This document shows, in pieces, positions 1 through 64,000 of a DNA stretch of 64,000 nt. The DNA lies in the NCBI RefSeq assembly GCF_001515525.1, contig NZ_BCNQ01000008.1, forward strand, positions 1 through 64,000, read 5' to 3'. Each line of letters starts with the position of its first letter. Position 1 is the stretch's first letter. The position numbers were made by a program, and so were the translations under genes. The notes below the pieces were generated by a model, which had not been told where the DNA came from, did not search any database, and worked only from the letters and a program-made list of their open reading frames with translations. The DNA is from Piscicoccus intestinalis NBRC 104926 (GTDB lineage: Bacteria; Actinomycetota; Actinomycetes; Actinomycetales; Dermatophilaceae).

Positions 1-71
1 CCCCCTCCCCCACGACACCGCACATCCCGCCGACCACGGCCGGCACCCGACACGCTGTGAAAGGAATCCTG

Positions 72-1463
72 ATGAGCACCACCTCGACCGTCCGGCCCGT
101 GCTCGACGTCGTCATCCCCGTGTACAACGAGCAGGCGGGGGTGGGCGCCTGCGTGCGGCGCCTCACCGAGCACCTGCAGACGACCTTCCCCTACCCCTGG
201 CGCGTGACGATCGCCGACAACGCGAGCACCGACGCCACCCTCGAGGTCGCGCGCCGCATCGCCGCCACCGACGAGCGGGTGCGGGTCGTGCACCTGGCCG
301 CCAAGGGCCGCGGGCGGGCGCTCAAGCAGGTGTGGACCGCCTCCGACGCGCACATCCTCGCGTACATGGACGTCGACCTGTCGACGGACCTCGACGCGCT
401 GTGGCCGCTGGTCGCACCCCTGATGTCGGGCCACTCCGACCTGGCGATCGGCAGCCGGCTGGCCCCCGGAGCCCGGGTCGTGCGCGGCGCCAAGCGCGAA
501 TTCATCTCCCGCTGCTACAACCTGCTGCTGCGCACCGGGCTCGACGCGGGCTTCACCGACGCGCAATGCGGCTTCAAGGCGATCCGCGCGGACGTCGCCG
601 CGCAGCTGCTGCCGCATGTGCAGGACACAGCGTGGTTCTTCGACACCGAGCTGCTCGTCATCGCCCAGCGCTGCGGCCTGCGCATCGCGGAGGTGCCGGT
701 CGACTGGTACGACGACCCCGACAGCCGGGTCGACGTCACCCGGACCGCCCTCGACGACCTCGCCGGCATGCGCCTCCTGCGCCGCCGGCTGGCCACCGGC
801 GACATCCCGGTCGAGCGCATCGCCGCGGCGATGGGGCGCGGCCGGTTGCGCGGCGGGCTGGGTCGCGAGATCGGCCGGTTCGCCGGAGTCGGGGTGGCCA
901 GCACCGTGCTGCACCTCGGGCTCTTCGCGCTGCTCGGCGCCGGCGGCATGGCGCTGCAGCTGGCGAACACCCTCGCGCTGCTCATCGCGACGATCTTCAA
1001 CACCGGCGCCAACCGCCGCTTCACGTTCGGCGCCCGCGGCCGTGCGGGCGCGCTCGGGCTACAGGCCCAGGGCCTGGCGATCTTCGCACTGACGTGGGCG
1101 TTCAGCTCCGCGGCCATCTGGGCCCTCGGCGCGCTCGCCCCGCAGGCGCCGACCGCGATCGCCACGGCCGTCGTCGGCCTCGCCAACGTCGCCGCGACCG
1201 TCGTGAAGTTCGTCGTCTTCCGTTCTCGGCTGCGCCCGGCCGGCGACGGCAACTTCGAGCCGGAGCCGGCGCAGCTGGCCACAGAGCCGGGCAATGAGCC
1301 GGCCGCGGGGCGGCCCACGGAGCCGGGCCGCCCGCTGGACACCGAGCCCCACGCAGGATCCCGGGCGCCGGTCCAGCGCGGACTGGCACAGGCGTGGCGG
1401 CAGCTCGGTGAACGACCCACCGCGGGATCGTCAGACTCGATCCAGCCGGTGGCCGCAGGATAG
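72..1463 (+). CDS. GT2 glycosyltransferase fused to a GtrA-like membrane domain
   Basis: The protein probably transfers a sugar between a nucleotide donor and a polyprenyl-phosphate at the membrane for cell-envelope glycosylation. The N-terminal ~240 residues are a DPM1-like family 2 glycosyltransferase, with VIPVYNE at the start of the fold and the metal-binding DVD at about residues 100-102. Residues ~267-388 form a four-helix GtrA-like domain, thought to flip or position lipid-linked sugars. The last ~75 residues are hydrophilic and Pro/Glu-rich. The ATG at 72 is chosen over the GTG at 57 because AAAGGA lies about 7 bases before it. The next gene follows after 4 bases. The sugar and acceptor cannot be read from the sequence. 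Confidence 0.85.
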   Translation: MSTTSTVRPVLDVVIPVYNEQAGVGACVRRLTEHLQTTFPYPWRVTIADNASTDATLEVARRIAATDERVRVVHLAAKGRGRALKQVWTASDAHILAYMDVDLSTDLDALWPLVAPLMSGHSDLAIGSRLAPGARVVRGAKREFISRCYNLLLRTGLDAGFTDAQCGFKAIRADVAAQLLPHVQDTAWFFDTELLVIAQRCGLRIAEVPVDWYDDPDSRVDVTRTALDDLAGMRLLRRRLATGDIPVERIAAAMGRGRLRGGLGREIGRFAGVGVASTVLHLGLFALLGAGGMALQLANTLALLIATIFNTGANRRFTFGARGRAGALGLQAQGLAIFALTWAFSSAAIWALGALAPQAPTAIATAVVGLANVAATVVKFVVFRSRLRPAGDGNFEPEPAQLATEPGNEPAAGRPTEPGRPLDTEPHAGSRAPVQRGLAQAWRQLGERPTAGSSDSIQPVAAG

Positions 1464-1467
1464 GAGC

Positions 1468-2079
1468 GTGTGGAGCGCGAACCCCCTCGACGGAATCGAC
1501 CTGAGCGTCCTGGAGTTTCTCGCCTCCCACCGCAATCCGGTTGTCGACCTGGTGCCCGTGACGCTCGGCGTCGCGGGCACCGACGTCGTCACGATGGCGG
1601 TGCTCCAGACGCTCGCACTGGTCATCGCGCTGTTCGCGCGCGCCTGGCGACAGCTGGCCGCGGTGGTGCTCGCGGTCGGGATCGCCGGGGTGGGCGTCAG
1701 CGCCCTCAAGGACGTCATCGCGCGCCCGCGCCCGCCCGCCGACCTGACGATGCTGGCCGGCGAGGGGTTCGCTTTCCCGTCCACGCACGCCGCGTTCACG
1801 TCGGCCGCCGCGACCGCGTTCGTCGCCGTCACCGCCTGGCGTTCGCGCCGCGCCCGGGCGGTGGTCACCGCGCTGCTCGGCGCGGGCGTCGCGCTCGTCG
1901 GGTTCTCGATGGTCTACCTCGGGTCGCACTGGGCCAGCGACGTGCTCGTCGGCTGGCTCATCGGGGTACCGCTCGGAGCCGGTCTCGGCCGCCTGCTGCG
2001 CCGCCGCACCCGCGCCGACGGCGAGGCGAGGGGGTCGACAGACGAAGACGCTCCCGTGAGCAATCACGGGAGCGTCTGA
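1468..2079 (+). CDS. PAP2-family membrane phosphatase
   Basis: This is a 203-residue type 2 phosphatidic acid phosphatase, probably acting on a lipid phosphate or polyprenyl pyrophosphate at the outer face of the membrane. The three catalytic motifs are visible: K81-x6-RP89, PSTH at 104-107, and S147-x6-H154-x3-D158. Five or so hydrophobic segments surround them. The GTG at 1468 is chosen because it sits 4 bases after the GT2-GtrA stop with GCAGGA just upstream. An open frame continues 174 bases further upstream but overlaps that gene. The context suggests recycling of the lipid carrier used by the upstream glycosyltransferase, which is inference. The last codons form the arm of a terminator hairpin. 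Confidence 0.85.
   Translation: MWSANPLDGIDLSVLEFLASHRNPVVDLVPVTLGVAGTDVVTMAVLQTLALVIALFARAWRQLAAVVLAVGIAGVGVSALKDVIARPRPPADLTMLAGEGFAFPSTHAAFTSAAATAFVAVTAWRSRRARAVVTALLGAGVALVGFSMVYLGSHWASDVLVGWLIGVPLGAGLGRLLRRRTRADGEARGSTDEDAPVSNHGSV
2046..2077 (+). terminator. Terminator hairpin built into the end of the PAP2 gene
   Basis: A perfect 14-bp stem (2046-2059 with 2064-2077) closes on a GCAA tetraloop. The 3' arm ends on the first base of the PAP2 TGA stop, so the hairpin is encoded in the gene's final codons. No long T run follows, as is usual in high-GC actinobacteria. It may also stop readthrough into the opposing tRNA-Ser. Confidence 0.75.
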
Positions 2080-2082
2080 CGG

Positions 2083-2173
2083 CGGAGGCGGAGGGATTTG
2101 AACCCTCGATGGGGTTTAACCCCCAAACCCGCTTAGCAGGCGGGCGCCATAGACCGGACTAGGCGACGCCTCC
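2083..2173 (-). tRNA. tRNA-Ser (GCT)
   Basis: Read on the minus strand, the acceptor GGAGGCG pairs with CGCCTCC, and the discriminator is G with no encoded CCA. The anticodon loop CTGCTAA carries GCT, which reads AGC/AGU serine codons. The T arm GAGGGTTCAAATCCCTC is canonical. The length of 91 bases and the long variable arm fit a class II serine tRNA. Confidence 0.95.
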
Positions 2174-2515
2174 ACGCTGTCGAATCGCCAGAACCCCAGG
2201 GGCGACGACAGCAGACGCCAGGCTACCGGAGCGCCCAGCGCGACCCCAAATCAACTCCGGCGCAGTTGACGCAGGCCGTCTCACCACCCCTAACAGCGGC
2301 CGTTCAGGCCCGACGCCGATACTGGAGGGAGGTTTCACCGAAGACATCCGCCGGTCGATCAGCCTGCCGGCCCACGTTCCCGACGGCGCTCGTGACGCGC
2401 CACGCCGAAAGTTCTCCACACATCTGCCCGAGTCACGCCGTATGGGCATCATGGAGAAGGCCTGACCTGCATTGAAGCTGCACGGGGGTGGTCGAGGCCG
2501 GCGAGACGAGGATTG
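2174..2515. other. Intergenic region without a visible gene
   Basis: These 342 bases separate the divergent tRNA-Ser and LCP gene. The short open frames here lack ribosome binding sites and family features. The stretch presumably holds the two promoters, but I see no clear -10/-35 pair. AT content is higher than in the flanking genes around 2400-2480. Confidence 0.5.
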
Positions 2516-4081
2516 ATGAGTCACCTTCCGCACGATCGCTACGTGACGCCGACGACGATTCCCACGGTCGACGCCGGCGTTCGTCGCGCGCCCGCGCACG
2601 CGGCGCCCACACCGGCTCCGGCGCACGGATACCGTCGTTTCCTCGGTCTGACCGCGCTGGGCACGCTGCTGCCGGGGTCGGGTCTGCTCCTGACGGGTCG
2701 CCGCAAGAGCGGTGGCGCACTGCTCGCAGCCGTCGTCGTCATCGTCGTGGGCGCGGCGATCTACCTGACGGTCCGCGGCCCCGAGGGGGCACTCGCGCTC
2801 GCGCTCGACCCGACGTTCCTGACCACGCTGGCGATCGGCGCCGTCGTGGCGCTCGTCGTGGTCGTCGCCTCCGTCGTGTGGACCGGCGTCATCACCTGGC
2901 CGCGGCCGGCCGGGCGGTGGATGCACGCGCTGGCCACGCTCACCGTCGGCCTGCTGTGCGCGGTGCTCGTGGCGCCCGCCGCCGTCGGGGTCCGCGACGT
3001 CGCCGCCCACCGCGACCTGCTGACCTCGCTGTTCAACCAGTCCGGATCGCAGCTCGCCGGCGGGCCCAACCCGTGGGCCAACACGCCGCGCGTCAACGTC
3101 ATGCTCGTCGGCGCCGACTCCGAGGACGACCGTCAGGGCGTGCGGACCGACTCCATGATGCTGGCGAGCATCGACACCGCCACCGGCGACACGATCCTGT
3201 TCGGCCTGCCGCGCAACCTCGAGCGGGTGCCGTTTCCCGACACGAGCCCGCTGAAGACGGTCTGGCCCAACGGCTTTCGGTGCGCTCAGGACTGCCTGCT
3301 CAACGACGTGTGGATGGAGGGCGAGAAGAACAGCCACCTCTACCCCGGCAACCCGAAGCCGGGCCTGACCGCCCTCAACGAGGCAGTGACGGGGGTGACG
3401 GGCCTGACCCCCGACTACGACATCGTCGTCAACATGTCGAGCTTCACCGCGCTCGTCGACGCGATGGGCGGAGTCGACATCACCGTGCGTGAACGCGTGC
3501 CGATCGGCGGCAAGGTGGAGAACGGGCGGATCGTGCCGGGCAGCATCCGGGGCTGGATCGAACCCGGCCCGCGGCACCTCGACGGCTACCACGCGATGTG
3601 GTTCGCGCGGGGCCGCGCCACGACCGACGACTTCGACCGCATGCGCCGGCAGCGCTGCATGGTGGGCGCGCTCGTGCGCCAGGTCAACCCGACGATGATG
3701 CTGGAGCGCTACCCGGCGATCGCGCAGGTGGCCAAGAACAACATCTACACCAACATCCCGCAGCAGCACCTCGGGGCGTTCGCGCAGCTGGCGGTGCGCA
3801 TGCAGCAGGGCACGATCCGCAGCCTGCCGTTCAGCAACCAGGTGGTGCGCGTCGGCAATCCCGACTACGACCTCATCCACCAGATGGTCCAGCAGGCCAT
3901 CAGCGGCGGCCCGATGCCCGGCGAGTCGCCGACGACCGGGGCGACGGGCGACGCGACCGGCACCTCGACGCGCACCTCGAGCCCGACCCGCACCGCCACC
4001 GCGACGCGCACCCCCCCCGGCGCCACGCCCACGAGCACGACGACCACCGACGGACTCGTCGACGTCGCCCAAGCCTGCTGA
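2516..4081 (+). CDS. LCP (LytR-CpsA-Psr) family cell-wall ligase
   Basis: LCP proteins transfer undecaprenyl-linked glycopolymers (teichoic acid, arabinogalactan or capsule) to peptidoglycan outside the membrane. Three to four hydrophobic segments lie in the first ~170 residues, followed by the LCP domain from about residue 193. It has the typical core NVMLVGAD, the acidic RTDSMML segment and the Arg-bearing GLPRNLERVP that contact the pyrophosphate-lipid. The C-terminal ~50 residues are Thr/Ser/Pro-rich and probably cell-wall exposed. The ATG at 2516 has GAGGA close upstream; a TTG directly before it is also possible. It is convergent with the DedA gene, 25 bases away. Confidence 0.88.
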   Translation: MSHLPHDRYVTPTTIPTVDAGVRRAPAHAAPTPAPAHGYRRFLGLTALGTLLPGSGLLLTGRRKSGGALLAAVVVIVVGAAIYLTVRGPEGALALALDPTFLTTLAIGAVVALVVVVASVVWTGVITWPRPAGRWMHALATLTVGLLCAVLVAPAAVGVRDVAAHRDLLTSLFNQSGSQLAGGPNPWANTPRVNVMLVGADSEDDRQGVRTDSMMLASIDTATGDTILFGLPRNLERVPFPDTSPLKTVWPNGFRCAQDCLLNDVWMEGEKNSHLYPGNPKPGLTALNEAVTGVTGLTPDYDIVVNMSSFTALVDAMGGVDITVRERVPIGGKVENGRIVPGSIRGWIEPGPRHLDGYHAMWFARGRATTDDFDRMRRQRCMVGALVRQVNPTMMLERYPAIAQVAKNNIYTNIPQQHLGAFAQLAVRMQQGTIRSLPFSNQVVRVGNPDYDLIHQMVQQAISGGPMPGESPTTGATGDATGTSTRTSSPTRTATATRTPPGATPTSTTTTDGLVDVAQAC

Positions 4082-4106
4082 CCTACTGACCTGTTGATCT
4101 GGTGCC

Positions 4107-4820
4107 CTACCCGGAGCCGGTCTCGGCCCCTTCGTCGTGGCGGCGGGCGGCGGCGCTGCCGCGCCACCCGCGCCACCACGTGACGATCATGGCGGCGAGC
4201 ACGCCGAGCGAGATCAGCCCGGCCCACACCGCGTACTGGCGCAGCAGCGGCACGGCGCGCTCGCCGATGGCGAGTCCCACGGCGACGCAGGCGAGCTGGC
4301 TCACGATGGCGATGGCGAGGTCGACGAGCAGAAAGGTCCGCAACCGCACCCCGGCGGAGCCGATGCCGGCGAGCACGACCTCGCGGGCCACCGGTACGGG
4401 CACGTACGTCGCAGCGATGGCGAGCACCTGGTAGCGGCGCACGAGGGCTTCGGCGCGGGCGATCCGGCGACGGGCGCGTTTCGTCGTGCCGCCGAATCGT
4501 TCGAGCACCTGGCGGCCCCACAGCCGCCCGGCCCACCAGTAGACCCAGTGGAACTTCATGATCGAGACGATCGCCACCGGAACCGGCCACCACAGGGTGG
4601 CCTCGCCCGTGCGGGCCAGCACGCCGAGGGCGATGAGCGCCAGCCGGGAGCCAGTGATGGCCGCCAGCGCCTCCGGAGACAGCGCCAGCAGCAGGGGCCG
4701 CAGCGGCAGGAAGATCAGGCCGTAGGCGATCGTCACGCTGATCGCCAGGGAGCACCACACCCGCGGGTCGCGCGCGCGGCGGGGGTCGCCGGTGGCGGGG
4801 CCCGGCTCCGGTTCGTTCAT
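4107..4820 (-). CDS. DedA/VTT-domain integral membrane protein
   Basis: This 237-residue protein has about five hydrophobic segments and the SNARE-associated (VTT/DedA) pattern, including GSRLALIALGVLARTGE and the amphipathic re-entrant stretch ending YVPVPVARE. DedA proteins help recycle lipid carriers such as undecaprenyl phosphate and maintain membrane homeostasis. Length fits the family (200-240 residues). The N-terminal 20 and C-terminal 20 residues are hydrophilic. The ATG at 4820 has GGAG a few bases before it. The neighbouring LCP and PAP2 genes suggest a shared envelope theme, which is inference. Confidence 0.75.
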   Translation of the reverse strand: MNEPEPGPATGDPRRARDPRVWCSLAISVTIAYGLIFLPLRPLLLALSPEALAAITGSRLALIALGVLARTGEATLWWPVPVAIVSIMKFHWVYWWAGRLWGRQVLERFGGTTKRARRRIARAEALVRRYQVLAIAATYVPVPVAREVVLAGIGSAGVRLRTFLLVDLAIAIVSQLACVAVGLAIGERAVPLLRQYAVWAGLISLGVLAAMIVTWWRGWRGSAAARRHDEGAETGSG

Positions 4821-4916
4821 CGGCTCCGCCCGCGGTCGGCTCGTGCGGTACTGCGGTCGATGCTCCAGTCGTCGCCAAGACCGCGGAGTTGAGCGGGGGC
4901 GGGTGCCCGCACGCAG

Positions 4917-4951
4917 CCAGCGGCCCCCGGCGTGGTGCCGGGGGCCGCTGG
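4917..4951 (-). terminator. Terminator downstream of the cold-shock gene
   Basis: A perfect 15-bp GC-rich stem (4917-4931 with 4937-4951) closes on a 5-base loop. It lies 31 bases after the cold-shock protein stop on the minus strand. It is the likely transcription stop for that gene. Confidence 0.8.
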
Positions 4952-4982
4952 GAAGCGTTGGTCTGAACGCCTGGTCAGAGCG

Positions 4983-5186
4983 TCAGAGAGGACGAACAGC
5001 GTCGGCCTGCGGGCCCTTGGGGCCCTGCGTCACCTCGAACTCGACGCGCTGCGCCTCGTCCAGGGAACGGTACCCGCTGGTCTGGATCGCGGAGTAGTGG
5101 ACGAAAACGTCGGGGCCGCCGCCGTCCTGAGCAATGAAACCGAAGCCCTTTTCGGCGTTGAACCACTTGACGGTGCCCTGTGCCAT
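4983..5186 (-). CDS. cspA: Cold-shock protein (CspA family)
   Basis: This 67-residue single cold-shock domain binds single-stranded RNA or DNA and melts secondary structure. The RNP1 motif KGFGFI and RNP2 motif VFVHYSAI are intact, and the start GTVKWFN is that of actinobacterial CspA. The gene is monocistronic, with a strong hairpin downstream and a ~314-base upstream gap that could hold the long 5' leader typical of csp genes. The ribosome binding site upstream of the ATG is weak, which fits control by leader structure. Which Csp paralogue it is cannot be decided. Confidence 0.95.
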
Positions 5187-5500
5187 GGGGAAAACAACTC
5201 TCTATCTTTGTTCGGCCAATGGACCCCACACTTCGTGGTGTCCAGGCTGCCGCATTACCCCACACGAGCGGGCCGGCGTCGGGGGTCTGTCCGCCGTCGA
5301 CCGGGTTTTTCGCGAACTGCGAGGAACTGCACATGCAACCGTCGCCCACGCTAGCACGCGTCGGCGCGCGCGCCGCGGCGCCGGGGGCCAGGTGGACCCG
5401 CCTCACAGCGGATGTCGTCGCGGCAGGTCAGCGCCTCACGGGGCGATGAGCGGCGAGGAGCGGCGCCGGATCCGGAAGCGTCATCGATCTGCAACACACC
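5187..5500. other. Intergenic region upstream of cspA
   Basis: These 314 bases lie between the cspA start and the stop of the LacI-family gene, both on the minus strand. No coding sequence is supported. It should contain the cspA promoter and untranslated leader. The part next to cspA is AT-richer than the surroundings. Confidence 0.5.
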
Positions 5501-6607
5501 TCACGGCCGGGTGGGCTGCGTACCGACCGGGTCGGGCGTGCTCGTGCGCCGCGAGGTGGAGACGACGACGCGGTCGTCGAAGGAGTCGACCCGGGGGCCG
5601 CGGCCCTGGCAGCCGCAGGATTCGCGGTGAGCGACGTCGCCGGCCAGCCGTAGCGTCTGGGCTGGGGCCTGCGGGTCGCTGAGGCGGCGGACGAGCAGCT
5701 GCACGGCGCGGGCCCCGATGGCGAAGCTCGGTTGGGCGATGGTGGTCAGGCGGGGATGGAAGACGTCGGCCCACGGGAAGTCGTCGAAGCAGACGAGCGC
5801 CATCTGCCCGGGCACGTCGACGCCGGCCTCACGCAGGGCACGCAGGGCGCCGATCGTCATCGAGTCGTTGCCGATGAACACGCCGGTCGGGGCCGGCCGT
5901 TGCGCCAGGAGCTGCGCCATCGCGCGGCGGCCGCCCTGCTCGGTGGAGTTGCCGTCGACGATGTACCGCTCGTCGATGCGCACCCCGCGGCGGCGGTGGG
6001 CGAGCCGGTAGCCCTCGAGCCGCTCCCGCGTGGTGCCCAACCCGGGGCGCCCGGCGATGATCCCGACTCTCCGGTGTCCGACCTGCAGCAGGTGCTCGAC
6101 GACCGCGGCCGACCCGCTCTCGTTCTCCACGCCGACCTGGTCGACGCGCATGTCCTGGAGGCGGTCGATGACGACGAACGGCACCGAGTGCTCGTGCAGG
6201 AGGCGCAGCGCGGAACCCTGCCAGTTCGCGGTGGGGGCGATGATCATGCCGCCGACGTGATGGGCGAGCAGGTTGGCGACGACGCGCTCCTCGCGGTCCT
6301 CGTCGTCGCGGGTGTCGGACAACAACAGTTGCATGCCTTGCCGACGGGATTCCTCCTCGATGCCGGCGACGAGCTCCTGGCCGTACATGCTGGAGACCCA
6401 CGACATCGACAGACCGATGGTGACGGTCGAACCGGCCGCGAGCGAGCGGGCGACGGGCTTGTGCGTGAATCCGAGTTCGGCCATGACGTCGAGCACGCGT
6501 TGTCGCGTGGCCGAGGCGACCGGGCGTGTGCCGTTGATGACGTGGGACACGGTGCTCACTGAGACACCGGATGCCTTGGCCACCATGGTCATTGTCACAC
6601 CCGCCAT
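5501..6607 (-). CDS. LacI-family transcriptional repressor
   Basis: The N-terminus carries the LacI helix-turn-helix and hinge (MVAKASGVSVSTVSHVING, then RQRVLDVMAELGF), followed by a periplasmic-binding-protein-like effector domain of ~270 residues. The last ~40 residues are an extra hydrophilic tail with a CGC motif. The ATG at 6607 gives a normal LacI N-terminus; ATG at 6616 is also possible, and the longer upstream open frame is not LacI-like. No sugar transporter or catabolic operon lies next to it, so it may act on distant targets. Two TTGCGCAA palindromes upstream suggest autoregulation. The effector is unknown. Confidence 0.9.
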   Translation of the reverse strand: MAGVTMTMVAKASGVSVSTVSHVINGTRPVASATRQRVLDVMAELGFTHKPVARSLAAGSTVTIGLSMSWVSSMYGQELVAGIEEESRRQGMQLLLSDTRDDEDREERVVANLLAHHVGGMIIAPTANWQGSALRLLHEHSVPFVVIDRLQDMRVDQVGVENESGSAAVVEHLLQVGHRRVGIIAGRPGLGTTRERLEGYRLAHRRRGVRIDERYIVDGNSTEQGGRRAMAQLLAQRPAPTGVFIGNDSMTIGALRALREAGVDVPGQMALVCFDDFPWADVFHPRLTTIAQPSFAIGARAVQLLVRRLSDPQAPAQTLRLAGDVAHRESCGCQGRGPRVDSFDDRVVVSTSRRTSTPDPVGTQPTRP

Positions 6608-6618
6608 GCGCCCCATCG

Positions 6619-6681
6619 TTGCGCAAGCACGGGGCCCTAAATCGATCGTTTCACTGTGGCCGAAATCACATATTTGCGCAA
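6619..6681. promoter_or_regulatory. Two candidate LacI-family operators
   Basis: Identical 8-bp palindromes TTGCGCAA occur at 6619-6626 and 6674-6681, 55 bases apart, just upstream of the LacI-type gene. A palindrome with a central CG is the usual core of a LacI/GalR operator. The first copy nearly touches the start codon. This is a sequence-based guess at autoregulation. From here to 7028 I see no gene. Confidence 0.45.
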
Positions 6682-7028
6682 AGAGCCGGTGACCTGGGGT
6701 TTCGCGGAGCGGCTCTTGCGGCTTTTCGTGCCTCGCACCCCCGGCAGTCTCGCCGGCCGGACTCCGCAAGTCTCCGCGATGCCAAACGCATTCGCCGCGC
6801 CCGGCCGCCCCACCTCCTATCGCACGTGAGCCCGCGCCATCCGACTGGACCCCCGGGGTGTCGCGAAACCGTCTCCGCGGAGCCGGTCTCGCGGCAGCCG
6901 GGCGGTCCCGTCTCGGCACCTGAGACGCCATCCCGCAGGCCGATACGAGGGCCGCAGCGACCCGAGGGTCTCAGGCGTCATGGGCCTCAGTCGCAGGCAG
7001 GCCCGGCGGGCGTCTTCAATGTTGGTCG

Positions 7029-7047
7029 ATACCCCAGGGGGTATTAT
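7029..7047 (+). promoter_or_regulatory. CsoR-like GC-tract operator overlapping a -10 box
   Basis: The 16-bp near-palindrome ATACCCCAGGGGGTAT (7029-7044) has the AT-flanked C-tract/G-tract layout of CsoR/CstR-type operators. It overlaps TATTAT (7042-7047), a good -10 hexamer. It lies 51 bases before the start of the cysteine-rich mini-protein. Copper- or persulfide-responsive repression would follow if a CsoR-family protein binds here. No such regulator is in the window. Confidence 0.5.
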
Positions 7048-7094
7048 CTCGCCACCGCTTCCGAACGGCGGAGGCGAGAGAAGGAGGCGTTCAC

Positions 7095-7277
7095 ATGTGC
7101 CAGCGGGTCACGTGCTCACGGTGCGGCAAAACGAGCTGGCGAGGCTGCGGGCAGCACGTGGAACAGGTCTTGCGTGGAGTACCGCCCGAGTCGCGGTGCA
7201 CGTGCACCCGCTCCGCCCCGGGCAGCGCTGGCAGTACTGCTGTCTCGGGCCTGATCGCGCGCCTGCTCGGGCGCTGA
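7095..7277 (+). CDS. Six-cysteine conserved mini-protein of unknown function
   Basis: This 60-residue protein has Cys at 2, 7, 10, 18, 35 and 37 plus His21, in the pattern MC-x4-CxxCGKxxWxGCGxH ... RCxC. It resembles a widespread family of tiny uncharacterised bacterial proteins whose members usually stop near the final Cys. Here about 22 more residues follow, ending in a short hydrophobic helix. Metal or thiol binding is likely from the cysteines but not proven. The start is firm, because AAGGAGG (7081-7087) lies 7 bases before the ATG. It stands alone between a CsoR-like operator and a tRNA gene. Confidence 0.75.
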   Translation: MCQRVTCSRCGKTSWRGCGQHVEQVLRGVPPESRCTCTRSAPGSAGSTAVSGLIARLLGR

Positions 7278-7348
7278 CCAGCGGGCCGACATCCGGCCGA
7301 CACCCCTGAGCGCGCGAGGCGCGCGGCGCGTGCTCCGGCGGCACGTGG

Positions 7349-7435
7349 CGGAGGGCGTGGGATTCGAACCCACGATGCCGTCACCGACATAGCGGTTTTC
7401 AAGACCGCCGCACTAGGCCACTATGCGAGCCCTCC
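7349..7435 (-). tRNA. tRNA-Ser (TGA)
   Basis: On the minus strand the acceptor GGAGGGC pairs with GCCCTCC, with a G discriminator and no encoded CCA. The anticodon loop CTTGAAA carries TGA, which reads UCA/UCG serine codons. The T arm GTGGGTTCGAATCCCAC is canonical, and a long variable arm (GTCGGTGACGGC) marks it as class II. Confidence 0.95.
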
Positions 7436-7544
7436 ATGATGCTTCTCACTACGTTAACGCCGGATCCGAAGGGGTCTCGGCTCGCGTCGAACGGACGCTG
7501 CACATAGAGTCCGGTGCAAGCGACTTCTACGAAAGGAAGCACTG

Positions 7545-7865
7545 ATGAAGAGGCTGATGCTCATCGCCGGTATCGCCATCGGCTACGTCCTGGGCGCTCG
7601 CGACGGTCGCGGCCGCTACGAGCAGATCAAGTCCCAGGCCGACTCGCTGTGGCACGACCCGCGGGTGCAGGAGAAGGTCAACACCGCGAGCGCCACCGTC
7701 AAGGAGAAGGCGCCCGAGGTGCAGGCCAAGCTCACCGGCGCGGCCAACCAGGCCAAGGACAACGCCAAGGCCAAGGTCGACGAGAAGCGGGCCGAGAAGA
7801 AGGCCGACGACGTCACCGTCGTCGAGACCACGACCTACCCGCCGGCTCCGCCGCCCACCATCTGA
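7545..7865 (+). CDS. YtxH-like small membrane-anchored protein
   Basis: The 106-residue protein begins with a glycine-rich hydrophobic segment (LMLIAGIAIGYVLGARDGRGRYEQI) typical of YtxH-like/DUF3618-type actinobacterial proteins. A lysine/alanine/glutamate-rich amphipathic helix follows (about residues 35-88), and it ends in a Pro-rich tail. Relatives are linked to general or cell-envelope stress, but the function is unknown. GAAAGGA lies about 7 bases before the ATG. The gene is monocistronic, with two strong hairpins downstream. Confidence 0.7.
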   Translation: MKRLMLIAGIAIGYVLGARDGRGRYEQIKSQADSLWHDPRVQEKVNTASATVKEKAPEVQAKLTGAANQAKDNAKAKVDEKRAEKKADDVTVVETTTYPPAPPPTI

Positions 7866-7875
7866 GACAGCTGAT

Positions 7876-7913
7876 CTTGAACTCCGCCGGCCCGACGGTC
7901 GGCGGAGTTCAAG
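7876..7913 (+). terminator. Terminator after the YtxH-like gene
   Basis: A 13-bp perfect stem (7876-7888 with 7901-7913) extends inward by up to 4 more pairs. It lies 11 bases after the YtxH-like stop codon. It is the first of two consecutive hairpins. Confidence 0.75.
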
Positions 7914-7921
7914 TCATGGAT

Positions 7922-7959
7922 GCCAGGAGGGCGCCCCATCCGTGGGGCGCCCTCCTGGC
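7922..7959 (-). terminator. Strong 17-bp hairpin, probably bidirectional terminator
   Basis: A perfect 17-bp stem (7922-7938 with 7943-7959) closes on a TCCG loop. It lies between two convergent transcription units, so it could stop the Rdx-like/cysE transcript arriving from the right as well as leftover readthrough from the left. Confidence 0.75.
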
Positions 7960-8115
7960 CGTGTGTCGGGGCTGCGTAAGCGCGCAGCGGCGTGACGCCC
8001 GCAGCGCCGTGCCGAGGCCCGTCGTCCAGCCTCTCAGCGGTCCCCGCGAGTCACCCGGGCGCGGCGGCGAACGCCAGCGGCTAGCCGGTCGGCACGGGCG
8101 TCAAAGCGCGAGCGC

Positions 8116-8505
8116 TCACGCGCCGTCGCCGGTGGCCGCGCCCGGAGGCGTCGACCGCCCGACGCGGTCGTGGTGGCCCAGGCTCTTGTCGGGGGCGATG
8201 ACGTCGCGCACCCGCCGCTTCAGCTCGCCGATCTCGGGAAAACCGCCGTCGCGCTTGCGGTTCCACACCGGCTCCAGGCTGTCGTCGGCGCCGGCGTCGA
8301 TGCGGAAGATCCCGCCGCGCCCGGGGGCCAGGGTCACCTCTTCGAGGTCGTCGGCGAAGGTGGTCAGCAGCTCTTGTGCCATCCAGGTGGCACGCAGCAT
8401 CCAGCGGCACTGCGTGCAGTAGGAGATGACGACGCGCCGCCGCCCCCGGTGCGGGGACGGCGGCGCAGCCGTGTGTTCGGAGTCGGTGTGCGGGCTCAGA
8501 TCCAC
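8116..8505 (-). CDS. SelT/SelW/SelH-like (Rdx) thioredoxin-fold protein
   Basis: This is a 129-residue member of the Rdx family with the redox motif CTQC at residues 30-33; selenoprotein homologues have CxxU there. The following [17 protein letters not shown] helix and the [11 protein letters not shown] strand match the family. About 24 extra residues precede the fold and ~30 follow it. A thiol-redox role is likely; the substrate is unknown. The GTG at 8505 overlaps the end of cysE by 10 bases, so translation is probably coupled to cysteine synthesis. The start could lie slightly downstream, but no internal start with a better Shine-Dalgarno is visible. Confidence 0.8.
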
Positions 8506-9290
8506 AGCTCGGGCTCGGCGAACATCGCCTCGTAGGGGTCTTCGCGGCGGCCCAGCGGGCGGTGCTTGGCGGGGATGCCAGTGGCCACGGAGTGAGCCGG
8601 GACCGGCTTGACGACGACGGAGTTGGCCCCGATCTGCGCGTGCTCACCGATCTCGATGTTGCCCAGCACCTTGGCGCCGGCACCGATGGTGACCCCGTTA
8701 CCGATCGTCGGGTGGCGCTTGCCCTTCTCCAGGGTGCGCCCGCCGAGGTTGATGCCGTTGTAGAGCATCACGTCGTCACCGATCTCGCTCGTTTCGCCGA
8801 TGACCACACCCATGCCGTGGTCGATGAAGAAGCGACGACCGATCGTGGCACCGGGGTGGATCTCCACACCGGTGGTGGCGCGCATGACGTTCGACAGCAC
8901 GCGAGCCGGCAGCCTCAGCCGCTCGTGCTCCCACATCTTGTGCGCCACGCGGTGCCCCCAGATCGCGTGCAGGCCGGGGCTGACGATCGCCATCTGCGTC
9001 CGCGACGTCGAGGCGGGATCGCGAGCCACGGCCGCGTCGAGGTCCTCGACGACGGTGTCTCGCACGCGCCGCCACAGCCGTCGCGGTCCGGACACCTCTT
9101 CGCTGGCACAGCGGTGCGACAGTTCGGCGCCGTCGACGCCGACGGTGCGCTCTTCGAGCGAGCCGTTCGCGGAGTCCCGGCCACTCGTACTGGTCGGGAT
9201 CACGCTGCGGGCCTGGCGAACCAGCCGCAGCGCGGGGCCCGTGCGGGGGGCACTTGTATCGGTGGTCTGCAACTGCTGAGCCTGGGACAC
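8496..9290 (-). CDS. cysE: Serine O-acetyltransferase (CysE/EpsC type)
   Basis: It acetylates L-serine with acetyl-CoA, the first step of cysteine synthesis, and probably forms a complex with CysK. The left-handed beta-helix hexapeptide repeats are clear ([19 protein letters not shown], then [17 protein letters not shown]), with catalytic-type HGMG and H residues. At 264 residues it is longer than EpsC proteins (~170-190). The first ~75 residues are a polar extension without recognisable domain. The GTG at 9290 is supported by AAGGAG 8 bases upstream, so the extension is probably real. cysK lies 125 bases upstream with a hairpin between. Confidence 0.92.
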
Positions 9291-9365
9291 GTGGTCATCT
9301 CCTTAGACGAGAACGGCTCGCGGGGTGCGCAATTCGAGACATGTGGGAGGGGTTCGAGCGCCGCG

Positions 9366-9396
9366 GCTCCCGGCGGACGAAGGGTCCGCCGGGAGC
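9366..9396 (-). terminator. Hairpin between cysK and cysE
   Basis: A perfect 13-bp stem (9366-9378 with 9384-9396) with a 5-base loop lies 20 bases after the cysK stop. It could end or attenuate cysK transcripts, leaving cysE partly on its own promoter. Confidence 0.7.
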
Positions 9397-9415
9397 GCGG
9401 GGTACTCGACGTACG

Positions 9416-10342
9416 TCAGTCGACGATGCCCTCGAACAGGATCGTGGACAGGTAACGCTCGCCGAACGACGGGATGATGACGACGATGAGCTTGCCCGCG
9501 TTCTCGGGGCGGGCGGCCACCTGCGCGGCGGCGGCGAGGGCGGCCCCGGAGGAGATGCCGACGAGCAGGCCCTCCTGCGTGGCGGCGTTGCGGGCCCACT
9601 CCACGGAGGTGCCGGCGTCGATGTCGATGACCTCGTCGACGACGTTCGCGTCGTAGTTCTCGGGCACGAAGTTCGCGCCGATGCCCTGGATCTTGTGCGG
9701 TCCGGGCTGGCCGCCGTTGAGGATCGGGCTCTCCGCAGGCTCGACCGCCACGATCTTGACCTCGGGCTTGCGCTCCTTGAGCACCTGGCCGACGCCGGCG
9801 ATCGTGCCGCCGGTGCCGATGCCACCGACGACGATGTCGACCTTGCCGTCGGTGTCGCTCCAGATCTCCTCCGCGGTGGTCTCACGGTGGATCTTGGGGT
9901 TGGCCGCGTTGCTGAACTGGCGCGCGAGCACCGCGTTGTCCGAAGCGCCGATCTCCTCGGCCTTGTTCACCGCGCCCTTCATGCCCTCGGAGCCGGGGGT
10001 GAGGACGAGCTCGGCGCCGTAGGCCTTGAGCAGCGCCCGACGCTCCTTGCTCATCGTGTCGGGCATGGTCAGCACGACCTTGTAGCCACGGGCCGCGCCG
10101 ACCATGGCGAGCGCGATACCGGTGTTACCGCTCGTGGCCTCCACGACCGTGCCACCCGGCTTGAGCTTGCCGCCGGCCTCGGCGGCGTCGATGATCGCGA
10201 CGCCGATGCGGTCCTTGACCGAGTTCGCGGGGTTGTAGAACTCGAGCTTCGCCGCGACCGTGGCGTCGGACTCGATGATCCGGTTGATCCGCACGAGCGG
10301 GGTGCGTCCGATGAGAGCGGTCACATCGTCGTAGATGGGCAC
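9416..10342 (-). CDS. cysK: Cysteine synthase (O-acetylserine sulfhydrylase)
   Basis: This PLP enzyme combines O-acetylserine with sulfide to give L-cysteine in the cytoplasm. The PLP lysine is K43 in NSVKDR. The substrate-binding loop TSGNTG, the PLP-phosphate loop GGIGTGGT and the C-terminal SSGAA motif are all intact. Length (308 residues) is normal for CysK. The start is the GTG at 10342, with GAAAGG about 9 bases upstream. cysE follows on the same strand. Sulfide would come from the sulfate reduction operon at 36-42 kb. Confidence 0.96.
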
Positions 10343-10848
10343 TGCCAGAACCTTTCGATGTAGTGGACGGTCCGCCGGGTGTCCGGCTCGCCGGTCGTGA
10401 CCCTCTGTAGCCCCGCCGCCGATCGACCGTGTCGATGCGTTGTCCTCACGGACAACCCACCAGCGCGTTATGAATATTCCAAGATCAACTTATGCCACCT
10501 CGGTGCGGAACGGTGCCGCGGTCTCAGGTGTCGAACGTCGCTGTCGCAGGTGAGCGGGGCCACGCGGGATTCGGACAGGCTCCCTTCGGCCTCAGTTCGG
10601 GCGAATTCGGCAGCGCGTCAATGGAATCGACTCCGGAGCCGGTTTCCGGGCCGGGGCTCGCTGCGAGGTTCGGCCGGAGCCCGATCGACGCGGGCCGTCG
10701 AGGGCGTGCGAGGGGGCCGCGAGGGTGGCGCGGGCGGGGGCGTGTCTCGGATGACTGCAGGGACCGCCTCCGCTCGTCGAAACGTCGCCTCACCAGCGAA
10801 TCACCGATCCGCGAGCGTCTTGTCCTACCCCATCCGTATGCTTCACCC
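10343..10848. other. 506-base divergent intergenic region with a small inverted repeat
   Basis: The region separates cysK (leftward) from the Fe-S oxidoreductase (rightward). No coding sequence is supported. The inverted repeat GTTGTCC-TCAC-GGACAAC at 10439-10456, about 100 bases upstream of cysK, could be a regulator site for cysteine genes. An AT-rich patch at about 10468-10500 may contain the cysK promoter. Confidence 0.45.
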
Positions 10849-13800
10849 ATGTCGGCCTTGCAGCTGGTTGCGATCCTCCTGAGCTTCACCATCGGAACCG
10901 TCGGATGGGTGCTCTTCTTCCGCGCGATCTTCCGGTACGTGCGGGTGTTCCGTCTGGGCGCAGTCGATGCGTCGCGCACGGATCAACCCACTACCCGCAC
11001 GGTCACGTTGTTGCGGGAGTTCCTCGGTCACACCCGCATGGCTCGACTACCCGCGGTCGCGGTGGCGCACTGGATCACGGCCATCGCCTTCATCGTGCTG
11101 TTCGCCACGCTGGTCAACGCCTTCCTCCAGCTGTTCCAGGCCGAGGCGGTGCTGCCGATCATCGGGCACTTCCCGCCCTTCGAGTGGATCGTCGAGTTGC
11201 TCGCGTGGACCACGGTCTTCGCCATCGGCTACCTCGTCGTCGTGCGCCAGCAGCGGCACCCGCGCAACACCATGCCGCCTCGGCGCAGCCGCTTCTTCGG
11301 GTCGACCTGGTGGCAGGCCTACTACGTCGAGTTCACGATCGCCGCGGTCGGTTTCTGCATCCTCGTGCTGCGCAGTCTCGAAGCGGCGCTCATGCGGATC
11401 GTCGAGCCGCAGCTGAACATCGCGCTGCACTTCCCGCTCACCGGTTGGCTGTCGGGGCTGTGGATGGGCCTGGGCGAGCAGGGCATCCGCGAGGCGATCT
11501 ACCTGTTCGCCATGTTGAAGATCATCGTGTCCTTCGCGTGGATGATCACGGTGGCCCTGACCCCGACGATGGGTGTCGCCTGGCACCGTTTCCTCGCATT
11601 CTTCAACATCTGGTTCAAGCGGCACGCCGACGGGCGCACCTCGCTCGGCGAGCTGCAGCCGATGGTCGTCGATGGCCAGAAGGTCACCGCCGAGAACCTC
11701 GAAGAGGTCATGGACAAGATGGCCGAAGACGAGGACGCCGACGTCGCCATGGGCGTGGGCCGGGTCGAGCAGTTCACCTGGAAGGGCCTGCTCGACTTCA
11801 CGACCTGCACCGAATGCGGCCGCTGCCAGAGCCAGTGCCCGGCCTGGAACACCGACAAGCCGCTCTCCCCCAAGCTCCTCGTCATGACGCTGCGCGACCA
11901 CGCGCACGCCAAGGCGCCGTACCTGCAGGCGACCGAGGAGGAGCGGGCCGCCCTCCCGGAGCACACCCGCGCCCTGGCGGGCGCCCAGCTGGTCGGCTCC
12001 ACCGGTTACAGCGGCGACCACCCGCTCACGGCCTACGACGCGTACGGGCCGGACGCGATCATCGACGACGACGTGCTGTGGTCGTGCACCTCGTGCGGCG
12101 CGTGTGTCGAGCAGTGCCCCGTCGACATCGAGCACGTCGACGCGATCGTCGACATGCGTCGCCACAAGGTGCTCATCGACTCGGCGTTCCCGGCCGAACT
12201 CGGCGGCCTGTTCAAGAACATGGAGTCGCGTCAGAACCCGTGGGGCATGGCGAGCAAGCTGCGCTTGGACTGGGCCAAGGGCCTCGACTTCGACGTGCCG
12301 ATCGTCGGCTCCGACGTCGAGTCGCTGTCCGAGGTCGACTACCTCTTCTGGGTGGGGTGTGCCGGCGCGTACGAAGACCGGGCGAAGAAGACGACGCGGG
12401 CGGTGGCGGAGTTGCTGCACACCGCCGGCGTCTCGTTCGCGGTGCTCGGTGAGGGTGAGGCCTGCACCGGCGACTCGGCCCGGCGAGCCGGCAACGAGAT
12501 CCTCTTCCAGATGCTCGCCGCCCAGAACGTCGAGACCCTCAAGGAGGCGGGTGCGACGAAGATCGTCGTCACCTGCGCCCACTGCTTCAACACGATCCGC
12601 AACGAGTACCCGCAGGTGGGCGGCAACTTCGAGGTCGTGCACCACACCCAGCTGCTGAACCGGCTCGTGCGCGACAAGAAGCTCGTGCCGGTGTCGCGGC
12701 CGTGGAACGCCTCCGCCAAAGACGTCGCGTCCACCGCGGAGACGGTCACCTACCACGACCCGTGCTACCTCGGTCGGCACAACAACGTCTACGCTCCGCC
12801 GCGCGAGCTGCTCGGCGCGCTCCCGGGCGTCGAGCTGCGTGAGATGCCGCGTTCGGGCATGAAGTCGTTCTGCTGCGGCGCCGGCGGCGCGCGCATGTGG
12901 ATGGAGGAGAAGCTCGGCACCCGCATCAACAACAACCGCACCGCGGAGGCGGTGGCCACGGGCGCCGAGCGCATCGCGATCGGCTGCCCGTTCTGCCGGG
13001 TGATGCTCTCCGACGGGCTGACCGCGGCCCAGGCCGACGGGTCCGCACCCGGCAACGTCGAGGTCGTCGACGTCGCGCAGATGCTGCTCGCCGCGGTGCG
13101 GGCACCGGAGAAGACCGAAGAGCCCGCACCGGCCGCGGGCGGATCGTCGGGCGCGACCGCGCTGACCGATGGCGCCGGCGAAACGGCAGAGGTGCCCGGT
13201 GCCCGTCTCGACGAGAACGCCGAGGTCGAGCGCGAGGCGCAGCCCGCCGCGCCGGCCGGAGGGGAGCGGCTGTCGGCGGCCACACGCACCGAGGAGCGTT
13301 CGGCGGCTGCCGCGGCGGCCGGCACGTCCGCGGCCGCTGGAGACGTCGACGACCGTACTCCCACCGAGGCCGACGAGGCGCTCGGCGCCGACGGCGCCGG
13401 TGTCGCCGAGGCGAACACCGACGCACAGCCCGAGCCTCAGGTGGAGCAGCCGGCGCCGAAGGCCCCGTCGCAAGCCGCGGAGTCGACGCAGGCCCCCAAG
13501 GCCGCGGCTGCCGGCGGTGGTGGCAAGGCCATGTCCGCTTCCGACGCGCTCGCCATGATGCGAGCGAAGTCTGCCGATGCGCAGCCAGAGGCGGAGCAAG
13601 CCCCAGCGGCTGAGCCCGAGCCGGAAGCGCAGGCGGCACCCGCGGCCGACACGAAGGCTGAGCCCGAGCCGGACGCGCAGGCGGCACCCGCGGCCGAGAA
13701 GACCGCTGAGCCCGCGGCTCCGGCGGCACCTGTTGCGCCGCGAGGCGACGGCAAGCCCATGTCGGCTACCGATGCGTTGGCGATGCTGCGCGCCCAGTCG

Positions 13801-15027
13801 GGCGCTCCGGCGGGGCAGGCGCCTGCGGAGGCCGAGAAGCCCGCGCAGGCCGAAGAGCCGGTCACGGCTGAGACGCAGGCAGAGACTGAGGAGTCTGCGC
13901 AGGCCGCCGAGGCGGAGAAGGCTGCGGAGCCGACGCCGGACGAGGCCGGGGAGCCGGAAGCCTCCGTTGCCGAACCGGTCGCTAGTGAGTCTGCGCCTGC
14001 TGAGGCCGCGGCTGAGGCGCCGACCGACGCCCCGGCTACCTCGGATGCCCCGTCGGCACCCGCGGCACCGTCGGCACCCGCGGCGAGCGCACCCGCTGCG
14101 TCGGCGACGTCGACCAGACGGGCTCCGTTCCCCAGCGGCGACGGTCGGATCATCCCCGCGTCGGAGGCCCTCGTGATGCTGCGGGAGTACGCCGCCGGCG
14201 GCGGCGCGGCAGCGCCCGAAGAGCCCCAGCAGCCGGAAGCCGTGCAGCCCGCCGAGACGGCGGAGGCTGTCGAGACGCCCGAGGAGCCGCAGGCACGCGA
14301 CGCCGAAGCGCTCGAGGCGCCCCAGGCGGAAGAGACGACCGAGTCGACGGAGGCTGAGCCGTCGGAGCCGGAGGCAGTTGCGACAAAGCAACCCGATCCG
14401 CAGGAAGCGTCCGCAGCCGAAGCGCCCGAGCCGGAGGCTGCGCAGGAGCGCCGTCCGCAGGCGCCCGCACCGGAGCCTCCGGCCGACGCCCTGCCGAAGC
14501 CCGAGGGTGTGCCCACCGCCCGAGAGGCCCTCGCAGGCTTCCTCGGCACGACGGGTGATCAGCCCTCGGACGCCCCCGACGCCGCCCAGTCGTCCGACGG
14601 AGCCCAGGTCCCCGACGCCGCTGAGGCCGCTGAGGCCGCTGAGGCCGCTGAGGCCGCGGAGCCCGCAGAGGCCCGTACGGACACCGCCGAGGCCGAGGAA
14701 TCTGCGCCGGCCGAACCGGCTCCGGAGCCGGCGTCCGAATCGCCCTCTGAGCCGGCGGCCGCAGTGGAGCCGGAGGCTGCAGCACAAGCGTCGGATCCCG
14801 AAGCCGAGTCCGAGTCCGACGCCCAGGCTGAGCCTGAGGCGCCTGCGGTTGCCGAACCTGCGCGCGACGGGGTCGAGGCGGCTCCGGCGGCGCAGGAGGC
14901 GCAGCAGGCCGGATCGCCAGGCAAGGCAGGCAACGCAGGCAACGCGGCGTGGCAGCGCCTCCTCGAGGCGGCGGACGGAAAGACGATCGCCGCGTCGGAG
15001 GCGTTGAAGATCCTCAAGGGCGACTGA
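10849..15027 (+). CDS. Membrane-bound Fe-S oxidoreductase with CCG domains and a long repetitive tail
   Basis: This 1392-residue protein probably passes electrons between a membrane quinone and an unknown partner. The N-terminus has about five or six membrane segments of NarI-like type. Two 4Fe-4S motifs follow near residues 319 and 412 (CTECGRCQSQCP and CTSCGACVEQCP). Two HdrB/GlpC-type CCG segments come next, with FCCGAGG near 674 and IGCPFC near 711. From about 752 to the end the chain is Ala/Glu/Pro-rich and disordered, carrying five copies of a short helical motif. Many actinobacteria have the catalytic part; the tail is the oddity. The ATG at 10849 is chosen because it begins a normal membrane segment. 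The 119 codons before it look non-coding. Confidence 0.85.
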   Translation: MSALQLVAILLSFTIGTVGWVLFFRAIFRYVRVFRLGAVDASRTDQPTTRTVTLLREFLGHTRMARLPAVAVAHWITAIAFIVLFATLVNAFLQLFQAEAVLPIIGHFPPFEWIVELLAWTTVFAIGYLVVVRQQRHPRNTMPPRRSRFFGSTWWQAYYVEFTIAAVGFCILVLRSLEAALMRIVEPQLNIALHFPLTGWLSGLWMGLGEQGIREAIYLFAMLKIIVSFAWMITVALTPTMGVAWHRFLAFFNIWFKRHADGRTSLGELQPMVVDGQKVTAENLEEVMDKMAEDEDADVAMGVGRVEQFTWKGLLDFTTCTECGRCQSQCPAWNTDKPLSPKLLVMTLRDHAHAKAPYLQATEEERAALPEHTRALAGAQLVGSTGYSGDHPLTAYDAYGPDAIIDDDVLWSCTSCGACVEQCPVDIEHVDAIVDMRRHKVLIDSAFPAELGGLFKNMESRQNPWGMASKLRLDWAKGLDFDVPIVGSDVESLSEVDYLFWVGCAGAYEDRAKKTTRAVAELLHTAGVSFAVLGEGEACTGDSARRAGNEILFQMLAAQNVETLKEAGATKIVVTCAHCFNTIRNEYPQVGGNFEVVHHTQLLNRLVRDKKLVPVSRPWNASAKDVASTAETVTYHDPCYLGRHNNVYAPPRELLGALPGVELREMPRSGMKSFCCGAGGARMWMEEKLGTRINNNRTAEAVATGAERIAIGCPFCRVMLSDGLTAAQADGSAPGNVEVVDVAQMLLAAVRAPEKTEEPAPAAGGSSGATALTDGAGETAEVPGARLDENAEVEREAQPAAPAGGERLSAATRTEERSAAAAAAGTSAAAGDVDDRTPTEADEALGADGAGVAEANTDAQPEPQVEQPAPKAPSQAAESTQAPKAAAAGGGGKAMSASDALAMMRAKSADAQPEAEQAPAAEPEPEAQAAPAADTKAEPEPDAQAAPAAEKTAEPAAPAAPVAPRGDGKPMSATDALAMLRAQSGAPAGQAPAEAEKPAQAEEPVTAETQAETEESAQAAEAEKAAEPTPDEAGEPEASVAEPVASESAPAEAAAEAPTDAPATSDAPSAPAAPSAPAASAPAASATSTRRAPFPSGDGRIIPASEALVMLREYAAGGGAAAPEEPQQPEAVQPAETAEAVETPEEPQARDAEALEAPQAEETTESTEAEPSEPEAVATKQPDPQEASAAEAPEPEAAQERRPQAPAPEPPADALPKPEGVPTAREALAGFLGTTGDQPSDAPDAAQSSDGAQVPDAAEAAEAAEAAEAAEPAEARTDTAEAEESAPAEPAPEPASESPSEPAAAVEPEAAAQASDPEAESESDAQAEPEAPAVAEPARDGVEAAPAAQEAQQAGSPGKAGNAGNAAWQRLLEAADGKTIAASEALKILKGD
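13522..15024 (+). repeat. Five spaced copies of a short helical peptide motif
   Basis: Within the tail of the Fe-S oxidoreductase a motif of about 14 residues recurs at residues 892 (GKAMSASDALAMMR), 968 (GKPMSATDALAMLR), 1099 (GRIIPASEALVMLR), 1220 (GVPTAREALAGFLG) and 1377 (GKTIAASEALKILK). Linkers of 60-150 residues are acidic and Pro/Ala-rich. The last copy forms the C-terminus. The motif looks like a repeated docking helix. Confidence 0.8.
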
Positions 15028-15043
15028 GCGCGCGAACGCGGAC

Positions 15044-15076
15044 GGGGCCGGGCACATCGAGCATGTGTCCGGCCCC
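15044..15076 (+). terminator. Terminator after the Fe-S oxidoreductase
   Basis: A 14-bp stem (15044-15057 with 15063-15076, one G-T pair) with a 5-base loop lies 17 bases after the stop. No gene overlaps it. Confidence 0.75.
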
Positions 15077-15243
15077 TGCTGCGTGAGACCACCAATTCGC
15101 AAGAGACTCGTGTGCGACCGCCGCGAACCGGCTCCGCACCGCGTGGTATACCTCTCGCTTGCCAGTGGGATCACGTGGGGCGTCACACGTTTCGCCGCCA
15201 CCCGCCGGCGCTGTGAACCCACGCGACGAAGCACGAGGCAGCA

Positions 15244-16542
15244 ATGACGCACGACGCCCACGCCCCCGCGGCGCGACAGGAACCGATGGGCCGCGTCGCG
15301 GTCGCCAGCCTCATCGGCACGACGATCGAGTTCTTCGACTTCTACGCCTACGGCATCGCCGCCGCCCTCGTGCTCAACACCGTGTTCTTCCCGGAGCTGT
15401 CCGAGACGGCCGGCACCCTCGCGGCGTTCTCGACGTTCGCCGTCGCCTTCCTCGCCCGCCCCATCGGCTCCATGCTGTTCGGGCACTTCGGCGACCGCAT
15501 CGGCCGCAAGTCGGTGCTCATCGTCTCGCTGCTGCTCATGGGCCTGTCGACGGTCGCGATCGGCCTGGTGCCCGACTACGGCAGCATCGGGCTGGCGGCC
15601 GCCGTCATCCTCGTCGTGCTCCGTGTGCTGCAGGGCATCGGCCTCGGCGGCGAATGGGGCGGCGCCGCGCTCCTGGCCACCGAGCACGCCCCGGAGGGCA
15701 AGCGCGGCTTCTACGGCATGTTCCCCCAGCTCGGCCCGGCGGTCGGATTCATCGCCGCCAACGCGGTCTTCCTCGTCGTGCGCCTCAACCAGGACGCGGC
15801 GACGTTCGCCGCCTGGGGCTGGCGCGTGCCGTTCGTCAGCAGCATCGTGCTCGTGCTCATCGGCCTGTGGATCCGCGTGAAGATCTCCGAGACCCCCGTC
15901 TTCCAGCGGGTCATGGACGCCCAGGACCAGGCCCGCATCCCCGTTCTCGACGTCTTCCGGCACGAATGGCGCCACCTGCTCCTCGGAGCCGGTGTCATGA
16001 CGATCCAGTACACGCTCTTCTACACGGCCACGACCTACTGCCTGGCCTACGGCACCCGCACCCTGCGCATCCCGCAGACGACGATGCTCACCCTCACCAT
16101 GCTCGCCGTGCTCGCGCTCGCCGCCGGCACCATCGTCAGTTCACCGCTGAGCGACCGCGTCGGACGCAAGAAGGTCATCGTCACCGCGTGCGCGGCCTCG
16201 ATCGTCTGGGGCCCGGCGATGTTCCCGCTGATGAACACCGGCAACCTCGCCCTCATCTGGCTCGCGCTGGCCGGGGCGCTCGGCATCATGGGCCTGTGCT
16301 TCGGCCCCATGGCCGCGTTCCTGCCCGAGCTGTTCCCCACCCGATTCCGGTACAGCGGAGCCGGCATGGCGTACTCCATCGGCGGCATCCTCGGTGGCTC
16401 GTTGCCGCCGCTGGTCGCCACCGCCCTGCAGGCCGCCTACGGTTCCACCGCCGTCGGGCTGTACGTCGCGGCCGTCGGCGTCATCTCGCTGGCCTGCGCG
16501 CTCGCCGTCCGGGAGACCGTGCACCGCGGCCTCGACCACTGA
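15244..16542 (+). CDS. MHS-type MFS transporter (metabolite:H+ symporter)
   Basis: This 432-residue transporter has twelve predicted membrane segments. MHS-family hallmarks include ASLIGTTIEFFDFYAYG in the first helix and GHFGDRIGRKS between helices 2 and 3. The second half repeats the loop as LSDRVGRKK. GIGLGGEWGGAALL in helix 4 is typical of ShiA/KgtP/ProP relatives. It imports an organic acid, betaine or aromatic acid with protons; the substrate cannot be told. GAGGCAGCA lies just before the ATG. A strong terminator separates it from the gene upstream, and the DinB gene downstream is on the same strand, 81 bases away. Confidence 0.9.
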   Translation: MTHDAHAPAARQEPMGRVAVASLIGTTIEFFDFYAYGIAAALVLNTVFFPELSETAGTLAAFSTFAVAFLARPIGSMLFGHFGDRIGRKSVLIVSLLLMGLSTVAIGLVPDYGSIGLAAAVILVVLRVLQGIGLGGEWGGAALLATEHAPEGKRGFYGMFPQLGPAVGFIAANAVFLVVRLNQDAATFAAWGWRVPFVSSIVLVLIGLWIRVKISETPVFQRVMDAQDQARIPVLDVFRHEWRHLLLGAGVMTIQYTLFYTATTYCLAYGTRTLRIPQTTMLTLTMLAVLALAAGTIVSSPLSDRVGRKKVIVTACAASIVWGPAMFPLMNTGNLALIWLALAGALGIMGLCFGPMAAFLPELFPTRFRYSGAGMAYSIGGILGGSLPPLVATALQAAYGSTAVGLYVAAVGVISLACALAVRETVHRGLDH

Positions 16543-16623
16543 GCCCCGCGAACCAGCGGCCGGGATCCGTCCGCAGCACCAGCCATGGTGAGGTCATCGA
16601 ACCCGCCAGGCAAGGAGTTCCCG

Positions 16624-17217
16624 ATGGCTCTCATGGTCACCCCCACCGTCCGCACCGAGATCGACGAGCTCGTCGCCTACGTCGCCCACGAGATACAGGC
16701 GATCCGCAACAGCGCGCACGGACTCACCGAACAGCAGGCCCGCGCGACCCCGTGCGCGAGCGCCCTGTCGATCGGCGGAATCCTCAAACACTGCGCTTAC
16801 GTGGCCGGCGGCTGGAGTCGGCGGTCTCGGGCCGCGACCCAGGGCCCGCCGAGCCCGGAGGCCTTCGCCGAGCACGCGAAGGCCTTCAACGCCAGCTTCG
16901 CGCTCACCGACGATGAAACCCTCGCAGGCGCGCTCGCCGACTTCGACGCGGCCACCTCCCGGCTCCTGGAGGAGCTGGGCCGCCTCGACCCCAACGACAC
17001 CCTGTACGAGCCGGCCGCCCCCTGGGACGACCGCCCCCAGCCCACGCCCACCCGGGTGCGGTACGCCCTGCTCCACCAGGTCGAGGAGTTCGCCCGGCAC
17101 GCCGGCCACGCCGACATCATCCGCGAGCAGCTCGACGGGGCGAGCGCCGGAGGCCTCGACCTCGCCGTCACCGGCCGGCCCGGCAACCCCTTCATCCAGC
17201 CCTGGCAGCCCGCCTGA
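16624..17217 (+). CDS. DinB-family (DUF664) protein
   Basis: The 197-residue protein has the four-helix DinB fold typical of actinobacterial thiol-dependent enzymes. Metal-ligand-like histidines are seen in GGILKHCAYV and HQVEEFARHAGHADIIREQLDG. Members use mycothiol or bacillithiol in isomerase, transferase or detoxification reactions; the substrate here is unknown. CAAGGAG lies about 6 bases before the ATG at 16624, which decides against the upstream in-frame start at 16585. The gene ends just before a tandem-repeat patch. Confidence 0.8.
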   Translation: MALMVTPTVRTEIDELVAYVAHEIQAIRNSAHGLTEQQARATPCASALSIGGILKHCAYVAGGWSRRSRAATQGPPSPEAFAEHAKAFNASFALTDDETLAGALADFDAATSRLLEELGRLDPNDTLYEPAAPWDDRPQPTPTRVRYALLHQVEEFARHAGHADIIREQLDGASAGGLDLAVTGRPGNPFIQPWQPA

Positions 17218-17230
17218 TCGATCGACCGAG

Positions 17231-17356
17231 CCGGGCGAGGAGGCCGGGCTCCGGGCGAGGAGACCGGCCTCCGGCGAGGCGAGACCAGCCCCGGCGAGGT
17301 GACCGGCCTCCGGCGAGGAGACCGGCACCCGCCGAGCTGACCGGCTCCGGCCGAGG
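17231..17356. repeat. Imperfect ~19-20-bp tandem repeats
   Basis: Six to seven copies of a unit close to CCGGCGAGGAGACCGGCCT (17231-17250, 17251-17270, 17271-17290, 17291-17309, 17310-17328, 17329-17346, then a partial). They fill the gap between the convergent DinB gene and the ABC exporter, stopping 9 bases before the latter's stop codon. The unit shares ACCGGC(C)TC with the block at 35284-35397. Confidence 0.75.
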
Positions 17357-17364
17357 TCGCTCGG

Positions 17365-19338
17365 TCAGCTCGCGGACCCCTCCTCGTCGACCATCGCCCC
17401 GGCGAACTGCGCGTTGTACAGCCGGGCGTAGGCACCGTCGCGGGCGAGCAGCTCCTCGTGGCTGCCCTGCTCGACGATGTGGCCGGCCTGCATGACGAGG
17501 ATGAGGTCGGCGTCGCGGATCGTCGAGAGCCGGTGGGCGATGACGAAACTCGTCCGGTCGCTGCGCAGGGCCGCCATCGCCTGCTGCAGCAGCAGTTCGG
17601 TGCGGGTGTCGACCGAGCTCGTCGCCTCGTCGAGGATGAGCAGCGAGGGCTGCGACAGGAACGCCCGCGCGATCGTGATGAGCTGCCGCTCGCCGGCCGA
17701 GACGTTCGTGCCGTCGTCGTCGATGACCGTGTCGTAGCCGTCGGGCAGGTGCGCGACGAACCGGTCCACGTAGGTGGCGCGGGCCGCCTCCAGGATCTCC
17801 TCCTGGGTGGCGCCCGGCCGCCCGTAGGCGATGTTGTCGCGGATCGTGCCCTTGAACAGCCACGCGTCCTGCAGCACCATGCCGATCTCGTCGCGCAGCT
17901 CGTGCCGGGACAGGTCGGTGATGTCGACCCCGTCGAGGGTGATCCGCCCGGCGTCGAGCTCGTAGAACCGCATGATGAGGTTGACCAGCGTCGTCTTACC
18001 GGCTCCGGTCGGGCCGACGATCGCGACGGTCTGGCCCGGCTCCGCCACCAGCGACAGGTCTTCGATGAGCGGCTTGGCCGGGTCGTAGGCGAAGCTCACG
18101 TGCTCGAACGCGATGCGCCCGCGCGAGCCCTCGACCGCGGGCCCGGCGACGTCGGGCACCTGCTCGTCGGCGTCGAGCAGCTCGAACACCCGCTCCGCCG
18201 ACGCCACGCCCGACTGCAGCAGGTTGGCCATCGAGGCCACCTGCGTCAGCGGCTGCGTGAACTGGCGGGAGTACTGGATGAAGGCCTGCACGTCGCCGAG
18301 CGTCAGAGCACCGGCCGTGATGCGCAGCCCGCCGACGACCGCGACGAGCACGTACGAGAGGTTGCCGACGAAGAACATGATCGGCATGATCATGCCGCTG
18401 ACCGCCTGCGCCCCGAAGGCCGCCTTCTGCAGCTCCCGGTTGGTGCTCTCGACCTGCGCGATGACCTCCTCGCGCCGCCCGAAGACCGTGACGAGCTCGT
18501 GCCCGGTGAACGCCTCCTCGACCTGGCCGCCGAGTTCGCCGGTGCGGTCCCACTGCCGGATGAACAGCTTCTGGCTGCGGCGCGCGACGAGCGCGGTGAC
18601 CCCGACCGACAGCGGGATCGAGATCAGCGCGATGAGCGTGAGCAGCGGCGAGATCCACAGCATGAGCACGAGGATCGCGACGACCTGCACGAGCGAGTTC
18701 AGCAGCTGCCCGAAGGTCTGCTGCAGGCTCTGCCCGAGATTGTCGATGTCGTTGGTGACCCGGCTCAGCAGCTCGCCGCGCGGCCGCGTGTCGAAGTAGC
18801 TCAGCGGGAGCCGGTGCAGCTTGTCCTCGACGTCGGCGCGCAGCCGGCGCATCGCGCTCATCGCCACGTAGTTGAAGGCGCGCCCCGCGGCCCACATGAG
18901 CAGCGACGCGACGACGTACAGGGCGATGACGATGAGCAGGATGCGCCCCAGGGCCGCGAAGTCGATGCCCTGCCCGGGCACGACGTTCATGCCCGAGATC
19001 ATGTCGGCCATCGTCGTCTCGCCGGAGGCCCGCAGCTGCGTGACGACCTGCTCCTTGCTCACGCCCGCGGGCAGCCGGGAGCCGATGAACCCGGCGAAGA
19101 TGAGGTCGGTGCCCCACCCGAGCACCCGCGGTCCGAGCGTCGAGAGGATCACCGAGACGATCGTCAGCGCGAGGCCGCCGATGAGCGAGGTGCGCAGCGG
19201 CGCGAGCCGGCGCAGCAGCCGGGCGCTGGAACCCCAGAAGTTCAGCGACTTCTCCACGGGCATCGCCATGCCCGGGCCGCCGCCGGGGCCGCGACGCTGA
19301 CCGGGCGCGGGCCGGCGCGAACGGGTGTCGGTGCTCAT
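17365..19338 (-). CDS. ABC exporter subunit B (heterodimeric, consensus site)
   Basis: This 657-residue half-transporter has a six-helix type IV exporter membrane domain preceded by a ~25-residue Arg/Pro/Gly-rich start, then a nucleotide-binding domain. Walker A is GPTGAGKTT, Walker B is LLILDEATS with the catalytic Glu, and the H-loop His is in IAHRLSTI. The signature is VSAGERQ instead of VSGGQRQ. Paired with the upstream subunit it resembles TM287/288, BmrC/BmrD and similar multidrug exporters. The ATG at 19338 overlaps the previous stop (ATGA), so the subunits are translationally coupled. The substrate is unknown; drug or lipid export is likely. Confidence 0.92.
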   Translation of the reverse strand: MSTDTRSRRPAPGQRRGPGGGPGMAMPVEKSLNFWGSSARLLRRLAPLRTSLIGGLALTIVSVILSTLGPRVLGWGTDLIFAGFIGSRLPAGVSKEQVVTQLRASGETTMADMISGMNVVPGQGIDFAALGRILLIVIALYVVASLLMWAAGRAFNYVAMSAMRRLRADVEDKLHRLPLSYFDTRPRGELLSRVTNDIDNLGQSLQQTFGQLLNSLVQVVAILVLMLWISPLLTLIALISIPLSVGVTALVARRSQKLFIRQWDRTGELGGQVEEAFTGHELVTVFGRREEVIAQVESTNRELQKAAFGAQAVSGMIMPIMFFVGNLSYVLVAVVGGLRITAGALTLGDVQAFIQYSRQFTQPLTQVASMANLLQSGVASAERVFELLDADEQVPDVAGPAVEGSRGRIAFEHVSFAYDPAKPLIEDLSLVAEPGQTVAIVGPTGAGKTTLVNLIMRFYELDAGRITLDGVDITDLSRHELRDEIGMVLQDAWLFKGTIRDNIAYGRPGATQEEILEAARATYVDRFVAHLPDGYDTVIDDDGTNVSAGERQLITIARAFLSQPSLLILDEATSSVDTRTELLLQQAMAALRSDRTSFVIAHRLSTIRDADLILVMQAGHIVEQGSHEELLARDGAYARLYNAQFAGAMVDEEGSAS

Positions 19339-21062
19339 GCGGTCACCGCCAGCTGCGACTTGACGATCTCGACGTACGTCGGGCACGACTCCAGCAGCTC
19401 CTCGTGCCTGCCGAGGCCGACGATGCGGCCGGCGTCGAGCACGACGATCTGGTCGGCATCGACGATCGTCGACACCCGCTGGGCGACGATGACGACCGTC
19501 GACTCCCGCGTGTACGGGCGCATCGCGGCCCGCAGCCGGGAGTCGGTGGCGAGGTCGAGCGCGGAGAACGAGTCGTCGAAGAGGTACAGCTCGGGCCGGG
19601 CCACGAGCGCCCGGGCGATGCACAGCCGCTGCCGCTGCCCGCCGGAGACGTTCGTGCCGCCCTGCGCGATGTGGGCCTCCAGACCGCCCTCCATGGCCCG
19701 CACGAACGGCGCGGCCTGGGCGACCTCGAGGGCCTCCCACAGCTGCTCGTCGGTGGCGTCGGGGTTGCCGTAGCGCAGGTTGCTGCCCACCGTGCCGCTG
19801 AACAGGTACGGGCGCTGCGGCACGAGACCGACCCGGCTCCACAGCTGTTCGGGCTCGATGTCACGCACGTCCACGCCGTCCAGGCGCACCGCGCCGCCGG
19901 TGGCGTCGAACAGCCTCGGCAGCAGGTTGATCAGGGTCGTCTTGCCGGAACCGGTGGAGCCGATGATCGCGGTGACCGTGCCGGGCCGGGCCGTGAACGA
20001 GATGTCGCACAGCACCGGCGACTGCGCGCCGGGGTAGGTGAACGACACGTCGTCGAGCTCGAGCAGCCCCCGGGCGGCGCCGATCGGCGTCGGATGTTCC
20101 GGCGGCACGACGGTGGTGCGGGTGTCGAGCACCTCCATGATGCGTTCCGCGGAGACCGAGGCGCGCGGGATCATCGTGGCGACCATCGTCGCCATCATCA
20201 CGCTCATGAGGATCTGGATGAGGTAGCTGATGTAGGCGAACAGCGCCCCGACCTGCATCTGCGCGGCGTCGACGCGCTGCGCGCCGAACCACAGCACGGC
20301 GACCGTCGAGGCGTTCATGACGAACATGACGATCGGGAACATCAGCACCATGAGCCGCCCGACCCCCAGCTGGGTGTCGGTCAGTTCGTCGTTGGCCACC
20401 GCGAACCGCTCGCGCTCGTGCTGCTCGCGCACGAAAGCCCGCACCACGCGGATGCCCGTGATCTGTTCGCGCAGCACGCGGTTGACGGCGTCGAGGCGGC
20501 GCTGGGCGAGCCGGAACAGCGGCACCATGCGCCGGATGATGAGCAGCACCGCGACGAGCAGCACCGGCACGGAGACGGCGACGAGCCACGACAGCCCGAC
20601 GTCCTCGCGCAGCGCCATGACGACGCCGCCGACCATGGTGATCGGTGCGGCGACGAGCATGATGCAGCCCATGACGACCAGCTGCTGGAGCTGCTGCACG
20701 TCGTTGGTGTTGCGGGTGATCAGCGACGGCGCCCCGAAGTAGGCAACCTCGCGCGCGGAGAAGCTCATGACCCGCCGGAACAGCGCCGAGCGCACGTCGG
20801 CGCCCAGGCCCATCGCGGCGTGGGCCCCGGCGCGCACCGCGCCGATCTGGGTGATCACCTGCAGCAGGCTGAAGCCGAGCATCCACACGGAGACCGACCA
20901 GATGTGCGCGGTGTCGCCGACGGCCACGCCGTTGTCGATGATGTCGGCGTTCAGGCTCGGCAGGAACAGGCCGGCGATGCCGGCGATGAGTTGCAGGACG
21001 AGCACCGCCATGAGCGCCCCCCGATAGCGCGCCAGGTAGGTGCGCAACAGTCGGCTCAGCAC
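19335..21062 (-). CDS. ABC exporter subunit A (heterodimeric, degenerate Walker B)
   Basis: This 575-residue half-transporter has six membrane helices and one nucleotide-binding domain. Walker A is GSTGSGKTT and the signature VSGGQRQ is intact. Walker B reads LYLFDDSFSALD, where Asp replaces the catalytic Glu. The switch segment reads IVAQRVSTI, with Gln instead of the H-loop His. Both changes mark the degenerate site of heterodimeric exporters, so it should work only with its partner downstream. The GTG at 21062 overlaps the TetR gene by 7 bases, forming one operon tetR-A-B. Confidence 0.92.
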   Translation of the reverse strand: MLSRLLRTYLARYRGALMAVLVLQLIAGIAGLFLPSLNADIIDNGVAVGDTAHIWSVSVWMLGFSLLQVITQIGAVRAGAHAAMGLGADVRSALFRRVMSFSAREVAYFGAPSLITRNTNDVQQLQQLVVMGCIMLVAAPITMVGGVVMALREDVGLSWLVAVSVPVLLVAVLLIIRRMVPLFRLAQRRLDAVNRVLREQITGIRVVRAFVREQHERERFAVANDELTDTQLGVGRLMVLMFPIVMFVMNASTVAVLWFGAQRVDAAQMQVGALFAYISYLIQILMSVMMATMVATMIPRASVSAERIMEVLDTRTTVVPPEHPTPIGAARGLLELDDVSFTYPGAQSPVLCDISFTARPGTVTAIIGSTGSGKTTLINLLPRLFDATGGAVRLDGVDVRDIEPEQLWSRVGLVPQRPYLFSGTVGSNLRYGNPDATDEQLWEALEVAQAAPFVRAMEGGLEAHIAQGGTNVSGGQRQRLCIARALVARPELYLFDDSFSALDLATDSRLRAAMRPYTRESTVVIVAQRVSTIVDADQIVVLDAGRIVGLGRHEELLESCPTYVEIVKSQLAVTA

Positions 21063-21745
21063 GGGTTCTCCTTCGGGTGGGACGGGGATGTCGTCGGCGC
21101 CGGGCCGGCGCAGCAGGTGGGGGCGATCGCGGCGCCCAGCGGGGGTGCGCCCTCGCGCAGCAGCGCCCCGTCGAGCAGCAGATCGCGGACCGACTCCGGG
21201 GTCAGCGCCGCCTCGGCGACGTGCCGGGAGCCGCCCGCGAACGCGAGCAGCCTCAGCGCGTGCGCGAACTCGCTCGGCGGCAGCCGGAGCCGGTCGGCGT
21301 CGGCGGCGAACAGCCGCGCCAGAGCGGTCTCGCTCGGCGCCGCGGCCGGGATGCGCGCCTCGGGTTCGGGGCAGTCGGGATGCGGGTGGTGCGGCGGCGG
21401 CCCCATGACGCCGAGCGGGCCGAGCAGGTCGAACAGCTCGGCGAACCGGCGCATGAGCAGCCGCGCCGCGAGCTCGGTGCGCTCGCGCAGCGGCAGCTGC
21501 GGATCGACGCCCTCGAGCGCGCGACGCAACGGCACCGGGCAGGCGACGGCGCCGACGACCGCCGCGAGCAGCGCGTCCTTGGTGTCGAACGCGCGGAAGA
21601 TCGTGCCCTCGGCGATGCCGGCGGCCGCGGCGATGTCTCGGGTGCTCGGCACCTCGTGCCGCTCACGCACGAGCTGAACGGTGACGTCGACGAGCTCGCG
21701 GCGGCGGTCGTGCGGGCTCAGCGGCGCCGAACGTCGGGATTTCAC
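21056..21745 (-). CDS. TetR-family repressor of the ABC exporter operon
   Basis: This 229-residue protein has an N-terminal TetR helix-turn-helix (VPSTRDIAAAAGIAEGTIFRAFDTKDALLAAV) and a ligand-binding domain with a His/Pro-rich loop (PPPHHPHPDCPEPE) around residue 120. That loop could bind metal, but this is a guess. A perfect 20-bp palindrome begins 16 bases upstream of the start, the expected operator for autoregulation and control of the exporter genes that overlap its 3' end. Drug-responsive derepression is the usual logic of such operons. Confidence 0.9.
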   Translation of the reverse strand: MKSRRSAPLSPHDRRRELVDVTVQLVRERHEVPSTRDIAAAAGIAEGTIFRAFDTKDALLAAVVGAVACPVPLRRALEGVDPQLPLRERTELAARLLMRRFAELFDLLGPLGVMGPPPHHPHPDCPEPEARIPAAAPSETALARLFAADADRLRLPPSEFAHALRLLAFAGGSRHVAEAALTPESVRDLLLDGALLREGAPPLGAAIAPTCCAGPAPTTSPSHPKENPC

Positions 21746-21760
21746 GCCGACCAGAATAGG

Positions 21761-21780
21761 TTGAGTGAGCGCTCACTCAA
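21761..21780. promoter_or_regulatory. Perfect 20-bp palindromic TetR operator
   Basis: TTGAGTGAGCGCTCACTCAA is a perfect inverted repeat of the TGAGTGA-type class used by many TetR-family repressors. It lies 16 bases upstream of the tetR start. Its right end covers the stop codon of the alpha/beta hydrolase gene (21777-21779). Confidence 0.85.
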
Positions 21781-22454
21781 AAATCGTTGTCGGTCGCTCC
21801 CGGGGTCTGATCGAGGAGCGTGCGCACGAGGTGCTCGGCGGCCAGCTCGTGCCACAGGCGGGCGTGCCGCACCATGAGGTGCCCGACCCCGGCGAGGCGC
21901 TCGAGCCGCACGTCGATGCCCGCCGCGGTCGCGGCGGCGACGAACTGTTCGGTCTCGGCGGGGTCGCAGACCAGGTCGCGGGTGCCGTGCACGAGCAGCG
22001 TCTCCCGGCCGCGCAACGGGGTGGGGTCCTCGCCCGGCGGCAGCCACGGCGCGAGGCCGACGACGCTACGCACGCACGGGTGCCCGGCGACGCGCACCGC
22101 AGTGCGACCGCCCAGGGAGTGCCCCAGGAGACCGACCGGCACGCCCGGGGCCTGCGCGGCGATGCGGTCGAGCACGTGCGTCGCCTCGACGGCGGTGGTC
22201 TCCCGCCGACCGTTCCAGCCGTTGTGCCGGTGCCGCACCCGCACCACGGCGATCCGGTCACCGGAGCGTTCCCGCACGACGCGGCCGAACGGCAGCATCC
22301 GCAGGTAAGGGGCGCCCCAGCGGGGCGCCTGCCGGAAACCGCGCTCGGGCCCGCCGTGGAGCAGCACGACCACGGCGTCCGAAGGCGTGTCGGAGGGTTC
22401 GAGCCACACGTGCGGCCGGTCGGTCGCGGGTGGCGGATCGCCGGTGGGCCGCAC
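21777..22454 (-). CDS. Alpha/beta hydrolase
   Basis: This 225-residue serine hydrolase has the oxyanion-hole region LHGGPERG, nucleophile elbow GHSLGG, an acid in HGTRDLVCDP and a catalytic His in GVGHLMV. It is short for the fold but has all catalytic parts. The substrate is unknown; a small ester or peptide is likely. The start is a GTG at 22454. Its last codon and stop overlap the TetR operator, so bound TetR might also act as a roadblock to its transcription. It is in line with, but upstream of, the exporter operon. Confidence 0.8.
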   Translation of the reverse strand: MRPTGDPPPATDRPHVWLEPSDTPSDAVVVLLHGGPERGFRQAPRWGAPYLRMLPFGRVVRERSGDRIAVVRVRHRHNGWNGRRETTAVEATHVLDRIAAQAPGVPVGLLGHSLGGRTAVRVAGHPCVRSVVGLAPWLPPGEDPTPLRGRETLLVHGTRDLVCDPAETEQFVAAATAAGIDVRLERLAGVGHLMVRHARLWHELAAEHLVRTLLDQTPGATDNDF

Positions 22455-22533
22455 GGGCTCAGCGTAGACCCGACGGGCCGGCCCCCGGCTCCGGAGCAGG
22501 CCACGGCGCCGCGGCGATGCTCGGGGGCGTGAG

Positions 22534-23109
22534 TCAGACGCGGCTGCGGTGGAAGCCGGCGTGCGAGCGGCTGGCCGTCGGGCCCCGCTGCCCCTGGTAG
22601 TGCGACCCGCGCGCCGCGCTGCCGTACGGATGCTCGGCGGCGCTGCTGAGCCGGAAGAAGCACAGCTGGCCGATCTTCATACCCGGCCACAGCTTGATCG
22701 GCAACGTGGCGACGTTGCTCAGCTCCAGCGTCACGTGACCGGAAAAGCCCGGGTCGACGAACCCGGCGGTCGCGTGCGTGAGGAGGCCGAGGCGCCCGAG
22801 GGAGGACTTGCCCTCGACCCGGGCCGCGACGTCGTCGGGCAGGGTGACCGCCTCGTAGGTGGAGCCGAGCACGAACTCACCGGGGTGGAGCACGAAGCAC
22901 TCCTGCGGGTCGACCTCGACGAGCCGGGTCAGCTCGGGTTGTTCCTGGGCCGGGTCGATGACCGCGTATTTGTGGTTGTCGAACAGCCGGAAGTAGCGGT
23001 CGAGCCGCACGTCGATGCTGGACGGCTGGATCATCGCCGGGTCGAAGGGGTCGAGGCGCACGCGCCCGGCGCTCACCTCGGCCTGGATGTCGCGGTCTGA
23101 CAGGAGCAC
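22534..23109 (-). CDS. dcd: dCTP deaminase (probably bifunctional dCTP deaminase/dUTPase)
   Basis: The enzyme turns dCTP into dUTP, and in actinobacteria usually on to dUMP, feeding dTMP synthesis. The start [11 protein letters not shown], the substrate loop [15 protein letters not shown], the catalytic region [12 protein letters not shown] and the C-terminal [11 protein letters not shown] lid are all conserved. The 191-residue length matches the family. The GTG at 23109 gives the normal N-terminus; the longer open frame upstream is not Dcd-like. Confidence 0.96.
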
Positions 23110-23487
23110 GGCGCTCAGGCTACCCGCGCCGCGCCGCGCAGCCGGCCCACCGCCCCGGCGACGCATCTTTTCTGTCGAGCCGCCCACCGCCCCGGCGCCG
23201 CCCCTTCTATCACGAACTGCAGCCCTCGCCTGACGCCGACGGCGACGCCCACCGGCGTCCGACATGGAATCCGTTGGCCGCGAGGCGGTTCTCGCTATAC
23301 CCAGTTTTTGCTCAAAGTCGACTCAGCCCGCGTCGAGGCAGGCCGAAGAGGGGGTCACGAGCGCAACGGAACGTGGAGCGGCCATGGCGGCCGGCGTCGG
23401 AGGGGCGTCGGCCGCCTTGGGCGCTCCACCGACCGGTCCGGGGGAGCTCTCGTCCTGCAGATCCGCCTCGACGACAGGACCGCCGCC

Positions 23488-24816
23488 ATGAGTCATCGCC
23501 GCGTGCTCTCGGCCGCCTGCGCAGTCGGGCTCGTGCTGCCCGGCGCCGCCGTGGTGGTGCACGAGACGGACCTGCTGCCCGGCGCGGCGGTCGAACAGGT
23601 CGCGACCACGACGCTGAGCAACGCGGCGACGATGGCCGCCCCCGCGGTCGCACCCCAGGCGGCACCGGCCGCCACGGCGATGGAGCTCAAGGTCTCCCGA
23701 TCGCTGACGGCCGCGTCCCGAAGCCAGTTCCTGCGTAAGGGATTCAGCGGCTATGTGGTCGACGGCGGCACCGGCTCCGTGGTCTGGGCGAGCAAGGCCG
23801 CGACCACCCGCATGCCGGCCTCGACGCAGAAGATCGTCACGGCCTTCGTGGCCCTCCGGTCGATGGACCCGAACTACCAGATCGTCACGCGCACAGCGCA
23901 GTCCAAGGACAACCCGGCCAACGTCTACGTGGTGGGCGCGGGCGATCCGACGCTGACCCCGGGCCGGCTGACGGCCATGGCGCAGCGGACGGCGAAAACG
24001 CTGCAGGCCCAGAAGCGCACGAAGGTCAACCTGTATCTCGACGACTCGCTCTTCGGGCCGGCCACGCTCGCCAGCGGGTGGCGCAACGACTACCTCGTCA
24101 AGAACGCGCAACTCGTGCGGAGCCTGACCCTGACGGGCTACCGCGGCCCGGACGGCACGATCGCCGCCGGCAACGTCGTGCGTGCCCAACTGGCCCGGCA
24201 GGGCATCACCGTGGTGCGCTACGGCCGCGGCAAGGCCCCGGCGGCCCGCGCGACGCTGGCGACGAGCCCGTCGGTGCCGGTCAAGGCCATGCTCGGGCAC
24301 ATGCTCAGCCACAGCGACAACGACTACGCCGAGGCGATCCTGCGCATGTCGGCGGTGATGGCCGGCAAGCCCGGCACGTGGAACGGTGCGCTCGCCCACT
24401 CCAAGAGCGTGCTGGACACCCACGGGGTGCCGACGGCCGGTTACGTCGCGCGCGATGGCTCGGGCCTGTCGCGCACCAACCGGATGCCGGTGCGCACGCT
24501 CGTGCGGGTGCTCGCCAAGCTCAACGCCAGCGCCGCGGACCGCGCGGTCGTGTTCGTGCCCACCGCGATGCCCGTGGCGGGCCAGACCGGCACCCTCGGC
24601 GGACGCTTCAAGTCCCCCGCGCACCGGTGCGCGGCCGGACGGGTCTCCGCCAAGACCGGCACGCTCAGCGACGCGATCACGCTCGCCGGCATTGCCCGCG
24701 GCGTCGACGGCCGCACCCGGATCTTCGCGTTCCTGGAGAACGGTGACACGCGGGCCGATTCGGTGCGCGGCGCCCTCGACACGCTCGCCACGAGCACCGT
24801 CGGCTGCAAGCTGTAG
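23488..24816 (+). CDS. dacB: D-alanyl-D-alanine carboxypeptidase (PBP4/DacB type)
   Basis: It trims pentapeptide stems in peptidoglycan outside the membrane. The 442-residue protein starts with a signal-like hydrophobic segment (VLSAACAVGLVLPGAAVVV). The active-site SxxK is STQK, the SxN motif is SDN within LSHSDNDYAEA, and the KTG motif is AKTGTLSDA. This is the S13 family order with an insert between the first two motifs. The ATG at 23488 directly precedes the signal peptide; the longer open frame upstream reads as nonsense. It is monocistronic. Confidence 0.93.
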   Translation: MSHRRVLSAACAVGLVLPGAAVVVHETDLLPGAAVEQVATTTLSNAATMAAPAVAPQAAPAATAMELKVSRSLTAASRSQFLRKGFSGYVVDGGTGSVVWASKAATTRMPASTQKIVTAFVALRSMDPNYQIVTRTAQSKDNPANVYVVGAGDPTLTPGRLTAMAQRTAKTLQAQKRTKVNLYLDDSLFGPATLASGWRNDYLVKNAQLVRSLTLTGYRGPDGTIAAGNVVRAQLARQGITVVRYGRGKAPAARATLATSPSVPVKAMLGHMLSHSDNDYAEAILRMSAVMAGKPGTWNGALAHSKSVLDTHGVPTAGYVARDGSGLSRTNRMPVRTLVRVLAKLNASAADRAVVFVPTAMPVAGQTGTLGGRFKSPAHRCAAGRVSAKTGTLSDAITLAGIARGVDGRTRIFAFLENGDTRADSVRGALDTLATSTVGCKL

Positions 24817-25055
24817 GCCCGCGAGTCCCGCGGCGCTCCCGGAGGCGGGTCGGAGCGGGATCGAGCCAGGTTGCAGCCGGGGCGGACGCCGGGTCGACGC
24901 CCGGTTGCGGCCGGGTCGGGCGCGGGGTGCGGTGACGGTCGGGTAGACTCACCGGCGATCAGCGTGACCACGGATCAAGGCCCGCGGAAGCGTCGATCTC
25001 GCTGGCCTCCCGGAGTCGCGCACGAGTTCGAAAAGCGCCTCTGGTCTGCGGCGAT

Positions 25056-25129
25056 GCGAGCGTAGTTCAATGGTAGAACATCAGCTTCCCAAGCTGAATA
25101 CGCGGGTTCGATTCCCGTCGCTCGCTCCA
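25056..25129 (+). tRNA. tRNA-Gly (CCC)
   Basis: The acceptor GCGAGCG pairs with CGCTCGC, followed by discriminator T and an encoded CCA at 25127-25129. The D arm is GTTCAATGGTAGAAC. The anticodon loop TTCCCAA carries CCC, reading GGG, on a TCAGC/GCTGA stem. The T arm CGGGTTCGATTCCCG is canonical. Confidence 0.95.
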
Positions 25130-25138
25130 GGCACGACG

Positions 25139-25170
25139 AACGGCCCCGATCTACGCGGATCGGGGCCGTT
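25139..25170 (+). terminator. Terminator after tRNA-Gly
   Basis: A perfect 13-bp stem (25139-25151 with 25158-25170) with a TACGCG loop begins 10 bases after the tRNA. The CYTH-CHAD gene ends nearby on the other strand, so it may serve both. Confidence 0.8.
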
Positions 25171-25207
25171 CGCATCTCGTCGGGGCGAGGCGCTTCTCCT
25201 CGCCGCG

Positions 25208-26914
25208 CTACGCCGCGCCGCCGCCCGCGGACTCCCGGGCGCCGAGCGCGCGGCGCAGGGCCTTGTCCACGCGGGCCTGGCTGTCCAGGAGGCGCTGGGT
25301 CTCCCGGCCCACGAGCACGCCGTAGGTGTAGGTGTCCTGCCCGTCGGACTGAGCCGCCTTGGCGTACCGGCGCAACACCTCCCGAGCGACGACCGCGTCC
25401 TGGTAGTCGCCGAGCAGCTCCTGCAGGTCGACCCAGGCCGCGAGTTCCGAGGCAGGGTCATCGGCGGGCTGCGGCTCGGCCGCCCCGGCATTCGCCTCGC
25501 CGGCCTGGCCGCTCTCCCCGGCCTGTTCCGGCCCGGCGTTCGCCTCGCTGTCCTCGACGTTCTCGTTCTCCTCTGGCTCCCCGGGATCGGCCTCCTCGGG
25601 CGCCCACTTCGTCGCGGCCTCGACGGCGTACCGCGCGGCCTTGCCCTTCTTGCGCACCTCGTGCAGCTCGAACTCCCGCTCGACCGGGGTCTCCGCGGCG
25701 TCGGCGAGCAGCGCGCGCGCTTCCACGCGCTGGGTCGCCCGCATGAGCAGGTCGTGCAGCGAACGCTTCGACCGGCGTCGCCACGGCAGGTCCAGCAGAA
25801 AGTCGGCGACGGTCGCGAGCAGCCGCGCGTACCGGGCGCTTTCGAGCGCGTCGACCGCCTCCGCGTGCGCGGCGGCGTGGGTCGCGTCCAGCTCCCGCCG
25901 CAGCCGCCGGCGCACCCCGGCGCGCACGTCGCGGCGCGGCAGCTCATCGAGCTCGGACAGAATGCGTTCGCGCACCACCTCGCCGTCGCGCGCGCCCGCC
26001 AGCACCCGCGTCAGCCACCGCACCTGACGTCGCACGCGCTGCGTGGCGTCGCGGTCGAGCCACGGCCGGATCGTGCGCAGCGTCGCGCGCAGGCGGCGGG
26101 TGGCCACGCGCATCTTGTGCACGGCGTCCGGGGCGTCCTGCAGCACCGGCTCCGTGAGCGCCTGCACGACGCCGAGTTGCGCTGCGGCGTAACGCCACAC
26201 GGCGAGCCGGGCGCCGCTGGGGTCGGCCTCGAGCGACACCTGCGGCGGCACCGCCACCGAGGGCCCGGGTCGCAGCCCGAGTTCGTCGAGGGCACGGGCC
26301 AGCTTCGACGGCGCCGGCGAGGGCTGCAGTCCGGCGCGGGCGAAGGCCGAGCGCACCGCCTCCAGGGTGCCGGGCGCGGCAGGATCGGCGAGTTCGACCT
26401 CGACCTCGCGCCAGGAGACGGTGCCGCCCTCCCCCGCCGATCCGCGCAGGTCCGTCGGCCGCCAGGCCTCGACGGTGTCGTCCTCGACGAGCGCCAGCAG
26501 CGTGCCGTCGGCGTCGAGCAGGCGGCGCCGCACGCGCACGGTGCGCAGCACGCACACCGGCAGCAGCACCTCGCGGTCGATGATCGGGGCGACCGCAGCC
26601 CGCAGGGTGCTCGGGATCGGGCTGCGCGCCGAGCCGGCGGGCTCGTGGAACTCGCGCCGCAGCAGCACGCCGCCCTCCCCGGTGCCGCCGGGCGTCTTGA
26701 GGTGCCAGCCGGAGTCGGTGCCGCCGGTGCGCCGACGCAGCGTGTGCTTCGCGTCGAGCAGCGCGAGGTCGGGGGTGTCGTAGTACACGGCGGTCTGGGT
26801 CATGCGCCGCGCCGACGACACCTCGGCGATCGGCCCGGATCCCTTGAACCGCGGCAACCTGGCACCCGCGGGCAGGTCGAACTTCAGCTCGGTCTCCAGC
26901 GCGGATTCACCCAT
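25208..26914 (-). CDS. CYTH-CHAD domain protein (triphosphatase/polyphosphate binding)
   Basis: The N-terminal ~210 residues are a CYTH triphosphate tunnel domain with the ETELKF (ExExK) signature, several Arg/Lys strands and a WREVEVEL strand. The C-terminal part is a helical CHAD domain with HKMRVATRRLRATLR, which binds polyphosphate. Together they suggest inorganic triphosphate hydrolysis or polyphosphate granule association. A ~50-residue acidic, Ala/Gly-rich insert (about residues 435-485) splits the CHAD helices. Length (568) is above the usual ~500 because of it. The ATG at 26914 directly begins the signature. Confidence 0.9.
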   Translation of the reverse strand: MGESALETELKFDLPAGARLPRFKGSGPIAEVSSARRMTQTAVYYDTPDLALLDAKHTLRRRTGGTDSGWHLKTPGGTGEGGVLLRREFHEPAGSARSPIPSTLRAAVAPIIDREVLLPVCVLRTVRVRRRLLDADGTLLALVEDDTVEAWRPTDLRGSAGEGGTVSWREVEVELADPAAPGTLEAVRSAFARAGLQPSPAPSKLARALDELGLRPGPSVAVPPQVSLEADPSGARLAVWRYAAAQLGVVQALTEPVLQDAPDAVHKMRVATRRLRATLRTIRPWLDRDATQRVRRQVRWLTRVLAGARDGEVVRERILSELDELPRRDVRAGVRRRLRRELDATHAAAHAEAVDALESARYARLLATVADFLLDLPWRRRSKRSLHDLLMRATQRVEARALLADAAETPVEREFELHEVRKKGKAARYAVEAATKWAPEEADPGEPEENENVEDSEANAGPEQAGESGQAGEANAGAAEPQPADDPASELAAWVDLQELLGDYQDAVVAREVLRRYAKAAQSDGQDTYTYGVLVGRETQRLLDSQARVDKALRRALGARESAGGGAA

Positions 26915-27036
26915 CCGCCCATTCTACGAACGGGCCTCGCGCCCGTCCCGGTCGTTGGTCCGCCCCGATGAACGCGGTCCGGTCCGTGATCCACACCACC
27001 CGGCTTGCCCGGAGCCCGCTCGGTGTGCACAATCAA

Positions 27037-27052
27037 GTTACTGACGAGTAAC
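27037..27052. promoter_or_regulatory. TetR/FadR-type palindrome upstream of the acyl-CoA dehydrogenase
   Basis: GTTACT-GACG-AGTAAC is a perfect inverted repeat with 6-bp arms, centred about 50 bases before the fadE start. Its form resembles operators of TetR-type regulators of fatty-acid genes in actinobacteria. The regulator itself is not in the window. Confidence 0.6.
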
Positions 27053-27093
27053 ACAGGCGCCGGGCGGCGCCGTGCCGTGACGAAGGGGTGCCC

Positions 27094-28983
27094 GTGAGCC
27101 ACTACAAGAGCAACGTCCGCGACCTGACCTTCAACCTGTTCGAGGTGCTGGGCCGCGACGAGTTTCTCGGGCACGGGCCCTTCAGCGAGGTCGACGGCGA
27201 CGTGGCCCGCGAGATCCTCGGCGAGGTGGCCCGGCTCGCGGAGAACGAGCTGGGCGACAGCCTGCTCGACTCCGACCGCAACCCCCCGGTCTTCGACCGC
27301 GAGACCGGCACGGTCACGCTTCCGGAGTCGTTCAAGCGCTCCTACAAGGCGTACGTCGACGCGGGCTGGGGCATGCTCAACGTGCACGGCGACCTCGGCG
27401 GCACGGTCGCCCCGCCGTCGCTGCGCTGGGCCGTGGCCGAACTCGTTCTCGGCGCCAACCCCGCCCTGTACATGTACACGGCCGGCTTCGGATTCGCTTC
27501 GATCCTCTACGAACTCGGCAACGAGGAGCAGAAGAAGATCGCCGCCCACATGGTCGAGAAGCAGTGGGGCTCGACGATGGTGCTCACCGAGCCGGAGGCG
27601 GGCTCCGATGTCGGCGCCGGCCGCACCAAGGCGGTGCAGCAGCCCGACGGCACGTGGCACATCACCGGCGTCAAGCGCTTCATCACGAGCGCCGAACACG
27701 ACATGAGTGACAACATCATCCACCTCGTGCTGGCCCGCCCGGAGGGCGCGAGCGGCGGCACGAAGGGCCTGTCGCTGTTCTACGTGCCGAAGTTCCACGT
27801 CGACCCCGAGACCGGCGAGCTCGGTGAGCGCAACGGCGTGTATGTGACAAACGTCGAGCACAAGATGGGCCTGAAGGTCTCCACGACGTGCGAACTGCAC
27901 TTCGGCGAGAAGGAGCCGGCGATCGGCACCCTCGTCGGCGACGTGCACGACGGCATCGCCCAGATGTTCCGGGTCATCGAGTACGCCCGGATGATGGTGG
28001 GCACCAAGGCGATCGCCACCCTGTCGACCGGTTACCTCAACGCGCTGGAGTACGCCAAGGAGCGGGTGCAAGGCGCCGACCTCGTGCAGATGGCCGACAA
28101 GTCCGCGCCGCGCGTGACGATCACCCACCACCCCGACGTGCGTCGCTCGCTCATGCTGCAGAAGGCCTACGCCGAGGGAATGCGCGCGCTCGTGCTGTAC
28201 ACCGCCTCCCTGCAGGACCTCATCGCCCGGCACGAGATGTCGAGCGAGGGTGTGCACACCGAGCCCGGTATGGACGCCGAGCCCGGCTCCGAGGTCGACA
28301 TGGCGATGCGGGTCAACGACCTGCTGCTGCCGATCGTCAAGGGAGTCGGGTCGGAGCGGGCGTGGGTGCTGCTCGGCACCGAGTCGCTGCAGACCCTCGG
28401 CGGCTCGGGCTTCCTGCAGGACCACCCGATCGAGCAGTACGTGCGCGACGCCAAGATCGACACCCTCTACGAGGGCACGACCGCGATCCAGGGCATGGAC
28501 TTCTTCTTCCGCAAGATCGTGCGCGACAAGGGCGGGGCTCTCGGGCACGTCGCCGAGCAGATCCAGGCGTTCGTCACCGATGGTCCCGCCGAACTGGCTA
28601 CCGAGCGTAAGCTGCTCGGCCGCGCCGGCGAAGACGTGCAGGCCATCCTCGGGTTCATGGTCGGCGAGCTCATGAAGTCCGACCCGCGCACCGGCGAGGA
28701 CAACGACCCGCGCAACCTCTACAAGGTCGGGCAGAACACCACCCGCCTGCTGATGACCGCGGGCGACGTGATGATCGGCTGGCTGCTGCTGCGCCAGGCG
28801 CAGGTGGCGCTGGCGGCCCTGGGCCGCGACCAGATCTCGGAGGCCGACCGCAACTTCTACACCGGCAAGGTCGCCGCGGCCCGCTTCTTCGCCCGCACCG
28901 TCCTGCCGCTCATCGCCGGCGAGCGCGACATCGCCACCCACACCGACAACGCGCTCATGGACCTGCCCGAGGCGGCCTTCTGA
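27094..28983 (+). CDS. Acyl-CoA dehydrogenase (FadE5-like)
   Basis: This FAD enzyme oxidises acyl-CoA to trans-2-enoyl-CoA in beta-oxidation. The 629-residue length, the extra N-terminal helices ([19 protein letters not shown]) and the C-terminal ACAD-like extension match the mycobacterial FadE5 group. FAD-binding stretches [13 protein letters not shown] and KRFITS are present, and the catalytic Glu lies in [14 protein letters not shown] at 27094 is preferred to the GTG at 27088 because GAAGGGG then has normal spacing. The gene is alone, with a palindromic operator upstream. Confidence 0.93.
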
Positions 28984-29136
28984 TCCGACGGGCGCTCGTG
29001 GGGGCGTCGGTCGCGACCGGCCGGTGCAGCAACCGCCTGATACAAGGGAGCCGGCGCCCCCCGAGGACGCCGGCTACCCAATGATCCTGTCGCACAGGAA
29101 CCCTGAACGACGGATAAGTCCAATCGGCGGACAGAT

Positions 29137-29838
29137 TCAGCTCGTCAGACGACCCCGGAGCCGGGTTGCCACGGCCTGCGGGTCGTCGGCCTCGGTGAGC
29201 ACGCGGACGACGACCGCGCGGGTGGCTCCGGCGTCGACGACCTGGCCCAGGTTCGTCTCGTCGATACCCCCGATGGCGAACCACGGCTTCACGGCGACGC
29301 CGGGTCCGGCACCGGCTCCCGAGCCGGCGCCCGGGCGGGCCGCCGCGCGCACGAGCTCGAGTCCGACCCCGGGACGCCCCGGCTTGGTGGGGGTGGCCCA
29401 CACCGGGCCGGCGCAGAAGTAGTCGACGTCGGCGTCGTCGCGGGCGGCGGCCAGCTGCGTCTCGTCGTGGGTGGAGCGGCCGACGAGAGCACCGGGCGCC
29501 AGGCGGCGGCACTGGGCGGGGGTGAGGTCGCCCTGCCCGACGTGCAGCACGTCGGCGCCGGCGAGCACGGCGAGGTCGGCGCGGTCGTTGACGCTGAACA
29601 GCGCGCCCGCCTCCCGCGCGCGGCGGGCGAGCACCTCGAGCAGTTCCAGCTCGCGGGCGGCCTCCAGCGACTTGTCGCGCAGCTGGATGATGTCGACGCC
29701 GCCGGCGAAGCAGGCCGCGACGAAGGCGTCGAAGTCGCCGCGGGCCTCGCGCGCGTCGGTGCACAGGTACAGGTGCGCCTGCGCCAGCCGGTCGCGGAGG
29801 GCGTTCGTGGCCGGGCCCGCCTCCTCGAATGCCGTCAT
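29137..29838 (-). CDS. thiE: Thiamine-phosphate synthase
   Basis: It joins HMP-pyrophosphate and thiazole phosphate to give thiamine monophosphate. The TIM-barrel motifs [22 protein letters not shown] and [10 protein letters not shown] are intact, and [11 protein letters not shown] binds the phosphate. A Gly/Ala insert (about residues 165-178) makes it slightly longer than most ThiE proteins. AAAGGAGG lies about 7 bases before the ATG. It is divergent from the riboswitch-controlled thiO operon; I see no riboswitch on its own side. Confidence 0.95.
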
Positions 29839-29903
29839 CAGGGCTGCCTCCTTTCGTCGCGTCCTTCGCCAACCCTGGCACTGTACGACGGCGGGCTCCG
29901 TCG

Positions 29904-30021
29904 GGATTCGCCGTTTCGACTACCGCGCTCCGAGGCGGCCGCGCAGGCCGATGCTGTGACCTGCGCTTTCGCTGTGGAAGGCAGCTCGGGCCGATGTCGC
30001 GATAGTCGATCTGGCGAATCC
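29904..30021. repeat. Dispersed palindromic element, family C, copy 1 (118 bp)
   Basis: Imperfect 24-base terminal inverted arms (29904-29927 and 29998-30021, 4 mismatches) enclose 70 bases. Arms begin GGATTCGCC and contain TCGACTA(T/C)CGCG. A second copy of almost the same size lies at 63173-63291 with the interior inverted. It lies in the gap between divergent thiE and thiO. The remaining intergenic bases here show no gene. Confidence 0.75.
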
Positions 30022-30174
30022 TCGGCGGGGCACCTCGGCCTGCAGGTGTGTCGGACACGCCCCGACGACGACGGCGAGCCCCAAAACACCCGGGAGGTTC
30101 CACGCAAGCAACCTGAGGGCGGCCCGGCTCCGGGTCGGTGCTGCCGCGAGCCGCGGGCGGCGATACGGTGGAAC

Positions 30175-30283
30175 ATCCGCGGGAGCCACGACGCGCGGTC
30201 GATGTGACCGGCCCGGTGGCTGAGAGGGCGCCCGGCGGGCGCCGACCGCTCGAACCTGCCCGGATCATGCCGGCGAAGGGAGG
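30175..30283 (+). promoter_or_regulatory. TPP (thiamine pyrophosphate) riboswitch
   Basis: Conserved TPP aptamer blocks are readable in order: the P2/P3 side ending GGTGGCTGAGAG (30214-30225), the pyrophosphate-sensor part GAACCTG (30252-30258), and CGGATCATGCCGGCGAAGGG (30261-30280). The 5' limit is approximate. The 3' helix strand includes AGGGAGG, the Shine-Dalgarno of thiO, so bound TPP should block translation of the thiO operon. The aptamer has no separate terminator, which fits translational control. Confidence 0.88.
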
Positions 30284-30287
30284 GTGG

Positions 30288-31450
30288 ATGCGCACCATCG
30301 TCATCGGGGCCGGTCTCGTCGGGCTCGCGACGGCCTGGCGGCTGCGCGCCGCGGGCGCCGAGGTCACGGTGGTCGACCCGGCTCCGGCCAGCGGGGCCAC
30401 CCACGCCGCCGCGGGGATGCTCGCGCCGGTCGCCGAGACGTATTACCGCGAGGAGGCCCTCGGGCGCCTCGGGCTCGCGTCGGCCACCCGGTATCCGGCG
30501 TTCGTCGACGAGGTCGCCGCGGCCCTGGGCCGCGATCGCGGCGAGGTCGGTTATCGCGACACCCGCACGCTCGTCGTCGGTGCCGACGCCGCCGACCGCG
30601 GCAGCCTGGGCGACCTGTTCGACCTGACGATCGGCCTCGGGCTGAGCATGGAGCGGTTGACGACCCGGCAGGCGCGCCGGCTCGAACCGCTCCTGTCCCC
30701 CACACTGTCCTGTGCGTTTCTCGTCGAGGGCGACCACCAGGTCGACCCGCGCGTGCTCGCGCAGGCCCTGCTGCAGGCCCTGCGGGGAGCCGGCGTCGAG
30801 TTCGTCGAGCGGCGGGCGGCCGCGGTCACCGCCTCCACGGGCGCCGTCAGCGGGGTGCAGCTGGACGACGGCACACACCTGAACGCCGACCGGGTCGTGC
30901 TCACCGCCGGCGTCGGCGCCCGCGACGTCGCCGACACCGGCGTCGACCTGCGGGGGGCGCTGCGCCCGATCTACGGTGACGTGCTGCGGCTCGACGCCCC
31001 GGCCAGCCTGCGCGGCCAGGTCACCGGCACGATCCGAGCGCTGGTCGCCGGCAAGCCCGCCTACCTCGTGCCGCGCGCCGACGGCTCGCTCGTGCTCGGC
31101 GCGACGAGCCGAGAAGACGGCAACCCCCGGGTCAGCGCGGGCGGCGTGCACGAGTTGCTGCGCGACGCGATCCGGCTGCTGCCCGCGCTCGCCGAGTTCG
31201 CCCTCGTGGAGACCGTGGCCCGGGCCCGCCCCGGAACCCCCGACAACGCGCCCCTGCTCGGGCCCCTGCCGGTGCCCGGCCTCGTCGCCGCCACCGGCAC
31301 GTACCGCAACGGCATCCTGCTCGCTCCGGCCGTCGCCGACGCCGTCGCCCACCTGCTCCGGCTCGACGTCGAGTCGCCGCTGCCCGACCTGAGCCCGTTC
31401 GACCCCACCCGCTTCACCCGACCGCGCGAGAGACAGACGAAGGAGTCCGC

Positions 31451-31454
<4 letters not shown>
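30288..31454 (+). CDS. thiO: Glycine oxidase ThiO
   Basis: This FAD-dependent oxidase makes dehydroglycine (iminoacetate) from glycine for thiazole synthesis. The 388-residue protein starts with the Rossmann motif IVIGAGLVGLATAWRL. It has the family segment HAAAGMLAP and a C-terminal RPGTPDNAPLLGP near the FAD. ATG at 30288 is fixed by the riboswitch-embedded AGGGAGG; open frame further upstream overlaps the aptamer and is not coding. It overlaps thiS by 4 bases (GTGA). Confidence 0.94.
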
Positions 31455-33721
<2,267 letters not shown>

Positions 33722-33724
<3 letters not shown>

Positions 33725-33749
33725 GTTCGCCACCCCGCCTGCGAACTCA
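33722..33749 (+). terminator. Hairpin at the moeZ stop codon
   Basis: A 9-bp perfect inverted repeat TGAGTTCGC / GCGAACTCA with a 10-base loop begins at the moeZ TGA itself. It is weaker than other terminators here but well placed between convergent moeZ and malic enzyme. Confidence 0.5.
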
Positions 33750-33823
33750 CGCTGGCGAAGATCGAGCGTGGCGTCACGGGCTCGCCCCCACCGAAACGGT
33801 GAACGCACTGGCGGTCGCGGCGG

Positions 33824-35230
33824 TCAGGGGCGGCAGACGCCGTCTTGGCGGGCTGCCTGCGCGACGGCGGCGGACACGGCGGGCGCGACGCGCTCGTCGA
33901 ACGCCGAGGGCACGATGTAGTCGGGCGCCAGGTCGTCGCCGACGACGCCGGCGATCGCAGCGGCCGCGGCCGACTTCATGTTCTCGGTGATGCGCCGCGC
34001 CCTCGCGTCGAAGGCGCCGCGGAACACGCCGGGGAACGCGAGCACGTTGTTGATCTGGTTCGGGAAGTCGCTGCGACCCGTCGCGATGACGGCGGCGATG
34101 TCGGCAATGAGCTCCGGACGGATCTCCGGGTTGGGGTTGGCCATCGCGAAGACGATCGGGTCGTCGGTCATCGAGCGCACGTCCTCGACCGTCAGCAGGT
34201 TCGGGCCGGCGAGCCCGACGAACGCGTCGGCGCCGGCGATGACGTCGGTGATCGTGCCCGCGAGCCGGTTCGGATTCGTGTTGCCGGCGAACCACTGCTT
34301 GCTGGCGTTGAGGTCCTCCCGGCCGGTGTGCACCGCGCCCTGCCGGTCGACACCGATGATGTTGCGGACCCCGGCCGCCATGAGCATCTTGCTCACCGCG
34401 ACCCCGGCCGCACCGACTCCGGCGACGACGACCTTGAGATCCTCGTGCCGCTTGCCGACGAGCCGCAGCGCGTTGTGCAGCGCCGCGACCGCGACGATCG
34501 CCGTACCGTGCTGGTCGTCGTGGAAGACCGGGATGTCGAGCGCCTCGATGAGCCGCTCCTCGATCTCGAACGCGCCCGGTGCCGCGATGTCCTCGAGGTT
34601 GATGCCGCCGAACGTCGGCGCCACCTTGGTGACGAGATCGACGATCTCGTCGGGGCTCTTGGTGTCGACGCACAGCGGGAACGCGTCGACGCCGCCGAAG
34701 TGCTTGAAGAGCATCGCCTTGCCCTCCATCACCGGCATCGCGGCGTGCGGACCGATGTCGCCGAGCCCGAGCACCGCCGTGCCGTCGGAGACGATCGCGA
34801 CCGTGTTGCGCCGGATCGTGAAGTCGTGCGACGACTCCTCGTTCTCTGCGATCTCCATGCACACGCGGGCCACGCCGGGCGTGTAGGCCATCGCGAGGTC
34901 GTCCATGTCGACCAGCGGCGAGGTGCCCGAGACCTCGATCTTGCCGCCCTCGTGCATCCGGAAGGTGCGGTCGTTCCACTCCAGGATCTCCACGCCGTCG
35001 AGCGCCTCGATCGCCGCGCGCACCTGCCGCTGGTGGGCCTCGCTGCCGCAGTAGACGACGAGGTCGTCGGTGAGGTGCGAGGTCTTGACGACGAATCCCT
35101 CCAGCCCCGTGATGTTCGCGCCGACCTCGCCGATCGCCACGGCGAGGCGCCCGAGCGTGCCGGGCCGGTTGACCATGCGCACCCGCATGTGAATGGAGTA
35201 GGCGGGGGTCGGGGTTGGCGTCATCGACAT
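33824..35230 (-). CDS. NAD(P)-dependent malic enzyme with N-terminal ACT domain
   Basis: It decarboxylates malate to pyruvate, making NAD(P)H. The first ~80 residues resemble an ACT ligand-binding domain (MRVRMVNRPGTLGRLAVAIGEVG), which suggests allosteric control by an amino acid. The malic domain follows with VSDGTAVLGLGDIGP, the metal/substrate part FHDDQHGTA and the nucleotide motif VAGVGAAGVAVSK. Length is 468 residues from the ATG at 35230. An in-frame ATG lies 6 bases downstream, and no strong Shine-Dalgarno distinguishes them. Confidence 0.9.
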   Translation of the reverse strand: MSMTPTPTPAYSIHMRVRMVNRPGTLGRLAVAIGEVGANITGLEGFVVKTSHLTDDLVVYCGSEAHQRQVRAAIEALDGVEILEWNDRTFRMHEGGKIEVSGTSPLVDMDDLAMAYTPGVARVCMEIAENEESSHDFTIRRNTVAIVSDGTAVLGLGDIGPHAAMPVMEGKAMLFKHFGGVDAFPLCVDTKSPDEIVDLVTKVAPTFGGINLEDIAAPGAFEIEERLIEALDIPVFHDDQHGTAIVAVAALHNALRLVGKRHEDLKVVVAGVGAAGVAVSKMLMAAGVRNIIGVDRQGAVHTGREDLNASKQWFAGNTNPNRLAGTITDVIAGADAFVGLAGPNLLTVEDVRSMTDDPIVFAMANPNPEIRPELIADIAAVIATGRSDFPNQINNVLAFPGVFRGAFDARARRITENMKSAAAAAIAGVVGDDLAPDYIVPSAFDERVAPAVSAAVAQAARQDGVCRP

Positions 35231-35283
35231 AGCCCGAAGGCTACTGTCGGCCGCCCCGACGGCGCCGTCAGGGTCCGGCCGCC

Positions 35284-35397
35284 GACAGGACACCGGCTCC
35301 ACGACGGGACACCGGCTCGTCGACCGGACACCGGCTCGTCGACGGGACACCGGCTCCCCGACCGGACACCGGCTCGTCGACGGGACACCGGCGATCG
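35284..35397. repeat. Six 19-bp tandem repeats
   Basis: Units of 19 bp close to GACGGGACACCGGCTCGTC run at 35284, 35303, 35322, 35341, 35360 and 35379. Alternate copies have GACGGGACACC or GACCGGACACC. They fill the start of the 333-base gap upstream of the malic enzyme gene. The rest of the gap (35398-35563) has looser GC-rich repeats such as GGGAGCGACCGGCGCGG and no gene. Confidence 0.85.
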
Positions 35398-35563
35398 CAG
35401 GTGTTCGGTCGAGTCAGGCGTGTCCAGAGAGCCCGCCGGTGTCCCGTCTCAGCCCGCGAACCGGGCCTGGCTCGGACCGCGAACGACCCGGCGCGGCCCG
35501 GGAGCGACCGGCGCGGCCCGGGGAGGAACCCTCGAAGCCCGGGAGCGACCGGCGCGGGACGGC

Positions 35564-36001
35564 TCAGGCGGCGGCGGAGAGCGCGTCGCGCCGGAACAGC
35601 CAGATGCCCAGCGGGGTCGCGATCGCGAGCCCGTCGAGCCGGAGACCGGCCGCGGCCACCTGTTCGCGCAGCACCGCCGCGAACTGCAGGTCGTTGCCGG
35701 TCGGCTCGGGGCGGCCGCGGTGGGCGATGACCGCCACCAACCGCGGCGCGACGCGAGCCTGCGCGACGCCCTCCAGTAGCGGAGCCAGCGTCGCGCGTTG
35801 CGTCGGTGACGGCTCGTCGAAATCCCACCGGTCGATCGCGATGGGCTGGTGCATCCGCCCGTCGGGCCCGCACAGCAGCAGGTACAGGGCGCCGCTGAAC
35901 CGGCTTTCCATGCTCGCGCACAGGTCGACGACGTCGGCGAGGATGTCGGGGTCACTGATCGGGCGCTCGGCCCATCCGGGAGGAAGATCCTGAAAACTCA
36001 T
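35564..36001 (-). CDS. Conserved-looking hypothetical protein
   Basis: I do not recognise this 145-residue protein. It has alternating strands and helices (SGALYLLLCGPDGRMHQPIAID, APRLVAVIAHRG, GLAIATPLGIWLFRRDA) and no membrane segment or cysteine motif. The overall pattern resembles a small alpha/beta domain found in uncharacterised actinobacterial proteins. The ATG at 36001 is preferred because the 9 codons before it look non-coding and overlap the palindrome flank. It is the last minus-strand gene after the sulfate operon but is separated from it by a 38-bp palindrome. Confidence 0.65.
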   Translation of the reverse strand: MSFQDLPPGWAERPISDPDILADVVDLCASMESRFSGALYLLLCGPDGRMHQPIAIDRWDFDEPSPTQRATLAPLLEGVAQARVAPRLVAVIAHRGRPEPTGNDLQFAAVLREQVAAAGLRLDGLAIATPLGIWLFRRDALSAAA

Positions 36002-36032
36002 GCCCCCACGATGCCGCGCCCACGACACACTC

Positions 36033-36070
36033 AGCCCCCGTTATCCACAGGCCTGTGGATAACGGGGGCT
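36033..36070. promoter_or_regulatory. Perfect 38-bp palindrome containing two DnaA-box sequences
   Basis: The two 19-base arms (36033-36051 and 36052-36070) are exact reverse complements. Each contains TTATCCACA, the consensus DnaA box, in head-to-head orientation separated by GGCC. It lies between the end of the sulfate operon and the next minus-strand gene. It can be a hairpin terminator (17-bp stem, GGCC loop), a DnaA-binding site, or both. Confidence 0.6.
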
Positions 36071-36103
36071 GGAGACAGAGTGCCGAGCGTCAGGCCGCCA
36101 GAG

Positions 36104-36835
36104 TCACGCCGCCAGAGTCAGGGAGACGGCGGCACGCGACAACACGACGTCGACGAGGCGGTCGTCGTCGGCCAGCGGTGGCGCCAGGGCGTCCACCCCC
36201 GCCGCACTCGCGCGCCGGGCGCCGGCATCGAGCAGCCGGCCCGGCGCGAGGAACCACGGCACGACCGCGAGGCGGCTCGCGCCGCGCGAGCGCACCGACT
36301 CCACGACGGTCTCCAGGCTGGCGCCCCGGGTGACGAAGGCGGCCCGCACCGGCACGCCCAGTGCGCGCTGGATCCGCTCGGCCACGGCGTGCACCTCGCG
36401 GTTCGCCGACTCGTGCGAGGAGCCGGTGCCGAGCAGCACGACGCCCTCGTGCCCCTGCGCCACGAGGTCGCGGGCGCGGGCGGCGACGGCGGCGTCGAGC
36501 AGCGGATGCGGGCCGAGCGCGTTCCCGATCCCCACGCTGACGTCGCGGCGGCCGGCGAGCGCCTCCTGCACGCGCCCCGGCAGGTCGTCGGTGGCGTGGA
36601 ACGCGGTGCCCAGCAGCAGCGGCACGATGCGCACCTCGCCGCGCAACCCGGCGAGCACGTCTTCCAGCAGCGGTTCGGACAGCTCCAGGAAGGCGAGCTC
36701 GACACGGCCCCCTGCCCGCGCGGCCACCCGTTCGCGCAGGTCACGCAGGGCCTGCGCCGAACGCGGGTCGCGACTGCCGTGCCCGACGAGCAGCAGCGTC
36801 GGGCGCGTCGAGCGGGCGGGGCGGCTCGACGTCAC
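36104..36835 (-). CDS. Sirohydrochlorin ferrochelatase (CbiX/SirB-like)
   Basis: It inserts iron into sirohydrochlorin to make siroheme, the cofactor of the sulfite reductase at the start of this operon. The 243-residue protein carries the CbiX signature LLVGHGSRDPR with the metal-binding His, and a second half with VVLLGTGSSHESA. Two fused CbiX-like halves are the usual layout at this length. GTG at 36835 overlaps cysN by 4 bases. Cobalt specificity cannot be excluded by sequence, but the operon argues for iron. Confidence 0.88.
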   Translation of the reverse strand: MTSSRPARSTRPTLLLVGHGSRDPRSAQALRDLRERVAARAGGRVELAFLELSEPLLEDVLAGLRGEVRIVPLLLGTAFHATDDLPGRVQEALAGRRDVSVGIGNALGPHPLLDAAVAARARDLVAQGHEGVVLLGTGSSHESANREVHAVAERIQRALGVPVRAAFVTRGASLETVVESVRSRGASRLAVVPWFLAPGRLLDAGARRASAAGVDALAPPLADDDRLVDVVLSRAAVSLTLAA

Positions 36836-38166
36836 GGGCTGAGCCACTCGTCGTCCTCCTGGTCCTTGGGCAGGATGCCGAACCCGGGCGGGCCAGCCAT
36901 GCCGGCGGCCAGGGTGGCCCCGGTGTTCGGGTCGATGAGGATGAACGCGCCGGTCTCGCGCAGCCGCACGTAGTCGTCGACCGCGACCGGCTCGGCCAGC
37001 TGCACCTCGACGCGGGCGATGTCGTTGAGCCCGATCGGGCGCCCGTGGGAGACCCACGCCGAGGCGTCCAGATCCCAGTGCGCCCCGACCTCGCGGACGA
37101 TGGCCCGCACGGTCGCGGTCCCGACCTTGGCGAGCACACGCGCGCCCGCAACGCCCTGCCGCTCGGCGAGCCACGCGACGGTGCCGGAAATCTCCCGCAC
37201 CTCCTGCGGCACGCCCTTGACGTGGCTGAGCACCTGACCGCGGCCCACGTCGAGCTCGTCGGCGAGCAGCACGGTCACCGAATCGCCCGAACTGGCCCGC
37301 TCCACCGGGCCCCACGGCGTGTCGATGCCGGTGACCCGCGAACGCAGCCCGCCGGGGGTGACCAGCACGTCCTCCCCGACCGCCACCGCGCCGGAGGCGA
37401 TCCGGCCGGCCAGCCCTCGGTAATCGGGGTGCTCCGCGGTGCGCGGCCGGACGACCAGCTGCACCGGCAGCCGCAGCGGCAGCTCCTCGGTGCGCACGTC
37501 GAGATCCTCGAGGATCTGCAGCAGCGGCGGCTCGTCGCTCCACGACGGGCCCGGCTCGACGACGCCCTCACCGGTCAGCGCCGAGACGGCCAGCACCTGC
37601 AGGTTGCTCAGGCCGAGCGACTCGGCCACCTCGACGACGTCGCGGGCGACCTCGTCGAAACGCTCCTGGCTCCAGTCGACCGCGTCCATCTTGTTGACGG
37701 CGACGATGACGTTCGGCACCCGCAGCAGCGCCATGACCGCCAGGTGGCGACGGGTCTGCACGAGCACGCCGTTGCGGGCGTCGACGAGCACGAGCGCTGC
37801 CTGCGCCGTCGACGCGCCGGTCACCGTGTTGCGGGTGTACTGCGTGTGGCCGGGGGTGTCGGCGAGCACGAAGCTGCGCTTGGGCGTCGAGAAGTAGCGG
37901 TACGCGACATCGATGGTGATGCCCTGCTCGCGCTCGGCGCGCAGACCGTCGGTCAGCAGCGCGAGGTCGACGTCCTCGCTGCCGCGGCGGCGGCTCGCGC
38001 TCTCGATCGCCTCGTACTGGTCGGCCAGGATCGACTTGGTGTCGAACAACAGCCGCCCGACCAGCGTCGACTTTCCGTCGTCGACCGAGCCCGCGACGAC
38101 CAGGCGCAGTTCGCGCCGGGCCTGCGCGGGCGCCGTCGCACCCGCCTCGGCGGTGATGGTGCTCAT
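36832..38166 (-). CDS. cysN: Sulfate adenylyltransferase GTPase subunit
   Basis: CysN couples GTP hydrolysis to APS formation by CysD. G-domain motifs are GSVDDGKST (residues 26-34), the DTPGH segment and NKMD. EF-Tu-like barrels follow to residue 444. Unlike mycobacterial CysNC, no APS-kinase domain is fused; it is a separate gene (cysC). The ATG at 38166 shares one base with the cysD stop (TGATG). Confidence 0.95.
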   Translation of the reverse strand: MSTITAEAGATAPAQARRELRLVVAGSVDDGKSTLVGRLLFDTKSILADQYEAIESASRRRGSEDVDLALLTDGLRAEREQGITIDVAYRYFSTPKRSFVLADTPGHTQYTRNTVTGASTAQAALVLVDARNGVLVQTRRHLAVMALLRVPNVIVAVNKMDAVDWSQERFDEVARDVVEVAESLGLSNLQVLAVSALTGEGVVEPGPSWSDEPPLLQILEDLDVRTEELPLRLPVQLVVRPRTAEHPDYRGLAGRIASGAVAVGEDVLVTPGGLRSRVTGIDTPWGPVERASSGDSVTVLLADELDVGRGQVLSHVKGVPQEVREISGTVAWLAERQGVAGARVLAKVGTATVRAIVREVGAHWDLDASAWVSHGRPIGLNDIARVEVQLAEPVAVDDYVRLRETGAFILIDPNTGATLAAGMAGPPGFGILPKDQEDDEWLSP

Positions 38167-39113
38167 CAGAAGTAGCCCTCTCGCTTGCGGTCCTCCATGG
38201 CGGCCTCGGAGAGGCGGTCGTCGGCGCGCGTGGCGCCACGCTCGGTGAGCCGGCTCACCGAGATCTCGGCGATGACGTCGTCGAGGGTCGTGGCGGTGGA
38301 GTCGACGGCGCCGGTGCACGACCCGTCTCCGACGGTGCGGTAACGCACCGTGCGCGTCTCCAGCCGCTCGTCGTCGCGGGGCCCGAACCACGGGCCCGGG
38401 GTCAGCCACATGCCGTCGCGCAGGAAGACCTCGCGCTGGTGCGCGTAGTAGATGCTCGGCAGCTCCACGTTGTCCTGGGCGATGTAGCGCCACACGTCGA
38501 GCTCGGTCCAGTTGCTCATCGGGAACACGCGGGTGTGTTCGCCGGGGGCGTGCCGGCCGTTGTACAGCGTCCACAGCTCGGGGCGCTGATTGCGCGGGTC
38601 CCAGCTGCCGAACGCGTCGCGGATCGAGAACACCCGTTCCTTGGCGCGAGCCCGGTCCTCGTCGCGGCGCGCGCCGCCGAGCACGGCGTCGAACTTGTGC
38701 TGCACGATCGTGTCAAGCAGCGGCACGGTCTGCAGCGGGTTGCGGGTGCCGTCGGGGCGCTCGACGAGGCGGCCGTCGGCGATCCAGTCCTCGACGTGGG
38801 CGACGACGAGGTTGTGTCCACCCTCTGCGACAACGCGGTCGCGGTACTCGATGACCTCGGGCAGGTTGTGCCCGGTGTCGACGTGCACGAGCGTGATCGG
38901 CAGCGGAGCCGGCGCCAGGGCCTTGCGGGCCAGGTGCAGCAGGACCGCCGAATCCTTGCCGCCGGAGAACAGCAGCGCGGGCCGGTCGAACTCCGCGACG
39001 ACGTCGCGCACGATCTGGATGCCCTCGGCCTCCAGCATGCGCAGTGAATAGTCCAGCGTGGGCGCGGCGGTCGCGTCGTCGCCGCTGGTCTGCGGGTCGG
39101 CTGTCAGCGTCAC
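38166..39113 (-). CDS. cysD: Sulfate adenylyltransferase small subunit
   Basis: This 315-residue PP-loop enzyme makes APS from sulfate and ATP. The PP-loop is LLFSGGKDSAVLLHL, and family blocks HVDTGHNLPEVIEYRD, GGARRDEDRARAKERVFS and FPMSNWTELDVWRYI are conserved. The end RLSEAAMEDRKREGYF is the standard CysD C-terminus. Start (GTG 39113) and stop overlap cysC and cysN, so the three form one translationally coupled set. Confidence 0.96.
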   Translation of the reverse strand: MTLTADPQTSGDDATAAPTLDYSLRMLEAEGIQIVRDVVAEFDRPALLFSGGKDSAVLLHLARKALAPAPLPITLVHVDTGHNLPEVIEYRDRVVAEGGHNLVVAHVEDWIADGRLVERPDGTRNPLQTVPLLDTIVQHKFDAVLGGARRDEDRARAKERVFSIRDAFGSWDPRNQRPELWTLYNGRHAPGEHTRVFPMSNWTELDVWRYIAQDNVELPSIYYAHQREVFLRDGMWLTPGPWFGPRDDERLETRTVRYRTVGDGSCTGAVDSTATTLDDVIAEISVSRLTERGATRADDRLSEAAMEDRKREGYF

Positions 39114-39727
39114 AGCAGGTGCCTTTCTGCCAGGAGGGTCAGCAGCGTCTCGACGTCGGCGGCCAGATCGGTGCCGGTCGTGTCGAGTCGCAGGTCGGGG
39201 TCGGTCGGGGCTTCGTAGGGGTCGTCGACCCCGGTCAGCGAGGAGACCTCACCGGCGGCGTGCTTGGCGTACAGCGCCTTGACGTCGCGCCGGGCACATT
39301 CGTCGACGGGGGTGGCCACGTGCACCTCGAGGTAGGCGGTGCCATCAGATTCGTGGCCGGCCCGCACCGCGGCGCGGGTCTCCTCATAGGGCGCGATGAC
39401 CGGCACGAGGGCGATGACGCCGTGCTTGGCGAGCATGCGGGCGAGGTAACCGACGCGCCCCACGTGGGCGTCGCGGTCGGCGCGGCTGAAGCCGAGCCCG
39501 GGCGAGAGGGCCTCGCGCAGCTCGTCCCCGTCGAGCACCTCGACGCGCCGGCCGCGCCCGCGCAGCTCGTCGGCCAGCGCGTACGCGATCGTCGACTTGC
39601 CGGCACCGGACAGCCCGGTGAGCCAGATCGTCACGCCCGGGACGCTCGGCGCGGTGGTCCGCTCGGTGGTCCGCTCGGTGGTCCGCTCGGTGGTCCGCTC
39701 GGCAGCCGAGGTGGCGGGCGCGCTCAC
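39110..39727 (-). CDS. cysC: Adenylylsulfate kinase (APS kinase)
   Basis: It phosphorylates APS to PAPS. Walker A is GLSGAGKST at residues 38-46, and the APS-binding parts DGDELREALSPGLGFSRADRDAHVGRVGYLA and FVALVPVIAPYEETR-like segment are present. Residues 10-25 are four tandem ERTT units encoded by a 12-bp repeat (39653-39700), an unusual linker. GTG at 39727 overlaps the cysH stop. Because the adjacent CysH looks like an APS reductase, PAPS may serve sulfotransferases instead. Confidence 0.93.
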   Translation of the reverse strand: MSAPATSAAERTTERTTERTTERTTAPSVPGVTIWLTGLSGAGKSTIAYALADELRGRGRRVEVLDGDELREALSPGLGFSRADRDAHVGRVGYLARMLAKHGVIALVPVIAPYEETRAAVRAGHESDGTAYLEVHVATPVDECARRDVKALYAKHAAGEVSSLTGVDDPYEAPTDPDLRLDTTGTDLAADVETLLTLLAERHLL

Positions 39728-40461
39728 AGGTTGATCCCGCACTCGATCTTGCCCGTGCCGGCCCAGCGGCCCGAGCGCGGGTCTTCACCGGGGGCCACCT
39801 TGCGGGTGCAGGTCGCGCACCCGATCGACGGGTAGCCCTGGGAGAGCAGCGGGTTCATGATCACGTCGTGCTCCTTGACGTAGGCCTCGACGTCGGCGTC
39901 CGACCACGCCGCGAGCGGCGCGACCTTCACCCGGCGCCGCCGCAGGTCGAACGAGATCTGCGGGGCGCCCGTGCGGGTCACGGCCTCCGCGCGGCGCATG
40001 CCGCTGCCCCACGCCTCGTAGCGCTCCATCGCCTCGTCCAGCGGCGCCTCCTTGCGCAGGAGGCAGCACAAGTCGGGGTTGGTACCGAACAGGTCCTTGC
40101 CGTACGTCTCGTCCTGCTGCGCGGGCGTCTGCTCGGGCACGAGGTCGACGACGTTGACGTCGTAGCGCTCCCGCACGGCGTCGCGCGTGGCCAGCGTCTC
40201 CGGGAAGTGGTACCCCGTCTCCAGGAAGAGCACGTCGGTGCCGGGCGCGACCTGCGAGACGAGGTGCGCGAGCACGGTGTCCTGCATGGAGGCGGTCAGC
40301 GCCCACTTGCTGCCGAAGGTGCGCGCCGCCCATGCGATGACGTCGCGGGCGTCGGCGTCGTGCCCCTCGCTGATGCCGAGTTCGGCGATCCCCTCGTCGA
40401 CGATCCGCTGCAGTTCGTCGGCCGAACGCAGCACAGGTCGCCCACTGATCTGTGCAGTCAT
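39724..40461 (-). CDS. cysH: Assimilatory APS reductase (4Fe-4S type CysH)
   Basis: It reduces APS to sulfite with thioredoxin electrons. The 245-residue protein has the PP-loop-like core (WALTASMQDTVLAHL, LETGYHFPETLATRD). Iron-sulfur cysteines are the pair in DLCCLLRKE and the pair in CATCTRKV, which mark APS-type reductases. The catalytic Cys is in the C-terminal GKIECGIN. AAGGAGA lies 6 bases before the ATG at 40461. sirA lies 61 bases upstream. Confidence 0.95.
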   Translation of the reverse strand: MTAQISGRPVLRSADELQRIVDEGIAELGISEGHDADARDVIAWAARTFGSKWALTASMQDTVLAHLVSQVAPGTDVLFLETGYHFPETLATRDAVRERYDVNVVDLVPEQTPAQQDETYGKDLFGTNPDLCCLLRKEAPLDEAMERYEAWGSGMRRAEAVTRTGAPQISFDLRRRRVKVAPLAAWSDADVEAYVKEHDVIMNPLLSQGYPSIGCATCTRKVAPGEDPRSGRWAGTGKIECGINL

Positions 40462-40522
40462 GCTTGTCTCCTTGGCGTCGCGCGATGCGAGCCGGTCCTT
40501 ACGAAGGCTGGTCGAGGACGCC

Positions 40523-42247
40523 TCAGACGAGCTGGTCCTCGGGGGCGCGCTGTGCCCACTGGGCGAATCGCTCGCCCGGGGTGTGGCCCTGTGCGTAATG
40601 ACGCACGACGCGCTCGACATATTCCGGCAGCTCGGCCGCGGTCACCTTGTGCCCGCGCAGCTTTCGCCCATATCCGGCGTCGAGGCCGAGGCCGCCGCCG
40701 AGGTGCACCTGGAAGCCCTCGACCTGGTTGCCGTCGTCGTCGGTGACGATCTGGCCCTTGAGGCCGATGTCGCTGGTCTGGATGCGGGCGCAGCTGTTCG
40801 GACAGCCGTTGAGGCCGACGTTGACCGGGTTCTCCAGGTCGACGTCGCGCAGCCGCGACTCCAGCTCACCGACGAGGGTGGCCGCGCGGCCCTTGGTCTC
40901 GACGATCGCGAGCTTGCAGTACTCCAGGCCCGTGCAGGCCAGCGTGCCGCGGCGCCACGTCGAGGCGCGTGCCAGCAGGCCCAGCGGCTCGACGGCGGCG
41001 ATGAGCTCGTCGACCTTCTCCGGGGCGACATCGAGCACGAGAAGCTTCTGCAGCGGGGTCAGGCGGATGCGCTCCGACCCCGCGGCGCGGGCGGCGTCGG
41101 CCACCTGCTGCAGGATCGAGCCGCTGACACGCCCGGCGATCGGGGAGAACCCGACGATGCGGTTGCCGTCGTTCTGCTCGTGCACGCCGACGTAGTCGAG
41201 CGGCTCGGCCGGCGCCTGCGCGGCGGGGCCGTTCTTGAATTCACGCTCGAGGTACTCGGTTTCGAGGATCTCGCGGACCTTCTCGGCGCCGATGTCTTGT
41301 ACCAGGTACTTCAGACGCGCCTTGTTGCGCAGGCGACGGTAGCCGTAGTCGCGGAAGAACGCCGTGACCGCGTGCCAGACCTCGGGGATCTCCTCCAGCG
41401 ACACCCAGGCGCCCAGGCGCACGGCCAGGTGCGCGCTGGTGCTCAGGCCGCCGCCGACGAGCACGTCGAAGCCGGGGCCGTACTCGGGGTGCTCGACCCC
41501 GACGAAGCTGATGTCGTTGATCTCGGGCACCGCGTCCCAGGACCAGCTCACGCTCGTCTTGTACTTGCGCGGCAGGTTCGACAGCGTCGGGTCGCCGATG
41601 AACCGCTCCTTGATCTGGGCGATCGCCGGGGCGGCGTCGATGACCTCGTTCGCGGCCACGCCGGCGACCGGTGAGCCGAGGATGACGCGGGGGCAGTCAC
41701 CGCACGCCTCGGTGGTGTCGAGGCCGACCGCAGCCAGACGCTCCCAGATGACCGGGACGTCCTCGATGCGCACCCAGTGCAGCTGGATGTTCTGCCGGTC
41801 GGTGATGTCGGCGCTGTCGCGCGCGAACTCCGTGGAGATGCCGGCGATCGTCTCCAGCTGCGCCAGGCTCAGCGCGCCGCCGTCGACGCGCACGCGCATC
41901 ATGAAGTGCACGTCGTCGAGCTCCTCGGGCTCCAGCTGAGCGGTGCGGCCACCGTCGATGCCGGGCTTACGCTGCGTGTACAGGCCCATCCAGCGAAAGC
42001 GCCCCCGCAGGTCGTCGCTGGGGATCGAGTCGAACCCCTGCACGGCGTACTGCTCGAGGATGCGGGCGCGCACGTTGAGCGGGTTGTCGTCGCGCTTGAA
42101 TTCCTCGTTGTGGTTCAACGGGTCGCGCTGCCCCAGCGCCCACTGTCCTTCGGGTCGGGGCTGGCGGCCGGATCCGCGGCGGGGACGAGCGCCGCGATCG
42201 GCGGGCGCACCCTCGCGCTTCGCATAATCCTCGGTTGTGATGGCCAT
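40523..42247 (-). CDS. sirA: Ferredoxin-dependent sulfite (nitrite/sulfite) reductase
   Basis: This enzyme reduces sulfite to sulfide with siroheme and a 4Fe-4S cluster. Cluster and siroheme cysteines are in ACTGLEYCKLA and NGCPNSCA, and Arg/Lys residues for substrate are in TDRQNIQLHWV and PRKYKTSV. Length (574) is normal. It heads the operon. The ATG at 42247 has no Shine-Dalgarno, but a TANNNT hexamer lies 6 bases upstream, suggesting a leaderless mRNA. Nitrite reductase is the main alternative; the cys neighbours favour sulfite. Confidence 0.93.
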   Translation of the reverse strand: MAITTEDYAKREGAPADRGARPRRGSGRQPRPEGQWALGQRDPLNHNEEFKRDDNPLNVRARILEQYAVQGFDSIPSDDLRGRFRWMGLYTQRKPGIDGGRTAQLEPEELDDVHFMMRVRVDGGALSLAQLETIAGISTEFARDSADITDRQNIQLHWVRIEDVPVIWERLAAVGLDTTEACGDCPRVILGSPVAGVAANEVIDAAPAIAQIKERFIGDPTLSNLPRKYKTSVSWSWDAVPEINDISFVGVEHPEYGPGFDVLVGGGLSTSAHLAVRLGAWVSLEEIPEVWHAVTAFFRDYGYRRLRNKARLKYLVQDIGAEKVREILETEYLEREFKNGPAAQAPAEPLDYVGVHEQNDGNRIVGFSPIAGRVSGSILQQVADAARAAGSERIRLTPLQKLLVLDVAPEKVDELIAAVEPLGLLARASTWRRGTLACTGLEYCKLAIVETKGRAATLVGELESRLRDVDLENPVNVGLNGCPNSCARIQTSDIGLKGQIVTDDDGNQVEGFQVHLGGGLGLDAGYGRKLRGHKVTAAELPEYVERVVRHYAQGHTPGERFAQWAQRAPEDQLV

Positions 42248-42259
42248 ACCGCGAGCTTA
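42248..42259 (-). promoter_or_regulatory. Candidate leaderless -10 box for sirA
   Basis: On the minus strand TAAGCT (42259-42254) lies in TATATAAGCT, followed by 6 bases and then the ATG. This spacing puts the transcription start at or next to the A of the start codon, as in actinobacterial leaderless genes. No clear -35 is seen. Confidence 0.45.
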
Positions 42260-42311
42260 TATACGCGCGGAGACGGTTCGCCCAGGTGTCCACGGATCGG
42301 TCGCCCCGTGC

Positions 42312-43958
42312 TCAGCCGACTCGGGCGCCACCGGGCACACCGGGCCCACCGGGCCCACCGGGCCCACCAGGCCGGCCGGTGCTGTGCTCGATGCGGCGAC
42401 CGACGGATCGGTCGAGCGGCCGGCCCGTGCGGCGGCCGCCGGATCGACCTCCGCGACCGCCGGATCGACCGACGCGGCGGCCGGAGCGCCCGACGCGGCG
42501 GTACCGCAGGGCGGCTTCGACGCCGCCGCGATCGCCCAGATCCTCGCCGCGAGCGAAGGCCGCCCACATCGCGCGCAGCCCGCGCCCGGCCCGGTCCACC
42601 TCGGCCCAGTCGACCCCGGTCAGGAGCGCCGCTGTGCGCCAGGCCGGTTCGCCGCCGAAGAGCAGCGGCAGGTCGATGGTGTGCGCGGCGCCCCACTCGT
42701 TGTCGGCGTGGCCGGCGTGGCCGGCATCGTCGGCGTTGTCGGCGTTGTCGGCGCCGAAATCGATGACATACCGCCACGCCTGGCCCCCCGCGGCCGCGTG
42801 CCGGCGGGCGAAGCGTCGGGCGGCCCGCCCGTACACCGCCTCCGTGGCGGCACCCACGAGCCCACGGCGCAAGGCGGGGCCTAGGCGCGGCCGGCTCAGA
42901 GCGCTTTGCAGGGCCTCGATGCGCGGCACGAAGAGCCGGGCCTCCTCGCTGGTGTACCCGATGAGCACCGGAACCCGGGGCGCGACCTCGTCCCAGGCCG
43001 CGTCGATTCCGCGCTCCGCGGGCAGCGGCGGGTGGCCGTACTGCGGTCCGAACGGCATCGCCGAGCGCAGCCCGTGCCGGGCGGCGGCGCGTGACACCGC
43101 CTCCTGGCGGGCGACGAGTTCGTCGGTCGAGGCCTGCGGGTCGAGCGGCCCCGGCGCCGACTGCATCGCCTGCGTCATCGCCGCGCGGCCGCGGGAGATG
43201 CCGAGCGGAGCACTCTGGATGATCGCGCGGGCGAAGAGCCCGGTCGCGCCCGGCACAGCCATGAGGTGGGCGACGGCGTCCCCTCCGGCCGACTGCCCGA
43301 CGAGCGTGACGCGCGCCGGGTCGCCGCCGAACGCGGCGATGTTGCGATGCACCCAGCGCACCGCCTCGAGCTGGTCGAACAGGCCGAGGTTGGCCGGCCG
43401 TCCGTACGCGCCGCCGAGATAGCCGAACAGCCCGAGCCGGTAAGTGACCGTCACGACGATGACGCGCTGCTCGGCCACGAGGGCGCGGGGGTCGCAGTTG
43501 CGCAGGTCGCCGGCGCCGGAGACGTAGGCGCCGCCGTGGATCCACACGAGAACCGGCAGCTGTTCGCCCGCGCCGCGATCGGCGGGCATGGTGATCGACA
43601 ACCGCTGGCAGTGCTCATCGGTGCGCGTCGACTCCGCGACGGCCCAGCCGCCGAGCACCTCGTCGAGAAACGGCACCGGAGCTTGCGGGCACGGCGGTGA
43701 CCACTGCGTCGCCTGCAGGGGCTCGGTGTTGCGCCGATCCGGCAGCGGCACAGGCAGCTCGAAGCGGTCGGCGGCCGCGTACGGGATGCCGGTGGCCCGG
43801 TGCACGTCGCCGTCGGCCCACCCGGCGACGGGTCCGCACGGCGGCCGGAAGGTCGGCTGCCCCGTCACGTTCGACTCGGCCCCGTTCGACTCGGTCGCAA
43901 GCCGCCCGGTCGCGTGCGGCTCGGTCGGCTCTTGCGTCTCGATCGGCTCGTCGTTCAC
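42312..43958 (-). CDS. Type B carboxylesterase
   Basis: This 548-residue esterase/lipase has oxyanion-hole WIHGGAYVSG, nucleophile elbow GQSAGGDAVAHL, and acid/His regions further on (YTSEEARLF, GAAHTIDLPLLFG). The middle has short Asp/Asn/Ala/His repeats (ADNADNADDAGHAGHADNEWG region). The last ~80 residues are an Arg/Gly repeat tail ending in GGPGGPGGPG. This tail is outside the fold. No signal peptide is obvious, so it is probably cytoplasmic. The ATG at 43958 is the first start, but the N-terminal ~40 residues are polar, so a later start is possible. Confidence 0.82.
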   Translation of the reverse strand: MNDEPIETQEPTEPHATGRLATESNGAESNVTGQPTFRPPCGPVAGWADGDVHRATGIPYAAADRFELPVPLPDRRNTEPLQATQWSPPCPQAPVPFLDEVLGGWAVAESTRTDEHCQRLSITMPADRGAGEQLPVLVWIHGGAYVSGAGDLRNCDPRALVAEQRVIVVTVTYRLGLFGYLGGAYGRPANLGLFDQLEAVRWVHRNIAAFGGDPARVTLVGQSAGGDAVAHLMAVPGATGLFARAIIQSAPLGISRGRAAMTQAMQSAPGPLDPQASTDELVARQEAVSRAAARHGLRSAMPFGPQYGHPPLPAERGIDAAWDEVAPRVPVLIGYTSEEARLFVPRIEALQSALSRPRLGPALRRGLVGAATEAVYGRAARRFARRHAAAGGQAWRYVIDFGADNADNADDAGHAGHADNEWGAAHTIDLPLLFGGEPAWRTAALLTGVDWAEVDRAGRGLRAMWAAFARGEDLGDRGGVEAALRYRRVGRSGRRVGRSGGRGGRSGGRRTGRPLDRSVGRRIEHSTGRPGGPGGPGGPGVPGGARVG

Positions 43959-44021
43959 TCGGTCGATTCTCGCGCGCGACCCGGGCGTACCGCTGCCTGG
44001 GGCTACCGACGAGTCACCGGC

Positions 44022-44492
44022 TCAGCGGGCTTCTTCCGGCGGGAGCCGGTCGACGAGTTCGTCCCGCAGCCGCCGCGAGAGCCGGAAGTCGCCTCCGGTC
44101 ACGACCGCGATCTGCACGTCGCCGCGCCGGCCGGTGGCGGGGGTGACGGCCTGCCCGAGGTCGCCGTCGTCGGCGCGCACGCAGAAGGTCCGGTGCGTCT
44201 CGGCCTCCGCGACGACCGCCGCGTTGACCGCCGGGGAGTCGGTGGCCGCCATCGCGTACCACGCGTCAGCGAGGTCGCCGCCTCGGTATTCGCGCGGCTC
44301 CCAGGTGATTTCTCCCGCGCGGGCGGCGGCCTCGACGGCGGGTTCGAGCCGCGGCGAGACGACGTGCACGCGGGCCCCGGAAGCGAGCAGCGTGCGCAGC
44401 CGCCGGGCGACGACATGCCCGCCGCCGATGACCACCACGCGACGGCCGATCAGGTGCAACCCCACGAGATAGGCGGGTTCACGCGAACTCAC
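44022..44492 (-). CDS. Precorrin-2 dehydrogenase (siroheme synthase N-terminal type)
   Basis: This 156-residue Rossmann protein oxidises precorrin-2 to sirohydrochlorin with NAD+. The nucleotide motif VVVIGGGHVVARRLRTLLASGARVHVVSP is CysG-N-like, and CVRADDGDLGQAVTPATGRRGDVQIAVVTGG matches the substrate region. It lacks the usual C-terminal methyltransferase and dimerisation domain of full CysG. With the chelatase in the sulfate operon it completes siroheme. The GTG at 44492 is chosen, since no ATG precedes the fold. Confidence 0.88.
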   Translation of the reverse strand: MSSREPAYLVGLHLIGRRVVVIGGGHVVARRLRTLLASGARVHVVSPRLEPAVEAAARAGEITWEPREYRGGDLADAWYAMAATDSPAVNAAVVAEAETHRTFCVRADDGDLGQAVTPATGRRGDVQIAVVTGGDFRLSRRLRDELVDRLPPEEAR

Positions 44493-44524
44493 CCCCGCAT
44501 GCTGCCACGCCCCCCCTTTTTCCT

Positions 44525-44598
44525 GGCCGAAGGCTGCCCTTTCGGTCGAGGGCTGCTGTTGTAACCCGAGCCCTCGACCGAAAGGGCAGCCTTCGGCC
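44525..44598. repeat. Dispersed palindromic element, family A, copy 1 (74 bp)
   Basis: Perfect 30-base arms (44525-44554 and 44569-44598) flank a 14-base loop. The arm begins GGCCGAAGGCTGCCCTTTCG. A second copy with the same 30-14-30 layout lies at 61391-61464. This copy lies downstream of the DUF6458-like gene and could double as its terminator. Confidence 0.85.
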
Positions 44599-44623
44599 GG
44601 GAGAAGGAAGGGGGTGGGGCGGG

Positions 44624-44830
44624 TCAGGGGCGGGTGTAGGGGTCGTCGGGGCGGCTGAGGCGACGGCGGCTCTGGGCGGCGAGGACGAACGACAGCACGA
44701 TCGTCAGCACCCCGGCGGCCATGAGGATGTAGCCGATGGTGACCAGGTCGATGCCGGGCACGCCGTCGCGCACGGCGAACGACAGGATGGCACCGGCGGC
44801 GAGGAGGAAGACTCCCACTCCGATGGACAT
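44624..44830 (-). CDS. DUF6458-like two-helix membrane peptide
   Basis: This 68-residue protein has two hydrophobic helices (IGVGVFLLAAGAILSFAV and VTIGYILMAAGVLTIVLSFVLAA) around a short polar turn GVPGIDL, followed by an Arg-rich tail. It matches the form of actinobacterial DUF6458 proteins, of unknown function. GGAGG about 5 bases before the ATG at 44830 fixes the start; the longer upstream open frame is not supported. Confidence 0.75.
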   Translation of the reverse strand: MSIGVGVFLLAAGAILSFAVRDGVPGIDLVTIGYILMAAGVLTIVLSFVLAAQSRRRLSRPDDPYTRP

Positions 44831-45024
44831 GACACCTCCAAGGGGGCGATCGACGGCGCGGCACAGACGCCCTCCTATCGACCGAGGCCCCGCGCACATC
44901 AGTCGAATTCGTCCGCAATTCGAGGCGGTGCGCCGCCTCCGACTGGCCCGGAACGCCAGCGGGACCCGCGCCGGGGGACAATCACCGACGGCATATCCGA
45001 GGGGCTCGCCCGGTTGCAGTCGAC

Positions 45025-46107
45025 ATGAGTTCGCAGCCCCCCGCCTCCCCCACGTCCCGCAGCGGCACCCGTCGGGTTCCCCTGTCGATCCTCGATCTCG
45101 CGCCGGTGTCGCAGGGCAGCGACGCGGCCCAGGCGTTGCGTGACTCCACCGAGCTGGCCCGCCTCGCCGACGACCTCGGGTACGCGCGGTTCTGGATGGC
45201 CGAGCACCACGGCAGCCGCACGTTCGCGAGCTCGGCGACGGCCGTGCTGTTGGCCCACGTCGCGAACGCCACCTCGCGCATCCGGGTGGGATCGGGCGGA
45301 GTCATGCTCCCGAACCACGCGCCGCTCATGGTCGCCGAGTACTACGGCACGCTGGCCACCCTCTACGGACCGCGCATCGACCTCGGCCTGGGCCGCGCGC
45401 CCGGCACCGACCCGATGACCGCGGCGGCCCTGCGCCGCAGCACCGGCCAGCTCGACTCGTTCGCCAAGGACGTCACCGACCTCTACGACTGGTTCCAGCC
45501 CGCCGAGCAGACCCCCGACCTGCGGGTGCGGGCGCTGCCGGGCGAGGGCACCCGCGTGCCGCTGTGGATGCTCGGCTCCTCCCTCGGCGGGGCGAGCGTC
45601 GCCGCGGCCCTCGGCCTGCCGTTCTCGTTCGCGAGCCACTTCGCGCCGGAGCAGCTCGGGCAGGCGCTGGCGTACTACCGCGAGCACTTCGACGCCGACG
45701 CCCCGACCGCGCAGGTCGACCGGCCGTACGTCATGGCCGGCATCAACGTCATCGCCGCCCCCACCACGCGGGAGGCGGAGCTCCTGCGCACCTCCTCGAT
45801 CGCCATGACCGCTCAGATCCGCAGCGGCAACCCGGGCCCGCTGCTGCCTCCGGACGAGCGCGTGCTCGACAGCCTCGACCCGCGGGTCCTCCAGTTCGCC
45901 GACACCTTCCAGGCGGTGCGGGCCGTGGGCACCCCCGGCGAGGTGGTCGCCGGCATCGAGGCGTTCGTCGCCGAACACGACCTCGACGAGGTGATCACCA
46001 CCACCTACACGTGGGACCCGCAGTTGCGGCGGCGCTCCTACGAGCTGTTGGCGCAGGAGTGGGGGGCGATGCCGGCTCCGCAGCTGGCTCCGCGCTCGGC
46101 GCAGTAG
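45025..46107 (+). CDS. LLM-class flavin-dependent oxidoreductase
   Basis: This 360-residue luciferase-like monooxygenase has the family start LSILDLAPVSQGSDAAQAL, the flavin-site ARFWMAEHH, RIRVGSGGVMLPNHAPLMVAE and RIDLGLGRAPGTDP. The group ('MsnO8-like') includes enzymes of unknown substrate that use FMNH2 or F420. Its start ATG has no strong Shine-Dalgarno. It is monocistronic with a hairpin downstream. Confidence 0.88.
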   Translation: MSSQPPASPTSRSGTRRVPLSILDLAPVSQGSDAAQALRDSTELARLADDLGYARFWMAEHHGSRTFASSATAVLLAHVANATSRIRVGSGGVMLPNHAPLMVAEYYGTLATLYGPRIDLGLGRAPGTDPMTAAALRRSTGQLDSFAKDVTDLYDWFQPAEQTPDLRVRALPGEGTRVPLWMLGSSLGGASVAAALGLPFSFASHFAPEQLGQALAYYREHFDADAPTAQVDRPYVMAGINVIAAPTTREAELLRTSSIAMTAQIRSGNPGPLLPPDERVLDSLDPRVLQFADTFQAVRAVGTPGEVVAGIEAFVAEHDLDEVITTTYTWDPQLRRRSYELLAQEWGAMPAPQLAPRSAQ

Positions 46108-46195
46108 CGTCGCTCCCGCCGCCGCGCAGGGCCCGCGCCGGCAAAGGGCTCGCCCCGGCAAGGGGCTCGCCACCGCGAAAGACCCGCCGCTGCGA

Positions 46196-46228
46196 AGGGC
46201 CCGCCGATGCGAACGATCGGCGGGCCCT
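46196..46228. terminator. Bidirectional terminator hairpin
   Basis: A 13-bp perfect stem (46196-46208 with 46216-46228) with a 7-base loop lies between convergent genes, 89 bases after the LLM stop and 33 bases before the next stop. Short GCGAAAGG/CCCGCC-like repeats precede it. Confidence 0.7.
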
Positions 46229-46260
46229 ACGTGTGTGCGGGCGGTGCGGCTGCGGGGCGC

Positions 46261-47301
46261 TCAGACCGCGAGCAGCGACGGCGCGTGGCGCCAGAACTCC
46301 TCGCGGGCTCGCTGCCAGACCTGGCCGTCGGGCAGGGTGGCGAGCAGCGGGCGCAGTTCGGCGGAGTAGTCGGTGGAGGCCTCGCGGGGCAGCAGCGTGA
46401 CGAGGTTGTCGACGGCGATGAGCCGCACCGGGCGACTTCCCCCGCGCAGCTCGCGCACCGGGGAGTCGCAGGTCGTCAGCTCGTGATACAGCGGCACGAG
46501 GCCGTAGCGCCGGCTCACCGTGGGGAGCGCCTCGCTGATCACCGACAGGCGCCGATCCGGCCGGTCGAGGTCGTCGCCGACGAGGAAGGGCTGGCAGGGA
46601 CCGGTGGGCCGAGCGGCGTTGACGAGGATGTCGTGGTCGAGCAGGGCCGCCGTGTCGATGTCGCGGGTTTCGTCCACATCCCAGCGGGTCGTGGCGACGC
46701 CGGCGACCGCGAGCGCGTCGCAGGCACCCCGGCCCGAGCGGCCCTTGGCGCCGGTGACGACGGCACGCAGCCCGTCTCCCGCCCCGGTCGCCAGGGCGTG
46801 GTCGAGGCTGGCCCGGTCGGTCGGGCGGAGCGCGCGGGGAAGTTCGCGGCGTGCCTCGAAGACGGCGAGCGCGGCGCTGAGGTAGCCGCCCCAGTAGCTG
46901 AACGAGGCGAGGCGGCGACCGTCGGCGTCGACGAGGGTCTCGAGGTCGTAGAGCGTGCCGCCACCGGTGCTGAACCGACGTAGGAGGCGGTCCGAGCCCT
47001 TCTCGCTGTCGAAGGCCTCACCGAAGAAGATGTGGTCGCGCAGGGGCGTCTCGCCGGGCGGCAACTCCTTCAGCCCGAGCACGATGGCGCCCTCCGGGGC
47101 GTCGGGCCAGCTCTCGGCCGGCGCGATGAGACAGCCGGCGGCCTCGTACTCCTCGTCGGTGAAGACTCTGGCCGGTGACTCCTCGACGACGACACGCATG
47201 CCGTCGGCGACGAGGGCCGCGGCATCGGCTGGGGTCAGCGGCGCGCGCCTCTCGCGGAAGCGGCTTTCGTGGCGCATCCAGAGCGTCGGCTGTGCGGTCA
47301 C
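46261..47301 (-). CDS. Saccharopine dehydrogenase/alanine dehydrogenase-like protein
   Basis: This 346-residue protein resembles NAD-dependent saccharopine dehydrogenase (Lys1 type). It has an N-terminal WMRHESRFRERRAPLTPADAAALV and a DEEYEAAGCLI-like domain, then a Rossmann region AVVTGAKGRSGRGACDALAVAG. Reaction could be lysine formation/breakdown or another 2-amino-acid oxidation; the substrate is not clear. AGGAGA lies 6 bases before the GTG at 47301, which is preferred over an ATG 15 bases upstream. No lysine genes are nearby. Confidence 0.8.
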   Translation of the reverse strand: MTAQPTLWMRHESRFRERRAPLTPADAAALVADGMRVVVEESPARVFTDEEYEAAGCLIAPAESWPDAPEGAIVLGLKELPPGETPLRDHIFFGEAFDSEKGSDRLLRRFSTGGGTLYDLETLVDADGRRLASFSYWGGYLSAALAVFEARRELPRALRPTDRASLDHALATGAGDGLRAVVTGAKGRSGRGACDALAVAGVATTRWDVDETRDIDTAALLDHDILVNAARPTGPCQPFLVGDDLDRPDRRLSVISEALPTVSRRYGLVPLYHELTTCDSPVRELRGGSRPVRLIAVDNLVTLLPREASTDYSAELRPLLATLPDGQVWQRAREEFWRHAPSLLAV

Positions 47302-47557
47302 AGGGCATCTCCTCATCGAGCTGCACGGGCGCGGGCGTGGTGCGCGTCGTGTCGGTCGCGGCCGGGCGTAGTGACCCATGCTGCGCACATGATGACATGA
47401 CTCGACGCGGGCCGGAACCCCCAAATTAGCCACAGGGTTCTTTGCGAACGAGTGAACGCACAGCGAGACGGGCGTATCGCCCATCGAGACGAGCCAGTTC
47501 GGGGCGGCCCGGTCGACCCCGCGACGGCGCCGGCGGGCGACCGGACGGGCGGACTCC

Positions 47558-49567
47558 CTAGCGCTCCTGACGATCTCGCTGCGCGAGACGGGCGAGCTCG
47601 GCGTTGTAGGCCTCCAGCTCGGCGTCGTGGTCCCGCGCGGCCTGCCGGTCGCGCCGGCGGGCCTCGTGTTCGTCGCTGCGCATCCACACGTAGGCCACCG
47701 AGATGGCCAGCAGCAACATCGGCCCCTCGCCGAAGCCCCACGTCAGCGCGCCCCCGGCGACCTGGTCGGCGTGCAGGTCGACCGGCCACGGCAGGGTGAG
47801 TTGGCCGAAGTAGTCGCCCGCGAGCACGTCGGCGGTGCTCAGCAGGGCGACCCCGAAGAACGCGTGGAAACTCATCGTGACGAACAGCAGCAGCAGCCGC
47901 AGCGACGGCGGCCACCGCTTCGGGCCCGGGTCGGCACCGACGAGGGCCCAGCCGAAGACGTACCCGGCCAGCATGAAGTGGGTGACCATGAGCACGTGCC
48001 CGGTGTGGGTGCGCAGCGCCAGCTCGAACAGCGGCGTGAAGTAGAAGAGGTAGAGCGAACCGGCGAAGTTGACGCCCGCGATGACCGGGTTGGCCCAGAA
48101 GTTCATCCACCGCGAGTGCGCGGTCGCGAGCATCAGTTCGCGGGGGCCGAGCGTCTTGTCGCGCCGGGCCGGCAGGGCGCGGGCGGCCAGCGTCAGCGGG
48201 GCGCCGAGGCACAACACGAGGGGCACCGCCATCGCGAGCAGCATGTGCATGAGCATGTGCGCCGAGAACATGAGCCGCCCGTACACGCCGGGGGCGCCGT
48301 TGGTGGCCCACAGGAAGCCGAGCCAGCCGATGATCCACCAGGCGGTGCGCATCCACGGCCACGCGTCGCCGCGCCGGTGCAGTCGCACGACGGCGGCGAG
48401 GTACAGGCCCATGGCGAGCAGCGCGACGAGCAGCCAGAGCCAGTCGACGCGCAGCGTCGTGAACCAGTTCCAGCCCTCCGGTGGCACCGCCGGCGCCGGG
48501 TAACCGGTGACGGCCACGACGATGTCGTCGGCGACCTCCTGCGGCAGCGGGGGCGCCGAGCGCGACATCGCGACGCCGATGCCCACGGCCGCGCCCATGA
48601 GACCGAGTTCGACGAGGGCCAGGCCGACGAAGGCCCCGCGGGTGTCACCGCCTCCGCGGATCTCGGCGCTCGCACGGGCGGTCTCGAGCCGCGAGATGAT
48701 GCGGGCCCGCATGCCCCAGCCGGCGATGCCGAGGGCGACGAGCAGCACGGCCTTGATGACGACGAGGGCGCCGTAGGGGGTGGTCAACCCGTCCGGTGAA
48801 CCGAGCCGGATCGTCGCGTTGAGCACGCCGGAGCCGGCGACCGCGGTGAAGCACCAGGCGAACAGCACCGAGCAACGACGCACGGTGACCGGCAGGGCCT
48901 CGCCGAGGGCCGGCCACAGCAGCAGGATCGCGGCGAGGGCGCCGAGCCAGGTCGTCGCGCCGAGCAGGTGCAGCGCCAGGGAGTTGACCGCGGCGTCGTG
49001 CGCGGCCGCCCCGGCGGCGTGCCCGATGAGGGCGAGCACCGCCTGCGCGAGGAGGCTGATCGCCGCGAACCAGGTCATGGCCACGGTGCTGCGGGAGAGG
49101 GCGGCGCCGACGGTGACGACGGCGGCCAGGCAGGCGTCGATGAGCAGCACCCGGAAGAGTTCGATGCTCCACACCTGGGACAGCTGAGGCAGGTAGTCGG
49201 GGCTGCCGATCGAGATGCCGCTGACGTTGGAGACGACGAGGAGCAGCACGAGCACGGCGGCGACGGTCCAGGTGGCGCCGGTGATCACCGCGATCCGACA
49301 GGCCCGTCCGCGCCGGTCGGTCGACGCCCGCTCCGGCACGATCGTGCCGGCCAGGAGCAGGAGGCCGAGCGTGGTCGCGGCCGCCAGATCGTGGACCGTG
49401 CGGAACAGCGGGATGCCCCAGCGGGCCACGGCACCCCCGTCGTCGAACCCCGTCAGCGCGGTGAACGCCCCGGTCGACAGGCCCGCCAGGGCCATGGCAA
49501 CCACACCGGAACACAGCAGCACTCCCAAGGCCGTGGCCGAAGGGTTCACGCGACTCCGGGTGGTCAT
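47558..49567 (-). CDS. CopD-CtaG fusion membrane protein (copper handling / cytochrome oxidase assembly)
   Basis: This 669-residue polytopic protein fuses a CopD-like copper-transport domain (about residues 1-340, eight or so helices) with a CtaG (caa3 assembly) domain (about 360-640). The CtaG part carries membrane histidines in SAHMLMHMLLAMAVP and HTGHVLMVTHFMLAGY, and MSFHAFFG, likely copper ligands. It probably delivers copper to cytochrome c oxidase. The tail ~50 residues are charged and coiled-coil-like. The ATG at 49567 is chosen; the longer frame overlaps the divergent promoter. Confidence 0.9.
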   Translation of the reverse strand: MTTRSRVNPSATALGVLLCSGVVAMALAGLSTGAFTALTGFDDGGAVARWGIPLFRTVHDLAAATTLGLLLLAGTIVPERASTDRRGRACRIAVITGATWTVAAVLVLLLVVSNVSGISIGSPDYLPQLSQVWSIELFRVLLIDACLAAVVTVGAALSRSTVAMTWFAAISLLAQAVLALIGHAAGAAAHDAAVNSLALHLLGATTWLGALAAILLLWPALGEALPVTVRRCSVLFAWCFTAVAGSGVLNATIRLGSPDGLTTPYGALVVIKAVLLVALGIAGWGMRARIISRLETARASAEIRGGGDTRGAFVGLALVELGLMGAAVGIGVAMSRSAPPLPQEVADDIVVAVTGYPAPAVPPEGWNWFTTLRVDWLWLLVALLAMGLYLAAVVRLHRRGDAWPWMRTAWWIIGWLGFLWATNGAPGVYGRLMFSAHMLMHMLLAMAVPLVLCLGAPLTLAARALPARRDKTLGPRELMLATAHSRWMNFWANPVIAGVNFAGSLYLFYFTPLFELALRTHTGHVLMVTHFMLAGYVFGWALVGADPGPKRWPPSLRLLLLFVTMSFHAFFGVALLSTADVLAGDYFGQLTLPWPVDLHADQVAGGALTWGFGEGPMLLLAISVAYVWMRSDEHEARRRDRQAARDHDAELEAYNAELARLAQRDRQER

Positions 49568-49582
49568 GTCGGCCAGCCTAGA

Positions 49583-49594
49583 TAGGGTGACCGC
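49583..49594 (+). promoter_or_regulatory. Candidate leaderless -10 box for the MDMPI gene
   Basis: TAGGGT (49583-49588) is followed by 6 bases and then the ATG at 49595. The 27-base gap to the divergent CopD-CtaG gene leaves no room for a leader with a Shine-Dalgarno. Confidence 0.45.
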
Positions 49595-50458
49595 ATGCCC
49601 ATGCACCCGGCCGCCCCAGACGACCTACCCGGCCTCGTCGCGGCGTTCGCGCAGACCTCCCAGGCGCTTGTCGACCTGGCGATCACCTGTAGCGACGACG
49701 ACTTCGCCAAACCCACGGACTGCCCCGGCTGGAGCGTGAAAGACCAGATCTCCCACGTGGTCTCCCTCGAGTCGGCGCTCCTCGGTCGCCCCGACCCGGC
49801 CGTCGAGGTTCCCGACTACGAGCACGTGCGGCACGAGCGTGGCCGCGCCATCGAGGCCGGGGTCGAGCTGCGCCGCGACCGCCCCGGCAAGGAGGTCGCG
49901 CAGGAACTGCACCGGGTCGTCTCCGCGCGCCTGGGCCGGCTGCGCGACACCGACCTCGACGAGTCGACCGAGGTGGAGTCGCCGATGGGCACGATGACGT
50001 TGGGTGACCTGATGCGGCGTCGCGTGGCCGACGTGTGGGTGCACGAGCAGGACGTGCGCACGGCGCTCAACCGGCCCGGCAGCCTCGACTCGGCCGCCGC
50101 GGCCACCTTCTGCCAGCGGGCGATGGACTCGCTGCCGTCGATCGTCGTCGACAAGGTGGGCGTGGAGCCGGGCAAGGTCGTCATGATCGAGCTGACCGGC
50201 CCCGTCGTCGCGCGCACCGGCGTGCGCGTCGAGACCTCGCCGGAGGGCGAGACGGTCGGCAAGCTCATGTTCGCCGGTGGCGCCGACGAGACCGGCCCGA
50301 TCCCCGCGATCGGGCGCACCACGAGCATCCAGCTGTCGACGGAGGCCTTCGCCCGCCGCGCCGCCGGCCGCCGCAGCGTCGACGAGCTGCACTACACGGT
50401 GCTCGGCGACGACCAGGTCGCCCACGACGTCCTCGAGAACCTCGTCATCACCCCGTAA
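49595..50458 (+). CDS. Maleylpyruvate isomerase-family (MDMPI) mycothiol-dependent protein
   Basis: This 287-residue protein has an N-terminal DinB-like helical domain with zinc-ligand-like His in WSVKDQISHVV and RRVADVWVHEQDVR, then a C-terminal SCP2-like MDMPI_C domain (about residues 175-285). Such proteins use mycothiol in isomerisation or detoxification reactions. The substrate is unknown; no aromatic-degradation genes are adjacent. An alternative ATG lies 6 bases downstream. The gene is probably leaderless and ends just before a palindromic element. Confidence 0.88.
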   Translation: MPMHPAAPDDLPGLVAAFAQTSQALVDLAITCSDDDFAKPTDCPGWSVKDQISHVVSLESALLGRPDPAVEVPDYEHVRHERGRAIEAGVELRRDRPGKEVAQELHRVVSARLGRLRDTDLDESTEVESPMGTMTLGDLMRRRVADVWVHEQDVRTALNRPGSLDSAAAATFCQRAMDSLPSIVVDKVGVEPGKVVMIELTGPVVARTGVRVETSPEGETVGKLMFAGGADETGPIPAIGRTTSIQLSTEAFARRAAGRRSVDELHYTVLGDDQVAHDVLENLVITP

Positions 50459-50478
50459 CCGCCTCGCCCCCCACATCG

Positions 50479-50548
50479 CTGAGAACTGCGTGTCGTGGTG
50501 AGAACTGCAGTCCGTGCCGCAGTTCTCACCGCGACACGCAGTTCTCAG
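50479..50548. repeat. Dispersed palindromic element, family B, copy 1 (70 bp)
   Basis: A nested hairpin: outer 17-bp perfect stem (50479-50495 with 50532-50548) and inner 12-bp perfect stem (50497-50508 with 50519-50530), separated by one mismatch, with a 10-base loop. Both arms carry GAGAACTGC. Its right end covers the stop codon of the adjacent hydrolase. Copy 2 is at 57441-57517. Confidence 0.85.
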
Positions 50549-51363
50549 GGGCGGGGGCGGGTGACCTCGGCGAGGAAGTCGAGGGAGGCGGTGAGCACCT
50601 GTTCGGGGTCGACGCCGGCCCACATGTGGTCGGCGCCGTCGACGAGTTCGAGCCGCGCGTCGACACCGGCCGCCCGCAACGCCGCGTGCAGTTGCTCGCT
50701 CTGCTGGACGGGCACGAGCCGGTCGGCCGTGCCGTGCACGAGCAGGAACGGCGGGGCGTCCGCGTGCGCGTGCGCCACCGGGCTCGCCTGCGTGGCGAGC
50801 GCCTCGTCCGCGGCCACCGGCCCGCCGAGCAGCTGCGCCTCCCGGGAGTCGGGGTTGTCGGCGCTGGCGAGAGCATCCGGCCGCGCCTGCTGCCCCATCG
50901 TGCGCAGGTCGGCCGGGCCGTACCAGTCGATGACGCCGACGACGCGCAGCGCGCTCGCCGCCGGGGTCAGCGCGGTCAATGCGGCGAGTGCGGCGAGGTG
51001 CCCGCCCGCGGACTCGCCCCACAGCACCGCGCGGCCGTCGGCGCCGTACTCGCCGCCGTGCCGCGCGAGATGGTCCAGGCCGGCGTGCACGTCGTCGAGC
51101 TGGGCCGGGAACACCGCCTCCCCGGTGAGCCGGTAGTCGAGGCTGGCGACGACGTAGCCCAGCTGCGCGACCCGCCCGAACAGGCGGTCGCCGAACGCGG
51201 GACCGAACGAGCGCCGACTCCCCCGGCGCCACCCGCCGCCGTGGAGGAAGACGACGAGGGGCCACGGGCCGTCGCCGTCGGGCCGGTACAGGTCGAGTTC
51301 GAGGGGGCGGTACCCCTCCGGCTCCGCGAACGGGATCGCCTGGCTCCGCCGGACCCGGCTCAC
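50545..51363 (-). CDS. Alpha/beta hydrolase (hormone-sensitive-lipase-like)
   Basis: This 272-residue esterase-like enzyme has the HSL-type oxyanion motif VFLHGGGWRRG, the nucleophile elbow WGESAGGHLAAL, Asp in HGTADRLVPV and His in DGADHMW. The substrate is unknown. GTG at 51363 overlaps the cupin stop (GTGA), so the two are coupled. The stop codon lies inside the right arm of the family B palindrome, which may also terminate transcription. Confidence 0.85.
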   Translation of the reverse strand: MSRVRRSQAIPFAEPEGYRPLELDLYRPDGDGPWPLVVFLHGGGWRRGSRRSFGPAFGDRLFGRVAQLGYVVASLDYRLTGEAVFPAQLDDVHAGLDHLARHGGEYGADGRAVLWGESAGGHLAALAALTALTPAASALRVVGVIDWYGPADLRTMGQQARPDALASADNPDSREAQLLGGPVAADEALATQASPVAHAHADAPPFLLVHGTADRLVPVQQSEQLHAALRAAGVDARLELVDGADHMWAGVDPEQVLTASLDFLAEVTRPRP

Positions 51364-51905
51364 CGCTGGTCGAGGCGCAGGTGCGGCATGAACTGGTTGC
51401 GGAACTCCTTGCCCGCGGCCATGAGCTGCTCCGTCGACGGCACGTACGGCGGGTCCGGCAGCACCGGCTCTTCGGCCTGCCGGCCGGCGGCGGCGAAGAA
51501 GCGCTCGAACCCGCCGGAGCAGACGCCGAAGATCTTCGTCTCGTCGGCCTCGACCCGGAAGGTGTGCGGCAGCCCGGCGGGCACGTAGCCGAAGTCGCCC
51601 GGGCGCAGCACGCGGTCGTGCACGACGCCCTCGCCGTCCTGGATCCACACGTGCGCGGCCCCGTTGAGCACGTAGAAGATCTCGTGCACGTCGGCGTGGG
51701 CGTGCGCCGGGATCGTGTCGCCCTTCGGTGCCTCGAGCGTGAACACCCCGAACTGGCCGTCGGTTTCGTCGCCGGTGAGCTTGACGGTGACGAGGGAGTC
51801 GAACAGGTGCGCGAACTCGCCCTCGTCGTTGCCGAGGAAGAAGTGCTGCGGCGAACCCGGCAGCGGCGAGCCCGGCGGGCGGCGGTGCGCGAATTCCATG
51901 GTCAT
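51360..51905 (-). CDS. Cupin-domain protein (quercetin 2,3-dioxygenase-like)
   Basis: This 181-residue protein has a single cupin barrel with metal ligands HAHADVHE (two His, one His/Glu) and the second motif RPGDFGYVPAGLPHTF. The Q-dioxygenase-like group oxidises flavonoids or similar compounds, but function is often unknown. AAGGGA lies 9-10 bases before the ATG at 51905. The frame is open further upstream through the frameshifted dehydratase, which would give a false 526-residue fusion. Confidence 0.82.
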   Translation of the reverse strand: MTMEFAHRRPPGSPLPGSPQHFFLGNDEGEFAHLFDSLVTVKLTGDETDGQFGVFTLEAPKGDTIPAHAHADVHEIFYVLNGAAHVWIQDGEGVVHDRVLRPGDFGYVPAGLPHTFRVEADETKIFGVCSGGFERFFAAAGRQAEEPVLPDPPYVPSTEQLMAAGKEFRNQFMPHLRLDQR

Positions 51906-51987
51906 GAGCTCATCCCTTCGACGGTGAACGGGGCCTCGCCCGACGTCTCGGCGCGGCCCGTCCATCGTGCCCGCTTCCGGTCCGGAA

Positions 51988-52940
51988 TCACAGGTCGGGG
52001 GGATGCGTATTCGCTCCGCAGAGCACGACGGCGACCCGCTCGTCCGGTGCCGGTCGGTAGGCGCCGGCGGTGATCGCGGCGAGCGCGCGGTCGCGGCGCC
52101 GTGTTCGATGACGACGCGCCAGCGGGCCCACGCCAACGCCCGGGCCGCGACGATCGCCTCGTCGTCGACGAGCACGCTGCGCACCCCCGTGCGGCGGGCC
52201 ACGGCGAACGCGATGTCGCCGACGCGGCGGGCGCCGAGCGAGTCGGCCGCCACCCCGGAGACGGTGACGTCGACCGGCTCCCCCGCGGCCAGCGCGGCGT
52301 GCAGCGCGCACGAGGTGACCGGCTCGGCGCCGACGACACCGATCGGCAGGCCCTCGACGGCGGCGGCGACCCCGGCGAGCAGACCGCCTCCGCCGACGGC
52401 GACGACGATGGTGTCGACGCGCGCCTGCTCGATGAGTTCGAGCGCGAGCGTGCCTGCGCCGGCGGCGATCTGCGGCTGGTCGTAGGCGTGGCAGTAGACG
52501 GCGCCGGTGCGGGCGACGTGCTCCTGGGCGGCCTCGAACGCGGCGGCGTATTCGAGCCCGGCCCGCACGACCGTCGCGCCGTACGACTCCAGCAGCGCGA
52601 CCTTGACCGGCGGCGCGGTCGTCGGCACGAACACGATCGCGGGCACCCCGAGCCGGGCTGCGACCCACGCGTTGGCCAGGCCCGCGTTGCCGCCGGAGGC
52701 GACGACGATGCCGACGCGCGGGTCGAGGCTGCCGTCGGCCTGCGCGGCGAGCACCCGGTTCGCGGCGCCGCGAGCCTTGAACGTGCCCGTGTGCTGGAGG
52801 AATTCGAGCTTGAGGGTGAGCGCGCCGAGGCCCTCGCTCACGCCGGGCTCGGGCCCCAGCACGGGGGTGCGCCGCACGACCGGCCGCACCCGTTCCCAGG
52901 CCGCCTCGACGTCGCCGCGCCCGATGCCCTGTTCGCTCAC
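51988..52940 (-). pseudogene. Frameshifted serine/threonine dehydratase-like gene
   Basis: The PLP enzyme fold is clear: Lys in TGTFKARGAANRV, SGGNAGLANAWVA and VGGGGLLAG. It would deaminate serine or threonine, or act as a racemase. In the opening frame it reads to HGAATAR and then degenerates. The expected ending (ALAAITAGAYRP ... VVLCGANTHPPDL) appears in another frame, stopping at 51988. A single base is missing in the GC run near 52083-52090. Restoring it gives a normal ~318-residue protein. It is either a real inactivation or a sequence error. Confidence 0.75.
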
Positions 52941-53053
52941 CCCGCCAGGCTAGGCGCCGCGGCTCGCGCCGGGTGCGGCGCCAGGGACTGGTGTGGCGGC
53001 CCGGCTCGGAAAAGGGTTGGGCCGACGCCGAAGCGAGCGGCACCCTGGAGGGC

Positions 53054-54007
53054 ATGGTCGAGGTCGAGGATTTCCGGGCGCTGGCCCGCTCGTCGCGGGT
53101 GCTGTGGCGCAGCGTGCGATTCACCATGCGCGACGAGCCCGGCTCCGCGTGGCGGCGGGTCTGGGTGCGGCGCCCGGGCGCCTACCGGGTCGAGGACCTC
53201 GACGGGCGGCTGGTCTCCTGCGGGCAGGACGGCCCGCCGGTGACCGCGGTCGGCAATTGGGTCGTCATCGAGGAGTCGGATGGTCGGCGCGTGGTGCCCA
53301 GCGCCAGCTATCGGGACCCGGTGCCGCGCACCGTCTTCGGCTGGTCGCAGGACGGCGCGTGCATGGAGCCGCGCACCGCGCAGGAGGCGCTGGCGGCGGT
53401 CGCGGCGCCGGGTGTCGTGCTGCGCGCCGACGGGCTGGTCGCGCGGCTGGCCGACCGTTGGACCGACTCCGTGCCGATGGTCGAGAACTACCGCTTCGTC
53501 GCGATGCTCGACCCGGTCGAGCTGGCCGACGGCGACCCGTACGCGGCCGAGGAGGCCGAGGCGGCCGACGAGGCCGGGGAGGCCGGGGAGGCCGGGGAGG
53601 CCGGGGAGGCCGGGGAGGCCGGGGTGGCTGACGAGCTCGCCGGCCCGCCTCCGCCCGCCCTCGACGTCGGGGAGCTGAGTGCGGTGCAGCATCATGGCCG
53701 CCCGGCGCTGGAGGCGGTCGTGCGCACCCTGCCGGAGTACGAGCCGCGGTGCAGCTGTTGCCCGCTGCTCAACGGCGCGGTCGCCTACGCGCTGGAGTCC
53801 GGGGCGTACGGCGGTCCGCTGCCGGGCTTCTCGGAGCCGGGCGCCGCGCCGGACGCGCGCACGTTCCGGGTGCGCCTCGACCGCGGCACCGGCATCTGCG
53901 TGTTCGCCGAGCCGCTGGACGCCTCGCGGGCCCGGATGGGCGACACGCTGCTCGTGCGGATCGAGGCCGTCGACGAGGACCTGCCGGACACGCTGTTCGC
54001 GCGTTAG
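53054..54007 (+). CDS. Hypothetical protein with Glu-Ala-Gly repeats
   Basis: I do not recognise this 317-residue protein. It looks like two globular parts (about residues 1-165 and 210-317) joined by an acidic linker with EAG repeated six times, encoded by a 9-bp tandem repeat. The C-terminal part has a CSCCPLLNG cysteine cluster. The ATG at 53054 has GGAGGG just before it and begins a plausible fold; the longer frame from 52973 overlaps the divergent gene's upstream region. Its stop overlaps the convergent winged-helix gene by 3-4 bases. Confidence 0.65.
   Translation: MVEVEDFRALARSSRVLWRSVRFTMRDEPGSAWRRVWVRRPGAYRVEDLDGRLVSCGQDGPPVTAVGNWVVIEESDGRRVVPSASYRDPVPRTVFGWSQDGACMEPRTAQEALAAVAAPGVVLRADGLVARLADRWTDSVPMVENYRFVAMLDPVELADGDPYAAEEAEAADEAGEAGEAGEAGEAGEAGVADELAGPPPPALDVGELSAVQHHGRPALEAVVRTLPEYEPRCSCCPLLNGAVAYALESGAYGGPLPGFSEPGAAPDARTFRVRLDRGTGICVFAEPLDASRARMGDTLLVRIEAVDEDLPDTLFAR
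53570..53623 (+). repeat. Six perfect copies of a 9-bp coding repeat
   Basis: GAGGCCGGG is repeated six times without change, giving (EAG)6. Perfect identity suggests recent or ongoing slippage, so copy number may vary between strains without shifting the frame. Confidence 0.9.
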
Positions 54008-55211
54008 AGCGAGGCGGCGGCCGCGCGCATCGCCGCCGACGGGTAGACGGGGAAGACGCGCTGACCGTCGAGCCAGTCGGTCAGGTCGCGGGCCGCGGCG
54101 TCGAGGGCGCGGCGGGCGGCCGACGTCACCTGTTCCCGCAGGGCGACGTGCACGCGACCGGCGTTGTCCTGCACCCAGACTCCGACGACGCAGCCGTCGG
54201 CCCAGGCGGTGGTGCCGGCGTTGCCGACGGAGTCGAACAGCGGGCCGGGGTCGGGGCCGAGGATGAACGCGCGGTCGCGCCAGCCCATGACGCTCGGGTC
54301 GAGCAGGGGCAGCAGCGCGACCCAGGGCCCGGGGCGGCGACCGGGTCGACGTCGTCGGGCAGCAGCCAGCCGGTGGCACCCCCGTCGAGGCTGACGGGCA
54401 CGGCGTCGACGTCGGTGAGCCCGCGGCGCACGTCGGCCTTCGTCGCGCCGAGCCACCAGGCGAGGTCCTCGACCGTGCCGGGCCCGTTGGCCGCCAGCCA
54501 GCTCCGGGTCAGCCGCTCGTAGCCGGCGCGGGGGTCGACCGGCTCCGGGGATTCGCCGAGCAGGCGCGTCATCGGGCTCCAGCGCGGCAGGCTGGCGCGC
54601 CAGTCGGCGTCGTTGGCCTCCCGGCCGATGAGCCCGCGAAGCTGCATGAGCGCCAGCACCTTCGGCGTCAGCCGGACCGTCGATTCCCACGAGGTGCCGG
54701 CGCCCTGCGCGTACTGACCGGCGGCCTCCGGGACCCGTTCGCGCACCTGCCGCGTCGTCAGCGCCTCGCCGCGCTCGAGTTCGGCGAGCACCGCCTCCTG
54801 CGCCCGCTCGATCCAGGCGGCGGCGTCGAGATCGGCGTCCCAGGTGCACACCGCGCGCAGCAGCTCGGTGTGCGCCCGGTCGGCCATCCTGGCTCCGATC
54901 GAGCCGAGCACCGCCGGCAGCAGGCCGCGTTCGAGCACGAACAGCGTGCGGCGCATGCACAGCTGGGTGACGAGCGTGCGGTCACGGTAGAGCGCGCGGT
55001 CGACGTCGGCGACGCGCACGTGAGGCATCCGGGCGCGGCAGGACAGGTGCACGCTGGCGGGTTCGGTGGCGTGCAGCGCGACGACGGCGCGCGCCGCGGA
55101 CTCGACGGAATCGACGTAGTGCTCGGAGGCGAGCCCGTGCCGCCGGGCGAGCCGGGCGCGGCGTTCGGCGTCGTCGACGTGCCGCACCGGGGTCACGCTC
55201 TTGGCAGGCAT
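54004..55211 (-). pseudogene. Frameshifted winged-helix (AlkZ-like, HTH_42) protein gene
   Basis: The intact parts match the winged-helix 'DNA glycosylase AlkZ-like' family: ARRHGLASEH and ALHATEPASVHLSCRARMP near the start, LTTRQVRERVPE in the middle, and ending FILGPDPGPLFDSVGNAGTTAWADGCVVGVWVQ. The frame breaks at about 54327-54336, where one G seems lost in a CCCCGGG run. Adding it joins DDVDPVAAPG to GPWVALLPLLDPSVMGW in one ~402-residue protein. Such proteins repair alkylation or crosslinks in DNA. AAGGGA lies ~7 bases before the ATG at 55211. Confidence 0.75.
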
Positions 55212-55315
55212 CCGGATTCCCTTCGGGCCGTAACTCGGTCGTCGCCCGAGCGTACGAGTCGGTGCGGACGACATGCGGCCGCAAGACCGCCCCCGAGCGC
55301 CCGCCCAGGAGCGGT

Positions 55316-56622
55316 TTAGTCGGGAGCAACCGTCGTGGACGCCTTCTCGGCAGCCCCGGTCCGTGCCGCGCGCCGGGCGTACCGCTCGGCGACGAACCCG
55401 GAGCCGAGGCCGTGCAGCAGGAAACTGCCGATGACAGCGACGGTCATCGTCGACAGCGCGAGCATCTGCTCCGCCTCGCCGCTGACGTCGTAGAACGCCA
55501 GCAGCGCGAACACGATCGTCGCGATGCCGCGCGGGCCGAGCAGCGCGACGAGCCACCGATCGGGCCAGGTCAGCGTCGAGCCGAGCAGAGCGCCGAGCAC
55601 GGGCACGATCCGCAGCACGGTGAGCGCGGCGAGCCCGAACACCCACGCCTGCCACGTGGTGAGCCCGATGACGAGCACCGCGCAGACGCCGAGCACGAAC
55701 CACATGACGTAGGAGGCGAGCGCGGCGACGTCTTCGCTGAGCGCGACCTCGCGGTGCGCGACCTCGCCGCGGGCGGCGCGGAAGGCGATGCCGGCGACGA
55801 AGGCCGCGACGAAGCCGTTGCCGTGCGCCAGCGCCGCGAGGGCGTAGGTGAGCAGCGGGATGCACACGACACCGAAGCGCAGGGCGTGGGTCGTCGTCAG
55901 GTCGCGGGCGGCGCACGCCCGCATGAGCAGACCCGCGATGCCGCCGACCGCCGCGCCGACGCCGATCGCGATGAGGGAGGCGGGCACCGCCTCCGAGAGG
56001 GCCGCCTCCGGCGAATTGGCATGCGAGGTGCTGCCGGCGAGGGTGATCGCGAAGACGAAGACGGGGGCGACGAACCCGTCGTTGTAGCCGCTCTCGACGT
56101 TGAGCACGTTGCGCACGCGTTCGGGCAGGCGCTCGTCGCGCAGCACGCCGGCGGCGGGCGCCAGGTCGATCGGCATGACCGCGCAGACGAGCACGAGCAC
56201 GACGGCCGGGGCGACGTTCGGAAGAGCAACAGGCCCAGGGCGAACCCGAGGAACAGACTGACGGGCAGGGCGAGCGCGAGCAGCCGCGCCGCGAGCACCG
56301 GCTCGTGGCCGAGCACGCCGCGGCGGATCTCGAAGGAGTCGACGAACAGGACGAGCGCGAGGATGAGTTCGGCGATGCGTTCGGTGACCGGATTGTTGAG
56401 CACGGTGGTGACGATCGCGAGGTCGACCGTCTCCGGGAGTTGATCACCGCCGCTGGCGACCGCCCCGACCGCGCCCGCCTGCACGGCCAGCCCGGCCAGG
56501 CCGATGATCATGCCGCCGAGCACCATGACCATCGGCGCCGTGATGCGCCAGCGCCCCAGCCGGCCCGCCACCAGCGCCCACGCCAGCAGCACGCCGACGC
56601 AGCACACGATCGCCCACTTCAC
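55316..56622 (-). pseudogene. Frameshifted Na+/H+ antiporter gene (CPA1/NhaP type)
   Basis: The gene would encode a ~435-residue antiporter with ~12 membrane helices. The first part reads to FLGFALGLLLF, then the frame is lost at 56220-56221, and continues as VAPAVVLVLVCAVMPIDLAPAAGVLR in the next frame. A C is missing from the run there; restoring it gives LLLFPNVAPAVVLV. Motifs include FVDSFEIRRG and the transport segment VLNVESGYNDGFVAPVFVF, with the conserved ESGxND. GTG at 56622 follows GGGGGAG. Confidence 0.8.
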
Positions 56623-56720
56623 GCGTTCTCCCCCTCATTCCGGCGCGTACGCGCACTCCGCCGCCCATCATCCGATCCGCCTCTTTCTATAGGGACGGGG
56701 GGCCCGGTGGCGACGCAGGC

Positions 56721-57158
56721 TCAGAGGGATGTCAGGTGCCGCTCCCGCGCGCCGCGCACCAGCCGCAACGGGATCGACCGGTCGAGCGTGACGAGCGTGC
56801 CGTCGCGTGCCACCGCGAGCGCAAGCAAGTAGGCGTCCGTGATCTGGCGAGGCCCAACGAGATGGGTGACGTCCACGACGTCGCCCAGTTGCGCGTCACA
56901 CGGCCAGAACTCGTGTTCGCGCGCGGAGGTCGCCGTCGCCAGCAGTTCAACTGCCTGTCGCGGGCTCACGGCGTTCGGGTACCCGGACGAGCTGATGATC
57001 CGAGCGAAGCCGTTCTGGGTGATCGCGCACGACGCCCATCCGTCGGGGTCGGGTCGCGCCAGCCACTGCTCAAGCCACGCATGAACCCGCTGGTGCGCCT
57101 CGTGGTCGGGGTCGACGAGCGCCAGCCACACGTTGACGTCGAGCAGCGCCCGGGTCAC
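56721..57158 (-). CDS. VapC-type PIN-domain toxin
   Basis: This 145-residue predicted RNase has the PIN signature: N-terminal Asp in LLDVNVWLA (D7), the central acidic residue in the middle helix, ITDAYLLALA, and LVTLDRSIP near the end. VapC toxins cut tRNA or rRNA. It overlaps its antitoxin by 4 bases (GTGA), the classical vapBC order. The vapB promoter palindrome probably controls both. Confidence 0.9.
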   Translation of the reverse strand: MTRALLDVNVWLALVDPDHEAHQRVHAWLEQWLARPDPDGWASCAITQNGFARIISSSGYPNAVSPRQAVELLATATSAREHEFWPCDAQLGDVVDVTHLVGPRQITDAYLLALAVARDGTLVTLDRSIPLRLVRGARERHLTSL

Positions 57159-57385
57159 ACACCCTCCTGCTCGCGGAGTTCCTCGACGGTCGAGTCACTG
57201 ACCGGGCATCCGGAGCCGAGCAGAACCGGAAAGCCGTTTCGGGTCGGGGCCGCTTCGGCGCGGGGGCCCGCCAGCGCCTGCCTCGCGAGGTCCGAGAGCA
57301 CCTGGCCCGCCGTGCGACGCTCTCGACGGGCCCGCTCCTGAACGACGCGCAGGACGTCGTCGTCGATGGTCAGCGTCGTGCGCAT
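57155..57385 (-). CDS. VapB-type ribbon-helix-helix antitoxin
   Basis: This 76-residue protein has an N-terminal ribbon-helix-helix (MRTTLTIDDDVLRVVQERA, RRTAGQVLSDLARQAL), which binds DNA, and a polar C-terminus (NGFPVLLGSGCPVSDSTVEELREQEG) that would wrap the toxin. There is no Shine-Dalgarno; TAGCAT lies 7 bases before the ATG, suggesting a leaderless transcript. A palindrome covers that promoter. Confidence 0.88.
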   Translation of the reverse strand: MRTTLTIDDDVLRVVQERARRERRTAGQVLSDLARQALAGPRAEAAPTRNGFPVLLGSGCPVSDSTVEELREQEGV

Positions 57386-57412
57386 GCATCAGATGCTACG
57401 GCATGTGATGCA
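57385..57412. promoter_or_regulatory. VapBC operator palindrome over the -10 box
   Basis: The 28-bp near-perfect palindrome has arms TGCATCAGATGC and GCATGTGATGCA around TACG, with one mismatch per arm. It covers TAGCAT (57398-57393, minus strand), the likely -10, and touches the start codon. Binding of VapB or VapBC here would block its own transcription. Confidence 0.7.
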
Positions 57413-57440
57413 GTTCAGGTCGGTCAGTCACCGGCCCTCT

Positions 57441-57517
57441 ACGTCCGTGAGGACTGCGGGTCACGGTCGGAGCTGCGGCACGAACAGCAGTTCTGGCCGC
57501 GCAGTTCTCACGGACGT
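57441..57517. repeat. Dispersed palindromic element, family B, copy 2 (77 bp)
   Basis: Outer arms 57441-57458 and 57500-57517 are 18 bases with one mismatch, and inner segments around GGAGCTGC and GCAGTTCTGG form a second partly G-T-paired stem. The AGAACTGC core is shared with copy 1. It lies 12 bases after the stop of the E2 gene on the minus strand, so it may terminate that operon. Confidence 0.75.
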
Positions 57518-57528
57518 TGGGGCGTGGG

Positions 57529-58944
57529 TCAGGCCCAGAGGAGGGCGCGGGCGGGATCCTGCAGGATGGCGGCGATGTCGGACAGGAAGCGGGAGCCGAG
57601 GTCACCGTCGATGAGGCGGTGGTCGAAGCTCAGCGCGAGTTGGGTGACCCAGCGCGGCTCGATCCGCTCCTGCGCGCCCGACCCCACGACCCATGGCATG
57701 CGGCGGACCGCGCCGAACGCGAGGATCGCCGACTCCCCGGGGTTGATGATCGGGGTGCCGGTGTCGACGCCGAAGACGCCGACGTTGGTGATCGTGATCG
57801 TGCCGCCGGACATGTCCGCCGGTTGCGTGCGGCCCGCGCGGGCCGTCTCCACGAGCACGGTCAGCGCGTCGGCCAGCTCGCGCAGCGACATCGCGTCGGC
57901 GTCCTTGACGTTCGGCACGATGAGCCCGCGCGGGGTGGCCGCGGCGATGCCGAGATTGACGTAGTTCTTCAGCACGATGCTCGCCTGGTCGCCCGCCTCC
58001 TCCCAGGTCGCGTTGACGCCGGGGTTGCGGCGGCACGCGAGCAGCAGCGCCTTGGCGACGAGTAGGAGCGGCGTCACCTTGACGTCGCGGAACTCCCGGT
58101 CGGCCTTGAGCCGGTCGAGCAGCTCCATCGAGGCGGTCATGTCGATCGTCACGAACTCCGTGACGTGCGGGGCGCCGAACGCCGAGCCGGTCATGGCCGC
58201 GGCGGTCATCTTGCGCACGCCCTTGACCGTGATGCGCTCCTCTCGTGCCACGCTCGTGCGAGTGGAGTCGGTGCCGCCGGACGCAAGGTGGGCGTCGACG
58301 TCGGCGCGGTCGATGATGCCGCCCTCGCCGGAGCCGGTGACCTCCGCGAGGTCGACCCCCTGATCCTTGGCGTACTTGCGCACCGGCGGCTTGGCCAGCG
58401 GGCGGGCAGGGCCGCTAACAGGGCCGCTACCGGCGCCATCGGCCGAGGCGGCCACGCCCGGCGCCCGGTTCTTGCGCGCCCGCCGCGTGGTGGACCCGCC
58501 GATCGCGCCGTAGCCGACGAGGTTCGGGGTGCGCCCCGAGGAGCCCGAGGAGCCCGAGCCGTCGGTGTCACCGGCTCCGGCATCGTCGGCAGCACCGGCC
58601 CAACCATCCGGGGTCGACGGTGAATCGGCTTGGGCCGGTGCGGGCTCGGGCTCCTCGGGAGCCGGGTCGGGGGCCTGCGCGGGGGCCGGCTCGTCGTCGA
58701 CCCCGGCGACCTCGATGGTGATGATCGGCGCGCCGACGGGCACCTCCTGGCCCTCGGCGACGAGCAGCTCCCCGACGGTGCCCTCCCACGGAATCGGCAG
58801 CTCGACGAGCGACTTGCTCGTCTCGATCTCGACGACGACGTCGTTGACCTTCACCGCGTCGCCGGGTTTGACCATCCACGTAACGATCTCGGCCTCGGTC
58901 AGGCCCTCGCCGGGGTCGGGCAGGTTGAACGTCTTGAGTCCCAT
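57529..58944 (-). CDS. bkdC: Branched-chain 2-oxo acid dehydrogenase E2 (dihydrolipoyl acyltransferase)
   Basis: E2 is the acyltransferase core of the complex. One lipoyl domain (residues ~1-80) carries the lipoylated K44 in ETSKSL. A Pro/Ala/Glu/Ser-rich linker follows, then the E1/E3-binding domain KPPVRKYAKDQGVDLAEVTGSGEGG (~190-225) and the catalytic domain with SFDHRLIDGDLG. ATG at 58944 is chosen since AGGGGAG lies 5 bases before it; GTG at 58950 overlaps that site. No E3 (dihydrolipoyl dehydrogenase) gene is in the window. Confidence 0.92.
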   Translation of the reverse strand: MGLKTFNLPDPGEGLTEAEIVTWMVKPGDAVKVNDVVVEIETSKSLVELPIPWEGTVGELLVAEGQEVPVGAPIITIEVAGVDDEPAPAQAPDPAPEEPEPAPAQADSPSTPDGWAGAADDAGAGDTDGSGSSGSSGRTPNLVGYGAIGGSTTRRARKNRAPGVAASADGAGSGPVSGPARPLAKPPVRKYAKDQGVDLAEVTGSGEGGIIDRADVDAHLASGGTDSTRTSVAREERITVKGVRKMTAAAMTGSAFGAPHVTEFVTIDMTASMELLDRLKADREFRDVKVTPLLLVAKALLLACRRNPGVNATWEEAGDQASIVLKNYVNLGIAAATPRGLIVPNVKDADAMSLRELADALTVLVETARAGRTQPADMSGGTITITNVGVFGVDTGTPIINPGESAILAFGAVRRMPWVVGSGAQERIEPRWVTQLALSFDHRLIDGDLGSRFLSDIAAILQDPARALLWA

Positions 58945-58957
58945 GTCCACTCCCCTC

Positions 58958-59938
58958 TCAGTAGGCCAGCGCCCGGTCGACGCCGTCGAGCACCCGGTCG
59001 AGGTCGGGCAGGAAGTCCTCTTCGAGCTTGCTCGGCGGGTACGGGATCGAATAGCCGGTGACGCGGATGACCGGCGCCTCCAGGTGGTAGAAGCACTCGG
59101 TCATCGCCTGCGCGGCGATCTCCGCGCCGAAGCCCATGAAGCTGCTGGCCTCGTGCACGACGACGAGCCGGCCGGTCTTCTTCGCCGACGCGAACAACGT
59201 CTCGGTGTCGAGCGGGTTGAGCCCGCGCAGGTCGACGACCTCGAGCGAGCGACCCTCGGTCGCGGCCGCCTCCGCGGCCTGCAGGCACGTCTTGACCATC
59301 GGCCCGTAGCAGGCGAGCGTCGCGTCGGTGCCCTCCCGCACGACCACCGCCTCGTACAGCGACCGCGATGCCGCTGTGGCGGTTTCGTCGACCTCCATGC
59401 GTTCGTGGTAGCGCCGCTTGGGCTCGAAGAAGATCACCGGGTCGTCGGTGGCGATCGCCTGCTGGATCATCCAGTAGGAGTCTTCGGCGTTGCTGCAGGC
59501 GACGATCTTCAGGCCCGCGCTGTGCAGGAAGTATGCCTCGTTGCTCTCGCTGTGGTGCTCGACCGCGCCGATGCCGCCGCCGCACGGGATGCGGATGACC
59601 ATCGGCAGGCGCACCTTGCCGAGCGAGCGCGCGTACATCTTCGCGACCTGGCTGGTGATGTGGTCGAACGCCGGGTAGACGAACCCATCGAACTGGATCT
59701 CGACGACCGGGCGGTAGCCGCGCAGGGCGAGCCCGATCGCGGTGCCGACGATGCCCGACTCCGCGAGCGGGGTGTCGATGACCCGGTCTTCGCCGAAGTC
59801 CTTCTGCAGCCCCTCGGTGACGCGGAAGACGCCGCCGAGCCGGCCCACGTCCTCGCCCATGACGAGCACCTTCGGGTCGTCCTCCATCGCGCGGCGCAGC
59901 CCCGCGGTGATGCCCTTGGCCAGCGTGAGACGCGTCAT
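58958..59938 (-). CDS. bkdB: 2-oxo acid dehydrogenase E1 beta subunit
   Basis: This 326-residue subunit pairs with E1 alpha to form the TPP-dependent E1. Motifs include VMGEDVGRLGGVFRVTEGL, DTPLAESGIVGTAIGLALRG, EIQFDGFVYPAFDHI and GVTGY-like RVTGYSIPYPPSKLEEDFLP. The branched-chain type is favoured by the sequence and by similarity in layout to mycobacterial bkdABC; pyruvate remains possible. It overlaps E1 alpha (ATGA) and E2 follows 13 bases later. Confidence 0.93.
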   Translation of the reverse strand: MTRLTLAKGITAGLRRAMEDDPKVLVMGEDVGRLGGVFRVTEGLQKDFGEDRVIDTPLAESGIVGTAIGLALRGYRPVVEIQFDGFVYPAFDHITSQVAKMYARSLGKVRLPMVIRIPCGGGIGAVEHHSESNEAYFLHSAGLKIVACSNAEDSYWMIQQAIATDDPVIFFEPKRRYHERMEVDETATAASRSLYEAVVVREGTDATLACYGPMVKTCLQAAEAAATEGRSLEVVDLRGLNPLDTETLFASAKKTGRLVVVHEASSFMGFGAEIAAQAMTECFYHLEAPVIRVTGYSIPYPPSKLEEDFLPDLDRVLDGVDRALAY

Positions 59939-61185
59939 CGGGCCACCCCCTCGCCCGCCGTGTCAGCGTCGGCGTCGGCGAAACCGGCCTGATATTCGAC
60001 GAATTCGTCGCGCTCACGGGCCAGGCCCGGGTGCTCCTCGACGTAGACGTGGTTGAAGAGGTTCTCCCGTGGCGGGTCGGGCATCTCCTCGCAGGCCTTG
60101 CGGATGCGCGCGGCGAGCGCGTCGGCCTCCGCGTCGACCTCGTCGAAGAACTCCTGCTTGGTGTCGTGCAGGCTCAGCAGGAAGGCCTTGAGCCGGTACA
60201 GCGGGTCGCGCTCGCCCCACAGGTCGACCTCGGCGGAGTCGCGGTACTTCGTCGGGTCGTCGGAGGTGGTGTGCGCACCCATCCGGTACGTGAACGCCTC
60301 GATGAGGAAGGGGCCCTGGCCGCTGCGGGCGTGCTCGAGCGCGTGCATGCCGACCGCGTAGCAGGCCAGCACGTCGTTGCCGTCGACGCGCACACCGGGG
60401 AAGCCGAAGCCGCGGGCGCGTTGGTAGAGCGGGATGCGGCTCTGCCGCTCGTTGGGCTCGCTGATCGCCCACTGGTTGTTCTGACAGAAGAACACAATCG
60501 GACTCTGGTTGACCGCGGCGAAGACGAACGACTCGTTGATGTCGCCCTGGCTCGTGGCACCGTCTCCGAAGAAGGTGACCACCGCGGTGTCGCGCGCGGG
60601 ATCGCCGGTGCCGTACGCGCCGTCGCGCTGCACGCCCATCGCGTAGCCGACCGCGTGCAGGGCCTGGTTGCCGATGACGATCGTGTAGAGGTGGAAGTTC
60701 TTCTCCGCCGGGTCCCAGGCGCCGTTGTCGACGCCGCGGAACATCGCGAGCAGGTGCAGCGGGTCGACGCCGCGACACCACGCGACGCCGTGTTCGCGAT
60801 AGCTGGGAAAGGCGTAGTCGTGCGGTTGCATCGCGCGCCCGATACCGATCTGCGCGGCCTCCTGGCCGAGCAGGCCGGGCCACAGCCCGAGCTGCCCCTG
60901 CCGCTGCAGCGCGGTGGCCTCCTTGTCGAAGCGGCGCACGAGCGCCATGTCGCGGTAGAGGTATTGGCCGTCGTCCTCGGTGAGGGCATCGACGTACGGG
61001 TCGTAGGGGAGGTTGACCTCGTTGCGGATGCGCCGCCCGTCCTTGTCGATGAACCGGATCGTCTCCGGCCCACCGTCGAGCATGATCTTGGGCCGCCCGA
61101 TGACGCTCTCGTGGTGATCCACGCCGAACGCGTCAGCGGCCTTGCGTGCCACGGCCTCGTGGCTGACGACATCGTTGTCGCTCAC
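59935..61185 (-). CDS. bkdA: 2-oxo acid dehydrogenase E1 alpha subunit
   Basis: This 416-residue subunit holds the TPP motif GDGATSQGDINESFVFAAVNQSP-to-QNNQ. Family parts LPYDPYVDALTEDD-QYLYRDMALVRRFD and TYRMGAHTTSDDPTKYR match BCKDH/PDH E1 alpha. The start GTG at 61185 is preferred since GAAGGAG lies 5 bases before it; ATG at 61203 would add six residues. It is the first gene of the minus-strand operon bkdA-B-C, which supplies branched-chain acyl-CoA for fatty acids or valine/leucine breakdown. Confidence 0.92.
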   Translation of the reverse strand: MSDNDVVSHEAVARKAADAFGVDHHESVIGRPKIMLDGGPETIRFIDKDGRRIRNEVNLPYDPYVDALTEDDGQYLYRDMALVRRFDKEATALQRQGQLGLWPGLLGQEAAQIGIGRAMQPHDYAFPSYREHGVAWCRGVDPLHLLAMFRGVDNGAWDPAEKNFHLYTIVIGNQALHAVGYAMGVQRDGAYGTGDPARDTAVVTFFGDGATSQGDINESFVFAAVNQSPIVFFCQNNQWAISEPNERQSRIPLYQRARGFGFPGVRVDGNDVLACYAVGMHALEHARSGQGPFLIEAFTYRMGAHTTSDDPTKYRDSAEVDLWGERDPLYRLKAFLLSLHDTKQEFFDEVDAEADALAARIRKACEEMPDPPRENLFNHVYVEEHPGLARERDEFVEYQAGFADADADTAGEGVAR

Positions 61186-61509
61186 GACTTCTCCTTCACT
61201 CATCGCACGCCCGGGATCGCCGGAGCCGGTGCGTTGTCGGTGACGCGACCCGCGCCGAGCCAGGTGTGCCGGAGCCGGGTCGTGGCCTCCGGTTCCGTCG
61301 TGGCGGGTACGCGGAGGTCCCCCCACAGTACCGTCTCCGCGCCCCCTTGCCGACCCCCAGATTCGGCCCGTTAGCTCGGCCCCCCCAGACGGCTGAAGGC
61401 TGCCCTGTCGGTCGAGGGCTCGTACTCCAGCCCTGGCCCTCGACCGAAAGGGCAGCCTTCGGCCGGGAAGTTTGCGCCCAGGAAGAGGGCGGGGAGAGGG
61501 AGGTGGCGG
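61186..61509. other. Divergent intergenic region of bkdA and dhaK with palindromic element
   Basis: No gene is seen in these 324 bases. They hold the promoters of two divergent operons and, near the dhaK side, family A copy 2 (61391-61464). Confidence 0.55.
61391..61464. repeat. Dispersed palindromic element, family A, copy 2 (74 bp)
   Basis: Arms of 30 bases (61391-61420 and 61435-61464, 3 mismatches) flank a 14-base loop, the same layout as copy 1 at 44525-44598. The right arm is nearly identical to that of copy 1 while loops differ. It lies between divergent operons, so it cannot serve as a simple terminator of either. Confidence 0.85.
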
Positions 61510-62535
61510 TTGACTGGGGGGATGAAGAAGCTCATCAACGACGCCGGTTCCGTGGTCGCCGACGCGCTGCGGGGCGTCGCCGCCGCGCACCCCGATCGGC
61601 TGCGGGTCGACCTGGAGCACCGGATCGTCTACCGCGCCGGCGCGCCCGTGCGGGGCAAGGTGGGCCTGGTCTCCGGAGGCGGGTCGGGCCACGAACCCCT
61701 GCACGGCGGCTTCGTCGGGCCCGGGATGCTCGACGCCGCCTGCGCCGGCGAGGTGTTCACCTCCCCCGTGCCCGAGCAAATGCAGGTCGCCACCGAGGCC
61801 GTCGACGGCGGCGCCGGCGTGCTCCACATTGTCAAGAACTACACCGGCGACGTCATGAACTTCGAGATGGCCGCCGAGCTGGCCGCCGAATCCGACATCC
61901 GCGTGGAGACGGTGATCACCGACGACGACGTAGCCGTCACCGACTCCCTCTACACGGCCGGACGCCGCGGCGTCGGCGTCACCGTGCTGCTGGAGAAGCT
62001 CGTCGGCGCCGCCGCCGAGGAGGGCCGCGACCTCGACGCGCTGGTCTGGCTGGCCCGCCGGATCAACGGCCACGGCCGCTCGATGGGGCTCGCGCTCACG
62101 TCGTGCACCGTGCCCGCCGCCGGACGGCCCACGTTCGACCTCGGCGAGGCGGAGTTCGAACTCGGCATCGGCATCCACGGGGAGCCGGGCCGCGAACGCC
62201 GACCGCTCGCGCCCGCCCGGGAACTCGCGGCCATGCTCGTCGAGCCGGTGCTCACCGACCTCTCCGGGCAAGCCTCCGGCTCCGGAGTCGGCGACGCGAT
62301 CGTCATGCTCAACGGCATGGGCGGCACCCCCCTGCTCGAGCTGTACCTCATGTACGGCGAGGTCGCGGCGATCCTCGAGAAGTCCGGGGTGCGGGTCGCA
62401 CGCTGCCTCGTCGGCAACTACATCACCTCCCTGGAGATGGCCGGCTGCTCGCTGACCGTGCTGCGCGCCGACGACGAACTCGTGCGGCTGTGGGACGCCC
62501 CGGTGAACACCCCGGGCCTGCGGTGGGGCTGCTGA
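61510..62535 (+). CDS. dhaK: Dihydroxyacetone kinase subunit DhaK
   Basis: DhaK binds dihydroxyacetone covalently for phosphorylation by DhaL-ADP/ATP. Key motifs: KKLINDAGSVVADAL, LVSGGGSGHEPLHGGFVG, GEVFTSP, and the substrate-binding His (H223, counted from the TTG) in GIGIHGEPG. Length ~340 is slightly longer than typical (~330). TTG at 61510 has GGGAGG 6 bases upstream; the in-frame ATG at 61522 lacks a spaced Shine-Dalgarno but matches most homologues' start. The stop overlaps the dhaL start. Confidence 0.93.
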   Translation: MTGGMKKLINDAGSVVADALRGVAAAHPDRLRVDLEHRIVYRAGAPVRGKVGLVSGGGSGHEPLHGGFVGPGMLDAACAGEVFTSPVPEQMQVATEAVDGGAGVLHIVKNYTGDVMNFEMAAELAAESDIRVETVITDDDVAVTDSLYTAGRRGVGVTVLLEKLVGAAAEEGRDLDALVWLARRINGHGRSMGLALTSCTVPAAGRPTFDLGEAEFELGIGIHGEPGRERRPLAPARELAAMLVEPVLTDLSGQASGSGVGDAIVMLNGMGGTPLLELYLMYGEVAAILEKSGVRVARCLVGNYITSLEMAGCSLTVLRADDELVRLWDAPVNTPGLRWGC

Positions 62536-63164
62536 TGGCCGCCCTCTCGCCCGCCGTCGCGGCTGCGTGGCTCGCGGACTACGCGCAGGTCGTCGCGCAG
62601 AACGCCGACCTGCTCACCGATCTCGACCGGCGCATCGGCGACGCCGACCACGGCTCGAACATGCACCGCGGCATGAGCGCCGTCGCCGCGCTGGCCGCCG
62701 ACGACTTCGACGACGCCGCGGCGCTGCTGAAGAAGGCGGGCATGACGCTGGTGAACACCGTTGGCGGGGCGTCCGGGCCGCTGTACGGCACGTTCTTCCT
62801 GCGCCTGGCCAAGGCGCTGCCGGCGGACGGCGACATCGACGCCGCGCAATGGGGCACCGCGCTGCGGGCCGGTCTGCAGGGCATCATCGACCGCGGCAAG
62901 GCCAGCGTCGGTGACAAGACGATGGTCGACGCCCTGACCCCCGCGCTGGAGGCGTACGACGCCGCGGTCGCGGACGGGGCCGACGTGGCGGCGGCGCTGC
63001 GGGCCGCCGCCGACGGTGCCGCGCGGGGTCGGGACGCGACGATCGACCTCGTCGCTCGCAAGGGCCGGGCCTCCTACCTGGGCGAACGCAGCCGGGGCAC
63101 CCAGGACCCGGGCGCCACGAGCCTGACGATGCTCCTCGACAGCGCCGCCCGCACGCTGGGGTGA
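62535..63164 (+). CDS. dhaL: Dihydroxyacetone kinase subunit DhaL
   Basis: DhaL carries tightly bound ADP that is rephosphorylated by DhaM and passes phosphate to dihydroxyacetone. The 209-residue protein has DRRIGDADHGSNMHRGM (Mg-binding Asp), NTVGGASGPLYGTFF, KASVGDKTMVDAL and the RSRGTQDPGATS end. Start ATG at 62535 overlaps dhaK stop by one base (TGATG). Confidence 0.95.
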   Translation: MAALSPAVAAAWLADYAQVVAQNADLLTDLDRRIGDADHGSNMHRGMSAVAALAADDFDDAAALLKKAGMTLVNTVGGASGPLYGTFFLRLAKALPADGDIDAAQWGTALRAGLQGIIDRGKASVGDKTMVDALTPALEAYDAAVADGADVAAALRAAADGAARGRDATIDLVARKGRASYLGERSRGTQDPGATSLTMLLDSAARTLG

Positions 63165-63172
63165 GGCGCCGG

Positions 63173-63291
63173 GGATTCGCCATATCGACGATCGCGATGG
63201 CGCCACCGGCCGCGCCTGCCACCGGAAAGCGCAGGTCAGAGCGTCGGGGCCAGGATCGGCCCCGGATCGCGATAGTCGATATGGCGAAACC
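63173..63291. repeat. Dispersed palindromic element, family C, copy 2 (119 bp)
   Basis: Arms of 24 bases (63173-63196 and 63268-63291, 2 mismatches) enclose 71 bases. Arms are near-identical to those of copy 1 at 29904-30021; the interior, containing GACCTGCGCTTTC, is inverted relative to it. It fills most of the 177-base gap between dhaL and dhaM. Confidence 0.8.
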
Positions 63292-63341
63292 TTCGGCGAG
63301 AGGTCAGTAGGGTCGGTGCGCGAACGATGGAAGGGGACCGC

Positions 63342-64000
63342 GTGATCGGCATCGTCGTCGTCTCGCACTCCCGGGCGCTGGCCCGGGCCGCGGTGGAACT
63401 CGCGCAGGAGATGGTGCCGCCGCCGCGACGGCCCCCGATCGCGATCGCCGCCGGCCTCGACGACGACGCGTTCGGCACCGACGCGCAGGCCATCGCCCGC
63501 GCCATCGACGGCCTGCGCACGCAGACCGACGGCGTGCTCGTGCTCCTCGACCTCGGCAGCGCGATCCTCTCCGCCGAGATGGCGCTGGAGTTCATCGACG
63601 ACGGGCCGCCCGTGCGGCTCTCGCCGGCGCCGCTGGTCGAAGGGCTCATCGCCGCCTATGTCACCGCCTCCGGGGGTTCCGGACTCGACGCCGTCGCCGC
63701 CGACGCCGAGAACGGGCTGGTCGGCAAACGCGAGCAGCTCTCGGCCGATCCGGTCGCCGACGCACCCGGCGACCCGAACGAACCGACAGCCGCTCCCGAG
63801 GCGACCGCCGATCCGGAGCCCGACGCGGCAGCCGAACCCGACGGGCTGACCTGGGCGGTCACCCTCACCGCGCCGGACGGTCTGCACGCTCGCCCCGCGG
63901 CCCGACTCGCGCAGGCGGTGCAGGATCTCGACGTCACCGTGCTCATCGCCGATGCGACGAACGGCCGCGGACCGGTGGACGCCGGCAGCATGCTGCTGTT
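63342..64000 (+). CDS. dhaM: PTS-dependent dihydroxyacetone kinase phosphotransferase DhaM (partial)
   Basis: DhaM phosphorylates DhaL-ADP using PEP through the PTS. The EIIA-Man-like domain starts at GIVVVSHSRALARAAVELAQ with phospho-His H9 and contains GVLVLLDLGSAILSAEMALE. After a Pro/Ala/Asp/Glu linker an HPr-like domain starts at APDGLHARPAARLAQ with its phospho-His. The reading frame stays open to the window's end, so the C-terminus is missing. GTG at 63342 is preferred since GGAAGGGG lies ~6 bases upstream; ATG at 63327 is in frame. Confidence 0.92.
   Translation, partial: MIGIVVVSHSRALARAAVELAQEMVPPPRRPPIAIAAGLDDDAFGTDAQAIARAIDGLRTQTDGVLVLLDLGSAILSAEMALEFIDDGPPVRLSPAPLVEGLIAAYVTASGGSGLDAVAADAENGLVGKREQLSADPVADAPGDPNEPTAAPEATADPEPDAAAEPDGLTWAVTLTAPDGLHARPAARLAQAVQDLDVTVLIADATNGRGPVDAGSMLL

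Follow-up and report, generated by a model that had tools for sequence, protein, structure and literature searches.

Why would a membrane-bound Fe-S enzyme carry, behind its folded body, a long low-complexity extension in which one short helical motif recurs and closes the protein? This question is raised by the open reading frame at 10849-15027 (+) of the window, the whole 64,000-nucleotide stretch of Piscicoccus intestinalis NBRC 104926 DNA analysed here. A previous sequence-only reading had described an Fe-S oxidoreductase with a long Pro/Ala/acidic tail bearing five docking-like helices, possibly for a soluble redox partner; the reading frame, its Fe-S body and the Ala/Glu/Pro composition of the tail were all confirmed, and the motif copies and their possible partner are re-evaluated below.

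An EtfD body followed by four motif copies

From sequence comparison, the product is an orthologue of EtfD, the membrane protein to which electron transfer flavoprotein (ETF) hands its electrons in actinobacteria, since it matches the closest solved structure, that of M. smegmatis EtfD (PDB 9OJN; phmmer to 9ojn_A, E=2.5e-178), and retains the conserved Cys/His columns. Window and mycobacterial EtfD (Rv0338c/MSMEG_0690) are thus the same folded enzyme. In a 15-row alignment that takes in mycobacterial-type EtfDs, 17 Cys and 2 His columns of the folded body were conserved in 15/15 rows, and the Cys residues of the [4Fe-4S] sites and of both CCG domains are present in the product (17 all-Cys columns). 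Moreover, a model of the Austwickia homologue, of low mean confidence and containing five long N-terminal helices (3-33, 68-96, 109-135, 161-187 and 212-239) that are candidates for the five membrane helices of EtfD, matched 9ojn in Foldseek (E=1.9e-36, TMt 0.72). Assigned by orthology, the putative activity is that of an ETF:menaquinone oxidoreductase, which would take electrons from ETF, itself reduced by acyl-CoA dehydrogenases, and hand them to menaquinone. The same genome encodes EtfB and EtfA (G000:C127) and a second ETF pair (C88).

Table 1. Features of the window EtfD gene, in window positions
Feature	Position	Strand	Evidence
EtfD folded body	10849..13113	+	Pfam matches, phmmer to 9OJN, conserved Cys/His columns
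Folded-body parts: N-terminal helical membrane part, [4Fe-4S] dicluster domain, two CCG domains	10849..13113	+	Pfam
Low-complexity Ala/Glu/Pro tail, ~640 residues	13114..15024	+	Composition; no Pfam family
Motif copy 1, GGKAMSASDALAMMR	13519..13563	+	38.7 bits with the relatives' profile; 0/20,000 shuffles
Motif copy 2, DGKPMSATDALAMLR	13747..13791	+	32.8 bits; 0/20,000 shuffles
Motif copy 3, DGRIIPASEALVMLR	14140..14184	+	26.1 bits; 0/20,000 shuffles
Motif copy 4 in extended C-terminal unit, NAGNAAWQRLLEAADGKTIAASEALKILKGD, protein end	14932..15024	+	Core 28.9 bits
Fifth copy of the earlier reading, not a copy	14500..14544	+	7/12 mismatches; outside the eight best profile windows

The tail (Ala 31%, Glu 15%, Pro 13%) begins near 13114, the coordinates given earlier starting at its first motif copy; it is presumably disordered, and no Pfam family was found between 13150 and 15024 up to E=1. 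A 15-position profile, built solely from 15 units of four relatives with the window excluded, was scanned over 625 tail residues and found an amphipathic helix motif (ASEAL class) four times, with matches at 13519, 13747, 14140 and 14974 and starts spaced by 76, 131 and 278 residues. None of the four was equalled in 20,000 shuffled tails, whose best window scored 25.8 bits, just below the weakest copy. With the 12-position pattern proposed earlier, two copies fitted exactly, one had a single mismatch and the C-terminal one three; the supposed fifth copy is ruled out by its mismatches and by its absence from the eight best profile windows. The last copy does form the C-terminus, as had been claimed. 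A similar protein end, GAWSKVVEAAGGKPIAASEALKILRGE, occurs in the Mobilicoccus genome, and the Austwickia counterpart of this unit is a helix-turn-helix in the predicted model.

Forty-one residue pairs are identical among the four copies (Met and Trp excluded), and these share their codon in 15 cases, against 17.9 expected from the codon usage of the tail. The copies are therefore old and kept at the protein level rather than fresh DNA repeats, and the proposal that the motif is kept while linkers drift holds in the sense that residues are retained among copies whose codons differ. The window tail thus displays the pattern of a multivalent SLiM tether, a single conserved motif recurring several times along low-complexity spacers.

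Lineage-specific motifs in actinobacterial EtfD tails

In many actinobacterial lineages EtfD tails repeat a motif of their own whose last copy usually closes the protein, a general pattern that the sequence-only reading had missed. The motifs are ASEAL in the window lineage, DPWD in Knoellia/Phycicoccus, SWE in Janibacter, SLFD in Nocardioidaceae, and KGLGIAxGAKRPG, the mycobacterial repeat. Among 77 distinct closed tails of at least 60 residues, 64 repeated their own C-terminal end inside the tail (p<=0.01). This test was negative for the window and Austwickia tails because in both the motif core lies some way before the end, which is a shortcoming of the test itself. The last copy was the protein end in 16/16 DPWD, 14/14 SLFD, 3/3 SWE, 3/3 ASEAL and 26/29 KGLG tails, with 2 to 15 copies per tail over the five classes; DPWD, SWE and SLFD tails thus have the same place and architecture as the window tail, and a closing copy in every closed tail counted, but unrelated motif sequences. 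ASEAL forms one clade (support 98), and the comparison with neighbouring genera, put forward earlier as a refuting check, gave a mixed outcome: K. limosa, Mobilicoccus, Austwickia and the MAG L009 carry the same motif, on linkers that differ between genera, whereas the sister genus Arsenicicoccus repeats DPWD instead.

Strong ASEAL profile matches were confined to EtfD, save a single one on a different contig that is probably the end of an EtfD, and the DPWD C-terminus was seen only in EtfD (4/5 DPWD genomes). Other proteins gave only weak ASEAL lookalikes, the best in the window's genome (E=0.003) lying in a protein read by eye as MltG (L239), while the best extra match of the mycobacterial profile (E=0.0016, L241) fell in a frame that a longer, unrelated frame overlaps. 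Solved structures contained no match to the ASEAL motif below E=0.72. AlphaFold2 models of two full homologues, from Austwickia and a DPWD lineage, had low mean confidences of 61 and 58, respectively; in the former only the final hairpin came near 80, and the DPWD tail had no confident structure.

The mycobacterial enzyme offers the closest precedent. Its long disordered tail is reported to contain conserved interspersed repeats, and in a published AlphaFold3 model this tail meets ETF (PMC13083937), so the earlier remark that no such arrangement was described does not hold there; it stands for the other motif classes, of which, and of whose replacement, our literature search found no account. 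In the solved M. smegmatis chain the repeat occurs six times, the final copy spanning residues 1023-1042 of 1042, and the window protein likewise ends in a copy. However, the KGLGIAxGAKRPG repeat, basic and rich in glycine, is absent from the translated window tail, which bears four amphipathic ASEAL helices on a longer extension.

A change in the EtfB arm and the candidate partners

Across 41 genomes, 8 of 579 EtfA and EtfB columns carry ASEAL-clade residues (nearly) unseen outside the clade, and four of these fall in EtfB 238-261, a segment that holds 4/7 of the most discriminating columns (P=7e-5). Position 239 changes from E/Q/T to L, 250 from A/E/K/Q/R to V, 257 from A/E/G/Q/S/T to I/L/M/V and 244 from E to D, that is, three polar sites become hydrophobic in the arm of this lineage among those compared. 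The arm belongs to the mobile FAD domain of ETF (PMC5691135). Since ASEAL forms one clade, this change is a single event and could be coincidence. A candidate second co-change, an arm insertion present in 17/17 SLFD EtfBs, was rejected, as it also occurs in two tail-less Kribbella and in G511, where SLFD repeats are absent. The SWE class had no arm-specific EtfB column in the 41-genome comparison, and the sole DPWD arm signal was Leu261 (7/9 vs 0/32), the strongest DPWD columns lying mostly in EtfA. By eye, the mycobacterial repeat resembles the KGIMAAKKK loop of EtfB.

The arm change suggests, if only indirectly, that the motif is a putative ligand of a partner domain. Docking is favoured because of the EtfD orthology, the arm change in the motif-bearing lineage and the reported co-precipitation of EtfB with M. 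tuberculosis EtfD (PMC8593149); docking sites for a soluble redox partner, ETF being one of those named earlier, are the best fit, with four copies rather than five. On balance, we lean towards the tail being a multivalent tether whose hooks weakly bind ETF, most likely at the EtfB arm, their sequence being replaced by lineage. Four short helical hooks would each hold ETF weakly, probably by the C-terminal strand and helix that make up the arm, keeping several ETFs close to the Fe-S entry site; the tethered ETFs would swap fast and still reach many dehydrogenases. During evolution, the hook sequence would have been replaced from one lineage to another, with repetition and the C-terminal copy retained. 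With a single arm change, and no specific arm signal from SLFD and SWE, the partner is unproven; no ETF was seen bound in the M. smegmatis structure (PMC13083937). Moreover, 113 of 217 EtfD loci are tail-less, so the tail is not needed for transfer everywhere.

It is unlikely that the hooks instead bind acyl-CoA dehydrogenases or other dehydrogenases, forming a beta-oxidation cluster at the membrane. ETF shuttles among many enzymes (PMC13083937), and gathering these at EtfD would shorten its path; M. tuberculosis EtfD co-precipitated 49 proteins, and a second flavoprotein, Rv1279, was among the eight cytoplasmic ones. However, the accessible text of that report (PMC8593149) names EtfB among the eight and no acyl-CoA dehydrogenase there, and with partners so many and diverse a motif switch would require many matching changes. 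Rather improbable, too, is binding of the hooks to EtfD itself or to other membrane complexes, clustering the enzyme in the membrane as stickers and spacers: bulky hydrophobic residues do concentrate around the motifs (in SLFD, 362/402 within 1705 of 6451 residues), and motif and receptor within one protein could co-change, but the EtfB change would be left unexplained.

We consider it very unlikely that the C-terminal motif is a turnover, assembly or quality-control signal with spare inner repeats. In most tails of the five classes the last copy indeed closes the protein, yet both the copy number and the residue retention among the window copies despite differing codons are superfluous for a single end signal, and the ASEAL and DPWD searches found no strong matches in other proteins. 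Least likely of all is a functionless spacer grown by repeat slippage in GC-rich DNA, consistent with the widely variable tail length, related species lacking the tail and near-identical repeats in some linkers, but not with motif residues retained against codon drift, C-terminal placement across classes and a motif shared by several genera on different linkers.

Analogous tethers and implications for ETF

CsoS2 and EPYC1 are disordered scaffolds with repeated binding motifs for Rubisco, and in the chemoreceptor C-terminal NWETF tether and the SSB C-terminal tip a flexible tail ends in a short docking peptide. The proposed ETF tether would work like the former, a repeated short motif on spacers gathering a soluble enzyme, with no kinship claimed, but it belongs to a membrane respiratory enzyme; it would also work like the latter, which usually have one terminal copy, whereas the window tail has extra inner copies.

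A broader and more tentative idea, possible rather than probable in our view, is that the tails of EtfD act as antennae that gather ETF, their docking code having been swapped wholesale between bacterial lineages and the mobile arm of ETF re-shaped to match. If so, a core respiratory step would depend on fast-changing orthogonal docking peptides, repeated and protein-closing. ETF serves many dehydrogenases, and a repeated-hook tail would give a direct, testable answer to the question of how it reaches its acceptor in the membrane; natural swaps for such a test are provided by the hook classes of the different lineages. Should hook and receptor co-change, EtfD and ETF would be a clear bacterial example of motifs turning over rapidly within a complex of central metabolism.

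Identity of the window ORF and its tail motif

The window ORF (Table), whose start is our choice since the open frame extends further, is by its sequence an EtfD, because Pfam recognized two CCG stretches and 4Fe-4S dicluster domains, the best solved relative was M. smegmatis EtfD (9OJN, E=2.5e-178), 17 cysteine and 2 histidine columns were invariant in 15/15 rows of the EtfD alignment, and ETF genes are also present in the genome. The Pfam domains and the 9OJN match bear out the Fe-S oxidoreductase assignment of the sequence-only reading. According to the accessible parts of PMC8593149 and PMC13083937, EtfD couples acyl-CoA dehydrogenases via ETF to menaquinone. The nearest named relative among the matches listed was Kineosphaera limosa (best segment 82% identity). 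An open frame antisense to almost the whole gene probably arises as a side effect of GC-rich codon usage.

Features of the window EtfD, its relatives and the candidate partner ETF
Feature	Position	Strand	Length or change	Basis
EtfD ORF	ATG 10849 to stop 15025-15027	+	1392 residues
Antisense open frame	window 11047-15975	-	1642 aa
Tail-motif lookalike (L239)	G000:C57:17889-17930		KEMAASEALSMMR	ASEAL profile, E=0.003
Austwickia units, helix-turn-helix	805-815/823-829, 877-887/895-901, 953-963/971-979			AlphaFold2
EtfB arm	239		E/Q/T to L in ASEAL clade	column test, 41 genomes
EtfB arm	244		E to D in ASEAL clade	column test, 41 genomes
EtfB arm	250		A/E/K/Q/R to V in ASEAL clade	column test, 41 genomes
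EtfB arm	257		A/E/G/Q/S/T to I/L/M/V in ASEAL clade	column test, 41 genomes

The tail, which begins past residue ~755, has a high content of Ala, Glu and Pro. Four motif copies were found in it (38.7, 32.8, 28.9 and 26.1 bits) by a 15-position profile built from 15 units of four relatives only (L006 from K. limosa, L014, L009 and L028); all score above the best window among 20,000 shuffled tails (25.8 bits). Five copies had been proposed previously, the further stretch being no copy; the last one does close the protein as claimed, and Mobilicoccus DNA encodes a closely similar C-terminus (L240). Identical residues between copies shared the same codon in 15/41 pairs versus 17.9 expected, so conservation operates at the protein level. 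The motif is real and old and very probably functional, in line with the earlier view of it as likely functional. Austwickia units and most of those in the MAG locus L009 are longer, with a W-containing helix upstream, a turn and then the ASEAL helix; AlphaFold2 modelled each Austwickia unit as helix-turn-helix, with pLDDT about 80 for the last unit only. In the K. limosa tail, cut by the contig end, two unit sub-types alternate, STAAHASDAVTAMR and VSASDALAAMR.

Tail classes, C-terminal placement and motif replacement

EtfD loci came from one scan of named genomes (at least 80 loci), searches over 3, 198, 393 and 26 genomes, and fetched stretches; 217 frames out of 219 sequences were read, 20 of which overrun their contig or stretch. 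Simple patterns named by motif core gave the following classes (in brackets, one count per body start, n=194), which are not population frequencies, long frames having been fetched on purpose: none 113 (103), KGLG 29 (29), DPWD 23 (19), SLFD 21 (17), other 19 (16), ASEAL, the window's class, 6 (5), SWE 5 (4) and RFGWA 1 (1). Tail-less EtfDs are common. Family and genus names follow named loci and the tree, "mycobacterial" and "Nocardioidaceae" being inferred from the tree where the genome is coded. The KGLG repeat is borne out in a named protein, 9OJN, the sole PDB match of its profile, in which the last of six copies (1023-1042 of 1042) forms the C-terminal end. Kytococcus EtfD (L066) repeats a motif of its own around RFGWA, with five copies by pattern, and closes with a diverged form of it. 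In the SLFD family, the genus g94 (L168, L169, L171, L175, L334-L337) has long tails with no evident repeated motif and a common stretch, (S/T)(D/E)ANPSG, near the end.

The C-terminal end recurred within the tail at p<=0.01 in 64/77 distinct closed tails with at least 60 residues (500 composition shuffles per tail, lowest attainable p 0.002, taking the best result from three word lengths without correction), L171 passing through low complexity. No such recurrence was found in 13/77: L028, L066, L111 (a broken frame), L115, L152, L153, L168, L169, L175, L184, L186, L197 and the window. After exclusion of open frames, of duplicate ends and of any tail containing masked letters, the last copy started 4 residues before the end in 16/16 DPWD tails, 5 in 14/14 SLFD, 3 in 3/3 SWE, 10-11 in 3/3 ASEAL and 14-16 in 26/29 KGLG tails; by pattern it lay 82-123 residues before the end in three KGLG tails and 142 in the sole RFGWA tail. 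The K. limosa and Mobilicoccus tails are cut short by the end of the main contig.

A quick tree (LG+G4, SH-aLRT) was built from 108 EtfD bodies; on it the class labels required 15 changes, a figure inflated by truncated tails under "other". ASEAL EtfDs formed one clade (support 98), with Arsenicicoccus, which carries the DPWD motif, as sister (99 for the six), inside a clade of 34 (DPWD 18, SWE 5, ASEAL 5, none 4, other 2). From these positions of ASEAL, DPWD and SWE, different motifs fill the same tail architecture within one group of genera. L060, from a record titled Acidobacteria, was placed among Ornithinimicrobiaceae and is probably a mis-binned MAG contig; the EtfDs of Planosporangium (Micromonosporaceae; L048, L052) grouped with Intrasporangiaceae-type sequences, possibly through horizontal transfer.

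Motif specificity to EtfD

Across four genomes the ASEAL-unit profile matched the EtfD frame strongly. A further match (G580:C40, E=4e-5) was L240, likely the remainder of Mobilicoccus EtfD; the strongest other among the matches listed (E=0.003) lay in the window's genome, in a protein resembling the cell-wall enzyme MltG by eye (L239). The mycobacterial profile gave a similar picture in four genomes, its best extra listed match (E=0.0016) lying in a frame that a longer unrelated one overlaps; weaker matches may have escaped both searches. The DPWD C-terminus codon pattern ahead of a true stop occurred once each in 4/5 DPWD genomes, always in EtfD by comparison of the ends; the fifth, where the EtfD frame is open in the data, and three tail-less genomes yielded none. 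G150 had one more match, with TGG where the stop is expected.

Co-change in ETF, the candidate partner

EtfB with adjoining EtfA was sought in 90 genomes and matched in 89 (at least four duplicates). The column test was run on 41 genomes from the broad group to which the window belongs (5 ASEAL, 9 DPWD, 4 SWE, 1 Kytococcus, 22 tail-less); duplicates were omitted, as were several rows that were distant or incomplete. In 8/579 columns the ASEAL clade had residues found in <=3% of the others, and 4/8 lay in EtfB 238-261; ten other groups, some overlapping, had no such column there except Leu261 in a DPWD set. When columns were ranked by frequency difference, 4 of the first 7 fell in this segment (P=7e-5, and between 0.0016 and 2.4e-5 at other cut-offs), with columns taken as equal and no correction for the segment having been picked beforehand by eye. 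The segment corresponds to the EtfB arm (C. difficile 235-265), part of mobile domain II bearing the electron-delivering FAD, as described in the available text of PMC5691135 and PMC9232219. Three of the changes replace polar by hydrophobic residues, and two of these, at 250 and 257, are seven residues apart, as if on one helix face; together they would be in keeping with a new groove that takes up an amphipathic helix.

An arm insertion was present in 17/17 of the SLFD class (16 and G504) and in G584, whose cut-off tail was labelled "other" by pattern, and absent in eleven same-family members without SLFD (one tail, L338, cut off); its presence in two tail-less Kribbella and in G511, without SLFD repeats, led us to reject it as SLFD-specific. 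The column test found nothing in the arm for SWE (4 among the 41 genomes), and the strongest DPWD columns were mostly in EtfA. The ASEAL arm change happened once, on one branch. The co-change therefore supports ETF as a partner in the ASEAL lineage and is no proof for others, given this one event, the unspecific SLFD insertion, the lack of an arm signal in SWE, the mostly EtfA position of the strongest DPWD columns, and the many tail-less EtfDs; the docking of a soluble partner such as ETF, as first proposed, gains this support, ETF being a candidate partner.

A second, divergent ETF pair in the window's genome (L222, G000:C88) adjoins a GcvT-like open frame, named by eye, and perhaps serves dimethylglycine or sarcosine oxidation. 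In mycobacterial-type loci (L196-L218), the repeat KGLGIAAGAKRPG resembles by eye EtfB's own KGIMAAKKKP loop, which it possibly mimics.

The sequence-only reading knew no description of this arrangement. In the accessible text of PMC13083937, the mycobacterial tail has conserved interspersed repeats and varying length (there citing Szekely 2020), and AlphaFold3 suggests an ETF-EtfD interaction via the tail; that of PMC11567552 terms the tail repetitive, disordered and Pro/Ala-rich. Among the papers listed, mostly outside subscription journals, no account of the other motif classes, C-terminal placement or motif replacement appeared. The window tail is a variation on this known EtfD tail, and there is a fair case for multivalent docking with ETF as the candidate partner.
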